Source of the DNA: Spirochaetae bacterium HGW-Spirochaetae-5 | GTDB lineage: Bacteria > Spirochaetota > UBA4802 > UBA5550 | Direction of reading: 5' to 3' | Assembly: GCA_002839285.1 (NCBI GenBank) | Contig: PGXT01000015.1 | Span: forward strand, 1-51,749 | DNA length: 51,749 bases | Shown: piece after piece, positions 1 to 51,749 of the stretch | Layout of the letters: the number at the start of each line of letters is the position of its first letter | Position numbering within the stretch: position 1 is the first letter of the stretch | Made by a program: the position numbers and the translations under genes | The notes under the pieces: generated by a model | Told to the model about the DNA's origin: nothing | The model's input: the letters and a program-made list of their open reading frames with translations, nothing else | Databases searched by the model: none

Positions 1-1
1 A

Positions 2-1232
2 GATATAGCCGATGTTTTTTTAACACATAACAGAGAGATATACAAGAGAGCGGACGATTCTATTTCATTTATATCTACAGGAAAAGAGATAAGCATAAGG
101 ATGGGGAGAGGTAAAATGCCCTTTCCTGTAAAACTCTCCGAAGTAAGCCGAAATAAAATTCTCGCGGTAGGAGCTGAGCTGAAGAGTAATATATCAGTTG
201 TATCAGATGATAATCTTGTAACAAGCAACCATATTGGAGATCTGGGCACACCGGAGACTTTTTCGCACTTTCTGGAGACTGTTCATGAGATGTCCGATTT
301 TTATAATATAATTCCCGATGTGGTGATTGCAGATCTTCACCCCGATTACGAGTCAACATCCTTCGCCCGGGAATTTTCAGAGAAACAGAATATCAGACTT
401 ATGCAGGTTCAGCATCATTATGCCCATTTTCTTTCATGTTATTCTGAAAATGGTTTAAGCGGTAAAGCTCTGGGGATAATTTTTGACGGTACGGGTTATG
501 GAACTGACGGTACTATCTGGGGTGGAGAGATTTTTACAGGAGATCTGCATTCATTCAACAGGGTCGGCAGACTCGCTCCTTTTCCCCTACCCGGCGGAGA
601 GAGAGCAATTCGTGAACCATGGCGTATTCTTTCGGGACTTCTCTTCGGGACTTCTCGATGAAGAAGATTTTTTTAACTGCTGTTCATGGATAGAAAAAAG
701 TAATCTTGATAATATACTGCAGATTTCGGCGAACAGAAATTTTTCTCCTTTAACATCAAGTGCCGGCAGACTCTTTGATGCGGCCGGTTCGCTTCTGGGT
801 TTTAATAAAAATGTTTCATACGAAGCGGAGGCTGCAATCTATGTGGAGATGCTTGCGCTGGAAAGCTGCAGTGACGAATATATCTCTGTACAGATAAAAA
901 AAGAAAATGGATTAGCTGAACTCAATTCATCTGAACTTATTAAAGAGTTATACCGTCTAAAAAAATCCGGAGAAAGCATATACGATCATGCCCGGATCTT
1001 TCACAATTCGCTGATTGAAGGTGCGGTAAAAATAGCATCAGATATTTGTTTTACTTCCGGAATTGAACAGGTTGTGCTCAGCGGCGGGGTTTTTCAGAAC
1101 AGGATTATGCTCGAATTGACCGAAAAAAAGCTTGCGTCTAAGGGGTTGAAAGTTTTTATTAACAGAAATATTCCTGCCAATGATGCGGGTATTTCAGCCG
1201 GACAGGCAATTTACGGAGTTTACAATGCATGA
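2..1232 (+). pseudogene. hypF: HypF carbamoyltransferase, 3' part, frameshifted
   Basis: HypF makes the cyanide ligands of [NiFe]-hydrogenase from carbamoyl phosphate, transferring the carbamoyl group to HypE. The reading frame enters from before the window; codons from base 2 read like the YrdC-to-Kae1 linker (DIADVFLTHNREIYKR, then DDS). The Kae1-like domain follows, with VQHHYAH, FDGTGYGTDG, GGEIF and REPWR in the first frame and LTSSAGRLFDA and LSGGVFQNR in the second. The first frame stops at 659-661 because a 13-bp segment is duplicated in tandem (631-643 and 644-656). Removing one copy joins REPWRILSGLL directly to DEEDFFN, so the break is precise and probably recent. The 3' end overlaps hypA by 8 bases. 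As written, no full HypF can be made. A sequencing or assembly error or a reversible repeat-length switch cannot be excluded. Confidence 0.9.
631..656 (+). repeat. 13-bp perfect tandem duplication inside hypF
   Basis: The 13-mer ttcgggacttctc occurs twice back to back. Thirteen is not a multiple of three, so the second copy shifts the frame and causes the stop at 659. Deleting either copy restores one uninterrupted HypF frame. Confidence 0.95.
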
Positions 1233-1569
1233 ATTGAGTCTTGCAATGAGCGTGCGGGAGATTGTTGAAGATGCCGCTAAACAGAACGGTGCAAAAAAGG
1301 TTAATGAAGTAAATATTATCGTCGGGGAGTTCAGTTCTGTATCATCCGATGCTCTTGAGTTTGCAATGGATGTTGCAAAAAAGGGTTCTGTATTTGAAGA
1401 GGCTAAAATTAATATAAAAACTACAAAGACGATTCTTTTATGCAGTCAGTGCAATCAGGAGACAGCTATGAAAGATTATATTTTTAAATGCGGTGCCTGC
1501 GAATCCGCATCAGTAAAAATTGTATCGGGCGACAGAATGTACGTCGACTCAATTGATATAGAAAACTAG
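1225..1569 (+). CDS. hypA: HypA hydrogenase nickel-incorporation protein
   Basis: HypA binds nickel and, with HypB, delivers it to the large subunit of [NiFe]-hydrogenase. The 114-residue product has the usual family length. It starts MHELSLAMS, where the N-terminal amine and His2 form the nickel site. The zinc hook is visible as CSQC and CGAC near residues 74-93. The ATG at 1225 is chosen over upstream in-frame codons because it gives this conserved N-terminus. It overlaps the 3' end of hypF by 8 bases, which suggests translational coupling, and hypB follows after 10 bases. The gene itself looks intact although hypF upstream is broken. Confidence 0.95.
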   Translation: MHELSLAMSVREIVEDAAKQNGAKKVNEVNIIVGEFSSVSSDALEFAMDVAKKGSVFEEAKINIKTTKTILLCSQCNQETAMKDYIFKCGACESASVKIVSGDRMYVDSIDIEN

Positions 1570-1579
1570 GAGAATTGTA

Positions 1580-2275
1580 ATGCATTACGTTGAACTTGAA
1601 AAAGATCTGCTTCATCAGAATGATAAACTTGCGGAAAACATAAAGAGCAATATGGATGATCATCAGATATATGTTCTTAATATAATGAGTGCTCCGGGTG
1701 CCGGGAAAACGAGTCTCCTTGAGGCGGTGCTCCCTGAACTTGCAAAGAAATACAGAATAGCGGTAATTGAGGGTGATATTCAGGGCTCGGCAGATGCGGA
1801 CAGACTCTCTAAACTGAATATAAATGTGCACCAGATAAACACTCACAGCCTGTGTCATCTCGAAGCTGCAATGATTGAACGGGCGCTTGTAAATTTTGAT
1901 CTTCATAAAATCGATTGCCTGATAATCGAAAATGTCGGAAATCTTGTCTGTCCTGCAGATTTTTTTCTTGGAGAGGATGAGGTGATAATGGTAGCATCGG
2001 TATCTGAAGGGCACGACAAACCGCATAAATATCCTGTGATGTTCAGCAAGGCTGATCTTATTGTTCTTAATAAAGTGGATATTATCGATTCTACTAATTT
2101 TAATACCGATATCTTTTACAAGCAGGTTCGTGAACTCAACAGAGATGCAGGTATAATGGAAGTATCGGCGACTAAGGGTACAAATGTTTCAAAACTGATT
2201 AATCATATTGAACATGGTATACAGCATAAAAAAGGGCACCATCATCACGATCACGGGGATCATCATCACCATTGA
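1580..2275 (+). CDS. hypB: HypB hydrogenase nickel-insertion GTPase
   Basis: HypB is a SIMIBI-class GTPase that drives nickel transfer to hydrogenase together with HypA. The P-loop SAPGAGKTSLLE lies near residues 37-48, followed by IEGDIQGSADADR, the ENVGNLVCPADF segment with its nickel/zinc-binding Cys, and the NKVD guanine-specificity motif. The ribosome site aggag precedes the ATG by 6 bases. The product is 231 residues. The last 16 residues are a histidine-rich tail (ten His). Metal-storing His stretches in HypB are usually N-terminal, so a C-terminal one is unusual. It ends the hypF-hypA-hypB run; hypC, hypD and hypE are not in the window. Confidence 0.96.
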   Translation: MHYVELEKDLLHQNDKLAENIKSNMDDHQIYVLNIMSAPGAGKTSLLEAVLPELAKKYRIAVIEGDIQGSADADRLSKLNINVHQINTHSLCHLEAAMIERALVNFDLHKIDCLIIENVGNLVCPADFFLGEDEVIMVASVSEGHDKPHKYPVMFSKADLIVLNKVDIIDSTNFNTDIFYKQVRELNRDAGIMEVSATKGTNVSKLINHIEHGIQHKKGHHHHDHGDHHHH

Positions 2276-2470
2276 TGGGCGTACGGGTACGTCGTGGTAT
2301 GAAGTCGGGGCGCAGGGGTGTATAGGGACCATATGGGTGTATAGGGTACGCAGGGGTGAATAATTATTCACCCTTACATACCCGTACATCACCCACACGG
2401 CTCGCACCCATATATACACCCATACGGCCCGCACCCGTACACATGCACCCCATACCCGTACACACCGATG
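2276..2470. repeat. Low-complexity gt/ac-rich intergenic region with central palindrome
   Basis: The region has many near-repeats of gtacgggt/gggtgtat on the left and the complementary acccgtac/acacccat on the right. Together they form a long imperfect inverted repeat around a perfect 20-bp palindrome at 2354-2373 (arms gggtgaat and attcaccc). It lies between the convergent hypB and GNAT genes. No coding potential is apparent. The central palindrome is of the same type as the pair at 9365-9413. Confidence 0.7.
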
Positions 2471-2950
2471 TTATGGCAATTCGTGGAACAGAATCTTAGT
2501 CCTGTTTCCGTCAGAGTCGGTCTCTTCGTCAAAAAAAATCCATCCTCTCTCTTTGTAGTACTTTTCCAGATGTGTTATATATCTTATGTCAATGAAAAGG
2601 AAAAGATGTTTAAATCCTTTTCGGGAGCAGTGGTTCAGAACGGTATTGATAAGCTCGTTGCCGATCCCCCTTTTTCTATATTCCGGCGAAACGTAAAGAG
2701 CTGACAGCCATGGAGAGAGTTCCTGCCTTCTCAGCATGTCAGTCTCCTTGATCGATATCATCCCGACGGGGAGTTCACCCCAGAATGCAACAAATGAGCA
2801 TGGAAGACTCTCCGGTTCGGCGCGTCTTTTATATTCATGAAGAACGTATTTAAATGGGACATTTCTGGTCAGATACCAGTTGTTGTATGACCAGTATGCC
2901 AGAATTGGGTATAATGATTTTCTCTCGAAGAGCGGATATATTTTCAGCAT
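2471..2950 (-). CDS. GNAT-family N-acetyltransferase
   Basis: A 159-residue protein with the GNAT fold. The acetyl-CoA-binding motif A is seen as ALYVSPEYRKRGIGNELI near residues 87-104 (R/Q-x-x-G-x-G/A type), preceded by the VAFWGELPVGMISI strand pair and followed by KYYKERGW near the C-terminus, where the aromatic/Gly motif B usually sits. The acceptor substrate cannot be told from sequence. It is convergent with hypB and monocistronic. No clear ribosome site precedes the ATG at 2950, so the start is the least certain part. Confidence 0.88.
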   Translation of the reverse strand: MLKIYPLFERKSLYPILAYWSYNNWYLTRNVPFKYVLHEYKRRAEPESLPCSFVAFWGELPVGMISIKETDMLRRQELSPWLSALYVSPEYRKRGIGNELINTVLNHCSRKGFKHLFLFIDIRYITHLEKYYKERGWIFFDEETDSDGNRTKILFHELP

Positions 2951-2997
2951 TGATTTTTTTGTTTCATTATTTTTCAGTTTAATTCAGATTGAATTTT

Positions 2998-3081
2998 TAG
3001 TTCGGTCCAAAAACTTCGTTTTCGGGACCGCAGGGAGCCCCGCGGGGCTTTGAAAGGGGCTACTGCCCCTTAGACCCTGTA
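2998..3081 (-). repeat. Dispersed intergenic repeat, family A, copy 1
   Basis: Read on the minus strand this matches 9207-9285 over about 75 bases, including the shared blocks aaggggca, agccccgc and cctgcggtccc, then a related gaagttttt/ggagttttt segment. It contains two internal hairpins (agccccgcggggct, and aggggctactgcccct). No ORF lies in it. It sits in the 344-base gap between the GNAT gene and the secreted-protein gene. Confidence 0.75.
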
Positions 3082-3153
3082 AAGATTATAATATTTTATT
3101 AATGTTGTCAAACAGATTATTAAGGCTTATAAATACAGAATTATGGCGGCAGT

Positions 3154-3267
3154 TTATTTTCGGGGGCGCAGCGCTGCGCGTTGCGCCTGGGATGGGGGAT
3201 TACGGGGGCGTAGCCCCCGTAATCCCCCATCCCAGAGTATGCGAAGCATACGCACATTCGAAAATAA
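3154..3267. mobile_element. MITE-like hairpin element, family B, copy 1
   Basis: The 114-bp element is bounded by a 9-bp terminal inverted repeat, ttattttcg (3154-3162) and cgaaaataa (3259-3267). Its core is a perfect 23-bp inverted repeat (3187-3209 against 3213-3235) separated by three bases, flanked by smaller palindromes (gcagcgctgc and gtatgcgaagcatac). It encodes nothing. Its ends match elements at 19535-19580 and 51026-51071. The mobile nature is inferred from structure and copy number; no target duplication was established. Confidence 0.65.
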
Positions 3268-3306
3268 TTCACTACCAGGCGCCGGAATTAAACCGTGGAG
3301 TGTTTT

Positions 3307-5904
3307 ATGAAGTTAAAGAGTATTATTTATCAGCTGATACTTGCATTCATCCTGCTTTTTACGGAAGGTCTGTCTGCTTCTGCTATTAATCTGAATGAGA
3401 ATAATTCGAACATATTAGCGTCTCAAATTTCATCAGAATTAATAAAGAATCCCGTTGGAGATAATACACCATTTTATTTGCGTACACTTATGGAACTTGC
3501 TCCGGTAATGGGGAGAGATAAAATTTCAAAAGTTTTCAAAGATGCTGCAGCAAAAATTGATCAGGAATCGGTGAAGGGGAAATTATACAGTCAGATTCTG
3601 CAGTATTCATTAAATGAGCTTAATGTGTCACAAATGCGGAGCGAAAAGAACTTCACGATTCTGAAAAAATGGAATTTATCCGGACCCTGGAAAAGATACG
3701 GCCGGGGAGATATTGATTATAGATTTACACCTGAAACAGTTTATAAAATGGAAGAGATTGAAAAAGGGTTTAATCAATCCGTTGACAGAATGGGAAAAAT
3801 TTTCCCATTCAGAACTGATCATTCCGGTGATGAAACTTATTATGCAGCATGTTCTTTTTCAGACAGCGGGACGGGAGTTGTATTATGGATCGATTCCGAT
3901 GCCGAATACAAACTTCTGGTAAACGGGAAAGAGCTGGATTCGACCGTAGGGAAATCCGGGCATGTGATTAAAGCTTACTCTCTCCGCGGAGCCGGGGGGT
4001 ATACAGTTCAGATAAAGATGCAGAGCGGGGAGCCGGGTAGTTATCCCTACATAAGGGGGATGGTGACCGATGATAAGCACAATCTGCTAAGATTAACCTA
4101 CAGCAGCATAATCTATAATTATAATTTTATAACGGAAAAGCTTTACAGCTCAGATGAACCGGCGGGGTATTTTTCTGGTGAGGCTCCGGTTATGACAGAA
4201 AATCTCAGAAAGCTTATTCATTCGGGCGATTATGCCGGAGGGTACATGCTTGGATCTGCATTAATAGAAAAGTATCCCTTATACTTCCCTGTATACAAAG
4301 AGTTTATACCTCTTCTTGATAAGATGGATAGAGATGAGGAGTTTCAGCATGTTATCGGGAAATTTATTAAAAATTTTCCTCATGCAGACATACATTCCGG
4401 TTGGCTTGCAGATTTTTATATGACAAGAGATAAGGGGAAATTTAAAAGAATTATAACTACAGCGCCTGTAAGCAGCCTGTCAAGGAACGCCATTGAGTCG
4501 TATATATATCTGTTATGCGGAGACAGTTTGTTTAATGAGGCTCTTGAGCTTTGTCATTCCATGGGCTCTGATCCATTTTTCAGCCGTTTAGTTCCGGAAA
4601 TAATAAGAGCATCGGGAAATGATTCCGGGTGGAGAAAATCACTGATAGACAGGGCTGCACTTAACGATGATGCTGCTCTTTATTACTCCCTTGGTCTTGC
4701 AGAGATGAAGAGAGGCCTTGATCCTGTGATGTACTGGGAGAAAAGTTACTCACTGGATGGCAATCCCGGATTAATGAGAGATCTTTCTGATATTTTCGAG
4801 AACAGCATTATAGCTTCTAACGATATTTATAACGGAGTTTATACCGATCATCATCCTGAATTCGGCTGGAATGGAAAAAAACGAAAGATTTCTATTCACG
4901 TTTTTGAATCGGGGAGAGTACTCCTTGAAGGTGAAGATACAGTCCCGCCGGGGAGAAAATTACATGGTGAAAAGATTTCAGAAGGGGGAATCGAATTTTC
5001 ATCGGGTGAGATCAGGACAGATCTGCCCTATGTGGATGGTCTTAAAATTTTGTATGTTCTTACCGCAAAGGATGGTCTTCCGGTTCCGATTAATTTTGAA
5101 TCGGGGCCTGTGAGCAATAACAGAGTGACATTGAAGTATAATTGCAGCGGAGAGGAGGAGTTTTCTGTTATCAAATATTCTGCCGAACTCCCGAAGGATC
5201 AGTCGGACCCGTTTAAAATGTTAAAAAATCTTGTTCTGAAATCTGCCGGTGAAAACATCTCCTGGCTTGAATATGAGGTAGTTCTTCATGGAGGTTTGGT
5301 CCCGGTTGTCAGCTATAACGGGAAACCATTATCTGAAAGTAAAAGAGAGGACGGGAGAGTCAGATATTCAGTGAAAGAGCGGTTTTCAAAAAATGGTGAA
5401 AAATCCGCAGTTACAGGAATTTCCAGATTTTCATCCGATGCAGTTTTTGCTGAATGGTACAGGGGTCTGTTAAATTATTCAGAAAGACCTTTTCCCGGGA
5501 GCAGTATAAAATTTTCTGATAAAGACAGTTTCGAAGATATTATAGGCAAAGTACACCTTTATATACTTTCAACCGTATCAAAAACCGGAAGTATAAATTT
5601 TAATCCCGGTGAAATTGATTATAGAGCAGATAATATCAAGGGCACAGTTGAAGAGAGAACTCATCTGGCAAAGGCAATACTTCAAAGCAGAGGTATAAAA
5701 TCGTATATTGCATTCAGAAAGAATAGTGCCGGATTAATAGATAAAATACTGCTCTATGTTCCGGAAAACATGGGCCGTGATTACTGGCTGAATTTTTATG
5801 GTGATGGTATTTCAGATAAAATGGAAACCGGTTCGGTTGCGATTGTTATAACCGGAGAGGGCTATAACACAATCCCGGTTAATCCTGAAACCTGTATCAG
5901 GTGA
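3307..5904 (+). CDS. Secreted transglutaminase-like protein (degenerate)
   Basis: An 865-residue exported protein. ATG 3307 is preferred over GTG 3295 because GGAG lies 6 bases before it and the product then begins with a signal peptide (MKLKSIIYQLILAFILLF, cleavage near SASA). The middle (about 290-510) has helical, TPR-like repeats. A beta-rich region follows, and the C-terminal part around GTVEERTHLAKAILQSRGIK (about 775-795) resembles the DUF3857/transglutaminase pattern, where GxCxDKA-xLLxxLLRxxGI is usual. The catalytic Cys position is not Cys here, so enzymatic activity is doubtful. The family link rests on pattern resemblance only. The stop codon lies in the loop of a hairpin at 5893-5917. 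Neighbours do not suggest a pathway. Confidence 0.75.
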   Translation: MKLKSIIYQLILAFILLFTEGLSASAINLNENNSNILASQISSELIKNPVGDNTPFYLRTLMELAPVMGRDKISKVFKDAAAKIDQESVKGKLYSQILQYSLNELNVSQMRSEKNFTILKKWNLSGPWKRYGRGDIDYRFTPETVYKMEEIEKGFNQSVDRMGKIFPFRTDHSGDETYYAACSFSDSGTGVVLWIDSDAEYKLLVNGKELDSTVGKSGHVIKAYSLRGAGGYTVQIKMQSGEPGSYPYIRGMVTDDKHNLLRLTYSSIIYNYNFITEKLYSSDEPAGYFSGEAPVMTENLRKLIHSGDYAGGYMLGSALIEKYPLYFPVYKEFIPLLDKMDRDEEFQHVIGKFIKNFPHADIHSGWLADFYMTRDKGKFKRIITTAPVSSLSRNAIESYIYLLCGDSLFNEALELCHSMGSDPFFSRLVPEIIRASGNDSGWRKSLIDRAALNDDAALYYSLGLAEMKRGLDPVMYWEKSYSLDGNPGLMRDLSDIFENSIIASNDIYNGVYTDHHPEFGWNGKKRKISIHVFESGRVLLEGEDTVPPGRKLHGEKISEGGIEFSSGEIRTDLPYVDGLKILYVLTAKDGLPVPINFESGPVSNNRVTLKYNCSGEEEFSVIKYSAELPKDQSDPFKMLKNLVLKSAGENISWLEYEVVLHGGLVPVVSYNGKPLSESKREDGRVRYSVKERFSKNGEKSAVTGISRFSSDAVFAEWYRGLLNYSERPFPGSSIKFSDKDSFEDIIGKVHLYILSTVSKTGSINFNPGEIDYRADNIKGTVEERTHLAKAILQSRGIKSYIAFRKNSAGLIDKILLYVPENMGRDYWLNFYGDGISDKMETGSVAIVITGEGYNTIPVNPETCIR

Positions 5905-5917
5905 GATGCCTGATACA
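5893..5917. terminator. Hairpin between convergent genes
   Basis: A 9-bp stem, tgtatcagg (5893-5901) and cctgataca (5909-5917), encloses the seven-base loop tgagatg that contains the stop codon of the upstream gene. It is followed by tttattgtt, a weak T-rich tract. It separates the plus-strand secreted-protein gene from the minus-strand 32-residue ORF. Confidence 0.55.
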
Positions 5918-5924
5918 TTTATTG

Positions 5925-6023
5925 TTACTTAGCGGCTAATTTCGCTTTAAGAGCTGCTTTTTGTCTCTTTATTCTCTTTTTTGCTCTCTTTCTTTTTATA
6001 ACTGGCTTATACTGTTTTCCCAC
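5925..6023 (-). CDS. 32-residue very basic protein, possibly ribosome-associated
   Basis: A small minus-strand ORF starts at GTG 6021-6023 with a strong ribosome site (ggagg, 6030-6034) six bases upstream. The product begins MGKQYKPVIKRKRAKKRI and ends LKAKLAAK; roughly half of its 32 residues are Lys or Arg and none is acidic. Its small size, extreme charge and good ribosome site are typical of tiny ribosomal or RNA-binding proteins (compare bTHX and bS22 in style), but I cannot assign it to a named family. It sits alone between a convergent secreted-protein gene and cutA, in the same direction as cutA. Confidence 0.65.
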   Translation of the reverse strand: MGKQYKPVIKRKRAKKRIKRQKAALKAKLAAK

Positions 6024-6125
6024 GTGAATCCTCCGGATATTAGTTACTTTTTGCATAAGAAATAAATACACAGACTTTGTCAATAATAATAGTTATATGA
6101 ATTTAATTACTTCAGTAAGTACACT

Positions 6126-6197
6126 TAAACTGGTGGTAAAAATGCTCTCCGCCGCGCCAAAGGCGCGGAGGATATATAATAACGGCTGAATTAATTA
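6126..6197. repeat. Dispersed hairpin repeat, family C, copy 1
   Basis: It contains the block ctggtggtaaaaatg, then a GC-rich hairpin (ccgcgcc / ggcgcgg, around 6152-6168), then an A/T-rich arm ending aattactt. Read on the minus strand, the hairpin follows the cutA stop and precedes a short T run, so it could also serve as the cutA terminator. Related copies lie at 6753, 35163, 40811 and 43185. Confidence 0.6.
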
Positions 6198-6509
6198 CTT
6201 TGTTTCGTCCCTTATCCATTTAATAAAATCCTGATTTCCGTCAATGATAGGGATTGCTACAATGCATGGGCAATCATAGCTGTGTAGAGTCTTTACATTC
6301 TCTATAAGTTCATTGACAAGGGCTTTTTTCGTTTTAGCAATCATTATTACCTCTTCACCAGTTTCGATTTTACCCTCCCAGTGATAGATCGATTTCATGT
6401 TATTAATTATATTTACGCAAGCCGCAAGTTTTCGTGATACAAGGTTTCGCCCGATTATTTCAGCCTCTTCCATTGAGTTTGTTGTTATGTAAACCATGCA
6501 TTCTGTCAT
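6195..6509 (-). CDS. cutA: CutA-type divalent-ion tolerance protein
   Basis: A 104-residue protein of the CutA1 family, a small trimeric ferredoxin-like fold linked to divalent metal tolerance, with unresolved biochemical role. The family signature is clear: VYITTNSMEEAEIIGRNLV, then KLAACVNI, YHWEGKIE, EVIMIAKTKK, and the C-terminal HSYDCPCIVAIPI. Length is normal. The ATG at 6507-6509 is preceded by agagg (aaagaggtaaaaaATG on the minus strand). It appears to be a single-gene unit with the family C hairpin at its 3' end. Confidence 0.95.
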   Translation of the reverse strand: MTECMVYITTNSMEEAEIIGRNLVSRKLAACVNIINNMKSIYHWEGKIETGEEVIMIAKTKKALVNELIENVKTLHSYDCPCIVAIPIIDGNQDFIKWIRDETK

Positions 6510-6937
6510 TTTTTACCTCTTTTAAGTTTATAGAGCTAACTAATCTATGCCGATATAGGATATAAGGATTAATAGTTAATATAACTGTTGATAATTGTCA
6601 TTTCAAAAAAAAAATAATGCGGTTAATTGTAACGCATTGTAAAAACGTATATACTATTCCCCGGAGTAGTTGTAGCAATTTATTTTTTGGGGCACAGTGT
6701 GTAGCATAGGCGCTATCGGATAATTCGCTGCTCATACTGTTTGTATTTGCTCATAAATAGGTGGTAAAATTGAGCTTCACCGCGCCGCCGGCGCGATAAA
6801 GAGAAAATACTGACGGTTTATGATCAGTTACTTCAGATCCGTTCTGGAAATTTAATTTTGATTTGATTTAATGTGAATGAATTGAAATGCTTGGTAAAGG
6901 GTGATTTATTTGTTTAAAATACTCTGACCCGGCGATT
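6510..6937. other. 428-base intergenic region
   Basis: The divergent space between cutA and the mlaD-like gene is AT-rich and must hold promoters for both. The only recognisable structure is the family C copy at 6753-6836. No ORF with a convincing ribosome site was found. Confidence 0.5.
6753..6836. repeat. Dispersed hairpin repeat, family C, copy 2
   Basis: It shares aggtggtaaaat with copy 1 (ctggtggtaaaa), a central GC hairpin (cgcgccgccggcgcg) and the ending gttacttcag, which is close to the end of copy 3 (tttacttcag). Confidence 0.6.
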
Positions 6938-6949
6938 ATGGAGGCAATT

Positions 6950-7825
6950 ATGAAGCTTAACAATGAAGCGAAAGTCGGCTTTATCATAACATTAAGTTTT
7001 ACAATTTTTATACTTCTTGTTGCACTCCTGGCCAAGATTAATGTGTCAAGATCGGGTTATGAACTGGGGATATATTTCGGTTTTTTAAATGACCTTAACG
7101 TTGGAGCTCCTGTTAACATTGCAGGGGGTATTAAAATAGGTCAGGTGACGGCAATAAGGCAGACGGGTGAAAAAACAGAGGTTGTGGTCTGGATAGATAA
7201 TAAGTACCGTCTTATTAAAGATACGAAGTTTGCTATTTTTACAAAAGGAATAATCGGGAGCAAATATATAAATGTCTTTGTACCGCCATCTGTTAACATT
7301 GAAGATTTTTTAAATGATGGAGACCGTGTTCACGGAATTGATCCTCCAAGCTTTGACCAGATGATGCTGATTTTTCAGGGATTTATGCAGGACCAGAGCG
7401 GCGGTGAGCTTCTGGCCGAAATTTTTAAGAACTCAAAACAGTTTATCGAGAACCTTAATACAATCTCAAGAGAAAACAAGGGGGATATAAGACAGACCGT
7501 TCTTGTTACAAAATCCAGCGTATTTCTTTTCTCTCAGCAGATGAGACTGTTTATGGATGAGCTCAATAAATTTACCGGCAATATGTCAAACCTTTCTGAA
7601 AAGAATAAACAGGATGTAACTATTATTATAAAGAATATGTCGGAGATCTCAAGCAACCTTAATACAATTATCGGACGGCTTGAGCAGGGGAGAGGGAGCC
7701 TTGGAAAACTGATGAATGACGAAGAGATATATTACAATATAAAAGATGCATCAAAATCGGCAAAAGATCTCTTTGATAATCTCAAAGAGGATCCTTCAAA
7801 ACTTTTTTTCAAGCAGAAACAGTAA
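6950..7825 (+). CDS. MlaD/MCE-family lipid-transport protein
   Basis: A 291-residue protein anchored by one N-terminal membrane segment (about 12-32), followed by an MCE domain (about 36-115: LGIYFGFLNDLNVGAPVNIAG, then KIGQV, KGIIGSKYINV). MCE proteins form hexameric rings that carry phospholipids or other hydrophobic molecules between the membranes. The C-terminal half is helical and probably coiled-coil, with TIIGRLEQGRGSLGKLMNDE, a common tail motif in MlaD-like proteins. ATG 6950 is chosen over 6938 because ggagg lies five bases before it. The usual partner genes for the permease and ATPase (mlaE, mlaF) are not adjacent; radA follows after one base. Confidence 0.88.
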   Translation: MKLNNEAKVGFIITLSFTIFILLVALLAKINVSRSGYELGIYFGFLNDLNVGAPVNIAGGIKIGQVTAIRQTGEKTEVVVWIDNKYRLIKDTKFAIFTKGIIGSKYINVFVPPSVNIEDFLNDGDRVHGIDPPSFDQMMLIFQGFMQDQSGGELLAEIFKNSKQFIENLNTISRENKGDIRQTVLVTKSSVFLFSQQMRLFMDELNKFTGNMSNLSEKNKQDVTIIIKNMSEISSNLNTIIGRLEQGRGSLGKLMNDEEIYYNIKDASKSAKDLFDNLKEDPSKLFFKQKQ

Positions 7826-7826
7826 T

Positions 7827-9164
7827 ATGGCAAAGAGAACGGATTATTATTTCTGTACTGCCTGCGGTGCAGATTACTCAAAGTGGAACGGAAGATGCAG
7901 CGCATGCGGCGAGTGGAATACCATAGCTGAAAAAACTGAATCCTCAACGGGGGGGCGCAGACATCGTGATGCCCCAACAGCGGTACTTCTCAGCTCTGTT
8001 GACAGAGAAAAAACAGTACGGGGTAAATCCGGTATAACCGAATTTGATCTGGTCTGCGGCGGCGGGATTGTCCCCGGTTCTGTAATACTTCTCGGAGGCG
8101 AGCCGGGAATAGGGAAATCCACTCTTGCTCTCCAGATATCTGAAAAGCTTAATGCATTGTACATATCGGGCGAGGAATCCCCCGTTCAGATCAGGCAGAG
8201 AGGTGAACGTCTTTCAATAGACATGGGGAGGATTCATATCTCTGTCAATAACGAAGTGGATGATATAATTGAACTTGCCGGGAGTATTAAATGCGGCTGT
8301 CTTATTGTGGACTCAATACAGACAATCTATTCCGCGGAGATCCCCGGTATAATCGGTTCAGTGAGTCAGGTACGGGAGTCGGCATCAAGACTTGTTGATT
8401 TTGCAAAGAAGCAGGGTATCCCTGTAATACTGATTGGACACATAACAAAAGACGGGAATATTGCGGGACCTAAACTTCTTGAACATATAGTTGATACAGT
8501 TCTCTATTTTGAAGGTGATTTTTCAAAAGACTACCGTGTACTCCGTGCTTTTAAAAACAGATACGGCTCGGTTAATGAGCTTGGACTCTTCAGAATGACC
8601 GAGTCCGGTCTTGAAGAGGTGAAGGATAAAAATAAAATATTTTTAAATCCCTTTCTCTCCGCCGCACCTGGTAATGCTGTTTCAGCGGCGGTTGAGGGGA
8701 GCAGAACAATACTCTTTGAAGTTCAGGCGCTTGTTACTTTTTCAAGCTTTTCAAATCCCAGAAGACTATCCGATGGTTTTGATCTGAACAGGTTAATAAT
8801 AATCTGTGCTGTCTTAGAGAAGCATGCCGGGCTTAAGCTGAGCAATTTTGATGTCTTTATAAATGTTTCGGGCGGATTCAATATCAGTGAAACAGCGGGG
8901 GATCTTGCTGTTGCTGCAGCGATTGCATCGAGCCTTAAAGAGAAGAGAGTTGAAGATGGAGTCGGTCTTATCGGTGAAGTTTCACTCTCCGGCGATATAA
9001 GGCCTGTATCAGGTATTGACAAAAGGGTGCAGGAGTTCCGCTATTCAGGCTTTAAAAAACTCTTTGTTTCTCCGGCAGATCTCGGGAAGAGTAAAAAAGC
9101 CGGTTTTGAAGGGGAGATTGTTGCTGCGGCATCCATAAGTGAGCTGATGAATTCTCTGTTTTAG
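7827..9164 (+). CDS. radA: DNA repair protein RadA (Sms)
   Basis: RadA is a RecA-like, DnaB-type helicase that drives branch migration during recombination. In order: a C4 zinc finger (CTAC and CSAC, residues 10-27), the Walker A motif GEPGIGKST (91-99), the RadA-specific KNRYG motif near 245 (Phe is usual in place of Tyr), and a C-terminal Lon-protease-like domain with GGFNISETAGDLAVAAAI and GEVSLSGDIRPV. The 445-residue length is typical. ATG 7827 is used because it immediately precedes the zinc finger; in-frame codons upstream lie inside mlaD. No strong ribosome site is seen, so translation may be coupled to mlaD. Confidence 0.96.
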   Translation: MAKRTDYYFCTACGADYSKWNGRCSACGEWNTIAEKTESSTGGRRHRDAPTAVLLSSVDREKTVRGKSGITEFDLVCGGGIVPGSVILLGGEPGIGKSTLALQISEKLNALYISGEESPVQIRQRGERLSIDMGRIHISVNNEVDDIIELAGSIKCGCLIVDSIQTIYSAEIPGIIGSVSQVRESASRLVDFAKKQGIPVILIGHITKDGNIAGPKLLEHIVDTVLYFEGDFSKDYRVLRAFKNRYGSVNELGLFRMTESGLEEVKDKNKIFLNPFLSAAPGNAVSAAVEGSRTILFEVQALVTFSSFSNPRRLSDGFDLNRLIIICAVLEKHAGLKLSNFDVFINVSGGFNISETAGDLAVAAAIASSLKEKRVEDGVGLIGEVSLSGDIRPVSGIDKRVQEFRYSGFKKLFVSPADLGKSKKAGFEGEIVAAASISELMNSLF

Positions 9165-9206
9165 CATAAATTCGGGAATATCAGTGGAGTTCTGAAAACT
9201 AATAGT

Positions 9207-9285
9207 TATGGGGTAAAGGGGCACAGTTCCTTTATAAGCCCCGCAGGGCTTCCTGCGGTCCCGGGAACGGAGTTTTTTGGATCGC
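9207..9285 (+). repeat. Dispersed intergenic repeat, family A, copy 2
   Basis: It is the plus-orientation partner of 2998-3081: ggggtaaaggggca, then ataagccccgcagggctt, cctgcggtccc and ggagttttttgga. It starts about 40 bases after radA and could form a terminator-like hairpin (agccccgcagggctt). Confidence 0.72.
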
Positions 9286-9364
9286 CTCAGAAATTGTATT
9301 AATTAGAAAAATTGTTGCTAAATATAGATATATGAGTAAATATGTATAAAATAGCGATTTGTTG

Positions 9365-9413
9365 GGGCAAATAATAATTTGCCCTTAATTCGGGGGCAAA
9401 TTATTATTTGCCC
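9365..9413. repeat. Paired 20-bp palindromes (gggcaaat...atttgccc)
   Basis: Two perfect 20-bp palindromes (9365-9384 and 9394-9413) have arms gggcaaat/atttgccc and differ only in the central four bases; each is the reverse complement of the other. Nine bases separate them, so the pair can form two small hairpins or one large one. The palindrome at 2354-2373 has the same layout with ggt/acc outer bases. Confidence 0.75.
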
Positions 9414-9477
9414 GTACTGATAAAATTTGATTATTAAAAATTTTTAAAAGAAAAATAAGGTTAAAAAGATAAATAAA

Positions 9478-10473
9478 ATGAGATTCAGAATAAGACATTA
9501 CCATAATAAGTTTTCAAGAAAGTTCTACGAGAGCTACTTCGTTTTCAAAAAGAAGAGGGAGAAGGTCTGGAAGAGGTTTGTTGAAAAGGGTCATGAGAAG
9601 ATGACTGTTATGTTCATCCCTCACAATGAGAAGAAGATTTTTAATTTTCAGATATCAAAATTCATCATCTTTTTCTTTCTCAGTCTTTTTATCTTTGTAA
9701 TTGTTACCTCCTCTTACGCGGTTATTAAAAACAGAAATATTAAAAACGAAGAGAGAAAACTGCTTCTTTCATACAATGATATAAGAGCTGATCTTATCAG
9801 ATACGAGCAGCTTACAAATGAAATAACAGATATAGTTGGCGACCTGAAGCCCGATATTGAAGATCTGTATCAGCTTGCTGCGGGTACAGATGAAGTGGGC
9901 GATCTCTGGGCTTATAAGGATTTTGACCACGATGTAATGGAGGAGCTTCTTAAAAACAAAAGAATAGTTCCTGATGAAATTTTTGCCATGAAAGAAGTTC
10001 AGAAAGATCTCATGAGTACAACAAGCACTATTAAAACAATTAAGAATTTTATCGATGTCAGAAGCAAAGTAATTCAGGATATGCCATCTATTATTCCTAA
10101 CCCGGGTCATATCTCGTCACTATTCGGCTGGAGAAGGTCTCCATTCGGTCACGGCAGGGATTTTCACACTGGCATTGATATAGCAGCCTCAGCAGGTACA
10201 GTTATCCGTACCACGGCTCCGGGAACAGTTGTATCTTCCGGCTGGATGGGGGGATATGGTAAAGCCGTCCGCATTCAGCATAAGTTCGGCTATGAAACGA
10301 TTTACGGTCACATGAGTTCTGTCGCTGTGGGGAAGGGTGCCAGAGTAAATAAAGGCGACAGGATCGGATTTGTAGGGATGACCGGGAACGCCACGGGGAA
10401 CCACAACCATTATGAAATCAGACTTGGAGATATACCAATCAACCCATACCCGTATATGAGTAGAATGTGGTAA
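9478..10473 (+). CDS. Membrane-anchored M23 (LytM-type) peptidase
   Basis: A 331-residue protein with a basic cytoplasmic N-terminus (about 1-58), one membrane segment (about 60-82, rich in Ile/Phe), a coiled-coil-like periplasmic linker, and a C-terminal M23 domain (about 205-325). The zinc and catalytic motifs are present: HTGID near 229, YGHMS near 279 and HNHYE near 309. The last is usually HLHFE, so the Leu and Phe are replaced while both His remain. It probably trims peptidoglycan or regulates wall growth. No strong ribosome site precedes ATG 9478. The SprA-like gene follows 75 bases downstream in the same direction. Confidence 0.92.
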   Translation: MRFRIRHYHNKFSRKFYESYFVFKKKREKVWKRFVEKGHEKMTVMFIPHNEKKIFNFQISKFIIFFFLSLFIFVIVTSSYAVIKNRNIKNEERKLLLSYNDIRADLIRYEQLTNEITDIVGDLKPDIEDLYQLAAGTDEVGDLWAYKDFDHDVMEELLKNKRIVPDEIFAMKEVQKDLMSTTSTIKTIKNFIDVRSKVIQDMPSIIPNPGHISSLFGWRRSPFGHGRDFHTGIDIAASAGTVIRTTAPGTVVSSGWMGGYGKAVRIQHKFGYETIYGHMSSVAVGKGARVNKGDRIGFVGMTGNATGNHNHYEIRLGDIPINPYPYMSRMW

Positions 10474-10548
10474 TATTTTTATTGCTCTGTTTTGAGTAAT
10501 ATTGTATACTCAGCTGTTTTCTAAAAACTAATACAGAACAGCAGCTGA

Positions 10549-13500
10549 ATGAATAGAATATTTTTAATCTACATCTCGTCGATTTTTATTACCTCTGCAG
10601 GTATATATTATGCAGGGGCGCAGGAACATTCCGGTTTTAAAGAAAAAATGATTCAGTTCCTTGAAAAATCGGGAGCTGGAGGTCTCTCCTCAGAGCAGAG
10701 CAGCAGTGATGGCAATGTATTCCCCCCCCGGTCTGACAATGATGGGACATTTTTTAAAAAAGGTGAGTGGTCGGAATACGTCACCGATCCTGAATATAAA
10801 CTCAAATCTGACCGGACTAAAACCGGAAATATATATTCTGATGACAGAATGAATATAAATGCCTCAGGTACAGTTAATGTTAACCTCAATTACGGCAAAT
10901 CCTATTACACAAGCAAAAAGTATATGCAGTACGATGAAGATCTCCCTTATTCCCGGGTCATCGATTCAGGCTTCTGGCCTGAACAGAAGGTCATACTTAA
11001 TGTTGAAGGGACCATCGGAGACAGAGTAACCGTATTTATTGATCATGACAGCAGCCGTGAGGAGAACCGCTATCTAATGAATTATCGGGCTCTCTCTGAC
11101 GATGAAATTATCAGAGAGATAAATGCCGGAGAGATAGACATAAAGTTTAATCACTCAAAATATGCGGTATATGACAATACCGATGCCAAGGGCCTTGGTG
11201 TGGATTTTACCCTTGCGAAGGGGGATTTCTCCATAAAAGCTTTCGGCAGCATCGCCCGCGGTGAAACTCAGGTGGAATACTTCCGGGGAAACTCCTCCCC
11301 GGGGAATACAAAAATTGCCGAATATCAGTATATAAGCGGAACCTATTATCAGCTTGAACCTTTTATCCGGTATGATGCGGTATCCGTTACTCCATCGGGA
11401 GCCGGAGCATACTCTCTAGTAACATTTACTTCAAATCCGGTTAATCCTCTGTCCTATACGCTTACACCAGTAAATATCTCCCCTTCAGATTTTGAAATAT
11501 ATATAGATGATCAGAATCAGTATAACAATAACAACGCGATTGTTCTCCCTCCATCATATGGCGGCGGTTATTACACAAGGATGGTTAATGGTACCGATTA
11601 TTCTATTAATTTCTCCACGGGTGTAATCCGTTTTTTAAAAGATTTTCCAGGAAGTTCCCGAATATTTGCTGTTTACAAAAGAAACGGCGGAACTCTTGAT
11701 CCATGCGCTTTCTCTTCAGGTTCAGAACCGGGTATATTTTCCGGCAGGATATTTGTCTTTTTAAAATACGGTTATTCGATAGATGAAGACTTGAATAAAA
11801 ATTTTTCACTTGATGCAGGTGAGGATAAGAACGGAGACGGCAGATTAAATCTTGATATATATGAAATAAGATCGGTCTATTTTCTGGGTAACAGGCAGAT
11901 TCTTGCTTCGGATTTTTCCATAAATTTTTATAAAGAGAATCAGATAATGGAAAAGGATGAGATTGCGAAATTGAGCAGTTATAAGCTCGATCTGACTGAG
12001 GGACTTATTCTGTTTTCCACAAGAGAGCCTTTTAAATCGATCCTGGCACCCGACAGAGTTTCAAGAATATACAGTGAAACAAAAATCAGTGATGCCTACC
12101 TTTACTCGTCCTATAGGCTTACTTCTCAATACAACGTCGAGGCGCGGGCATTTAAACTTAAGAACGGCAATATTATAGATAAGAGTGTCCGGATTAAAGT
12201 GAATGAACTTGTAATCTCTCCGTCGCTCTACAGTGTTGATTATGAATCGGGGTTTATAAGCTTTTCCGATCCTAATAATCCTGTTATCAGTTCAGATTCA
12301 AGAATTGAAATTAAATATGAATATATCCCTTTCGGTACCGGCGATAAAAACTTTATAAGCGGAGTACGGGCTGATTATGATGTTAATAAAAGTCTTAGAC
12401 TGGGGGGGACAATCATGTTCTCCAGGGATGGCCAGACAGAAGTTATACCGGATATTGGTAATGTAAGTGAGCAGACTCTTCTTTTCGAAGGTGACGCGGC
12501 TCTGAAACTTACCCAAAAGCGTATGGCCGACTTATACAATATTTTTGCCGAAAGAAAAAAGAAGTTTATACCGGTGGAATTTTCGGCCTATGCCGAATAT
12601 GCAAAGAGTATAAAAGATGTGAATATTTTCGGAAAAGCTCTGATAGATAACATGGAGACATCTGATGAGATAGTCTCGGTTTCATTATCAGAAAAGGACT
12701 GGATCCTTTCATCAATGCCCGGTCTGTATTCGCAGAGTGACAGGGGATTGCTCAATTACTATTTTTACAGAGATCCCGATTCACCGGAATCATTAAAGGG
12801 TGAGGGTTATACTCCGCATAGTGTACCATATGCAGTGAAGCCGGGACCGTTTAATATTGCAGCAGGTCACGTAGCAAATGATATACTGGAACAGGATTAC
12901 CAGAAGTCACTGGTATTCGATTTTAATTTTTCAGCCGGTCAGAGTGTGGTAAGTGCTGTAACCAGGAGATTGACAGAGTCTGCTCTGGATCTTTCAGGTA
13001 TGCAGTATGTAGAGGTCTGGGTTAAGTATGAGTCAGGAACTGCTCCTGTTGATCTCCGGCTCGATTTCGGAACTGTTAATGAGGATTCCGACGGAGACGG
13101 AATCCTCGATACAGAGGACGCAAACAGAAACGGGTATATCGATTCTGAACCTTCATCGGGATACTCCGAGGACAGGGGTTATTTATTTAATCCTTCGTCA
13201 GGTACGGTTACCCGTGTAGGGTCAGGTCCCGGGTTGAGTAGTCTTACTAAAGGAGACGGTGCTCTTACAAGTGAAGATCTTAACGGTAATGGTGTGCTTG
13301 ATACTGCTGACAATGTTTATACCGTCAATATGGGGAGTATTTCACCAGCAGCCGGGGTGTGGCAGAAAGTAAGGGTTCATATCGACTGGAGCAGTGTTGC
13401 TCCGGCACAGCTTATTGCGCTTCAGGAGACTAAAAGTATAAGACTTTATCTTGCCGGCACCAGTGGTACAGCTGGGAGGGTGTCAATAGATACTCTTAAA

Positions 13501-16203
13501 GTTGTCAGCTCAAAGTGGAAAAATCCGGAATTAAATAACTCAACACCCATAACTGATCCGGCTGTTATGAAGATTACTCTTGTGAACAGCATCAGCGACA
13601 GCGACTACAGGAATGATTCATTTTTAATCAGGGAGCGCGGTCTTTACAAAGTGCTTTATGGAGATGACAGTGTTGATGATATTGAAAGCGAAAGTGAAAC
13701 GGCTCTTCAGTTAGAGTATAATTTAAGCGGTACGGATTTTGCTTCCATAACCAGAAGATTCACTAAAGAGATAGATCTAAGATTTTATAAAACGATGAGT
13801 ATCTGGTATAACTCAAGAACAACACCGGTAAACAGTATAGGATTTATTATAGGGTCTTCTGATAATGATTTTATTGAATACAGGGTTAACCCGGATTTTG
13901 CCATGGCATGGAAGGAGATTAAATTAAGACTCACGGATGATTCTGCCGGTGATGTTGAAAAATTTCAGATAACCGGTAAGCCGGATCTTAAGAGAATAAA
14001 ATACATCAAGACTGTAATTCATAGTAATGGCAGCAGCGGTAAAATATGGCTTAATGAAATCTACGTATCAGAACCTGAAAAACTTCATGGTGATGCTAAA
14101 TGGTATGAGTTTGAGCTTAAAGCGCTTCAGCCTCTTTTTAGAACGGCCTCAGGCGTGCCTGTTCTTTCTGATATGAATCTGCGTTATATTTATAAGGGGC
14201 ATTCCTCCCAGTTCAATTCGGTGAATAAAACATCTGCAGATATATCCGAGAATTACCATGAATTATTCGCATCAGCTAAAATTCTTCCTAACTGGTATAC
14301 GAATGTGAATTATATAAATGAGTTCAGCAGAACAGACAGTTTAAATGAAAAAGTTGCTGATTCCAAAAAAGGAGATGCCAGGAGAGATTTTTTTACCGTT
14401 AATTCTGTTTTTAATTCGCCGGGGGGCGGTATCCCCTCCATTACTCTGGCGTATTCATACGATAAAAATGAAAATTTACGCGAAGCTGTAACTGCGGGGA
14501 ATAATTATGATGAGGATGCAGTCAGTGTTGTTCATACGCCCGTTCTTTTATACAGACAGGAACTTGCCGATTTTTTATATGGAAAAGTCTCTCTACGGAT
14601 GATTCTTGATCTGGCTTTTTCTCATAAATATGTAAGTCGTGAATCTTCAGATACGGATGATTCTTTGCTGGCGTCATCCGTATCATTAAGAGAGTCCGAA
14701 AAGAGACAGGAATCAGATGCAAAAGTTGAACTGGATTATTCTAATGGTCTTTTTTATTTCCGTCCTCAGGTTACAACTTCTTCAAGGGAGTATGTTCAGC
14801 TTCACGGCAGCGATAAGTACGACTCCACAGGAGTAAGCGGTAGTGTAAACGGGAATTTTTATATCCCCTTTAAAAGTTATGAAGACTCCAAGTTTATTGA
14901 AAGAAACAACGGGACAGGTTTTGCTTTCGGTTTAAAATTATCGGAATATTTTTCACCGGAATATTCCATGGGTATCGATTATAAAGAAAATGCCTTTAAA
15001 GATTATAAAGATGAATCGGCAGTGGGAGAAGGATTCAGCCGTTTTAAAAACAGCATGTCCAATCTGACTTCAGAGATCAGGCTCCCTGTATTATTAAATA
15101 AAACAGAAAAATTTAAGAGAGTTAAAAATCTGAATTTCAGTTATCAGCGGTCATTATATTTTAATGAAACAGATGTTCCCTATGAGGGGGAGGGTACCGG
15201 TTATTTTGATGAAGAGTATGGCGTATCAAATGTCTTTTCAGAGCTAAGTTCTCCTGCGTATAATCTGATTTATAACTATCCCGGAATTTATCTGCAAGGG
15301 AGGGGTAATGCCGCGAGGGGTCGTGATCTTATACATGGTGTTTTTAATGATGATCATGGTATAGCTGGTATAAGCAGTTCAAGTGAGTATAATAATGCTC
15401 TTAAACTTATTGATAAAATAAACGCCGATTTATCATTTGATGCCGGTCTATTCCAGTTTTATACATCGGGGAGTATAAGTCAGGTCTGCGAAAGGAGCAA
15501 TATTTATGGTATTCCTAACCAGGTAATTATTGCAGATTCAGATATTAATTTTGAATTTGATCTTATGCAGATATTGACCCGGGGATTTTTCAGGAGTAAT
15601 GGTGAAGGGCTCTCTTATCATTCATCTACACTTGACCTTGGTTTAAATTTTACCAATAATATGCTGGTAACCTCTAATATAAACGAAAAAAAAATAGGAC
15701 CTTCCGCGGGGATATTTTTTAAATGGGACAGAAGCAGTATTAATTTTAAATACGAATTTGATTTTAGAATCAAGACCAATGAAGAGTACATAAGCACTTC
15801 TCTTGCCGAGGGGGATAGCGATTATATTTACCTCCGGAATATGGAAGGTAACAGTTCCTTCAGCGAAAAAGATTTCGGGCATATATTCATGACAAGATAC
15901 GAAACCGATGTGGAATGGCTCTATTCATTTTTTTCTAATTTTTATAAGCTTACCGGTCTCCCTCTATTTTCAATTGAGTATAAGATGGAGATAAACAGGT
16001 ATGATTATTATAAAACGGTATCACCTGAGCCGTATGATCTTTTTATGGTTACATCTGATCTTAATCTGGACCTTCATAAGAATGTTCAGGGATCGCTGTC
16101 TGGAAAGATGGCTCTTGAAAAATTCAGAAATAGAGAGAATAACGGTATAAGCAGGCAGGTTCTGTCTTATGAAGTTAATGCCGGGATATCATTCATTTTT
16201 TAA
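10549..16203 (+). CDS. Giant SprA-like outer-membrane/cell-surface protein
   Basis: A 1,884-residue exported protein with an N-terminal signal sequence (MNRIFLIYISSIFITSAGIY). Residues about 160-215 (DHDSSREENRYLMNY, then ALSDDEIIREINAGEIDIKF and KGLGVDFTLAKGDFSIKAF) resemble the repeated N-terminal domain of SprA, the giant translocation channel of the Bacteroidota type IX system. Calcium-binding-like Asp/Asn loops occur at about 426 (NGDGRLNLD), 845 (DSDGDGILD) and 910 (NGNGVLD). The second half is beta-rich with alternating aromatic residues, and the protein ends VNAGISFIF, with a terminal Phe as in outer-membrane barrels. I infer a very large beta-barrel with surface or periplasmic domains. 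Its function is unknown, and no other T9SS component is in the window. It overlaps the convergent DHH gene by 11 bases. Confidence 0.8.
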   Translation: MNRIFLIYISSIFITSAGIYYAGAQEHSGFKEKMIQFLEKSGAGGLSSEQSSSDGNVFPPRSDNDGTFFKKGEWSEYVTDPEYKLKSDRTKTGNIYSDDRMNINASGTVNVNLNYGKSYYTSKKYMQYDEDLPYSRVIDSGFWPEQKVILNVEGTIGDRVTVFIDHDSSREENRYLMNYRALSDDEIIREINAGEIDIKFNHSKYAVYDNTDAKGLGVDFTLAKGDFSIKAFGSIARGETQVEYFRGNSSPGNTKIAEYQYISGTYYQLEPFIRYDAVSVTPSGAGAYSLVTFTSNPVNPLSYTLTPVNISPSDFEIYIDDQNQYNNNNAIVLPPSYGGGYYTRMVNGTDYSINFSTGVIRFLKDFPGSSRIFAVYKRNGGTLDPCAFSSGSEPGIFSGRIFVFLKYGYSIDEDLNKNFSLDAGEDKNGDGRLNLDIYEIRSVYFLGNRQILASDFSINFYKENQIMEKDEIAKLSSYKLDLTEGLILFSTREPFKSILAPDRVSRIYSETKISDAYLYSSYRLTSQYNVEARAFKLKNGNIIDKSVRIKVNELVISPSLYSVDYESGFISFSDPNNPVISSDSRIEIKYEYIPFGTGDKNFISGVRADYDVNKSLRLGGTIMFSRDGQTEVIPDIGNVSEQTLLFEGDAALKLTQKRMADLYNIFAERKKKFIPVEFSAYAEYAKSIKDVNIFGKALIDNMETSDEIVSVSLSEKDWILSSMPGLYSQSDRGLLNYYFYRDPDSPESLKGEGYTPHSVPYAVKPGPFNIAAGHVANDILEQDYQKSLVFDFNFSAGQSVVSAVTRRLTESALDLSGMQYVEVWVKYESGTAPVDLRLDFGTVNEDSDGDGILDTEDANRNGYIDSEPSSGYSEDRGYLFNPSSGTVTRVGSGPGLSSLTKGDGALTSEDLNGNGVLDTADNVYTVNMGSISPAAGVWQKVRVHIDWSSVAPAQLIALQETKSIRLYLAGTSGTAGRVSIDTLKVVSSKWKNPELNNSTPITDPAVMKITLVNSISDSDYRNDSFLIRERGLYKVLYGDDSVDDIESESETALQLEYNLSGTDFASITRRFTKEIDLRFYKTMSIWYNSRTTPVNSIGFIIGSSDNDFIEYRVNPDFAMAWKEIKLRLTDDSAGDVEKFQITGKPDLKRIKYIKTVIHSNGSSGKIWLNEIYVSEPEKLHGDAKWYEFELKALQPLFRTASGVPVLSDMNLRYIYKGHSSQFNSVNKTSADISENYHELFASAKILPNWYTNVNYINEFSRTDSLNEKVADSKKGDARRDFFTVNSVFNSPGGGIPSITLAYSYDKNENLREAVTAGNNYDEDAVSVVHTPVLLYRQELADFLYGKVSLRMILDLAFSHKYVSRESSDTDDSLLASSVSLRESEKRQESDAKVELDYSNGLFYFRPQVTTSSREYVQLHGSDKYDSTGVSGSVNGNFYIPFKSYEDSKFIERNNGTGFAFGLKLSEYFSPEYSMGIDYKENAFKDYKDESAVGEGFSRFKNSMSNLTSEIRLPVLLNKTEKFKRVKNLNFSYQRSLYFNETDVPYEGEGTGYFDEEYGVSNVFSELSSPAYNLIYNYPGIYLQGRGNAARGRDLIHGVFNDDHGIAGISSSSEYNNALKLIDKINADLSFDAGLFQFYTSGSISQVCERSNIYGIPNQVIIADSDINFEFDLMQILTRGFFRSNGEGLSYHSSTLDLGLNFTNNMLVTSNINEKKIGPSAGIFFKWDRSSINFKYEFDFRIKTNEEYISTSLAEGDSDYIYLRNMEGNSSFSEKDFGHIFMTRYETDVEWLYSFFSNFYKLTGLPLFSIEYKMEINRYDYYKTVSPEPYDLFMVTSDLNLDLHKNVQGSLSGKMALEKFRNRENNGISRQVLSYEVNAGISFIF

Positions 16204-17275
16204 ATAAGGAAGCTGCGCGTTTTAATGCGGAAGGGAAAAACGTGTCGATTTCATGGATATATATTTCATTTCTGGATTCTTTTAATCTTTCAATAGTTGT
16301 CAGTTCCACGGTTTTCCAGAGTAACTCTTTATCGGGGCAGTATCTGAAATAATCAAGTTTAATCTGATATGCCCCTTTAAACTGACGGGCTCCCCCTGTG
16401 GGTGTAATTCTTTTAATTAAATCATTTATATCAAGTTTTTCAGATTTTGATCTGAATGAAACATCAAGAAAGAGATCTCCTCTGTGCCTGTCTTCAACAA
16501 TTGCATAGACAATTACTGTACTGGTGTCCGGCATTTTTAAAAGAAGATCGGCAGTTATTGCTATGGAGTCCCGATTGGCTATGTCAATATATCCTATTCC
16601 GTATAATCTCCAGTCTTTATAGATATGCTGATTTTCAGTGGCTTTCCTGTAGCATCTCATTGTTACGGGAGAGATCGGGATCCCGTTAATTTTGTTGATA
16701 ATATTTTTATCAGAAAATTCAGAGAGATAGCGCAATGCTTCGATGTCTATGGGAGTTGCATGTTCATATTTATCAGTATCTGTCTGAATTCCGAAGATCA
16801 GGGCTGTTGATACCGAGATCAGATCTTTTCTGTTAATAGGGGGATTTAAATCTTTAATCATTAATGCCACAAGAGAACTTGTCGATCCCGCGTCGGTTTT
16901 TATGAGGGAGAAATCTGCAGGCCCTTTTTTATCTGTTATTGTATGATGATCAATGTGAGCCGCACATGGGATAATTCCGGTAATGCCCTCAACTATGTTG
17001 GTCTGGAAATCCGGAACAATATAGGCATCATATTTATCCGGAGAAAAATCTTTTTTTAAAGTGAGAGGAATATCCAGATACTTTACAAAAGCCCTGTTTT
17101 GAGATAGAGATATTTTTTTAGTAATAATAATATCTGAATTAATTGAAACAGTAGAGAGAAGAATCCTCAATGCATGCGCCGAGGCGAGAGCATCGGGATC
17201 CGGTGACCCCAGTATAATAATTATAATATTCTTATAATTTTTTACCGCATTCAGAAATAATTCAGTGTTGTTCAT
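16193..17275 (-). CDS. DHH-family phosphoesterase (NrnA/GdpP-like)
   Basis: A 360-residue DHH/DHHA1 protein. Metal-binding motifs: SPDPDALAS (near 24-32), the Asp in YIVPDFQ, IDHHT near 128-132, and GIQTDTDKY near 185. The C-terminal DHHA1 part has the substrate-binding GG in TPTGGARQFKGAY, where the third residue is usually His. Relatives hydrolyse nano-RNA, pAp or cyclic di-AMP; which applies here cannot be decided. Its start overlaps the end of the upstream phosphatase gene by 14 bases, so the two are almost certainly cotranscribed and translationally coupled. The 3' end overlaps the SprA-like gene on the other strand. Confidence 0.88.
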   Translation of the reverse strand: MNNTELFLNAVKNYKNIIIIILGSPDPDALASAHALRILLSTVSINSDIIITKKISLSQNRAFVKYLDIPLTLKKDFSPDKYDAYIVPDFQTNIVEGITGIIPCAAHIDHHTITDKKGPADFSLIKTDAGSTSSLVALMIKDLNPPINRKDLISVSTALIFGIQTDTDKYEHATPIDIEALRYLSEFSDKNIINKINGIPISPVTMRCYRKATENQHIYKDWRLYGIGYIDIANRDSIAITADLLLKMPDTSTVIVYAIVEDRHRGDLFLDVSFRSKSEKLDINDLIKRITPTGGARQFKGAYQIKLDYFRYCPDKELLWKTVELTTIERLKESRNEIYIHEIDTFFPSALKRAASLFKK

Positions 17276-19523
17276 TATCGATTTTTACCTTTTTGAAAAC
17301 AATAAACGTAACATCTTTCAGCTGCTCTTTGACCCCTTCAGATGAAGCATAAGCGGAGTAAACCTCTCTTGCCAGAACGGCAGGTGTTTCTCGCGAGTGT
17401 TTTACTATTTTTTCCTGTAGTTTATCTATTGAAAAATTTTCATCATTATCATCTGCAGTTGAAAATAGTCCATCAGAGTAGAGAATCCCGATAGCTCCCT
17501 CTTTTAATTTACCGGTTGTGAAAGAGTATCGATGTTCCATTTCAATTCCCAGAGCTATATCATCTGTTTCAATTTCTATAAAGTTTTCTTTCCCCGGTTC
17601 ATATATTAAAAGATGGTTGTGGGCGGCATTTGCGAAGGAGTAGTTTCCGTCAGATGCTATAATAAGACAGGAGCCTTTTGTGAAACTGCTGGTCATCCTT
17701 GATGTTTTGATTACCTGATTCATGGTGTTCAGAATTTTTTCAGGGGAATTAAAAACCAATGTCCGCGAATGGAGAATTGAGAAGAGCTCCATCCCTGCCA
17801 GCGCGGAATCTATGCCTGAATAGGATGTATCAGCAATGAAAAGTGCTGTTTTATCGCTGGCAATTTTTACAGAATCAAAATAGTCACCGCCGTAGGATGA
17901 ATTGTTTATATTAAATGAACTTATCCGTATCCCCGGAATAGATGACAGCTCTTCAGGTATTATTCTTTTTTTTACCGTAGATACCACAATCTTATCATGC
18001 TCCGCAACCTGTTCAGCAGTTACTTCGTCAAGAATCAGACCTGTAATAAGAAGATTCTGTATTTTAATTCTGAAGATTTCAAGAGCCGCAAGATGATCGG
18101 ATGTATAGGATTTATTACCTTCAATTTTCCCCAACAGTAAGAAGCCGATAATATTATCTGACATGTTTTTGAATACCATTGATATTTCAATTCCGTTATT
18201 ATCAAAAAAATCGAGAAGTTCACGGTTTATTTTTTTGATGGAAGTATTGGAAATGAGAAAGGATTTTTCAAAAACTCCTTCGTGAGAAATGAGATATGAT
18301 GCAATTTCGCTGCTGCCGTCTATTGACTGAAAATCGAGTTCGGGACCGTACCCGTAAGTAAATTGAAAGATGTTCTCCTTTCTGTTGATAAGCATAAAAT
18401 ATGCAGACTGAATACCCAGGGTATATTTAAGATTCTGGAAGTTGTCATTTGTTATGTATGCCCAGAAGGTATCCATGTCAGAAAACTTTTTCAGTTCATT
18501 TACCGGCATCAGAGTTTTATTGATTGCGTGCAGCAGATCCTGGAGTTTTCCGGTACGCAGCTTATCTATATATGGATTAATCAGTCTGTATGAAACAACA
18601 AGATATAAAAAAATGACACTTGATTTGATGTAGACTCCACCTTTCTGTATTTGGGAGTATGAATCATAAAGCTCTATAAAAAAATAGACAGGAATGAAGA
18701 ATATTATAAAGGCTAAAGTATAACCTCCAATCAGTTTGTAAAATTTCTGGAAATCATTTTTTTTAAGATTAAATATAAGGTGACTGGTAAAAACCAGAAT
18801 CAGCAGCACGGGGAGAGGAATCAGAGGATTTGTCAGTATCGGCATAGAGTAATAATTTAAACCTGCAGTATAAAGTGCAATAAACAGAATGTATGAGACA
18901 ATCAGACCTGAAAGAAAATAGGTTATAGTTGTCCGGATTCTTCTGAATGAAGTGTAGCGCATTTTAATAATCAGAGGGAAGGGGACTATTATTACAGATA
19001 GAAGTATGAGCCCTGCCTGAATGAGAGCAGCTCTGTTTCTTGTGACGCTAAGTGATTGATCAATTTCAATAGTGCCGGCGGTTTTTAAAATAAAAACAGA
19101 GATGATATTGATAATTATAATAACCAGAAGAAAAAAAATCAGTAATTTAAATCTCCCTATATTCTCAGCCGGGAATAGAAGAGTTAAGCAGATCATTATA
19201 ATAAAAACTGCTGCGGGAATTACCGTAATGACGGCAGATATATAGTAGATTCCGGTAAGATAGGGGTAGATATTAATTGCTATTATCAATGAAAATTCCA
19301 TTGCTGCCAGAAACACAATTAAAACGAACAAAATATCAGTTATGGTTTTATTCTTTTTAATCAAATGCGATATTATAAAATATATTGAAATGGATATTAA
19401 AATTACATAATTGAATATGAGTATTGATTTCAATTTTTTCACCTGTCTGAAAGTTTTTGTTTTATGAAAGAAGGTTATCCTGCCGTTTTCTAATTTCAAG
19501 TTAAATATTTCAGGCTGAGACAA
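17262..19523 (-). CDS. Membrane SpoIIE-type PP2C phosphatase with GAF domain
   Basis: A 753-residue signalling protein. The first ~370 residues carry about nine or ten hydrophobic segments, resembling histidine-kinase-type or 7TM sensor regions. A GAF-like domain spans about 375-510. The C-terminal domain (about 530-750) is a SpoIIE/RsbU Ser/Thr phosphatase: GGDYFDSV, IADTSYSGIDSALAG, FANAAHNHLL, GILYSDGLFSTAD and KDVTFIVFK carry the metal-binding Asp residues. It probably dephosphorylates an anti-sigma-factor antagonist, though no partner is in the window. The start is TTG with no ribosome site, and the family B element lies just upstream, so the N-terminus is uncertain. The DHH phosphoesterase overlaps its end. 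Confidence 0.9.
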   Translation of the reverse strand: MSQPEIFNLKLENGRITFFHKTKTFRQVKKLKSILIFNYVILISISIYFIISHLIKKNKTITDILFVLIVFLAAMEFSLIIAINIYPYLTGIYYISAVITVIPAAVFIIMICLTLLFPAENIGRFKLLIFFLLVIIIINIISVFILKTAGTIEIDQSLSVTRNRAALIQAGLILLSVIIVPFPLIIKMRYTSFRRIRTTITYFLSGLIVSYILFIALYTAGLNYYSMPILTNPLIPLPVLLILVFTSHLIFNLKKNDFQKFYKLIGGYTLAFIIFFIPVYFFIELYDSYSQIQKGGVYIKSSVIFLYLVVSYRLINPYIDKLRTGKLQDLLHAINKTLMPVNELKKFSDMDTFWAYITNDNFQNLKYTLGIQSAYFMLINRKENIFQFTYGYGPELDFQSIDGSSEIASYLISHEGVFEKSFLISNTSIKKINRELLDFFDNNGIEISMVFKNMSDNIIGFLLLGKIEGNKSYTSDHLAALEIFRIKIQNLLITGLILDEVTAEQVAEHDKIVVSTVKKRIIPEELSSIPGIRISSFNINNSSYGGDYFDSVKIASDKTALFIADTSYSGIDSALAGMELFSILHSRTLVFNSPEKILNTMNQVIKTSRMTSSFTKGSCLIIASDGNYSFANAAHNHLLIYEPGKENFIEIETDDIALGIEMEHRYSFTTGKLKEGAIGILYSDGLFSTADDNDENFSIDKLQEKIVKHSRETPAVLAREVYSAYASSEGVKEQLKDVTFIVFKKVKIDNEQH

Positions 19524-19534
19524 AAACAGTATTT

Positions 19535-19606
19535 TTATTTCCGGGGGCGTGTATGCTCCGCGCTGTGTTCCCGGAAATAAGCTGCAGCTCCCCCTGCAAG
19601 GGGAGC
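19535..19606. mobile_element. MITE-like hairpin element, family B, copy 2
   Basis: An 11-bp terminal inverted repeat, ttatttccggg (19535-19545) and cccggaaataa (19570-19580), encloses gcgtgtatgctccgcgctgt, which resembles the 51026 copy (gcatatgcggagcgctgtg). A second hairpin follows at once (gctcccc / ggggagc, 19587-19606). It lies between the divergent SpoIIE-type phosphatase and ispE genes. Confidence 0.65.
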
Positions 19607-19631
19607 AGTTACGCTTTTCATACTATTGTTG

Positions 19632-19659
19632 TTGACATTGAGGTTTTTTGTGTTAGAGT
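19632..19659 (+). promoter_or_regulatory. Candidate sigma-70-type promoter for ispE
   Basis: A perfect -35 box TTGACA (19632-19637) is followed after 16 bases by TAGAGT (19654-19659) as a weak -10 box. The ribosome site for ispE lies about 17 bases further on, so any leader is very short. Confidence 0.5.
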
Positions 19660-19686
19660 TAATTATCTGAATTCAAGAGGTTTTTT

Positions 19687-20571
19687 ATTATAAAATCACA
19701 TGCTAAAATTAATCTTCATCTGGAAGTCCTGAACCGTAGAAGTGATAATTATCATAATATTTTCAGTCTCATGGCAGAACTTGATCTTCATGATCTTTTA
19801 AAACTGGAGTATTCCGATTTATCAAGGAAGAGTGGTGATGTAATTGTTGAAATTAACAGCAATGGAGGGGAGTTTTCATCTCTTATTGATGATATTCCTG
19901 CAGATAAGAATCTCATCTCAATTGCCGTAAAAAGTTATATGAAGAGTATAGGGCTTGGGGGTCATTTTGTCTTCAGTTTAACGAAAAATATCCCTTCCGG
20001 TGCCGGCCTGGGCGGAGGGAGCAGTAATGCTGCAGCTGCACTGAAAATAGTGTCAGAAACGCTCCATAGGGGTGTTGATGATTGTCTCTTCGATGCGGCT
20101 TCGGCTGCCGGTTCAGATGTACCTTTTTTTATTAAGGGGGGATTTGCATTTGCAGAAGGGCGGGGTGAATTTCTATATAATTCAGATTTTAATGACAAAA
20201 GCTTTGTACTGCTTGTTAATAACGGTATTCATGTAAATACAGGTTTGGCTTATAAATCTTTAAATAAACCTGTTTCTGATCTTATGATTGGTTGTGAAGA
20301 TAAAAGAAAAATTATTGAAAATTTAATTTCCGGGAAATATCAGTGGAAAACTCATTTTTTTAACGATTTTGAACCGGTTGTTTTTGAATTATACCCGCAA
20401 ATTGGAGTAATTAAAGATAAAATGTATGATAACGGGGCATTTTTTTCGGCAATGTCAGGTTCCGGGTCGACCATATTCGGTTTGTTTGACAGCAGAGAGA
20501 CAGCTGAAAAGGGGAGAAAAAGTCTGGAAACAGAGGGGAATCGGGTCTATTTAACTAAATTCCGCAGTTAA
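19687..20571 (+). CDS. ispE: IspE, 4-diphosphocytidyl-2-C-methylerythritol kinase
   Basis: IspE is the ATP-dependent kinase of the non-mevalonate isoprenoid pathway (GHMP superfamily). The N-terminal motif SHAKINLHLEVLNRRSDNYH is encoded from 19696, well before the first ATG at 19771, so the protein must start earlier. Between the in-frame stop at 19660 and this motif there is no ATG, GTG or TTG. The ribosome site aagagg (19675-19680) points to ATT 19687 (6-base spacing) or ATA 19690 (9-base). The GHMP ATP loop is IPSGAGLGGGSSNAAAAL, and the third motif is MSGSGSTIFGL. About 294 residues, a normal length. tRNA-Gln and glmU follow in the same direction. Confidence 0.93.
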   Translation: MIKSHAKINLHLEVLNRRSDNYHNIFSLMAELDLHDLLKLEYSDLSRKSGDVIVEINSNGGEFSSLIDDIPADKNLISIAVKSYMKSIGLGGHFVFSLTKNIPSGAGLGGGSSNAAAALKIVSETLHRGVDDCLFDAASAAGSDVPFFIKGGFAFAEGRGEFLYNSDFNDKSFVLLVNNGIHVNTGLAYKSLNKPVSDLMIGCEDKRKIIENLISGKYQWKTHFFNDFEPVVFELYPQIGVIKDKMYDNGAFFSAMSGSGSTIFGLFDSRETAEKGRKSLETEGNRVYLTKFRS

Positions 20572-20647
20572 AAAAATTAATGATTGACTTTCATAGCGTA
20601 TATTGAGAAATGTGTCGTTAGTTTTTAGTAATAAAAGCTGAAATGAT

Positions 20648-20719
20648 TGAGGCGTCGCCAAGCGGTAAGGCACCGGGTTTTGGTCTCGGCATCCCAAGGT
20701 TCGAATCCTTGCGCCTCAG
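20648..20719 (+). tRNA. tRNA-Gln (TTG anticodon)
   Basis: A cloverleaf can be drawn with a 7-bp acceptor stem (tgaggcg / cgcctca), an anticodon stem ccggg/ctcgg around loop ttttggt giving anticodon TTG, and a T arm caagg-ttcgaat-ccttg. The discriminator base is G and CCA is not encoded. It lies between ispE and glmU; the T-rich stretch gattttttatc follows directly. Confidence 0.95.
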
Positions 20720-20745
20720 ATTTTTTATCAATTAGGAGATAGATA

Positions 20746-21495
20746 ATCAAAAAAATCTCTTCAATTGTGCTCGCCGGGGGGAAAGGAGTTCGGATGAAAT
20801 CCGAACTACCTAAAGTACTTCATCCGCTATGTGGAAAATCCTTAATTGAACATGTTGTGGATAGTCTTAATTCTGCAGGGATTGACGATATTCTTGTCGT
20901 TGTCGGCTACAGAGGTGAAGAAGTAATTGAAAAACTCGGGGGCCGATGTAAGTATGTATGGCAGCATGAGCAGCTTGGTACAGGTCACGCGGTTATGCAG
21001 GCAGAGGATTACTTCAAGGGTTATGATGGTAATATTATAATAGCCTGCGGGGATGTCCCTTTAATAAAGCCTGAGACTTTTAAAGGCTTAATTGATTCAA
21101 CTGAAGAGATCTCAACCGGAGCGGCGGTTCTTACGATGATTCAGGAGAATCCGGCGGGTTACGGGCGTATTGTTAAGAATAATAATATCTTTGTCAGGAT
21201 TGTTGAAGAGAAAGATGCCGATGATGAACAGCGCAGTATCAATGAGGTAAACAGCGGTACTTATATATTCAAAAGCAGATATCTTTTTGAAGGTTTGAAA
21301 AGAATTAATACGGAAAATGCGCAGGGGGAGTATTATCTTCCCGATGCATTAAATTATATAGTTAGTGAAGGTTTGACTGTAAAAACTATTCCGATGGCAG
21401 ATTCAATTGAAGGGCGGGGAATAAATACACGGGAAGAGCTGTTGTCTCTGGAGCAGTATGTTTCGAAGAAAATCGAGGATAAGTCTCATGAATAA
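20746..21495 (+). CDS. glmU: UDP-N-acetylglucosamine pyrophosphorylase (GlmU N-terminal domain only)
   Basis: It makes UDP-GlcNAc from UTP and GlcNAc-1-phosphate for peptidoglycan and lipid A. Signature motifs: VLAGGKGVRMKSELPKVLH, WQHEQLGTGHAVMQAE, ACGDVPLI and VNSGTY. The product is about 250 residues and stops after the nucleotidyltransferase domain, with no left-handed beta-helix, so the acetyltransferase step must be done elsewhere. The usual first strand (KKISSIV) lies upstream of GTG 20767, which also lacks a ribosome site. AGGAG at 20734-20738 points instead to ATC 20746 (7-base spacing) or ATA 20743; no ATG, GTG or TTG is available after the in-frame stop at 20740. It overlaps prs by 8 bases. 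Confidence 0.9.
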   Translation: MKKISSIVLAGGKGVRMKSELPKVLHPLCGKSLIEHVVDSLNSAGIDDILVVVGYRGEEVIEKLGGRCKYVWQHEQLGTGHAVMQAEDYFKGYDGNIIIACGDVPLIKPETFKGLIDSTEEISTGAAVLTMIQENPAGYGRIVKNNNIFVRIVEEKDADDEQRSINEVNSGTYIFKSRYLFEGLKRINTENAQGEYYLPDALNYIVSEGLTVKTIPMADSIEGRGINTREELLSLEQYVSKKIEDKSHE

Positions 21496-22429
21496 TAATC
21501 CGTTAAAAATATTTTCCGGTTCGTCTAATAAAGCGCTTGCTTCTGAAATTGCACAGTATCTTGGTACAGAACTTTCAGGAATAGATTTAAAGAGATTCAA
21601 AGATGGTGAAATCTCTGTTAAAATTAAGGATAACGTCAGAGCGCATGATGTTTTTATAATTCAGTCGACCTGTAATCCGTCAAATGATCATATAATGGAA
21701 CTGCTGCTTATTATTGATGCGGCCGTGAGAGCTTCAGCGGCAAGAATTACCGCTGTTATTCCTTATTTCGGATACGCCCGTCAGGATAGAAAAGTTGAAC
21801 CGAGAGTTCCAATCTCGGCAAAAGTTGTTTCCAACATTATCCAGGTAACGGGAGCTGATAGAGTTCTGACAATGGATCTACATGCTGATCAGATCCAGGG
21901 ATTTTTTGATATCCCTGTTGATAATCTCTATGCTACTCCCATAGCTATTGAATATTTAATGGGGCTTGAAATAGAGAATGTTGTTGTTGTATCTCCCGAT
22001 GCGGGGGGAGTTGACAGGGCCAGATTTCTTGCAAAGAAGATGGATACAAGTCTTGCGATAATAGATAAGAGACGTCCTGAAGCAAATATTTCCGATGTTA
22101 TGAATGTAATAGGGGAAGTTTCAGGAAAAAACTGTATATTGATTGATGATATTGCAGACACTGCGGGATCGATATCAAAAGCTGCAGAAGCATTGAAAGA
22201 GAGAGGTGCCAGAGATGTTTACTGTCTTTTTTCTCATCCGGTACTTTCTGATAATGCTGCAGAAAATTTAAAAAGAGCTGAATTCAAAGAGATAATTTTT
22301 ACAAATTCAATTCCTCTTACTGATGAAAAAAGGCTCGATAATATGAAAGTTCTCTCCATCGCTCCTCTGTTTGGCGAAGCGATCAGGAGAATACATAATG
22401 GAGAATCTGTAAGCTCTCTGTTTATATGA
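21488..22429 (+). CDS. prs: Ribose-phosphate pyrophosphokinase
   Basis: It makes PRPP from ribose-5-phosphate and ATP for nucleotide, His and Trp synthesis. The 313-residue product shows RFKDGEISVKI, PYFGYARQDRK (catalytic flexible loop), MDLHADQIQGFF, the VSPDAGGVDRAR segment and the PRPP loop LIDDIADTAGS. ATG 21488 gives the normal N-terminus (NPLKIFSGSSNKALA); upstream in-frame codons lie inside glmU, and the two genes overlap by 8 bases, suggesting coupling. Confidence 0.97.
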   Translation: MNNNPLKIFSGSSNKALASEIAQYLGTELSGIDLKRFKDGEISVKIKDNVRAHDVFIIQSTCNPSNDHIMELLLIIDAAVRASAARITAVIPYFGYARQDRKVEPRVPISAKVVSNIIQVTGADRVLTMDLHADQIQGFFDIPVDNLYATPIAIEYLMGLEIENVVVVSPDAGGVDRARFLAKKMDTSLAIIDKRRPEANISDVMNVIGEVSGKNCILIDDIADTAGSISKAAEALKERGARDVYCLFSHPVLSDNAAENLKRAEFKEIIFTNSIPLTDEKRLDNMKVLSIAPLFGEAIRRIHNGESVSSLFI

Positions 22430-22482
22430 TTTTTCAGTTTAGAATGGTAATAATAGCAAGTGTTAATAAAGGGGTAATTTAA

Positions 22483-23091
22483 ATGAGTGCAAAATCTTTA
22501 ACAGCAGTAGCAAGAACTGCAACAGGAAAAAATAATAACAACAGATTAAGAGTGGAAGGATTTATTCCCGCTGTTGTATATTCACATGGAAAAGCTGAGG
22601 CTATACAGATACAGGAAAAAGAATTTTTGGCTCTTTTCAAGGGGCATATTTCTGAGAGCGTTATTTTTGATCTTAAAATTGCCGGAGAAGAGGATCTTAT
22701 GGCATATGTCAAAGATTTTCAGAGACATCCTGTAACAAGTAAAATCCTTCACCTTGATCTTTTTAAGGTCACCAGAGGTGAGCAGATTAAGACTCATGTT
22801 CCGATAGAATTAGTCGGAATTCCTGTAGGGATAAAAATGGGTGGTATTCAGAAACTTGGCGATAGAGAAGTAATGATTCAGTGTCTGCCTAGAAATCTTC
22901 CTGAGAAGATAACAATTGACATTACAAAAATGGTTCCTGGTGACACAATTCATGTAGGTGATATCCCTCATGGTGATGAATACGAGATTCTTACAACTGC
23001 AAATAATGTTGTCATTTCAATTGATAAACCGAAAGCTGTAGTTGATGATGCTGAATCCGCAGAAAAAGGCGCAGAACCCGGGAAGGAGTAA
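22483..23091 (+). CDS. rplY: 50S ribosomal protein L25 (CTC/TL5 type)
   Basis: A 202-residue bL25 that binds 5S rRNA. The N-terminal L25 domain (about 1-95: ARTATGKNNNNRLRVEGFIP, VYSHGKAE, RHPVTSKILHLDL) is followed by the TL5-type C-terminal beta domain (about 100-190), so it is the long CTC form. An acidic Glu-rich tail ends the protein. The ribosome site ggggtaa precedes the ATG. It lies between prs and pth, an arrangement common in spirochaetes and Firmicutes. Confidence 0.95.
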   Translation: MSAKSLTAVARTATGKNNNNRLRVEGFIPAVVYSHGKAEAIQIQEKEFLALFKGHISESVIFDLKIAGEEDLMAYVKDFQRHPVTSKILHLDLFKVTRGEQIKTHVPIELVGIPVGIKMGGIQKLGDREVMIQCLPRNLPEKITIDITKMVPGDTIHVGDIPHGDEYEILTTANNVVISIDKPKAVVDDAESAEKGAEPGKE

Positions 23092-23186
23092 TTCTTCAGC
23101 CCGGGAATTAAAATTTTTATGAAACTTTATAACCGGCTGAATGTCCAACAATAGTCGGTTAAAAGTTTTCTAAAGGGGTATATTTA

Positions 23187-23822
23187 TTGAAATTAATAGT
23201 CGGTTTCGGTAATCCGGGCGAAAGATTTGCAAATAACAGACAGAATATCGGATTTAAAGTAATCGATATTGTGGCTAACAACGAGAACATTGAAGTTCGA
23301 ATTAAAAAGAAAAAATCTATAATCGGCCGCGGGAAAATACAGAAAAATGACGTTGTACTCCTCAAACCTCAGACATTTGTAACTCTCATTGGAGAGTCGG
23401 TTTTATACATAGCTTCATTTTTAAGAATTAATGTAAAAGATATTATCTGTATTGTCGAAGATTCATCTCTTGATCTAGGTGAACTCAGGATAGATTATCT
23501 CCAGTCCGATCTTAATCACGCAGGTGTCGATTCTATGGCAATCGCTCTTAAGTCTGAAAAGTTTGCAAAAGTAAGAGTGGGAGTCGGCGAATGTCCCGAA
23601 GGGACTTCCATGGAGGATTATCTTTTGCAGGATTTTACTTTTGAAGAGAACCTTTTACTTATAGATATTCTTAACAAGGCCGAGCAGGCTGTGCGGATGC
23701 TTGTAACTAATAATATTGAAGACGTTCAGGAGAAATATAATCCGGAAGGGGCTCCTAAAATCAAGAAAAGACAGGTAAAAGCTATCCATATTGATCACCG
23801 CAAATCTCAAAAAAACAGCTAG
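23187..23822 (+). CDS. pth: Peptidyl-tRNA hydrolase family protein, catalytic residues substituted
   Basis: Pth normally releases peptides from stalled peptidyl-tRNA. The fold signature is clear (LIVGFGNPGERFANNRQNIGF, LLKPQTFVTL), and the gene has its usual place after rplY. The start is TTG 23187 with agggg 8 bases upstream. Compared with the E. coli numbering, catalytic His20 is Gln (residue 19), Asn68 is Thr (66), Asn114 is Ala (112) and the GGHNG loop is degenerate, while Asn10 and Asp93 equivalents (9 and 92) remain. The C-terminus carries a basic tail (KIKKRQVKAI). Either it works through an altered mechanism or it is a non-catalytic paralogue. 211 residues, slightly longer than usual. 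Confidence 0.85.
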   Translation: MKLIVGFGNPGERFANNRQNIGFKVIDIVANNENIEVRIKKKKSIIGRGKIQKNDVVLLKPQTFVTLIGESVLYIASFLRINVKDIICIVEDSSLDLGELRIDYLQSDLNHAGVDSMAIALKSEKFAKVRVGVGECPEGTSMEDYLLQDFTFEENLLLIDILNKAEQAVRMLVTNNIEDVQEKYNPEGAPKIKKRQVKAIHIDHRKSQKNS

Positions 23823-24256
23823 ACCTGTCATCCTCATTTTTGTTTAATTTTCGTAAAGCTTCCGTTTGTTATTAAAAATAGTCATTATCATTCAGTTAAT
23901 TCCACTCTGCAGATAAATGTTATATCCGCTGTACTGCCGTACGGCAGGTATAATATCAATCCGGTTCAATTGCCCGGAAGTTATTATTTACACTTATCAG
24001 ATTTATAATAAGAACAGTGCCCTGCCGCATTATTCTGTTAATTCTTCAGATTTTTTCAAATCGAAGATTGATGAATCTCTGCCGATCCCGCCGCGTTGTA
24101 AATTATAAACATCAAAGCTTTTTGAGCAGTTGCGCTATTTTAATGGAAGCGGATTCATTTTTTCTTGACTTTATCTCTTCAGTAGGTATTATAATTTTGA
24201 TTCAATGAAAAGTATATTTTCATTATTTTTTCTTTAAATAGGATTCGGGGGTTTTT
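23823..24256. other. 434-base intergenic region
   Basis: AT-rich spacer between pth and the next secreted-protein gene. It contains the short palindrome ctgccgtacggcag (around 23933-23946) and a promoter candidate near its end. No ORF with a ribosome site was seen. Confidence 0.45.
24165..24195 (+). promoter_or_regulatory. Candidate promoter for the 24257 gene
   Basis: TTGACT (24165-24170) is followed by TATTAT at 24187 (16-base spacing) overlapping TATAAT at 24190 (19-base spacing). The start codon lies about 60 bases downstream. Confidence 0.5.
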
Positions 24257-25021
24257 ATGCTTAGAAAAAGGTTTTTAGTTTTATTTATTGTTATAAATAT
24301 TTTTGGCGCATTAAACGCAGGATATTCTCAAACTGAAGAGAGAAAGTATAATCAGCAATATAATCCTGTGTCTCTTATTAAAAGACTCAGTTATGAAAAT
24401 TTTAAAAATATTAAACTACTCCGCTCGGCAATTATGAATTACGGCGGTGGTGAAGCTGAAGTACAGAAGCTTATCGATCAGTATGCAGACGCAACCGCAC
24501 TCTATTTTGAAGATAAAATTGAGGAATCAGCTGCTAAATTCAGTGAAAATGAGAAAGAGATATTCAAAATAGCTAAAAAAATTGCAGGTGATTACAGTAA
24601 AGATTCATCTTTATTTTTGAATAAAGGTATCAAGAGAAACGTTCAGGTATCGATTCAGCAGGAAATTGAAGGTAAACAGCGTGATGCGGTTATGGATAAG
24701 TATCTGGATAATGCAAAATCAGCTAACAAACGTGCAAGTTCAATTCTTGATGATTATAAGTATTCAAATGAAAAAAATTCAGCATCTGCTCAGCGACTGA
24801 TTACATCCATTTATTATTACAGGCTGGCTAAACAGAATTTATTTCTTATGTACCAGGCTTATATTGAACCGATGAAGCTGGATGCGGATAAAAAGAAGGA
24901 TAGAGAGATGAAGGACCAGCTTTTTGATAAAATGATTAAAGAGGATTATAAAGAGGATTATAAGAAAGATCTCCAGGATAATAATAATAAGGTTTATACA
25001 TCTATGGAGAAAAAAGTCTGA
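24257..25021 (+). CDS. Secreted protein of unknown function
   Basis: A 254-residue protein with a clear signal peptide (RKRFLVLFIVINIFGALNAG, cleavage near GYS). The mature part is almost entirely helical and charged, with Lys/Asp/Glu-rich stretches (for example KLDADKKKDREMKDQL near the C-terminus), so a coiled-coil or periplasmic helical-bundle protein is likely. No family was recognised. It runs convergently into the HEAT-repeat lipoprotein gene with no bases between the two stop codons. A promoter candidate lies about 60 bases upstream. Confidence 0.8.
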   Translation: MLRKRFLVLFIVINIFGALNAGYSQTEERKYNQQYNPVSLIKRLSYENFKNIKLLRSAIMNYGGGEAEVQKLIDQYADATALYFEDKIEESAAKFSENEKEIFKIAKKIAGDYSKDSSLFLNKGIKRNVQVSIQQEIEGKQRDAVMDKYLDNAKSANKRASSILDDYKYSNEKNSASAQRLITSIYYYRLAKQNLFLMYQAYIEPMKLDADKKKDREMKDQLFDKMIKEDYKEDYKKDLQDNNNKVYTSMEKKV

Positions 25022-25816
25022 TTATAAAGGGATAATAATCTCCTCCATCTTCAGCGCTTGCAGAGATAGAATTCTTACTTCTTTATCTCTGTGAGTAAGC
25101 AGGGAGATTACTCTGCTTTTTGTTTTATCATCAATTTTATATCCCTTAATCTGTTTCAAAGCAGCTTTCAGCAGGTATAGGCTGCTTTTTTTGTTGTTTA
25201 TAATATTTGATAATTCACTGTATATCAGCGGATCTTTGATTGTAAGATTTGAAATACATGCCAGTTTTATTGATATATTTTTATCTTTCATTGCATTTAG
25301 AATTATATCGATATATTTAAATTGAATTTCCGGATCGTTTATTCCCATCAGACCGGTTAAAGCAGCTTCCCTGACAAGCCAATCTCTGCTTTCTAATCCT
25401 TTGATAAAAGCAGTTTCATTGCTTATATTGCGGTATTCCCCCAGTGCTGTAAAAGCATAATACCGTGCATTTGAATTCATATCTGTGAGTGCAATTGTTC
25501 TTATTTTTTCCTCAGCTGCGGGAGCTTTGATCTTCCTCAAAATTTTCAGAGCTTCTATTCGTATAGTTGAGTGTGAATCGTCCAGAGCTTTTATAACAAG
25601 TAGTATTGAATTTTTAGCATAGATTGAATCTGAATATTTTGAAACGCTTCTGATCGATTTAAGCCTGATTTCCCAGTTATCCGAGTTATAATTGTTTACA
25701 GCCGTTTTTATACTATTCTGAATTTCAGCATCATCTGAAAATTTTGCAGTACTGCTGCAGCTTATCAGCAGTGTTACCTGCATAATGATTATTAATAAAA
25801 TTTTTATGCGGTACAT
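25022..25816 (-). CDS. HEAT-repeat lipoprotein
   Basis: A 264-residue predicted lipoprotein. ATG 25816 is chosen because aggaa lies just upstream and the product then starts with a lipoprotein signal (MYRIKILLIIIMQVTLLISC, lipobox LISC). The rest consists of HEAT-like helical repeats, for instance STIRIEALKILRKIKAPAAE, WLVREAALTGLMGI and KEVRILSLQALK. Such repeats serve as protein-binding scaffolds. It is the last gene of the minus-strand envelope operon, seven bases after the FecR-like gene. Confidence 0.82.
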   Translation of the reverse strand: MYRIKILLIIIMQVTLLISCSSTAKFSDDAEIQNSIKTAVNNYNSDNWEIRLKSIRSVSKYSDSIYAKNSILLVIKALDDSHSTIRIEALKILRKIKAPAAEEKIRTIALTDMNSNARYYAFTALGEYRNISNETAFIKGLESRDWLVREAALTGLMGINDPEIQFKYIDIILNAMKDKNISIKLACISNLTIKDPLIYSELSNIINNKKSSLYLLKAALKQIKGYKIDDKTKSRVISLLTHRDKEVRILSLQALKMEEIIIPL

Positions 25817-25823
25817 TGAATTC

Positions 25824-26528
25824 CTATTTTTTTTCAATAAAAAACCAGTCAGCTGCGCCATTAGTTTTGTTGTATCTTAGTATCCTTTCATTATCTTTTG
25901 TTAAAAAATGTCTCTTGATCCAGGAAGTTCGTAGTGTTTTCTGAACCTTTACTGGAGATAACGGAGGGGTGCTTTTTTTTAAAAAAGACTCATAACCGCT
26001 CTGTATTACATATGCTTCAATTATTGTAGGGTCAATGTTGGCAAAACCTGCTTCACCTTTGTACACAAAAATTCCGGTTTCTTCATAACCTGTAATGATA
26101 CTTATCGAAGCGGAGACAGATTTTATAATTGCTGTTCTTGTTTTTATCACCAGCGATGCGTCGAAAAAATCATTCTCCTGAATAATTTTAAACTTTCCAT
26201 AATCAGAAAAAAAGCTGGTTAGAGTTTTATCTCTCTTGTTGATTATACTTAGTATAATCAGATCAGATTTTTCAAGAAGTTCTACTGCTGTACCGTCATT
26301 AAGCAGGATAGAAGCTGAAGATTTGCTGCCTGTTTCGATCCGGTCTCCGGGATAGATCAGGAGGTTATCTCCAGCGCATTCATCCGAGTCGCAGTTTATA
26401 TTTGTTTTCTTTACATAACCGGTTTTTTTCACCAGCTTTCCAATGCTGTTGTTCTGTGAATAAATAACGGAAGGGATTAGAAGTATTAAGAAGGTTAATT
26501 GCAGTAAATATCTGATATTGTTTTTCAT
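25824..26528 (-). CDS. FecR-domain secreted protein
   Basis: A 234-residue exported protein with a signal peptide (KNNIRYLLQLTFLILLIPSV, cleavage near YSQ). The mature N-terminal half shows the FecR-like pattern: LLIYPGDRIETGSKSSASI, LLNDGTAVELLEKSD, then KTRTAIIKSVSASISI and a GEAGFAN strand. In many diderms such free FecR domains occur in envelope proteins unrelated to iron signalling. No sigma factor or TonB receptor is nearby. It is followed by the HEAT lipoprotein and preceded, after four bases, by the lytic transglycosylase. Confidence 0.78.
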   Translation of the reverse strand: MKNNIRYLLQLTFLILLIPSVIYSQNNSIGKLVKKTGYVKKTNINCDSDECAGDNLLIYPGDRIETGSKSSASILLNDGTAVELLEKSDLIILSIINKRDKTLTSFFSDYGKFKIIQENDFFDASLVIKTRTAIIKSVSASISIITGYEETGIFVYKGEAGFANIDPTIIEAYVIQSGYESFLKKSTPPLSPVKVQKTLRTSWIKRHFLTKDNERILRYNKTNGAADWFFIEKK

Positions 26529-26532
26529 TTTT

Positions 26533-28794
26533 TCACCGGTTTTTATAAATAGACTCGTACTGAATCAAATATTTTTTTGTTCTGAAAATATAATCTCTTG
26601 TTTCATCAAAAGGTGTATATTCTGAAAAATAATCTATATCCCGGTTAAGCGGCCTTTTAATCCACCGGTTGACATTTCCAGCTCCGCCATTATACGCTGC
26701 TATCATATATTCTATATGGCCTTTATAATATCTGTCAAGCCATGCTATGTAATCTGTTCCGAATTTTATAGATGTACAGGGATCAAACAATTCAAATTTT
26801 GAAATGCCAAGTTTTTTTGATATTTCTTTTGCTGTATTCGGCATGAGCTGCATAAGGCCTGCCGCACCGGCCGGTGATAGGGCTTTGTGATTAAAATTGG
26901 ATTCCACTTTCATCATTGAAAGCATTAATTCCGGTTTAACCGGATACTCAGTGCTCCCTTGTGTAATACATTCATTGAATGCATATGGATAAAGAGTTTC
27001 AGCAAATTCTACGGGTATAAAGGAAAGATTCTCCTTAAGTTTCAGCAGATTTAAAAGTCTGAAGCAATGGAATGTGAGTAAATTATAATTTTTGTATTTT
27101 TTTGAGAAGATTGTCAGTGCAAGAGCAAGATCTCTCTGTGCGTTAAGATCATCATGAGGGATAAGTCTTATTTCTCTGTTAATTGCTTCTATATCACCCG
27201 CAATAAAGTACACTTCTATCCTATTAATAACTGATTTATAATTATTGCTGTAAACAGGATTCCTGATCAGCTCAGCCAGGTTTTTATACGGGCTGATAAT
27301 ATTTGAATTGAATTGATTCAATCTATGTAAGCGGGATTTGTCATATCCGTTTTTAATGAAAAGCAGAGTATGAAATAGAATCATTCTGTTTTCATCTTTT
27401 CTGTTCACAGCATTTTTGAACTCTTGTGTAAGTGATGATAAATCCTGTTTATCTGCATATTCTTTAAGCAGTGATAATGTATGATATGAATCATTTTCAG
27501 TGTTGATTTTTTTCAGCCAGAATCTGGAGTATGACGTATAACTGTTCCCGGGATAATCTGCAATCCCCCTTGTGAAGTATTCTGAAGCTTTTTTGTTGTC
27601 AGATTTTTTAATGCAGAAACGTCCCATGAGCCAGATAAACTGTCCGCTCATTTCGTTATCCGGGAATTTTTTTATGTACGTCTCCATATATTTAATAAAA
27701 ACCGGATCGCCCTTCTGCTCATAATAAAAAGAGAGTCTTGTTAAAACTCTTTCCAGAATTTCAGTATCGTTAGAGTAAATGAGGTTATTATAGATTTTTA
27801 CTGCTTCAGTTTTTTCTCCTGTATCCCATAAAATATTTGCATTTTCAAGCAGCAGATTTTCGTAGCCGGGTTTATTCTTTCTTTGTTTAATAAATGCTGC
27901 AGCTTTGTTATGGTTTTTATGGCTCTGTATTTTAACAATTAAGGCAGCGGCATCTAAGGATTCTTTTTTTTTCAGAACTTTTTCAGCATAAACAAGTGCA
28001 ATGTCATAATCTTCTGCATCATATAGTGCAGCGGCAAATAGCATCTCCCTGTCGGGAGTGTCGATGTCGATTTTTTTATCTTTCATGATATAGAGTATTC
28101 GTTTAGCTGCAATTCTGTTCTGCCATACTCCGCCACGGATTTTTATCACCTCAAAGTATGATTCCATAGCCTTCCGGGAATCACCGGCAGATTCATAAAC
28201 CGCCCCGAGTCTCAGGTACAACATTGTACGGGAATCACTTTCATTGTATACCGGAATGGTTTTCTGAATTTCATCTATTGCATCTTTAAATCTTTTGAGC
28301 TTTTCAAATGATTTCGATTGGAGAATAATTGAGTCTCTGTAAAGTGAAGAGTTATTTTTTTCTAGCAGAGATATGAATTTTAATACATAAGCATGTTCCC
28401 CGTAATCGTAAAAAATAGAAGCAATATGAAAAACTGAATCATTATAAAAAATACTTCTATCATTCGGGTGCTGAGTAAAAAGATAAACCGGATCGGCGAA
28501 AAGTCTTATATTGAAGTTAAATTTATTGTTAAAACAACTGTTGGTGTAGTAGAGCAGAGCTTTTTTCAGTTCTTTTTTATCCTTGTAGGCGCCTGCAAGG
28601 ATATAGTTGTTCTGACAGTTTTCTGTTTTTTTAATGAATTCTTTTATTATAACATCGGGTTTGCTGTAAAAAGCTTTTTCTGATAATTCAGAAGATAATC
28701 CGTAATTATTTACCGGCCCGGCGCAGGATAGAGATGTCAGAGAAAAAATCATAGCAGCAGTAATAAATAATAAAGCTGTGATTCTTTTAATCAT
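26533..28794 (-). CDS. Lytic transglycosylase lipoprotein with TPR-like repeats
   Basis: A 753-residue Slt70-like enzyme that cleaves peptidoglycan glycan strands. The N-terminus is a lipoprotein-type signal (FSLTSLSC then AGP), implying membrane attachment. Residues about 60-560 are helical repeats (for example YLRLGAVYESAGDSRKAMES). The catalytic domain is at the C-terminus (about 610-745): MMKVESNFNHKALSPAGAAG with the catalytic Glu, LMQLMPNTA, FGTDYIAWL and AAYNGGAGNV. The start overlaps the upstream gene by one base (TGATG). It is the central enzyme of the envelope operon. Confidence 0.93.
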   Translation of the reverse strand: MIKRITALLFITAAMIFSLTSLSCAGPVNNYGLSSELSEKAFYSKPDVIIKEFIKKTENCQNNYILAGAYKDKKELKKALLYYTNSCFNNKFNFNIRLFADPVYLFTQHPNDRSIFYNDSVFHIASIFYDYGEHAYVLKFISLLEKNNSSLYRDSIILQSKSFEKLKRFKDAIDEIQKTIPVYNESDSRTMLYLRLGAVYESAGDSRKAMESYFEVIKIRGGVWQNRIAAKRILYIMKDKKIDIDTPDREMLFAAALYDAEDYDIALVYAEKVLKKKESLDAAALIVKIQSHKNHNKAAAFIKQRKNKPGYENLLLENANILWDTGEKTEAVKIYNNLIYSNDTEILERVLTRLSFYYEQKGDPVFIKYMETYIKKFPDNEMSGQFIWLMGRFCIKKSDNKKASEYFTRGIADYPGNSYTSYSRFWLKKINTENDSYHTLSLLKEYADKQDLSSLTQEFKNAVNRKDENRMILFHTLLFIKNGYDKSRLHRLNQFNSNIISPYKNLAELIRNPVYSNNYKSVINRIEVYFIAGDIEAINREIRLIPHDDLNAQRDLALALTIFSKKYKNYNLLTFHCFRLLNLLKLKENLSFIPVEFAETLYPYAFNECITQGSTEYPVKPELMLSMMKVESNFNHKALSPAGAAGLMQLMPNTAKEISKKLGISKFELFDPCTSIKFGTDYIAWLDRYYKGHIEYMIAAYNGGAGNVNRWIKRPLNRDIDYFSEYTPFDETRDYIFRTKKYLIQYESIYKNR

Positions 28795-29600
28795 CAGTTT
28801 TCCATGATATAGTTTTTATACTCAGGTATTTTCTCAAGTTCAGGGCTCGATGTGAATATATCATACACAGAAACGGAGTTTTCAATCTTATAAAAATTAT
28901 CAAGATGGATTTTGTTATATTTCTCCTGATTTTCAGGGATATATTGATCAATAAGATTTTTAACATTGTCGAATTTATTATAGTTTATTTTTCCTCTTTT
29001 TTCAGGAGGAATTCTGTTTTCAATTAATGCTATTATTCCGTATCGTTTGCAGTATTTGGCATTTTTGATCGCTTTAACATATTCGTAAATTTTAATGGAA
29101 TAATTTTTTTCAGGAAGATTATCGGACATAATCATTACTTTTTCAGCCCAGTCGACAGAACGGTATCCAAGAGACATATATTTTTTCGATGCTTTATTTC
29201 CTGTTTTAAGCACTTCCGGCGCGATTTCGTTAAGGAGCTGTGCTGCGCTATCTATCTCACGGACTGCAATTATTCTGAATAGTTCAATGAGAATCAGCTG
29301 TGTGCTTCGAATCTCATTCATCGCAGGATTAAATGCAAATTTCATATAGAGCATACGCGATATCATATCCCGTCTTGCCGCTTCAATAAAAAGAGATTTT
29401 TCCTCTTCGGTGCCGCTGTTTGTAATAGTTGTATTGATGAAATTAAAAAAATATCTGTTGTCTTTAAGGCTTTTTTCTGAATGTCTCTGATTACCCGCAC
29501 TGAGACTCGATTTAGTCCTCTGGGGAAATAAGGGTTGCGTCAGCAAAAGCAGAAGGACTAATATTGATGAAATTGAAACTGCAGTTTTTTTAGAGGTCAA
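28794..29600 (-). CDS. Secreted protein of unknown function
   Basis: A 268-residue exported protein with a signal sequence (KTAVSISSILVLLLLLTQ, cleavage near FPQ). The mature part is helical and charged; no domain was recognised. Its helical layout is reminiscent of the secreted protein at 24257 (both about 260 residues, with phrases such as MLYMKFAFNPAMNEIRSTQL), but I cannot claim homology by eye. It overlaps the MBL hydrolase gene by 11 bases at its start and the transglycosylase gene by one base at its end. Confidence 0.8.
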   Translation of the reverse strand: MTSKKTAVSISSILVLLLLLTQPLFPQRTKSSLSAGNQRHSEKSLKDNRYFFNFINTTITNSGTEEEKSLFIEAARRDMISRMLYMKFAFNPAMNEIRSTQLILIELFRIIAVREIDSAAQLLNEIAPEVLKTGNKASKKYMSLGYRSVDWAEKVMIMSDNLPEKNYSIKIYEYVKAIKNAKYCKRYGIIALIENRIPPEKRGKINYNKFDNVKNLIDQYIPENQEKYNKIHLDNFYKIENSVSVYDIFTSSPELEKIPEYKNYIMEN

Positions 29601-30549
29601 AAATCATCCCCTCCCGTGCCAGGAGAATCTCAGTGTTAACATCTGATAGAAGTTCTGCATGTTCAAGTGCAAGCAGATAGTTTTCCTGCAGTATATCATC
29701 TGAATATGCCGGTTCATGATGAGTCATAATCAGTTTTTTAACACTCCAGTTTGTAGCGCAGTTTACTGCCATTGTATAGCTTGTGTGACCCCAATCGGCC
29801 TTTAAGAATGCTTCATTCAATGTATATTGTGCGTCAAGAACAAGGATATCTGCGTTTTTGAAAAATTTTGTTGTATCTCCGGAGGATTCTATTGTTTCAC
29901 CGGTAAATTCTGTATCTGTGGCAAATATAAAAGTCTTATTGTTCTGCATGAATTTATAGGCAAAACAGCCCTGAGGATGTTTTAAAGGATATATACTTAC
30001 GAAGAGATCCTCTTCTAACTGAAGAGGGGTAGTTCTTGCGTGTTCTATGAAGTTATACTTTTTTGTGGATGCAGTACCCTGAAACGTGGCTGGAAAATAT
30101 GGCGATGACATCTGGTTTTCCAGATATTCCTGCTGTTTTTTATAGGGGGAGTAGAAGTTCAGTATATTACCCGGGACATAAATTGGCCTGAAGAAGGGGA
30201 GTCCCTGGAGATGATCCCAGTGATTGTGAGTAATCATAATATTAAGATTACCCTTCCCTTTTCCGCAGTCACCATCCATCAGGACATTTCCGAGTCTTCT
30301 TATCCCTGTCCCGCAATCAATAATATAGATATTTCCGGAATCAGATGTTACAGTTACGCAGGTTGTGTCTCCGCCGAAGACATAACGGAGTTCGTCAGGT
30401 AGATTAGAGAGAAAACTGTTTATATTCTCTTTACTCTTCAGCTGATTTGTAATTGCCAGGTCAAGAATCCGATTGAGTTTGCCTGTATATTCTTCGTTAT
30501 TTATCGGTGAAGGGAGAGAACCTCTTACACCCCAGAGTCTGATCTGCAT
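29590..30549 (-). CDS. Metallo-beta-lactamase-fold hydrolase
   Basis: A 319-residue cytoplasmic MBL-fold enzyme. It starts MQIRLWGVRGSLPSP at ATG 30549, the typical N-terminus of the family; the frame extends upstream but that part reads as non-coding. Metal ligands: THNHWDHLQG (HxHxDH), His in YPLKHPQG, Asp in FATDTEF, and His in MTHHEPAYSD. The GGDTTCV segment is also characteristic. Relatives include cyclic-nucleotide phosphodiesterases and tRNase Z-like enzymes; the substrate is unknown. It is the first gene of the minus-strand envelope operon. A 10-bp inverted repeat lies about 100 bases upstream. Confidence 0.88.
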   Translation of the reverse strand: MQIRLWGVRGSLPSPINNEEYTGKLNRILDLAITNQLKSKENINSFLSNLPDELRYVFGGDTTCVTVTSDSGNIYIIDCGTGIRRLGNVLMDGDCGKGKGNLNIMITHNHWDHLQGLPFFRPIYVPGNILNFYSPYKKQQEYLENQMSSPYFPATFQGTASTKKYNFIEHARTTPLQLEEDLFVSIYPLKHPQGCFAYKFMQNNKTFIFATDTEFTGETIESSGDTTKFFKNADILVLDAQYTLNEAFLKADWGHTSYTMAVNCATNWSVKKLIMTHHEPAYSDDILQENYLLALEHAELLSDVNTEILLAREGMIFDL

Positions 30550-30650
30550 TATATAATACTGCTCCCCGAAAGTAATGTCCAGAATTGTAATTATTGTTAA
30601 AAATTTTGTCAAATATATTAGATTAATAATAATATAATCTTGATTAATTA

Positions 30651-30682
30651 AGCAACTCATTTTAATATTTCTATGAGTTGCT
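30651..30682. promoter_or_regulatory. 10-bp inverted repeat upstream of the MBL operon
   Basis: agcaactcat (30651-30660) and atgagttgct (30673-30682) are perfect complements around a 12-base AT-rich loop. The position between the divergent MBL and HDOD genes suits an operator or a short hairpin; neither is shown. Confidence 0.45.
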
Positions 30683-30944
30683 GATCTAATTTTATTTAAA
30701 TATTCCGGTAATTATTCATTAATTTCTAAGACAGGAAGAGCTCCGGTTTATCTGCACAGAGCGGTGCGGGGCAAAATATCATTTTTAGATTAAAAGTATA
30801 TTTTAAGGAATCATTAAAGTAAATGGGAATTTATTGTCCGGTTATTACATATATTAAATATTGTCAGTATTTGACGATACAGGTTTTTGCTGGTTATTCT
30901 CTGTTCATTCAGGGAGTTTGTAAAATAAAAGGTTCGGGATTTTT

Positions 30945-32432
30945 ATGATAATAGAAAATAGAAAACAGATTTATGATAAAATTGTAAAAGGTGAACCTGT
31001 AAAACTCAGTTTCAAATATGTTACGGATGATCTATTAATGTTTATTAATAGTATTTTAACAAGGGAACTGGCAAAACACGATCTGCAGTATCTCATATAT
31101 TCGGTTGTTACAATTTTGAGAGAGTTAATTGTAAATGCGCTAAAAGCAAATACTAAAAGAATTTTTTTTGATATTAATAAGCTCGATATAAATAATCCTG
31201 CTGAATATGCTTCCGGTATAGAGAGATTTAAAGATGAAATAGTAGGCGATTTCGATTCAATGCAGGATATAATTCAGAAAAATGAGCATAGCATTAACTT
31301 TAATATTACAGAGGAGAATGAAGGGCTTCTTTTTACTATAAAAAACAGTGTCGCGATTATTCCGGAAGAGCTGGTCAGAATTAATATGAGAATTGCTTTA
31401 GCTATTCAGAAAAGCAGTTTTAATGAAATATATGATACAATTGAAGACGAAACTGAAGGTGCCGGTCTTGGTCTGGCGCTGATTGTTATGTTTCTTAAAA
31501 GCATGGGGGTTGATCCTTCATCTTTTACTATAAAGAGTGACGGGAAAATTACTGTTGCTTCGATTCATCTCCCTTATCTGCTTAAACCTGTTGAAGTTAC
31601 AACCACAGTAAAAAAACAGATACTTGAAGAGATTACCGGTATTCCGACTTTTCCGGAAAATATTATAACACTATTGCAGATGTGTTCTAATCCTGATGCT
31701 GATATTGAAAAAATTGCGCAGGCAATAAAACTTGATGTTTCTGTAACATCCGATGTTATTAAACTGGCGAACTCCGCAGGCTTTATATCAGGACAGAGAG
31801 TTGATGATATAAACAGAGCTGTAATGAAGATTGGTCTGAAAAATCTAAAAAATATTCTGCTTGCAAGTAACGCAAGAAAAATTATGGAGAGCAGATACGG
31901 TAAATTTGAAGAGATTTGGGAGCATTGCAACAGAGTTGCTTTTTACTCAAGACAGATAGCGCTTAAATATAAAGTCCAGGGAGGGGCTGCTGACAACGCC
32001 TATGTTGCCGGTCTGCTTCACGATCTGGGTCAGGTTGTTCTTCTTGCAGTTGATATGGAATCTGTCAGGAAGATAGCAGAGATTGTTGAAGACCGGAATA
32101 TAATAACAACTACTGTAATGGAAGAGCTCTCCATCGGTATCAGTCACGCCGAGATCGGGCATATTGTTTCCGAGAAATGGAATTTCCCTGAATTTCTTGC
32201 GCAGATAATACGGCATCATCATTCTCCATTGAACATTCCGGAAGAATTCAGAGAGGTAGGTTTCTGTGTTTATCTTGCTAATATGATTGCGGGGATAGAA
32301 AAACGGAAATATTACTATTATTATATTGAAGAGATGGTTCTGGACAGGTTTAATATAAAAGATGAGGCCGAGCTTCTAAAACTGAATGATTTTCTTAAAA
32401 ATGAGTACAGCAGTGCTCAGAAAAATTTTTGA
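30945..32432 (+). CDS. Histidine-kinase-like ATPase/HDOD fusion protein
   Basis: A 495-residue soluble protein. Residues about 30-210 look like a GHKL/histidine-kinase ATPase domain: the N box is LRELIVNALKANTKR (near 58-72) and the G box is DETEGAGLGLALIV (near 167-180). No phosphoacceptor His domain is apparent. From about 215 comes an HDOD domain (IPTFPENIITLLQM, DVSVTSDVIKLANSA, NRAVMKIGLKNLKN) with AGLLHDLGQ, ISHAEIGHIVSEKW and IIRHHH, so HD-like residues are kept. HDOD domains usually act as signal-transduction scaffolds. The fusion suggests ATP binding coupled to the HDOD output. It converges on larC with a 16-base overlap. Confidence 0.85.
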   Translation: MIIENRKQIYDKIVKGEPVKLSFKYVTDDLLMFINSILTRELAKHDLQYLIYSVVTILRELIVNALKANTKRIFFDINKLDINNPAEYASGIERFKDEIVGDFDSMQDIIQKNEHSINFNITEENEGLLFTIKNSVAIIPEELVRINMRIALAIQKSSFNEIYDTIEDETEGAGLGLALIVMFLKSMGVDPSSFTIKSDGKITVASIHLPYLLKPVEVTTTVKKQILEEITGIPTFPENIITLLQMCSNPDADIEKIAQAIKLDVSVTSDVIKLANSAGFISGQRVDDINRAVMKIGLKNLKNILLASNARKIMESRYGKFEEIWEHCNRVAFYSRQIALKYKVQGGAADNAYVAGLLHDLGQVVLLAVDMESVRKIAEIVEDRNIITTTVMEELSIGISHAEIGHIVSEKWNFPEFLAQIIRHHHSPLNIPEEFREVGFCVYLANMIAGIEKRKYYYYYIEEMVLDRFNIKDEAELLKLNDFLKNEYSSAQKNF

Positions 32433-33586
32433 GCACTGACTACCGCTTCATTGTAGACTTCTTTTAATGGAACGTTGTGTTTTATTGCCGCATTTCTGCA
32501 GTCTTCATATTCCGGAGAGAGTGTGGCTGAGATTCCATTAAGATTGTGTATTTTTACTTTTATCGGGCCATATTTTGTTTCAATTACCTGCAGTGTTCTT
32601 TCCATTATTTTTCTTTTAACAATATTAATTCTTATGCCGGAGGTTGTTGTTTCTCTGAAAACAATATCAGCAATTCTATCAGCTTTTTCTTTGGGTGAAA
32701 GAATTTTAAGTATATGGCCGGGACGGTTTTTTTTCATAACAGCGGGGATAACCGAAACATCAAGAGCTCCCTCTTTAAGAAGTATTTCAAACAGATAAGA
32801 ATAGAATTCAGGATTCATATCGTCTATTGCTGTCTCCAGTTCTGCAACTTCATCATCTGTATTTTTACTCACTTCTCCATCTCCGATAATCAACCGCAGA
32901 ACATTCGGGATAATGAGATTTTTTGTTCCTGATCCGTATCCGATCGATTTTGTTGTAAGATTAGGGAGTGATGAGAATTCGCTGCAGTAATGTTTGATTA
33001 CAGCAGCACCGGTTGGTGTAGTTAATTCTGATTTTATACCGCTTGAGTAGACCGGCACCCCTTTCAGTATCTCAGCTGTGGCTGGTGCAGGAACAGGGAG
33101 AGTCCCGTGCGCGGTCTCAACAAATCCGCTTCCGGTGTTGATGGGTGAAGATATAATTTTATCAATACCGGCTGTGTGAAAACAGATGGCAGCTCCGCAG
33201 ATATCAATAATAGAATCGATTCCGCCGATTTCATGAAAGTGTATGGATTCAATGTCTGCGTCATGGACATGGGCTTCAGCTTTGCCTATGATGCTGAAAA
33301 TTGAAATGGCGTTGCTTTTAACAACAGGATGAAGATCACTCGATTCAATGATTTTTATAATACTGCTTAATGAACGGTGAGTCTGATCGGATATGACCTT
33401 TACATTAAATTTGGAAGCAGATATATTATTCTTTGTGCATTTTTCATACGACAGGGTATAGCCTGATATGTTAAGTTTTGCAAGCTCACTTTCAAGTATT
33501 GTAAAGTCAAGTCCGGAATCTAAAAAAGCGCCGATAATCATATCACCGCTTGCTCCGGCGAAGCAGTCAAAATAAGCTGTTTTCAT
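32417..33586 (-). CDS. larC: LarC nickel-insertion protein (cyclometallase)
   Basis: LarC inserts nickel into the pincer pyridinium dithioacid mononucleotide, using CTP. The 389-residue protein has AYFDCFAGASGDMIIGAFLD at its start, HVHDADIESIHFHEIGGIDS (His-rich metal region), LPVPAPATAEIL, LTTPTGAAV and the C-terminal domain with AIDDMNPEFYSYL and ETTTSGIR. ATG 33586 is chosen because it gives the conserved start, four bases after larB. The frame is continuous; the programmed frameshift known from Lactiplantibacillus larC is absent. It is the last gene of the larE-larB-larC run. Confidence 0.94.
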   Translation of the reverse strand: MKTAYFDCFAGASGDMIIGAFLDSGLDFTILESELAKLNISGYTLSYEKCTKNNISASKFNVKVISDQTHRSLSSIIKIIESSDLHPVVKSNAISIFSIIGKAEAHVHDADIESIHFHEIGGIDSIIDICGAAICFHTAGIDKIISSPINTGSGFVETAHGTLPVPAPATAEILKGVPVYSSGIKSELTTPTGAAVIKHYCSEFSSLPNLTTKSIGYGSGTKNLIIPNVLRLIIGDGEVSKNTDDEVAELETAIDDMNPEFYSYLFEILLKEGALDVSVIPAVMKKNRPGHILKILSPKEKADRIADIVFRETTTSGIRINIVKRKIMERTLQVIETKYGPIKVKIHNLNGISATLSPEYEDCRNAAIKHNVPLKEVYNEAVVSAQKFF

Positions 33587-33590
33587 AATT

Positions 33591-34337
33591 TTATCCACGA
33601 TTGATGATTGCCGCAAGATATCCTGCGCCGAATCCGTTATCAATATTTACAGTTGAAACTCCCGGGACACAGCTGTTTAACATTGTAAGAAGCGCTGCAG
33701 CTCCGCGGAAATTCGCTCCATAGCCTACACTTGTCGGTACGGCAATTACCGGTCTGCTGACAAGCCCTGCAGCAAGAGAAGGGAGAGCACCCTCCATCCC
33801 TGCAACAGCAACTATTACGTTCGCACTCTGAAGCATCTCAATTCTCGCAAGTATGCGGTGAACACCTGCAATTCCCACATCGAATAATCTGTCTACCGGA
33901 GAGCCCATTACTTCCGCAGTTATGGCAGCCTCTTCGGCAACAGGAATGTCCGTGGTGCCCCCTGTAATAACGAGTATTCTTTTATCAGTTACCGGATCGG
34001 GGATCCGCCCTATAATAATTACCCGCCCGTGAGTGTTGTATGTTATTTCAGGGAAATGCGGTTTAAGAAATGTATATAGTTCAAAAGATGCCCGTGTTGC
34101 AAGAATTACTCTATTGTTAAGAGCGAGTCTCTCCGCGATCTCTTTGACCTGTATATCTGTTTTACCTTCGGCGTAGATTACTTCAGGCTGACCGGTTCTG
34201 ATAGGTCTATGATGGTCGATACATGCAAAATCTATATCTTCATATGGAAGAGTTTTTAAAAGATTAAATGCTTCATCATTGTTAATCTCGCCTTTCTGAA
34301 TTTTATCTATAAGAGATTTTATCTTTTTTTCGTTCAT
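33591..34337 (-). CDS. larB: LarB pyridinium biscarboxylate synthase
   Basis: LarB carboxylates nicotinic acid adenine dinucleotide and hydrolyses it to the biscarboxylate mononucleotide, the first step of nickel-pincer cofactor synthesis. The 248-residue product has the LarB N-terminal region (HHRPIRTGQPEVIYAEGKT) and the PurE-like C-terminal domain (ITGGTTDIPVAEEAAITAEV, VGIAGVHR, VAGMEGALPSL, PTSVGYGANFRGAAALL). Length is usual. It overlaps larE by four bases and is followed closely by larC. Confidence 0.95.
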   Translation of the reverse strand: MNEKKIKSLIDKIQKGEINNDEAFNLLKTLPYEDIDFACIDHHRPIRTGQPEVIYAEGKTDIQVKEIAERLALNNRVILATRASFELYTFLKPHFPEITYNTHGRVIIIGRIPDPVTDKRILVITGGTTDIPVAEEAAITAEVMGSPVDRLFDVGIAGVHRILARIEMLQSANVIVAVAGMEGALPSLAAGLVSRPVIAVPTSVGYGANFRGAAALLTMLNSCVPGVSTVNIDNGFGAGYLAAIINRG

Positions 34338-34990
34338 CGAGGTTCCTCTTTAACAATATTCATGCTCCCTGTTCTGTATCCAAGCAGGTCAAGAGTTATA
34401 TATTTAAATCCGGCTTTATTAAGTTCTGCAAATACTTTTTTTCGTACTAAATGGGATGCAATTTCGGGAATCATCTCCTCTGAAATTTCAATCCGAAGAA
34501 TATCACCATGAAGCCGGGCGCGGATCTGTCTGAATCCGAAAGAGGCTATAATTTTTTCAGCAGTGTCAGCTCTTTTCATCAATTCAGCTGTCAAAGGGGT
34601 GCCATAGGGTATTCTGGTTGCCAGGCAGGGGTAGGATTCTTTTTCAGATGTGGGGAGTTTAAGAAACGCCGATAACTCATATATATTTTTTTTGTCGAAG
34701 CCTGCACTCTTTAAGGGGCTTATAACTCCAAGTTCATCAATTGCTTTCATCCCCGGCCTATAATCATTCATGTCTCCGGAATGAGAACCTTCTAAAATTG
34801 TCGTAATCCCTTCCTCGGCTGCGGTTTTAATTATTTCTTTTAAGATCACCGTTTTACAGTGATAGCATCTTTCTGTTGAATTTTCTCTGACATTGCTGTA
34901 AGAGAGAATATCTAAATCTAGAATCCTGTGTTTGATATTTAATGAGGCTGCTGTTAATTCCGCTGAATTGATCTCCTCATCAGTAATCAT
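34334..34990 (-). CDS. larE: LarE sulfur transferase, N-terminally truncated
   Basis: LarE activates the LarB product with ATP and adds sulfur. The 218-residue ORF has the cluster-type cysteines RCYHCK, the family segment EGSHSGDMNDYRPGMKA, PCLATRIPYGTPL with the conserved Cys, and LLGYRTGSMN. The N-terminal PP-loop (SGGxDS) needed for ATP activation is missing: in the same frame upstream of ATG 34990, LLLYAASLNKDLKLIAY continues the family pattern but has no start codon, and an in-frame stop comes just before it, where the PP-loop should be. None of the three minus-strand frames encodes the loop over the ~60 bases read upstream. The gene is probably a 5'-deleted remnant. It overlaps larB by four bases. 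Confidence 0.82.
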   Translation of the reverse strand: MITDEEINSAELTAASLNIKHRILDLDILSYSNVRENSTERCYHCKTVILKEIIKTAAEEGITTILEGSHSGDMNDYRPGMKAIDELGVISPLKSAGFDKKNIYELSAFLKLPTSEKESYPCLATRIPYGTPLTAELMKRADTAEKIIASFGFRQIRARLHGDILRIEISEEMIPEIASHLVRKKVFAELNKAGFKYITLDLLGYRTGSMNIVKEEPR

Positions 34991-35407
34991 AACATTTTTA
35001 ATTGTGTACGCTATCAGTTTTAAATCTTTATTTAAAGAGGCTGCATATAAAAGTAAATTTTAATTCGGTGTCGGTTGAAATTTCTATCACTCGGTTTTTC
35101 CTGATATTTTTTAATCAGATTCGGTAATTATTTCTAAACATAATTTTCAGTGTAAAAAACAAAAAAAATACATCACCGCCGCCTTTGGCACCGGGGATAA
35201 TATAGATTTTTTACTTCAGAAAAGTTAATGAATAAATAACGGATCAGAGTCAAAGATAATATAAATGTTATTAAAATATACTGTTTTTCCGGCAGCATTG
35301 ATAAATTATTTGCTATTCATGATTTTGTATTGAATATTATATCAATACTGTAAAAATTATACATTAGTTATTTTTCATAATAAGAAACTATCAGGGAGAG
35401 ATATTAA
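34991..35407. other. 417-base intergenic region upstream of larE remnant and yitT
   Basis: It holds about 60 bases of residual LarE-like coding sequence directly upstream of 34990, then AT-rich DNA and family C copy 3. Promoters for the flanking divergent genes must lie here, but no clear -35/-10 pair was picked out. Confidence 0.5.
35163..35249. repeat. Dispersed hairpin repeat, family C, copy 3
   Basis: The order of blocks is tcaccgccgcc, ccggggataatatagat, tttacttcagaaaagttaa, gaataaataacggatcagag. It matches copy 4 (40811-40893) almost along its whole length and is the clearest pair in this family. Confidence 0.68.
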
Positions 35408-36325
35408 ATGAAGGCTCTTTTGAATATAAAGAAAATTGATATGGTCATGCATCTTAGGGATATGGGGGGTATTCTCTTCGGCAGTGCTGTTGGGGGGCTC
35501 GGCCTATCGTTATTTCTTATCCCCTTCAAAGCGAGTCCCGGGGGAGCTGCCGGTATTGCCCAGATTTTTTATTATTTCTTTAATATACCTGCAGGTTTGC
35601 TCATGCTTCTTATTAATATTCCATTGTTTATAATCGGGATAATTATTTTCGGAAAAATGTTCGGCATTAAAACACTCTGGGGAATATTCACTTTGTCTTT
35701 TTTTACAGATCTTTTTGCCTCAGAACGTTTTACCGGGGCAGGTTTTCTTAAAGATTTTATTTTTAAGATCAATGATCAGAGTGTCTCTTTTACGAATGAG
35801 ATATTTCTGGCAGTAGTGGCAGGTGGTATTCTTCTGGGGGTGGGTGTCGGATTTGTAATCAAATTTAACGGATCAACCGGCGGGAGTGATATTCCGGCAC
35901 TTCTTCTTAGAAAATATTTCGGGCTCACCGTTGGTACATCCTATCTGATTATTGATACTTTTGTTATTTTTGGTGTGGGGATTCTTTTTAAGGATCCGAA
36001 TCTTATTTTGTGGGGATTCATTTCATTATATATTACCACAAAGGGTACTGATTTTATTGTCGAGGGGATGTCGTATACAAAGGAACTTTTTATAATCAGC
36101 AGTAAATCAGATGAGATAAGAGAGTTCATTATCAATGAACTGGACAGGGGTTGTACTCTTCTTCGCGGTGAAGGGGGATATACAGGAGATGAAAAGGATG
36201 TTATTTATCTTGCTCTTCACACGAGGGAACTACCGAAGGTGAAGGGGGCCGTTAAGAATATTGACCCCCTTGCATTTATTGTTGTTAATGATGCTTATGA
36301 AGTGATGGGAGATTTCAGGAGATAG
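35408..36325 (+). CDS. YitT-family (DUF161/DUF2179) membrane protein
   Basis: A 305-residue integral membrane protein with about five or six hydrophobic segments in the first 210 residues, including family landmarks PFKASPGGAAGIAQI, NIPLFIIG, KFNGSTGGSDIPALLLRK and FIVEGMSYTKEL. The C-terminal DUF2179 domain follows (RGCTLLRGEGGYTGDEKDVI, NIDPLAFIVVNDAYEVMG). Transport function is suspected for the family but no substrate is known. The start has a good ribosome site (agggagag, 7 bases before ATG). It abuts the convergent chemoreceptor gene with no gap. Confidence 0.93.
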   Translation: MKALLNIKKIDMVMHLRDMGGILFGSAVGGLGLSLFLIPFKASPGGAAGIAQIFYYFFNIPAGLLMLLINIPLFIIGIIIFGKMFGIKTLWGIFTLSFFTDLFASERFTGAGFLKDFIFKINDQSVSFTNEIFLAVVAGGILLGVGVGFVIKFNGSTGGSDIPALLLRKYFGLTVGTSYLIIDTFVIFGVGILFKDPNLILWGFISLYITTKGTDFIVEGMSYTKELFIISSKSDEIREFIINELDRGCTLLRGEGGYTGDEKDVIYLALHTRELPKVKGAVKNIDPLAFIVVNDAYEVMGDFRR

Positions 36326-37885
36326 TTATTCCGCTATCTCCTTTTCTATCTGCGAAGAGAGATGCTTTAATCTGTCTGCGCTCTCCTGAAGAATTTTTGT
36401 ATTTTCGGCATTCTGCTGAATTGTTTTTCCGGTGTCCTCGATTGATAAAGCGATATCTTCTACCGCGGACTGCTGCTCTTTCATTGAGATATTAATCTGT
36501 TCAGTTTTTTCAATAGCTGTTTTTGTTTTATTGTCCATATCCGTTTTAAGTTTTTTCTGTTCTTCAAGTGCTTTAACTGTTGTTACCGCATTCTCCTGCA
36601 GTGTGTTTAGGGAACTCATAGTTTCATCAATGAATTCAAGGATCTGATTAATAACTTTGTCTGATTCAACAGCATCTTTTTTGTTGGTTTCTATCAGGTC
36701 TGAAATTCTGTTTAATTCCTGAGTGGAGTGATCGGCAAGTTTACCTATCTCCTCAGCAACGACTGCAAATCCTCTGCCATGTTCACCCGCTCTTGCTGCT
36801 TCTATTGCTGCGTTGAGAGAAAGAAGATTTATTTTGTCAAAAAATTCTTCAATTATTGTTATAACAAGAGTTATATCATTTGAGTTCTGTAGAATTTTCT
36901 TATTAATAATATCAAGTGTCCCGGAAGCTTCACTCCCTTTTTTAGCATTCTTGAGAAATGCCACCAGGGTGTCTTTCATACCGCTTCCGTAATTCTCTAT
37001 AGAATCAATCGATGACGAGAGGGCATTTATACTGGAGGAGAGTTCTTCAATAGACTGTTTTTGATAATCTGTAGCTTTTGAAACATTTTCGGTCCCTGCA
37101 GAGATCTCTTCAACTGTGGCTGAGAGTTCTTCCATTGAAGCGGCCTGCGACTGAGCATTATCAGAATATTTTGTTATGATATTATAATTTTTATCAATAG
37201 ATTCATTTAATTCTATAACTGCATTTTTAATCGTTGAAACAAGAGATTTTATTTGAGAATAATTTTCTTTGTTTTTTTCTGATTCTTTTTCAGCGGTACT
37301 TACAGCTCTGTTTAAAAATTTTGCTGTAATAGTTCCTAAAATATATAGCAGAGTAAGGGTTATGAGGCCATCGATAAATGTTGAATTTACAGTCTGAACA
37401 AGGAAACCTGTTGCTGCTGGTTTAGCTATGAAAAAATAGAAGTATGTATGTGTAGAAAAAAAAGTCAGCAGAACTGCTGTTGAAACTGTAAAGGAGCAGT
37501 AAAGAGTGGCGAATCCTATACAAAGATGCATAAATACTCCCATGGTAACGCCTGAGAGATAATATGGTCTTGAAAGAAATCCTGCTGATGCTATAAAACA
37601 TGCTGTGAATGCAAGTGTGTTTGCGCCCAATTCAACTCTTCCCGATCTGATAAGGAGAATGATAATTATACATGAAGAGCCGAGCATCGAGGAGGATTTT
37701 GCTATTTCAATCATTCTGCTGGAATCGAGAAAAAAGAGTCCGAAAATATTAAGAATCAGAAGCCCTGAAAGTATTGAGAAACTGAAAATAAATACATATT
37801 GAGCTTTTTTAAAACGGATGAAATCTTCGGGAGGGTATTTTTTTAAAAATTTTGTTAATAAACTGTTCATATTCTGTTTTTCCAT
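36326..37885 (-). CDS. Methyl-accepting chemotaxis protein
   Basis: A 519-residue chemoreceptor. The first ~200 residues contain about six membrane segments with little periplasmic sequence, so the sensor part is membrane-embedded rather than a periplasmic ligand pocket. No HAMP domain is obvious. The cytoplasmic signalling helix hairpin shows [20 protein letters not shown] and [15 protein letters not shown], the CheA/CheW-binding tip; Ser replaces the usual Ala in LLALNAA. Two start codons are possible (MEKQNM and the second Met); ribosome sites do not decide. No other chemotaxis genes are nearby. Confidence 0.93.
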
Positions 37886-38132
37886 TTTATATATATTTTT
37901 TACTAATCAAATATCTTTTTAGTGTAATAAGATTTTTCATGATAATTCTAAGTGAATTCAAATTATAATAAAAAGATAAACTGCTTATTAATATCTATTG
38001 CTATTATAAAGGAAAATTTTTCTATCAAAAAATATTGATTATTGAAAAAGCAGTATAATAATTTTATAAGTGATTTAATTCTGATACGGGATTTTATAAT
38101 TATAATGAAACTTAATTGCGATCGGGGGAATC

Positions 38133-40758
38133 ATGCTGGTTAACAGATATATAAATTTTATTTTAAAACGGCCTGTTACGGTTATAATAATTCTTCTTTC
38201 TGTTACTGTTATACTCGGTTCAGGAATAAGAAAGATCGAATTTGATAATTCCTATGATGTTATGATGCCGCAGAAGGATTCTCTTTATCTGTACAACGAA
38301 GAGACTAAAAAGATTTACGGTAATCTTGATAATTTTATAATCTCTGCGGTAACTTCCAATGAGAATATCTGGTCTGAAGATTTTTTCAGAGATTTTAACA
38401 ATCTGGTAACCGACCTTGAAGAATATAAAAAATATGATGAAGTTAAAGAGACAATCAGGACTACAGCACTTGATGGATATGAAAAAAATGAGAAAGATAA
38501 ATCTCTAAATTCATTACTCGAAGTATTCAGTTCGGATCCTGTTTTCCAGAGAGCTATTTCAAGAGAATTTTCTAACTTATCAGATGAACGGGGAAGTTAT
38601 AGTTCTGTTTCTGCTGAAATAAAAGGTACTTTTACCGGAAACCGGAATTCTGGTGTGAGTGATAAATCTGATAAAAAAATTTCCGATAAAGAATATAATG
38701 CATTTAAGAAAAGAATTAATTTTATAAATGATATTAAGAAGAGTGAAACTGTTGATAATATTATCTCACCCCTGACAGCTAAAGATATAAGCGGAAAAGA
38801 TGATACTCTAAGATCAGTTGATCTTGTTGATACCGGTGAAGATGGGGAAAGAATTTTACCATCAAGTGAAAATGATTTTAAACTCTTCAAGGAGCGGCTC
38901 AGAAAAAATCCGGCTTTCAGAGGAGCTCTCTATACTGATGATGCGGCGGGAAATATAACAGATTTCGCTCTTGTTGTTAAGTTTACCAATACAAAAGATC
39001 ACGATCAAGTAACACGTGAAGTATCGAAAATAATTAACAGCTATTCCGGTCTGAATTCAATTATTCAGGGAGTTCCGGTAATCAATAAATATCTCAGCGA
39101 TTATATGCATCGTGATCTGGTCAATTTCCTCCCTCCCATATTTGTAGTTATTCTTATTGTTTTCTTTCTAAATTTCAGATCTGCAAGAGGTGTATTTCTT
39201 CCACTGGTTACATTAATACTTTCCGACATCTGGGTTATCGGGCTCATGGGGCATCTGGGATTTAAACTGACAATGCTCGGGGCTTCATTGCCGTCGCTTA
39301 TCGTAGCAGTGGGGAGTTCGTACTCTATACATATTGTAAATCAGTACTATATTGATCAGAGAGTGTCAAGGCAGAGTGACAAGTCCGAGGGGTTGAGAAT
39401 GTCGATGTCTCATATATCCGTGACTGTCATACTTGCCGGTTTAACCACGTTTCTCGGTTTTGCATCACTGATGACAAACCAGGTAACTGCCATAAGAGAC
39501 TGGGGGCTATTTTCTGCATTGGGTGTTTTGTCAGCTGTTATTATCTCAACATCCCTGATTCCTGCAATAATGATGCTCCTTCCTCTCCCTGAAAAACCGG
39601 TTAAAAAAGATCAAACCTCTGCAGATAAGGCAGACTTAACAGATAAACTGATTTTAAAGTTAACCGGAGTTTCAATCAATAATTATGGTAAAGTAATAGT
39701 AGCGACTATAATTGTTCTGATAATTTCAATTGCCGGCGCATCAAGAATGAAAGTTGAAACTTCAGTCCTTTCCTATTTTAAAGAGGGGGATTACATAAGA
39801 AAAAGCTATCAGATAATCGGAGACGAATGATCTCTATATCGGACGGACAGATGCATTTACAGATGTAATTAAAACAATGCATATGGCGATGAATAATGAT
39901 AATCCCGATTTCTATAAAATTCCCGAAAACAAAACTGACATAATTGATTATTTAGAAATTTACAGCGGAGAGGATGAGAATAGTGACGGGCGTATTGATG
40001 ATTTTGAATCATATGTCGATCCGGGATACAGATCGGCTCTTATCTTTGTAAAGCATAACGACAGGAATAAAATTCTCGGGACTTCAGATTTTAATCTGAT
40101 TCAGAAAAAACTGGACAGATATCTTGAGCAGAATCTTGATAAGAGATACTCCTACTCGATTAATGGTGTTCCGTCTATTATAGTAAGATTATCAAAGTAT
40201 GTTGTCTCCGGGCAGGCGAACAGTCTTATCTTCTCTCTTGCCACTGTTTTATTTGTTGTAATAGTACTGTTCAAAAATTTTAAAGCGGGATTGATTTCGA
40301 TGATCCCCATGGGTACAGCAATAATAATGAATTTCGGTATTATGGGTTGGGCAGGAATTAATCTTGATTATGCAACTTCGATCATTGCCTGTATAGTCAT
40401 AGGAATAGGTGTGGATGATACCATTCACTTTCTTAACACATACCGGCATTTTATGGAGGAGGAGCATGATGTTGACAGAACAATTGTCAGAACTCTTAAA
40501 CTTTCAGGGAAAGCAATAATTTATACATCTCTTGCTTTGATATTCGGTTTTTCTGTTCTGATGCTTTCCAATTTCAAACCATTGATTTTTTTCGGTATAC
40601 TCTGCGCGTCGACCATGATAACTACCACCATCGGTGCTCTTGTAATTCTCCCTTCAGTAATAAAAGCAACGGATGTTGATCTTTCTGAAAGCACCTCTAA
40701 TTCTCTTTTCTGGAGGATTTTTAGTTTCGGTAAGCTCTTTGATATTGAAAAAAAATAG
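38133..40758 (+). pseudogene. RND/MMPL-family transporter, disrupted near the middle
   Basis: HAE3-type RND exporters have two repeated halves, each a membrane segment, a periplasmic domain and five more segments. The first frame (38133-39830, 565 residues) covers the first half (NFILKRPVTVIIILL, GVPVINKYLSDYM, NFRSARGVFLPLV, VGSSYSIHIVNQYY) and ends at IIGDE with TGA 39828. The second frame (from about 39818, first ATG 39877, to 40758) covers the rest (NGVPSIIVRLSKYV, GIGVDDTIHFLNTYRH). In family members some 30 or more residues, including an FGG segment, lie between these points; here they are missing, so an internal deletion plus frameshift is more likely than a single-base error. Two separate products are unlikely to work. 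Confidence 0.78.
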
Positions 40759-40810
40759 ATATGCTCATGTGGAACGCTGGTTTCTATAAAGCAGATAAAT
40801 ATCAAAAACA

Positions 40811-40893
40811 AAAATTATATATCCCCGCCGCGACGGGGGATAATGGAATCTATTTTACTTTAGAACGTTAAAGGAATAAAACCGGATTAGAAC
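40811..40893. repeat. Dispersed hairpin repeat, family C, copy 4
   Basis: Blocks atccccgccgcgacggggga (a GC hairpin), taatggaatctattttactt, tagaacgtta and aggaataaaaccggattaga parallel copy 3. It lies between two convergent genes, where the hairpin could act as a terminator. Confidence 0.68.
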
Positions 40894-40898
40894 AGATT

Positions 40899-42368
40899 TT
40901 AAAATTTATATGTTACAGATACTCCGTATACCGGATTTCCTCTTTCATCAAGAGTGAAGAGGGGGGATGGTATTATATATTCATCGGTTACTTCGCCTGT
41001 TGATAAGTTTTCTTTTTGCAGAATGGCATGAATAATTTCAACTGATTTTGAAAGCGCAAGGATAGATCCGAATATAATACCTCTATTTTTATTTGATTCC
41101 CCTTTCTTATAACTCTGAGAAGCATCGTCGTAATACTCAGGAGTTGAAAACTCACGTATGGTCATGTATAGCAGTATATTGTTAAGATGAAAGTAGAAGT
41201 ACCCCCACTGTCTGTCCCCTCTGTAAAAATGGCCCGCACCGTTACTTGTCAGCGAGAGAAGCGCGGCAGTTGCAGTATTACCGAGAAGTTCGTTATTCTC
41301 TTTGAAATATGATACCTGATGAAGATAGTTGTAATTGTATGAATCAACGAAGAGCGGCATCCCCCCTGCAAGAAGCATATACCATGCAAAATAGTTCATG
41401 GCCCTGTCATCACGGGTAATGTCCTTATTCTTTTTTTTAAGATTCTCAGGAGAGTTCAGGAAACCTCTCGCTTCCATATATAAATATGGCGGAGCACTGA
41501 GCATCCATAATCCCAGACCCTCCCAGTCCTCATTCATATAATATCCCAGGATGGGGGATGAAACCGGCATTGAAGCACTTGCCGCGGGTATAATAGCAAG
41601 GATAAATAATGTATCATAAAAGGATGTCTGACTGAAAACAATTTCGTTTTTTCTTGTTCTGTAAAATCCTTTTATTGCTTTACTCTCATTTCTAAAATCA
41701 ATAAGTATAAAATACTGATTATCCTCAATGTTGATTGTTAAGGGGGAGAGAACACCTTCATTAATTTCAGTCTCTCCTGTACTTTGTATAAAATTGTTTT
41801 TATCGGATGAATAGACAGTGTATCTGCCGGTGGTTTTGTAATTATCGGAGAGTATCAATCGGCTCTCTTCTTTTCTGATTTTAACCGGGATCTGAAAAAT
41901 GCTTAATGTTTTTGCCAGGAATTCGGCAGCATGCTCTTCGCTTATGAGACTGAATTCTCTTGAGCTTATCGATACGTCCATGGGAATTTTAACTTCGTAG
42001 CTGTTTATTACTCTCTGATTGAATGGAATTTTAATTCCGTAAGCCTGAAGCTTTATCACTATGGATTTTTTATAGTCGGTTACAGTGCCGGATACTATGA
42101 GGTTTATATCCGCATCATCGGCAAATTTTAGAATGCATTTTTCCTCGATGCAGCTGAATTTTGTCAGTTCCCGGTTTATTACTTCCGGCTGTATGACAGA
42201 AAAAGAATTGTTTTTAAGTATTTCAAGAATATGTTTTTCCAGCACCAGCGCCAGAGTCGATGCCCGTTCTGTGTTAGATGAAATACCTGATACACCGGCT
42301 AATGGAGCAGCGTAGATAGCTCCGGTAAGATTTAATAGGAGTATGATAAGGAATAGTTTATTTTTCAT
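40899..42368 (-). CDS. Secreted protein, possible outer-membrane component
   Basis: A 489-residue exported protein with a signal peptide (KNKLFLIILLLNLTGAIYAA). The N-terminal part (about 25-135) resembles the periplasmic, TolB/CsgG-like domains found in diderm envelope proteins (VSGISSNTERASTLALVLEK, then CIEEKCILKFADDADINLIV). The C-terminal half has hydrophobic stretches (LFILAIIPAASASMPVS, NGAGHFYRGDRQWGYFYFHL) of the kind seen in spirochaetal P13/DUF5683-like membrane proteins, and ends VSVTYKF. I cannot name it. It lies downstream of lexA on the same strand, 115 bases away, and converges with the RND locus. Confidence 0.78.
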   Translation of the reverse strand: MKNKLFLIILLLNLTGAIYAAPLAGVSGISSNTERASTLALVLEKHILEILKNNSFSVIQPEVINRELTKFSCIEEKCILKFADDADINLIVSGTVTDYKKSIVIKLQAYGIKIPFNQRVINSYEVKIPMDVSISSREFSLISEEHAAEFLAKTLSIFQIPVKIRKEESRLILSDNYKTTGRYTVYSSDKNNFIQSTGETEINEGVLSPLTINIEDNQYFILIDFRNESKAIKGFYRTRKNEIVFSQTSFYDTLFILAIIPAASASMPVSSPILGYYMNEDWEGLGLWMLSAPPYLYMEARGFLNSPENLKKKNKDITRDDRAMNYFAWYMLLAGGMPLFVDSYNYNYLHQVSYFKENNELLGNTATAALLSLTSNGAGHFYRGDRQWGYFYFHLNNILLYMTIREFSTPEYYDDASQSYKKGESNKNRGIIFGSILALSKSVEIIHAILQKENLSTGEVTDEYIIPSPLFTLDERGNPVYGVSVTYKF

Positions 42369-42483
42369 TTATATATCTGTAGTAAGCTTTGGAGTATCTT
42401 TCTCCGGAAGGGAAATATACTCTTTAATGTCTGATGTTATGATTTGTGAAGATGTTGTGCCGTATGTCAAATAAAAAAGATAA

Positions 42484-43092
42484 TTATAGATATGTTCTGA
42501 AAATTGCGGCAAGTTTACCCATAATAATAACATCGTCACACTCGATGGGCTTATAAGCTGCATTCCTCGGCATGAGCCTGATTGTTTCAGATGTCTTTTG
42601 CAGAACTTTAAGTGTTGCTTCTTCATCGACCAGAGCTGCTACAATTTCACCGTTCTCAGCAGTATTCTGCTTTTTTATAACAGCAATGTCACCATCAAAA
42701 ATCCCCCCTTCAATCATGGAATCACCTCTGATTGTAAGAGCAAAATATTCGCCACGGCTGAACATCTCCTGAGGAAATGAAAGATAATCTTCGATGTTCT
42801 CTTCAGCAAGTATGGGTGAGCCTGCAGCAATTCTTCCAAGAAGAGGGATACTTACCCCTGAACTTTTAATTTCAATTTCATCATCTATAATAACTATTGC
42901 ACGGGATTTGTTGTGTTCTGTCCTGATAAAACCTTTCTTTTCGATGGCTTTCATATGGTCATATGCGCCCTTTACTGTTATGCCGAATTTATCCCCTATC
43001 TCTCTAACCGTTGGAGGGAAACCTGAATCGATTATTGCTTCTTTTATAAAATTCAGTATGAGCTGCTGTTTATCTGTAAGATCTTTTGCCAT
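42484..43092 (-). CDS. lexA: LexA repressor
   Basis: LexA represses the SOS regulon and cleaves itself when RecA is activated. The 202-residue product has the winged-helix DNA-binding domain (LTDKQQLILNFIKEAI, GFPPTVREIGDKFGI) and the S24 peptidase domain: cleavage site Ala90-Gly91, catalytic Ser125 in RGDSMIEGGI and Lys162 in EATLKVL. ATG 43092 is chosen because ggaagg lies six bases upstream and MAKDLTDKQQ is the usual start; the ORF extends further without support. A promoter with an embedded dyad lies about 30 bases upstream, fitting autoregulation. Confidence 0.96.
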   Translation of the reverse strand: MAKDLTDKQQLILNFIKEAIIDSGFPPTVREIGDKFGITVKGAYDHMKAIEKKGFIRTEHNKSRAIVIIDDEIEIKSSGVSIPLLGRIAAGSPILAEENIEDYLSFPQEMFSRGEYFALTIRGDSMIEGGIFDGDIAVIKKQNTAENGEIVAALVDEEATLKVLQKTSETIRLMPRNAAYKPIECDDVIIMGKLAAIFRTYL

Positions 43093-43120
43093 TTTATACC
43101 TTCCATCGAAACTAAACATA

Positions 43121-43148
43121 ATGATAGCATACATTTGTTATATGTCAA
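43121..43148 (-). promoter_or_regulatory. lexA promoter with candidate LexA operator
   Basis: On the minus strand TTGACA (43148-43143) and TATCAT (43126-43121) are spaced by 16 bases, a strong sigma-70 promoter. Between them, 43128-43144 is an imperfect 17-base dyad (cata-t-a ... t-g-tatg). Its position over the promoter spacer suits a self-repressing LexA site. The operator call is by position and symmetry only. Confidence 0.55.
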
Positions 43149-43184
43149 GTATTATTGAATAAAATCCGGTTTGGTTTATAAAAA

Positions 43185-43240
43185 ATTAGAATTATATGTC
43201 TCCGCCGATTACAACGGCAGGACAATAGATCATTTTTCAA
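43185..43240. repeat. Dispersed hairpin repeat, family C, copy 5 (divergent)
   Basis: gtctccgccg, acggcaggacaatagat and catttttca parallel the core of copies 3 and 4, but the match is weaker and the 3' arm is not obvious. It lies in the divergent space between lexA and the CoA-transferase/GNAT gene. Confidence 0.4.
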
Positions 43241-43403
43241 AAATGCAATAATTTGCTGCCTGTGAACAGATTATAAAGAAACAATTTTTTAATTTACATT
43301 AAAATATATCTTGAGGAATTACTATTGTATTGGGTAATATTTATATTGGCGAATGTTATAAAATAAATTCACCAATTTTTTAAATTTAATGAGAGGTGTG
43401 TAT

Positions 43404-45257
43404 ATGTATAAACAGGAGAATTTTGACAGCAAAGTCATTGATATGAAAAAATTTACCTCTCTTATAAAACCGGGGAATAAAATATTTCTCACAAGCGGGC
43501 CGGCAATACCGGCAATTGCAGCCAGGGAGATAACCACATCAGAGAGTTTAAGAAATTTCGATCTGGAAATTATACAGCTTTTTTCTTCTGACGATTTTTT
43601 TACAAGTGAATCCTGCGATATACAGAATTACCGTCTTAAAACCTTCAGGAGCGGAGAGACAGCAGTGGAGGATGTCTGCAATGGTAAAGAGGATTACATC
43701 CCTGCCAATCTTGTAGAAATTCCATATATATTTGCAACCAAGGCTATAGAAATAGATATAGCTGTTATTACAACATCACCCCCTGACAAAAGAGGTTTCA
43801 TGAGTCTTGGAGTTGCGATAGATGTTGCAGATACTGTTATTAAAAATGCCTCACTTGTTATCGCAGAGGTAAATTCGAATATGCCTGTAACCTACGGAGA
43901 AACGTCAATTCATGTCGATCAGATAGACCATGTGATTCTGAGCAATGAAGCTCTTCTTGAAAGAGAACGTAAACCATATGATAGTATTCAGGATCTGATC
44001 GGATGGCACGTGAGCAATCTGATACAGGACGGATCGACAGTAGTTCTTCATGTGGGACGAATTTTTGATGCAATTGCAGTACATCTCATGTCTAAAAGAA
44101 ATCTGGGGATTCTTACTAATGTTGTGTCGGACTGGATTATTGATCTTGTTGAGGCCGGCGCTGTTTCTGTGGAGAGAAAGAGAGAGTCCGGGGGGCAGAT
44201 ATCAACAAGCTACTGCTACGGATCAAAGGAACTTTATGATTACGTTGATAATAATCAGCTATTCGGTTTCTACCCCATAGCAAAACTTGCTAATCCGCTG
44301 AGTATTAAAAATATTTCGAAACTGATAAGCATTATGAACGTTGAAAAGATAGATATAACTGCTGCAAAGGTTCTCGTTTACTCCGGTGATGATCTTCTTT
44401 CCGGTTATGAGAGCAAGTTTAATTTTGCTGCAGGTACTGCTTTTTCAGGGAGCGGTAAAGTCATCTTTGCACTTAAATCCATGGGACAGGAGGGTGAGAG
44501 TAATATAGTCATATCTCACGACAGAGATAATGACAGGATCAGGTCAACGTTGAGTGCCGCAAGATATGTCGTTACTGAATACGGAGTTGCTTCGTTATTC
44601 GGTAAGTCCAACAGGGAGAGGGCATTGTCACTTATTGAAATCGCTCATCCTGATCATAGAGAGGCTCTGTTTAATAAAGCGAAAGAGCTCGGTTATCTAT
44701 ATCCGGATCAGATATACAGATCCATATCTGCAAATTATCCGATTAAAATTGAAACTGTAAAAACATTTAAAGACGGGCTTGAACTTAAAATCAGACCTAT
44801 CAGAGCATCCGATGAGGATATGATGAGACGTCTATTCTATAAGTTTTCCGATGAATCGAAATATTACAGGTATTTCACTCATGTAAAAGTTATGCCTCAT
44901 AAAAACATGCAGAAGTATCTCAGTGTAGACTATGAGAAAATTATGGCAATAGTGGCAGTTCTTCAACAGGGTAACACCGAAAGGATTGTTGCGGAAGCAA
45001 GATATGCCGCTTTCCCGAGCGGAGACGCCTATGAGATGGCTTTCCTTGTAGATGAGGAGTTTCAGGGGAAGGGACTTGCAACTTTTCTGGCAAACTTTCT
45101 GATAAAAATTGCAAAGGATAGAGGAATAAAAAAACTTACAGCTTCAGTTCTTGCGCAGAATCAGAAGATGCTTACGGTATTTGAAAAGCTTACGGTAACT
45201 CCGGAAAAACATTATGACGGCGATACTATTGAACTTGAATTTCTTCTGCAGGATTAA
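43404..45257 (+). CDS. Acetyl-CoA hydrolase/transferase-like protein fused to GNAT domain
   Basis: A 617-residue two-part protein. ATG 43404 is preferred over 43389 because agagg lies seven bases upstream. Residues 1-440 are the acetyl-CoA hydrolase/CoA-transferase fold (ATKAIEIDIAVITTSPPDK, VNSNMPVTYGET, FNFAAGTAFSGSGKVIFAL, VVTEYGVASLFGKS). Residues about 465-617 are a GNAT acetyltransferase (LKIRPIRASDEDMMRRLFYK, then AFLVDEEFQGKGLATFLANF). In active CoA-transferases the catalytic Glu sits in a GIHSE-x-x-SDG motif; here the matching segment reads GILTNVVSDW, so the Glu is Asn. The CoA-transferase part may bind CoA or acyl-CoA without catalysis and feed or regulate the GNAT part. This fusion is known in other bacteria. 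It overlaps the convergent MATE gene by four bases. Confidence 0.88.
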   Translation: MYKQENFDSKVIDMKKFTSLIKPGNKIFLTSGPAIPAIAAREITTSESLRNFDLEIIQLFSSDDFFTSESCDIQNYRLKTFRSGETAVEDVCNGKEDYIPANLVEIPYIFATKAIEIDIAVITTSPPDKRGFMSLGVAIDVADTVIKNASLVIAEVNSNMPVTYGETSIHVDQIDHVILSNEALLERERKPYDSIQDLIGWHVSNLIQDGSTVVLHVGRIFDAIAVHLMSKRNLGILTNVVSDWIIDLVEAGAVSVERKRESGGQISTSYCYGSKELYDYVDNNQLFGFYPIAKLANPLSIKNISKLISIMNVEKIDITAAKVLVYSGDDLLSGYESKFNFAAGTAFSGSGKVIFALKSMGQEGESNIVISHDRDNDRIRSTLSAARYVVTEYGVASLFGKSNRERALSLIEIAHPDHREALFNKAKELGYLYPDQIYRSISANYPIKIETVKTFKDGLELKIRPIRASDEDMMRRLFYKFSDESKYYRYFTHVKVMPHKNMQKYLSVDYEKIMAIVAVLQQGNTERIVAEARYAAFPSGDAYEMAFLVDEEFQGKGLATFLANFLIKIAKDRGIKKLTASVLAQNQKMLTVFEKLTVTPEKHYDGDTIELEFLLQD

Positions 45258-46615
45258 TCCGGGGATTCATTTTCGATCAGAGAGTCTATATGGAGTATAG
45301 ACTTTCTGATCAGATAAAAAACAAAAACAGCATTTAAACCGTCAGATATTGGTGCGGAAATCCATACTCCGTTCAGGCCGAATATAAGTGGCAGGAACCA
45401 TAGCAGCGGAAGGAGGAACAGCACCTGACGTGTAAGGGTCATCATAGTTGCCAGATAGACTTTCCCTGTGGACTGGAAATAATTGCTCGCTACCACCTGG
45501 AATCCCACTGCCGGGAGCATCAGCATAAAAATTCTCATGGCAGGAACACCTTTAACAATCAATTCGCTGTTATTGTTGAACACAAGGATTATCCAGTAGG
45601 GGAAAATCTCTCCTATAATAAATGCAGTAACTGAAAGTATTGTGGCATACTTAATGGTGAGCATTAAGGTCTCTTTTACTCTTTTGTAATTCCCGGCACT
45701 GAAGTTATACCCCAGAATAGGCTGTGCCGCCATATTGATTGCTATTATAGACATTATGAAAAGTGTTGCCACACTGTTGATAATTCCCATAACTGCAACG
45801 GAGATATCACCTCCGTATTTAATCAGCTGAGTGTTGAATACACCCTGCACCACACTATTTGCAATCTGCATAATAAATGGTGCCATACCTGAGGCTACAA
45901 TTCCCGTTACAATTAATCTGTCCGGGACCATGTTCCTGAGATGAAGACGTATTACAGATTTTTTTCCTCTGAAATGAGCTATTACATAAGCGGCCAGAAC
46001 AAATTGAGCAATTACGGTACCGAGTGCCGCTCCCTTCACACCCATGCCGAAACCGAATATAAAAATTGCATCGAGAATTATATTAATTGAGATGCTGATC
46101 AGCATGGAATACATGGCAATTTTAGCATTACCCTCAGACCTGATTGAGGAATTCAATCCGTAGCCGGTAACGGCAAATATTGTTCCCAGGAGTATTATAT
46201 CTAGGTAGTCGTTGGCGTAGCCGAAGGTTTCCATTGTCGCTCCGAATGATTTAAGGAGCGGAACTTTAATTATAAATCCGGCAATGGTTAGCAGTATAGA
46301 TACTGAAATCATCAGCGTAAGGGCATTCCCGAGTATTTTTTCGGCTTTATCTTTATCTCTTTTCCCCAGCGCTATTGAGGTCATTATTCCCGATCCGATA
46401 CCGAAGAGCATACCGAATCCCATAATTATTATCATTATGGGGAAAACAACTGTAAGTCCTGAAAGAGCTGCATGACCCACACCCTGGCCGATAAATATCC
46501 GTCCTATTATATTATAGAGAGCGCTTGTAATTACCGCAATAAAAGCAGGGATAAAATAACTTAGAAGAAGAGCACCGATATCCTTTCCTGCGAGATCTCT
46601 TGTCTGTTTAACCAT
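45254..46615 (-). CDS. MATE-family efflux transporter
   Basis: A 453-residue membrane protein with about twelve hydrophobic segments in two homologous halves. The N-terminal half shows LLSYFIPAFIAVITSALYNI, GHAALSGLTVVFPIM and GIGSGIMTSIALGKRDK, the typical MATE/NorM-DinF landmarks; the second half repeats them (AVMGIINSVATLF, AAQPILGYNFSAGNYKRVK). It probably exports cationic compounds in exchange for Na+ or H+. It appears monocistronic and is convergent with the CoA-transferase/GNAT gene. Confidence 0.93.
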   Translation of the reverse strand: MVKQTRDLAGKDIGALLLSYFIPAFIAVITSALYNIIGRIFIGQGVGHAALSGLTVVFPIMIIIMGFGMLFGIGSGIMTSIALGKRDKDKAEKILGNALTLMISVSILLTIAGFIIKVPLLKSFGATMETFGYANDYLDIILLGTIFAVTGYGLNSSIRSEGNAKIAMYSMLISISINIILDAIFIFGFGMGVKGAALGTVIAQFVLAAYVIAHFRGKKSVIRLHLRNMVPDRLIVTGIVASGMAPFIMQIANSVVQGVFNTQLIKYGGDISVAVMGIINSVATLFIMSIIAINMAAQPILGYNFSAGNYKRVKETLMLTIKYATILSVTAFIIGEIFPYWIILVFNNNSELIVKGVPAMRIFMLMLPAVGFQVVASNYFQSTGKVYLATMMTLTRQVLFLLPLLWFLPLIFGLNGVWISAPISDGLNAVFVFYLIRKSILHIDSLIENESPD

Positions 46616-47198
46616 ATATACCTTTTGAGGTGTGAACCTCTAATATTGTCAAAGGTTAAAACTACGAAGATTTTATTCAATTAAATAAATTAAATTGTAT
46701 TTTTTTCAGTACTGATTTCTTAACTTAATGTTGTTGTAAATGTTCTTATGTTCCCGCTGCTGCAAGGATATAAAATCGTCACTAGTGCTTAGACCGGATG
46801 ATTTCTCATTAAATAGTTCTTTATATAATACCGAAAAATCTCCCGGCTACTTCGGCAGGGTCAGCACATCGCTCTCGGCCACCCTCTTTAATAAAGAGGG
46901 TTTAGACTTCCGGAATTTCATAACCACCTTTTTCAAAGGGGGATGTTGAGCGAAACGAGACGGGGGGATTTCAGGTTTATGGCTGATAAATTATTGATTC
47001 AAAACCACAAGGTCAAAGCATAAGTTTATGAATTCTTACTCAACTTTTAAATGTTCAGATCTTTATTTTCTTGATTTTTTATTGTTATAAGTAGTCATAT
47101 GATTGTAACAGATTTAAGCGGATTTGATCTTTATTAAGAAGCAGTAATTATTGAACTAACACATATTTCTGGGCCATTTCAATTTAAGGAATAAATAC
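46616..47198. other. 583-base intergenic region
   Basis: The space between the divergent MATE and exbB genes carries no convincing gene; a 69-codon frame at 46740 has no ribosome site and crosses the repeats. It contains a perfect hairpin at 46881-46901 and a G/C-rich repeat-like block at 46921-46972 (caccttttt/aaaggggg, then gagcgaaacgagacgggggg), which has the look of a dispersed intergenic repeat. Confidence 0.5.
46881..46901. terminator. Perfect 10-bp hairpin
   Basis: accctcttta and taaagagggt are complementary around a single central base, so the real loop will open at the AT core. It is followed by ttagac, not a long T run, so it may be a repeat-derived hairpin rather than a working terminator. 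Confidence 0.4.
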
Positions 47199-47822
47199 AT
47201 GATCAGTACAACTTTAATTTTTAAAGGGGGATTTATTATGATCCCCATTATTCTGGGGTCGATAATAGCTCTTGCGATTGTAATTAACAGAATTAATTAT
47301 TTTTTATCCATAAAGATGGATGTTGATTCATTCATTGATAAAATACATTCTCTGGTAAGAGCGGATAAAATTGATCAGGCTGTTAATGAATGTTCCGGCG
47401 TTAAGCATCCCATCGGTAAAGTCTTTCGTGCCGGGCTTGAAAATATTCACAAAGACCGTACAGGTATTGAACGGAGTATGGAGAGATCCGGAACGGTGGA
47501 GATTGCCGATGCAGAGAAGTATATGCTGCTCCTTGTTATTATAATAGGCGTGGAGCCTATGCTGGGGTTTCTGGGAACTATTATAGGTCTTATCAATTCT
47601 TTCATGGCATGGGAAAAATTTGCAGCTTCGGTTACAGTAGATTTTCTTGCGGGGGGGATTTATCAGGCGATGATTACTACTGCAGGCGGGCTCATGGTTG
47701 CGATTCCATATTACATTATATACCATGTAATGGTCGGCAGAATTAATAGACTCGCCCGTGAATTGAATCATCAGGGTGAGGAGCTTCTGGATCTGATTCA
47801 GGATACACGGAAGGCCGGTTAA
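47199..47822 (+). CDS. ExbB/TolQ/MotA-family proton-channel protein
   Basis: A 207-residue inner-membrane protein with three hydrophobic segments (about 9-30, 107-130, 155-180). The second and third carry the ExbB/TolQ signature: VEPMLGFLGTIIGLINSF and IYQAMITTAGGLMVAIPYY. Such proteins form a pentamer around an ExbD dimer and use the proton gradient to drive outer-membrane transport or envelope constriction. exbD-like gene follows without a gap. No TonB, TolA or receptor gene is adjacent, so the driven partner is unknown. Confidence 0.92.
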   Translation: MISTTLIFKGGFIMIPIILGSIIALAIVINRINYFLSIKMDVDSFIDKIHSLVRADKIDQAVNECSGVKHPIGKVFRAGLENIHKDRTGIERSMERSGTVEIADAEKYMLLLVIIIGVEPMLGFLGTIIGLINSFMAWEKFAASVTVDFLAGGIYQAMITTAGGLMVAIPYYIIYHVMVGRINRLARELNHQGEELLDLIQDTRKAG

Positions 47823-48260
47823 ATGAAAATTACACCATCCACTAAACTTCTTGTATCGCTGGAATCTGCGGCACTGACTGATATTATTATGAATCTGTTT
47901 ATATTCTTTTTTATCAGTTTCAGTCTTCTTTATACTTTCAATCAGCATAAACAGTCTGATATAAAGGTAAATCTTCCAAAAGGGACAACTGATATGGAGC
48001 AGTTTAAGGGGCCTGTCATTGTCAGTATTACAAAGGAGAATATTGTGTACTTTAATTCAGAGAAGATTGAATTAAAGGACCTTACTTCACATTTAACAAA
48101 GAATATTGAAAGGACAATGGCTGACGGACTGGTCATTAAATCAGATAAAGATGCTTCGGTCGATACTCTTGTAAAAGTTCTTGATACATCAAAAGCCGCG
48201 GGGATAAATAAGCTTGGAATTTCTATTGAAGTTCCGAAAAATCCCGGGGGGCTTCAATAG
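47823..48260 (+). CDS. ExbD/TolR-family energy-transducing protein
   Basis: A 145-residue protein with a short cytoplasmic N-terminus, one membrane segment (about 19-40) beginning with the functionally essential Asp (ALTDIIMNLFIFFFISF), and a periplasmic TolR/ExbD domain (VNLPKGTT, VSITKENIVYFNSEKIELKD, LVIKSDKDASVDTLVKVLD). It starts immediately after the exbB stop and forms a two-gene operon with it. The stem of the downstream terminator overlaps the last codons. Confidence 0.92.
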   Translation: MKITPSTKLLVSLESAALTDIIMNLFIFFFISFSLLYTFNQHKQSDIKVNLPKGTTDMEQFKGPVIVSITKENIVYFNSEKIELKDLTSHLTKNIERTMADGLVIKSDKDASVDTLVKVLDTSKAAGINKLGISIEVPKNPGGLQ

Positions 48261-48285
48261 AGACAACCCCCGGGATTTTCTTTTT
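48238..48285 (+). terminator. Strong rho-independent terminator after exbD
   Basis: A perfect 13-bp stem, aaaatcccggggg (48238-48250) and cccccgggatttt (48267-48279), with a 16-base loop that includes the exbD stop codon, is followed by cttttttg. It is the clearest intrinsic terminator in the window. Confidence 0.9.
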
Positions 48286-48313
48286 TGTAATATTTAAAAA
48301 TACCGTGGAGGTC

Positions 48314-50488
48314 TTATTTGCTGAATACTCTGTCAAGAAAAGCAATCATTTCATCAGCTACCTCTTTTAACTCTTTCCCTCTGACAATGCCATGCCGGTC
48401 CGATTTGATCTTAATCAGCTCCTTGATTGGAGAACTGATTTTTGAAAATATTTCATCGGCACTTTGCGGGTTAACTACCGGGTCCCCTGTTGCCTGGATA
48501 ATCAGCGCGGGTATCGTAACCTTCGAAAGATTACTCTCGACATGTTTCATCAGTTTCCCGAGTTCATAGGTTCCGTTAATGGGATTTCTGGAATAATTTA
48601 TGTCGGGATTTTCAGGGACATTCGGAACAAATTCCATTTTACCTTTTTCAATCTTAAACTTTTTCAGTATAGTATTGAAAAAACTTACAGCTCCTGTAAA
48701 TGAAGCTCTTATATCCTGAAGTCGCAGCGGTGCGCTGATAGAAATCAGAGCTTTCAGTTTAGGCCCTTTCTGGACTGCCTGAAGCAGAGCCAGTCCCGCA
48801 CCGGTGGAAAACCCTGCTATTGCAAATTCGCTTACACTGTTTTTCATTACAACGTAGCCCCTGTTCACGGATTCATTCCAGTCCTGCCATCTCCGTCCGG
48901 AGAGATCTTCCGGCGTTGTGCCATGGCCGCGAAGGCGTACTCCATAGACCGAGTAGCCTGCTTTATAAATCTTATCGGCGAGCAGCTTTACTTCTTTCGG
49001 TGCTGCCATGTAGCCGTGAACAAGTATAACCCCTTTAGTACTGAAAATATTATGAAGAAAAAAAGGTTCACCCACCGATTCAGGTTTTGAAACCCCTTCT
49101 CTATAAAACTTGTTGTAATCCTCTTCAAATAGCTTCTGATCAAGTTTAAGAAATGTATCTCTGATTTTAATTTTTACAAGCCATGGAGTCATAAACATTA
49201 TACGCCGGAGTATTGTTGTAAGTTCAGATAACGGTTCAATTTCATTTTTTAAAACTTCAATGAAGTTATCTTTCCGGACTATATGAAAATTGTAAAGCAG
49301 GGCAAATTTCCCCATATTTTTTATAATCTTGTCACCTTTGATCTCAACAAGGTTATTCTTAACAGCCTCTTCCATGAAGCTGTCATATTTTTCATGGAAA
49401 ACATCCGAACCGATATTATTTCTTTTAATCAAAGTGGAGTGGAGTGAGTATTTTTTAAGTTTTTTAACTCTCTCCAGGGCCAGAGAGGCTCTGTTTTTAA
49501 AGTCATAATCACTTATGGAGTTTTTGGGATAGTTTGCAAGTATATATGCAAAGATGTGATCATGATTTACAGTTGTCATTCTGTAAATTGAATCCATATA
49601 GTCCTGCATAACTTTAATACTGAGTCTATTTATATAATCGCTATCGCCGATCTCTCCGAAGCATGTCTCCTGTCTGCATGAAAATATATTTTTTATTATT
49701 GATGTTCTGTTCACATAGTCGGACATTTTCAGCGCTTTGCCGAAATTGATATCAATGTCTACACCCTTTGTAAGCATTGTTCCTTCAATTTCAAGCTCTT
49801 CAGCAACCCGGCCGGTTGTTTCTCCTGTGAATTTTTCCACCATTTTTTTTATGAAATTATTTCTGGCCCGTATGGGGTAGTATGTGATATTTACCGGAAC
49901 AATATATGTCGATCCGGTAAGTATACTGCTCATATCCTCTTTATTAAAATCATATACAGCTTTAATCATGTCTATATCTTCAAAGCGTTTTTTGTCATAA
50001 AGTTTTTTTATGACCTGTCTGTATATTTCCACCTGAATTGCAATTTTAGCTGCACCGGTATGCGGAGGTCTCCTTATGCCTGTATTATAAACAAGAAATT
50101 TACCCTTCTCGACCAGTTTTTTATCTTTTATCATCTGCCCTTCGGGAAATATTATTACATTTGTTTTTCCGGTTAGCAGGGCATTTGCCAGTATTTTATC
50201 TCTCTGAGGATCTTTGGTAGAAACTGCCCCCATTTTATGAAGTATAGACTCGAGTTTTCCCTTAAAAAAAGAGGAATCAGCAAGTGAAAGGGAATGCTGG
50301 TTTGTATATTTATGAATAACATAGGGGAGAAAAGCTGTTTCCATTCGTGTAAAATGGTTTACAACAAAAAGTATATGGTTGGCGGGGATATTTTCAACCC
50401 CGTGAACTCTTATATCTGCCTCCGATGCTTTGAATACAGCGTCAAGAGTCAGTCTTGCCGCACTCAGCATAAATTTTGAAAGGGGCAT
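48314..50488 (-). CDS. PlsC-type acyltransferase fused to alpha/beta hydrolase
   Basis: A 724-residue protein. ATG 50488 is chosen because ggagg lies six bases upstream; the TTG two codons earlier is inside this spacing. Residues about 15-260 are a glycerolipid-acyltransferase domain: VNHFTRMETAF (H-x4-E where H-x4-D is usual) and IIFPEGQM. A helical region spans about 290-470. Residues about 490-724 are an alpha/beta hydrolase: GVILVHGYMAAP (oxyanion strand), nucleophile Ser in AGFSTGAGLA, acidic residue in QATGDPVV and His in SDRHGIV. A protein that both makes and cleaves lipid esters, or hydrolyses an acyl-thioester to supply acyl groups, is conceivable; the substrates are unknown. Confidence 0.88.
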   Translation of the reverse strand: MPLSKFMLSAARLTLDAVFKASEADIRVHGVENIPANHILFVVNHFTRMETAFLPYVIHKYTNQHSLSLADSSFFKGKLESILHKMGAVSTKDPQRDKILANALLTGKTNVIIFPEGQMIKDKKLVEKGKFLVYNTGIRRPPHTGAAKIAIQVEIYRQVIKKLYDKKRFEDIDMIKAVYDFNKEDMSSILTGSTYIVPVNITYYPIRARNNFIKKMVEKFTGETTGRVAEELEIEGTMLTKGVDIDINFGKALKMSDYVNRTSIIKNIFSCRQETCFGEIGDSDYINRLSIKVMQDYMDSIYRMTTVNHDHIFAYILANYPKNSISDYDFKNRASLALERVKKLKKYSLHSTLIKRNNIGSDVFHEKYDSFMEEAVKNNLVEIKGDKIIKNMGKFALLYNFHIVRKDNFIEVLKNEIEPLSELTTILRRIMFMTPWLVKIKIRDTFLKLDQKLFEEDYNKFYREGVSKPESVGEPFFLHNIFSTKGVILVHGYMAAPKEVKLLADKIYKAGYSVYGVRLRGHGTTPEDLSGRRWQDWNESVNRGYVVMKNSVSEFAIAGFSTGAGLALLQAVQKGPKLKALISISAPLRLQDIRASFTGAVSFFNTILKKFKIEKGKMEFVPNVPENPDINYSRNPINGTYELGKLMKHVESNLSKVTIPALIIQATGDPVVNPQSADEIFSKISSPIKELIKIKSDRHGIVRGKELKEVADEMIAFLDRVFSK

Positions 50489-50509
50489 GTGCAACCTCCG
50501 GGTAATTAA

Positions 50510-50926
50510 TCAGTAATTATTATTAAAATAGTCTTCTATAATTTTCTTATGATCAAAAGCCATATTTTCAGGAATTTCATTTTCTGAAAAAACAGCCGCT
50601 TCTGCAGCATCGTCTCTTCCTTCCGGTTTACCCGATGCGGATGCTATAAACACCGTTGAAATCGTGTGATGCCGCGGATCCCGCGCCGGATCGGAATAAG
50701 TATGAAACTGGCGGATCAGTTTAATCTGCAGAGCGGTCTCCTCTTCCGCCTCACGCACGGCAGCCTCTTCAAGGCTTTCCCCATAGTCGACAAACCCTCC
50801 CGGGATAGCCCAGCCAAGGGGGGGATTCTTCCTTTTGATTAAAACGATCCCTTTTTTTTCATTGTTATCAATTTCGATTATAATATCGACTGTTGGAAAT
50901 GGATTTCTGAATGTTTTATCAGTCAT
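50510..50926 (-). CDS. NUDIX hydrolase
   Basis: A 138-residue NUDIX protein. The Nudix box is [20 protein letters not shown] followed by ETAL (G-x5-E-x7-REU-x-EE, with Ala where the final Gly is usual). The LGWAIPGG lead-in and the [16 protein letters not shown] segment are typical of ADP-ribose or other nucleoside-diphosphate-derivative pyrophosphatases. It precedes the acyltransferase/hydrolase gene on the same strand with 21 bases between, so they may form an operon. Confidence 0.93.
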
Positions 50927-51321
50927 AAAAGATCCTCTTAAATTAATATTAATATGAATATTTTATATAAGCAAGCAATTAATATTAAAGGATGTATCGC
51001 TGAGGAGATTTAATACGGTAGTAAATTATTTTCGGGGGTGCATATGCGGAGCGCTGTGTCTCTAAAAATAAACTGCTATCATTTAATACTTTGGATATGA
51101 TATATAAAACATATTGACTAAATTTAATATATCCATGAATAATTGAACAACCGTACAATATAAAGACAGCAATAGAGAGTGATGATTTGAGTGTAATGTT
51201 TTAAATCCCGGAGTGAAAGAGATCTCAAGGCTTTTTCTGCAGAGAATATATTTACACCTGTTTTAAGCAGTTACATCATATCCGGTCATCATCTTCAAAA
51301 ATCAAGTTAAGGAGTTATGCA
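50927..51321. other. 395-base intergenic region
   Basis: AT-rich divergent space between the NUDIX and SDR genes. It contains the family B copy at 51026-51071. No gene was seen. aaggag lies just before the SDR start. Confidence 0.5.
51026..51071. mobile_element. MITE-like element, family B, copy 3 (degenerate)
   Basis: ttattttcggggg begins the element as in copies 1 and 2. The interior gcatatgcggagcgctgtg parallels copy 2, and the right end taaaaataa is an imperfect match to the left end. aaactgc follows, comparable to aagctgc after copy 2. Confidence 0.55.
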
Positions 51322-51749
51322 ATGAAAGTTAAGGATATGTTTGATCTCTCGGGTAAAGTTGCAATTATAACCGGGGGCGGAAGAGGGATTGGCGAGTTTA
51401 TGGCTGAAGGCCTGGCAGAGGCCGGTGCGGATATTGTTCTTGCTTCGAGAAAAGTTGAAACCTGTGAAGCAACAGGTAAGAGACTTGCAGAGGCCAATGG
51501 TGTAAAATACCTTGCGGTAAAGTGTGATCTCGGGAAAGAAGAGGATATTCAGAATCTTGTTGATTCTGCTATGAAAAAGTTCGGCAGAGTTGATATTCTG
51601 ATTAACAATTCAGGTGTTACCTGGGGAGCTCCGACTCTTGAATTCCCCATCGAGGGGTGGGATAAGATATTTAATGTAAATGTTCGTGGGGTGTGGATTC
51701 TTACTCAGAAAATTGCAAATATAATGAAAGACAGCGGCGGCGGGAAAAT
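51322..51749 (+). CDS. Short-chain dehydrogenase/reductase, 5' part
   Basis: The first 142 residues of a classical SDR oxidoreductase, cut by the window end. The NAD(P)-binding motif is ITGGGRGIG (TGxxxGxG), followed by CDLGKEED and the NNSG motif in ILINNSGVTWG; the catalytic Ser-Tyr-Lys lies beyond the window. The acidic/Arg pattern after beta2 (LASRKVE) is compatible with NADP use. The start has aaggag 8 bases upstream. The substrate cannot be inferred. Confidence 0.93.
   Translation, partial: MKVKDMFDLSGKVAIITGGGRGIGEFMAEGLAEAGADIVLASRKVETCEATGKRLAEANGVKYLAVKCDLGKEEDIQNLVDSAMKKFGRVDILINNSGVTWGAPTLEFPIEGWDKIFNVNVRGVWILTQKIANIMKDSGGGK

Follow-up and report, generated by a model that had tools for sequence, protein, structure and literature searches.

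A remote SprA homologue in a spirochaete lineage, and PorV-like and CTD-like proteins in genomes that carry its family

The giant gene and its surroundings

The window examined here, i.e. the whole stretch of 51,749 nucleotides of contig PGXT01000015.1 from Spirochaetae bacterium HGW-Spirochaetae-5, contains at positions 10549 to 16203 of the forward strand an open reading frame for a protein of 1884 amino acids (P0001), with no competing long open reading frame on the opposite strand. The first-pass annotation, made from the sequence alone, had called exactly this huge frame and had also recognized the M23 peptidase beside it. The features discussed below are the following (residue numbers are those of P0001):

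9478-10473, + strand: M23 peptidase, 331 aa, directly upstream of P0001 (Pfam M23, E = 9e-31)
10549-16203, + strand: P0001, giant outer-membrane protein of the SprA superfamily, 1884 aa (open reading frame, TIGR04189, hhalign, fold match)
10549-10623, + strand: signal-peptide-like N-terminus, residues 1-25 (hydrophobic stretch read from the translation)
10837-12615, + strand: N-terminal SprA-homologous region, residues 97-689 (hhalign of this part alone, E = 6e-38)
11119-11148, + strand: INAGEIDIKF signature, residues 191-200 (alignment with SprA VEVGNVSMPL)
11824-11850, + strand: calcium-type loop DKNGDGRLN, residues 426-434 (motif scan)
12616-14088, + strand: middle SprA-homologous region, residues 690-1180 (hhalign, E = 4e-28; model and PDB matches)
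13084-13143, + strand: adjacent calcium-type loops DSDGDGILD and DANRNGYID, residues 846-865 (motif scan)
13276-13302, + strand: calcium-type loop DLNGNGVLD, residues 910-918 (motif scan)
14167-16194, + strand: C-terminal barrel part with 24 long strands, residues 1207-1882 (AlphaFold2 model; Foldseek match to SprA)

The giant gene is real, conserved and single-copy across the order of this spirochaete: it is carried by 49 of 59 related genomes according to a single-sequence search, and by 50 of the 59 according to a profile search, normally in one copy each. Records with close relatives of P0001 bear the names Spirochaetes, Spirochaetia or Spirochaetota bacterium; the lineage is known from metagenome-assembled genomes (MAGs), and the names agree with the initial guess that the DNA is from a spirochaete. 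The adjacency of the M23 peptidase is conserved only within the window's order, as judged by a motif scan of neighbouring genes. Since synteny is limited in this way and the peptidase is no general partner, we rejected this linkage as a clue to the function of the giant protein.

Relation of P0001 to SprA in sequence and predicted fold

The NCBIfam model of SprA (TIGR04189) matches P0001 in five stretches with 101.5 bits (E = 2e-29), which is under its curated equivalog cut-off of 200 bits. The Pfam model SprA_N (PF14349), with which the first-pass annotation had proposed to search, did not match P0001 in hmmscan, and a search of the spirochaete's own genome with it also found nothing, the control set likewise giving no positive; the failure of this model indicates that the relation to SprA is remote. 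Searches of PDB sequences, including those of solved SprA, by phmmer and hmmsearch returned no SprA match and nothing useful. To recognize the relation, profile-profile or fold comparison is therefore needed.

As a reference we used 16 true SprA sequences from Bacteroidota genomes, one of which is near-identical to the solved Flavobacterium johnsoniae protein (6h3i). When 31 homologues of P0001 were compared with this set by hhalign, the profile similarity to SprA that had been predicted was present, with a probability of 100% and an E-value of 4.8e-59 over 1061 columns, spanning residues 97 to about 1190 of P0001 and 131 to about 1500 of SprA; a more diverse set of homologues gave E = 1.4e-75. 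Taken by thirds, the N-terminal and middle parts matched their own SprA counterparts (at the E-values listed above), and mismatched thirds of the two families gave no match. The C-terminal third was only marginal (probability 58%, E = 1e-4), so that for this part it is the fold that carries the case for SprA. SprA and the P0001 family also have a set of common landmarks, which follow one another in the same order, namely (P0001 family / SprA) DDEIIREINAGEIDI / EDDIVQKVEVGNVSM, ALIDNMET / IYIDDFEG, KPGPFN / DRGPYN, FGTVNEDSDGDG / LGEVSEDVLKDG and ITGKPDLKRI / IKGNPNFGLV. The INAGEIDIKF segment, which had been singled out as SprA-like, aligns with the SprA stretch EDDIVQKVEVGNVSM, and its G194 is invariant among the 31 homologues; given the collinearity of the landmarks, it is a real signature of the family. 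P0001 is a true, though remote, homologue of SprA, and the homology is strong.

An AlphaFold2 model was built for residues 690-1884 from an alignment of 37 sequences (mean pLDDT 85.9). The C-terminal half had been described as beta-rich, and in the model it indeed contains 24 long barrel-type strands, a count that refers to the C-terminal part and not to the whole barrel, for which 36 strands, a side opening and an extracellular cap would be expected by analogy with SprA, while residues 690-1180 are modelled as jelly-roll domains that, also by their PDB matches, resemble carbohydrate-binding modules. In a Foldseek search against the PDB the best four matches were all chains of the SprA translocon (E = 1.4e-26 to 1.2e-20), with the next-best match (6e-6) at least 14 orders of magnitude weaker. 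VIA-align superimposed the whole model (1-1195) on SprA 842-2401 with Z = 15.8 and 997 aligned residues, at a high rmsd (about 15 Å) that we attribute to the model covering part of a closed barrel only. Other barrels and carbohydrate-binding domains reached similar Z scores, but over much shorter stretches; the case for SprA thus rests on the Foldseek E-values and on the full-length span. By this model the C-terminal part has an SprA-type barrel fold. Overall, P0001 resembles SprA in sequence over its N-terminal two thirds and in predicted fold over its C-terminal two thirds.

Compared with SprA/Sov (TIGR04189; PDB 6h3i, 6h3j, 8gl6, 8gl8), P0001 is likewise a very large outer-membrane protein, with about 1060 columns of collinear homology, common signature motifs and the same predicted fold in its C-terminal part. 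In contrast to these likenesses, identity is about 18%, P0001 is shorter (1884 versus about 2400 aa), it does not reach the equivalog cut-off, and the genomes of its family have no detectable GldL, GldM or PorU (see below). Calcium-type loops and a terminal Phe are features of P0001 that SprA lacks. The loops, already noticed in the first pass, are real and conserved in the non-Bacteroidota family, as a motif scan detected them in 20 out of a diverse set of 21 homologues from outside Bacteroidota, against one of the 16 SprA sequences, and D910 and L917 of DLNGNGVLD are invariant in the homologues. Outside Bacteroidota, in spirochaetes and others alike, the homologues invariably end in Phe, whereas none of the true SprA open reading frames examined does, and hence this residue is not the SprA trait that it had been taken for.

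A wider family of giant outer-membrane proteins

Homologues of P0001 were also found in Leptospiraceae, Elusimicrobiota, Aerophobetes and others, according to names taken from MAG titles, among which misbinned contigs are possible. In a quick tree, Bacteroidota SprA formed one clade and the window's order another, with full support for each. The SprA branch is long and grouped with the Elusimicrobia/Aerophobetes rows, but the long branches of several distant rows leave the deep branching order uncertain. By this tree, Bacteroidota SprA is one clade of a wider family present in Spirochaetota, Elusimicrobiota and Aerophobetes. This is a broad SprA superfamily of very large outer-membrane barrels, of which P0001 is a member, and the initial suggestion of a wider family of giant outer-membrane channels is supported by profile-profile comparison, fold and phylogeny alike.

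Two further observations concern the Bacteroidota. A contig labelled Bacteroidetes bacterium ADurb.Bin145 (L065, MWDJ01000049.1) encodes a protein 59% identical to the spirochaete family, and the same bacterium also has a true SprA of its own; the contig is probably misbinned. In addition, most Bacteroidota genomes have a second protein, of about 1180 aa, to which positions 604-690 of the SprA model also match (open reading frames of about 1150-1270 aa). This size suggests PorU, in which case a small domain may be common to SprA and PorU.

Type IX components and a candidate export route

We searched for components of the type IX secretion system (T9SS) in 16 genomes, 14 of which carry the channel (the spirochaete's own, others of its order, other Spirochaetota and other phyla) and two of which are Bacteroidota controls; the search covered GldL, GldM, PorU, PorV and the C-terminal domain (CTD). 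Both controls were positive for GldL and GldM, whereas in the 14 channel genomes GldL was not found, and GldM was not found except for a 16-bit match in one of them (G055). The whole PorU model matched in the controls only, and elsewhere just its CTD part did. One may consider that the type IX system is nevertheless complete in these organisms, with a motor, ring and sortase that are too diverged for the NCBIfam models or are encoded in missing parts of the drafts: SprA itself falls below its curated cut-off here, so that other components could also escape detection, four of the remaining components (GldK, GldN, SprE/PorW and SprT) were outside the search, the single GldM match points in this direction, and for the spirochaete itself there is a draft of 309 contigs with 95% completeness, in which absence is no proof. 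However, the genomes negative for GldL and GldM include several that are 95-100% complete, the controls were strongly positive, and PorU matches were confined to the CTD part, and we regard this explanation as rather unlikely.

The picture for the carrier and the sorting signal is different. PorV-family barrels (PorV/PorQ, NF033709) were detected in 16 of 16 genomes at E <= 0.01 and above the model cut-off in 11, and the type A CTD model (TIGR04183) had matches in 13 of the 16, controls being included in each case; the CTD matches were clear in genomes G056, G060, G061 and G063. The two are often encoded by neighbouring genes. Counting as a pair any CTD gene followed on the same strand within 500 bases by a PorV gene, we observed 15 pairs in G056 and three in each of G060, G061 and G063, where 0.19, 0.01, 0.012 and 0.004 were expected, respectively, i.e. 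24 versus about 0.2 in these four best-stocked genomes together. Cargo-like proteins may be long: one of 2508 aa ends in a CTD and also contains HEAT, amidase and Ig-like domains. The first-pass view that P0001 lies outside an evident type IX context is thus half right: GldL and GldM, which form the motor, and the sortase PorU were not found, but carrier and signal are there, in the form of gene-linked PorV-family barrels and CTD-like domains. Among 13 other Spirochaetota, PorV matches with E < 1e-12 occurred in five of six genomes with the channel and in one of seven without it (one-sided Fisher p = 0.025, with a threshold picked after seeing the data); some genomes that lack the channel have PorV-like proteins as well.

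G056, a member of the Spirochaetota from another family, has over 50 matches each to the PorV family and to the CTD (on L184, L185 and others), many of them in adjacent pairs, and would be a good place for studying the route.

Type A cargo of Bacteroidota relies on a single general PorV, whereas the channel genomes studied here have many PorV-like genes beside individual CTD genes. In having the carrier gene directly after the cargo gene they are like the type B branch of T9SS with its gene-linked PorP/SprF (PMC12618676), from which they differ in that their signal resembles type A by its score (TIGR04183) and their carrier, among the models searched, is PorV-like.

In the window's own order neither family scores higher than cut-off. 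A conserved gene row of this order places a secreted CTD-like protein (118-139 aa) beside a PorV-like barrel (about 340 aa), and the spirochaete's own genome has one such weak-scoring pair and no large cargo paired with a carrier:

L146:7643-7999: CTD-like protein of the own genome, 118 aa
L146:6662-7537: the PorV-like barrel paired with it, 291 aa

In a relative (G004:C5, L159:4447-5772) the CTD-like domain is fused to the N-terminus of the PorV-like barrel in a single protein of 441 aa, in place of which relatives have two adjacent genes. Two more proteins of the order belong here: an order-wide PorV-family barrel of about 400 aa (best E = 2.7e-15 in the own genome, where a contig end truncates it) and one of about 830 aa that ends in a CTD-like domain. 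The strongest CTD match assigned to the own genome was set aside, since it lies on a short contig (G000:C307, L147, 3138 bases) that is probably Bacteroidota contamination.

In a conserved protein of about 880 aa, a PorV-like barrel is accompanied by FlgD-type Ig repeats and by a peptidoglycan-binding OmpA domain, an arrangement that would suit the tethering of an outer-membrane barrel to the wall:

L163:2644-5277, L158:4920-7562 and, in the own genome, L174:2875-5517: barrel/FlgD-Ig/OmpA protein

For the own order one may also consider that P0001 is no translocon and instead has a surface or structural role in the outer membrane or transports another substrate, and that the PorV-like (UPF0164/FadL-like) and CTD-like (FlgD-like Ig) proteins do something else. 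CTD-like proteins are few there, the best conserved of them has no passenger, and the middle region of P0001 resembles carbohydrate-binding modules; moreover, the paired CTD-like domain of the own genome, with its 22.9 bits for a cut-off of 23, resembles FlgD_ig as well, so that its role as a sorting signal is tentative. However, G056 and other genomes combine the same channel family with dozens of CTD/PorV pairs and with large passengers, and CTD-like and PorV-like proteins are fused or adjacent within the order itself, and we consider this scenario improbable. Chance resemblance of an unrelated large beta-rich protein, for which the fruitless phmmer, hmmsearch and Pfam SprA_N searches could be cited, is exceedingly improbable and is taken as refuted by the collinear profile-profile match with its null mismatched controls, the landmarks in common order and the lead of SprA chains over all other PDB matches.

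We therefore favour, with moderate confidence, the reading that P0001 would be the export channel of a type IX-like route that works without GldLM and PorU and uses gene-linked PorV-type carriers. In F. johnsoniae the CTD of a substrate binds PorV loops that protrude into SprA via a side opening, and in the proposed cycle the substrate leaves with PorV; removal of the motor traps the substrate in the channel, the motor being needed for release (PMC10994853). By analogy, a protein with a C-terminal CTD may enter the P0001 barrel from the periplasm, its CTD would bind a PorV-type carrier docked at a side opening, and cargo and carrier would leave the channel together, the carriers being encoded beside their cargo as are those of type B cargo in Bacteroidota (PMC12618676). 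As the searches detected no GldL and GldM pair, the route would need some other driving force, perhaps from folding or calcium binding outside the cell, or from another proton-driven motor. With no PorU detected, the signal is probably not removed by such a sortase, and the CTDs probably stay uncleaved on their carriers.

The T9SS has been found in Bacteroidetes only (Abby et al. 2016, PMC4793230), or described in a review as limited to the FCB superphylum (PMC11205867), and a 2024 review states that phyla outside FCB have none of its genes (PMC11285876). A literature search without most subscription papers found none on SprA homologues in spirochaetes, while NCBIfam already has models of PorV-like proteins beyond PorV (NF033709, NF052325), so part of the family is known to its curators. 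An SprA homologue together with PorV-type and CTD-type proteins in Spirochaetota, Elusimicrobiota and Aerophobetes calls the FCB limit into question. It is conceivable, and we suggest it tentatively, that a protein secretion route lacking GldLM and PorU, made up of SprA-type channels and gene-paired PorV-type carriers, is widespread outside the FCB group, with the T9SS of Bacteroidota being one branch that acquired a motor. With such a homologue at hand it becomes testable which part of the T9SS is ancestral, and whether protein export may proceed by a channel and a carrier without the rotary motor that F. johnsoniae needs.
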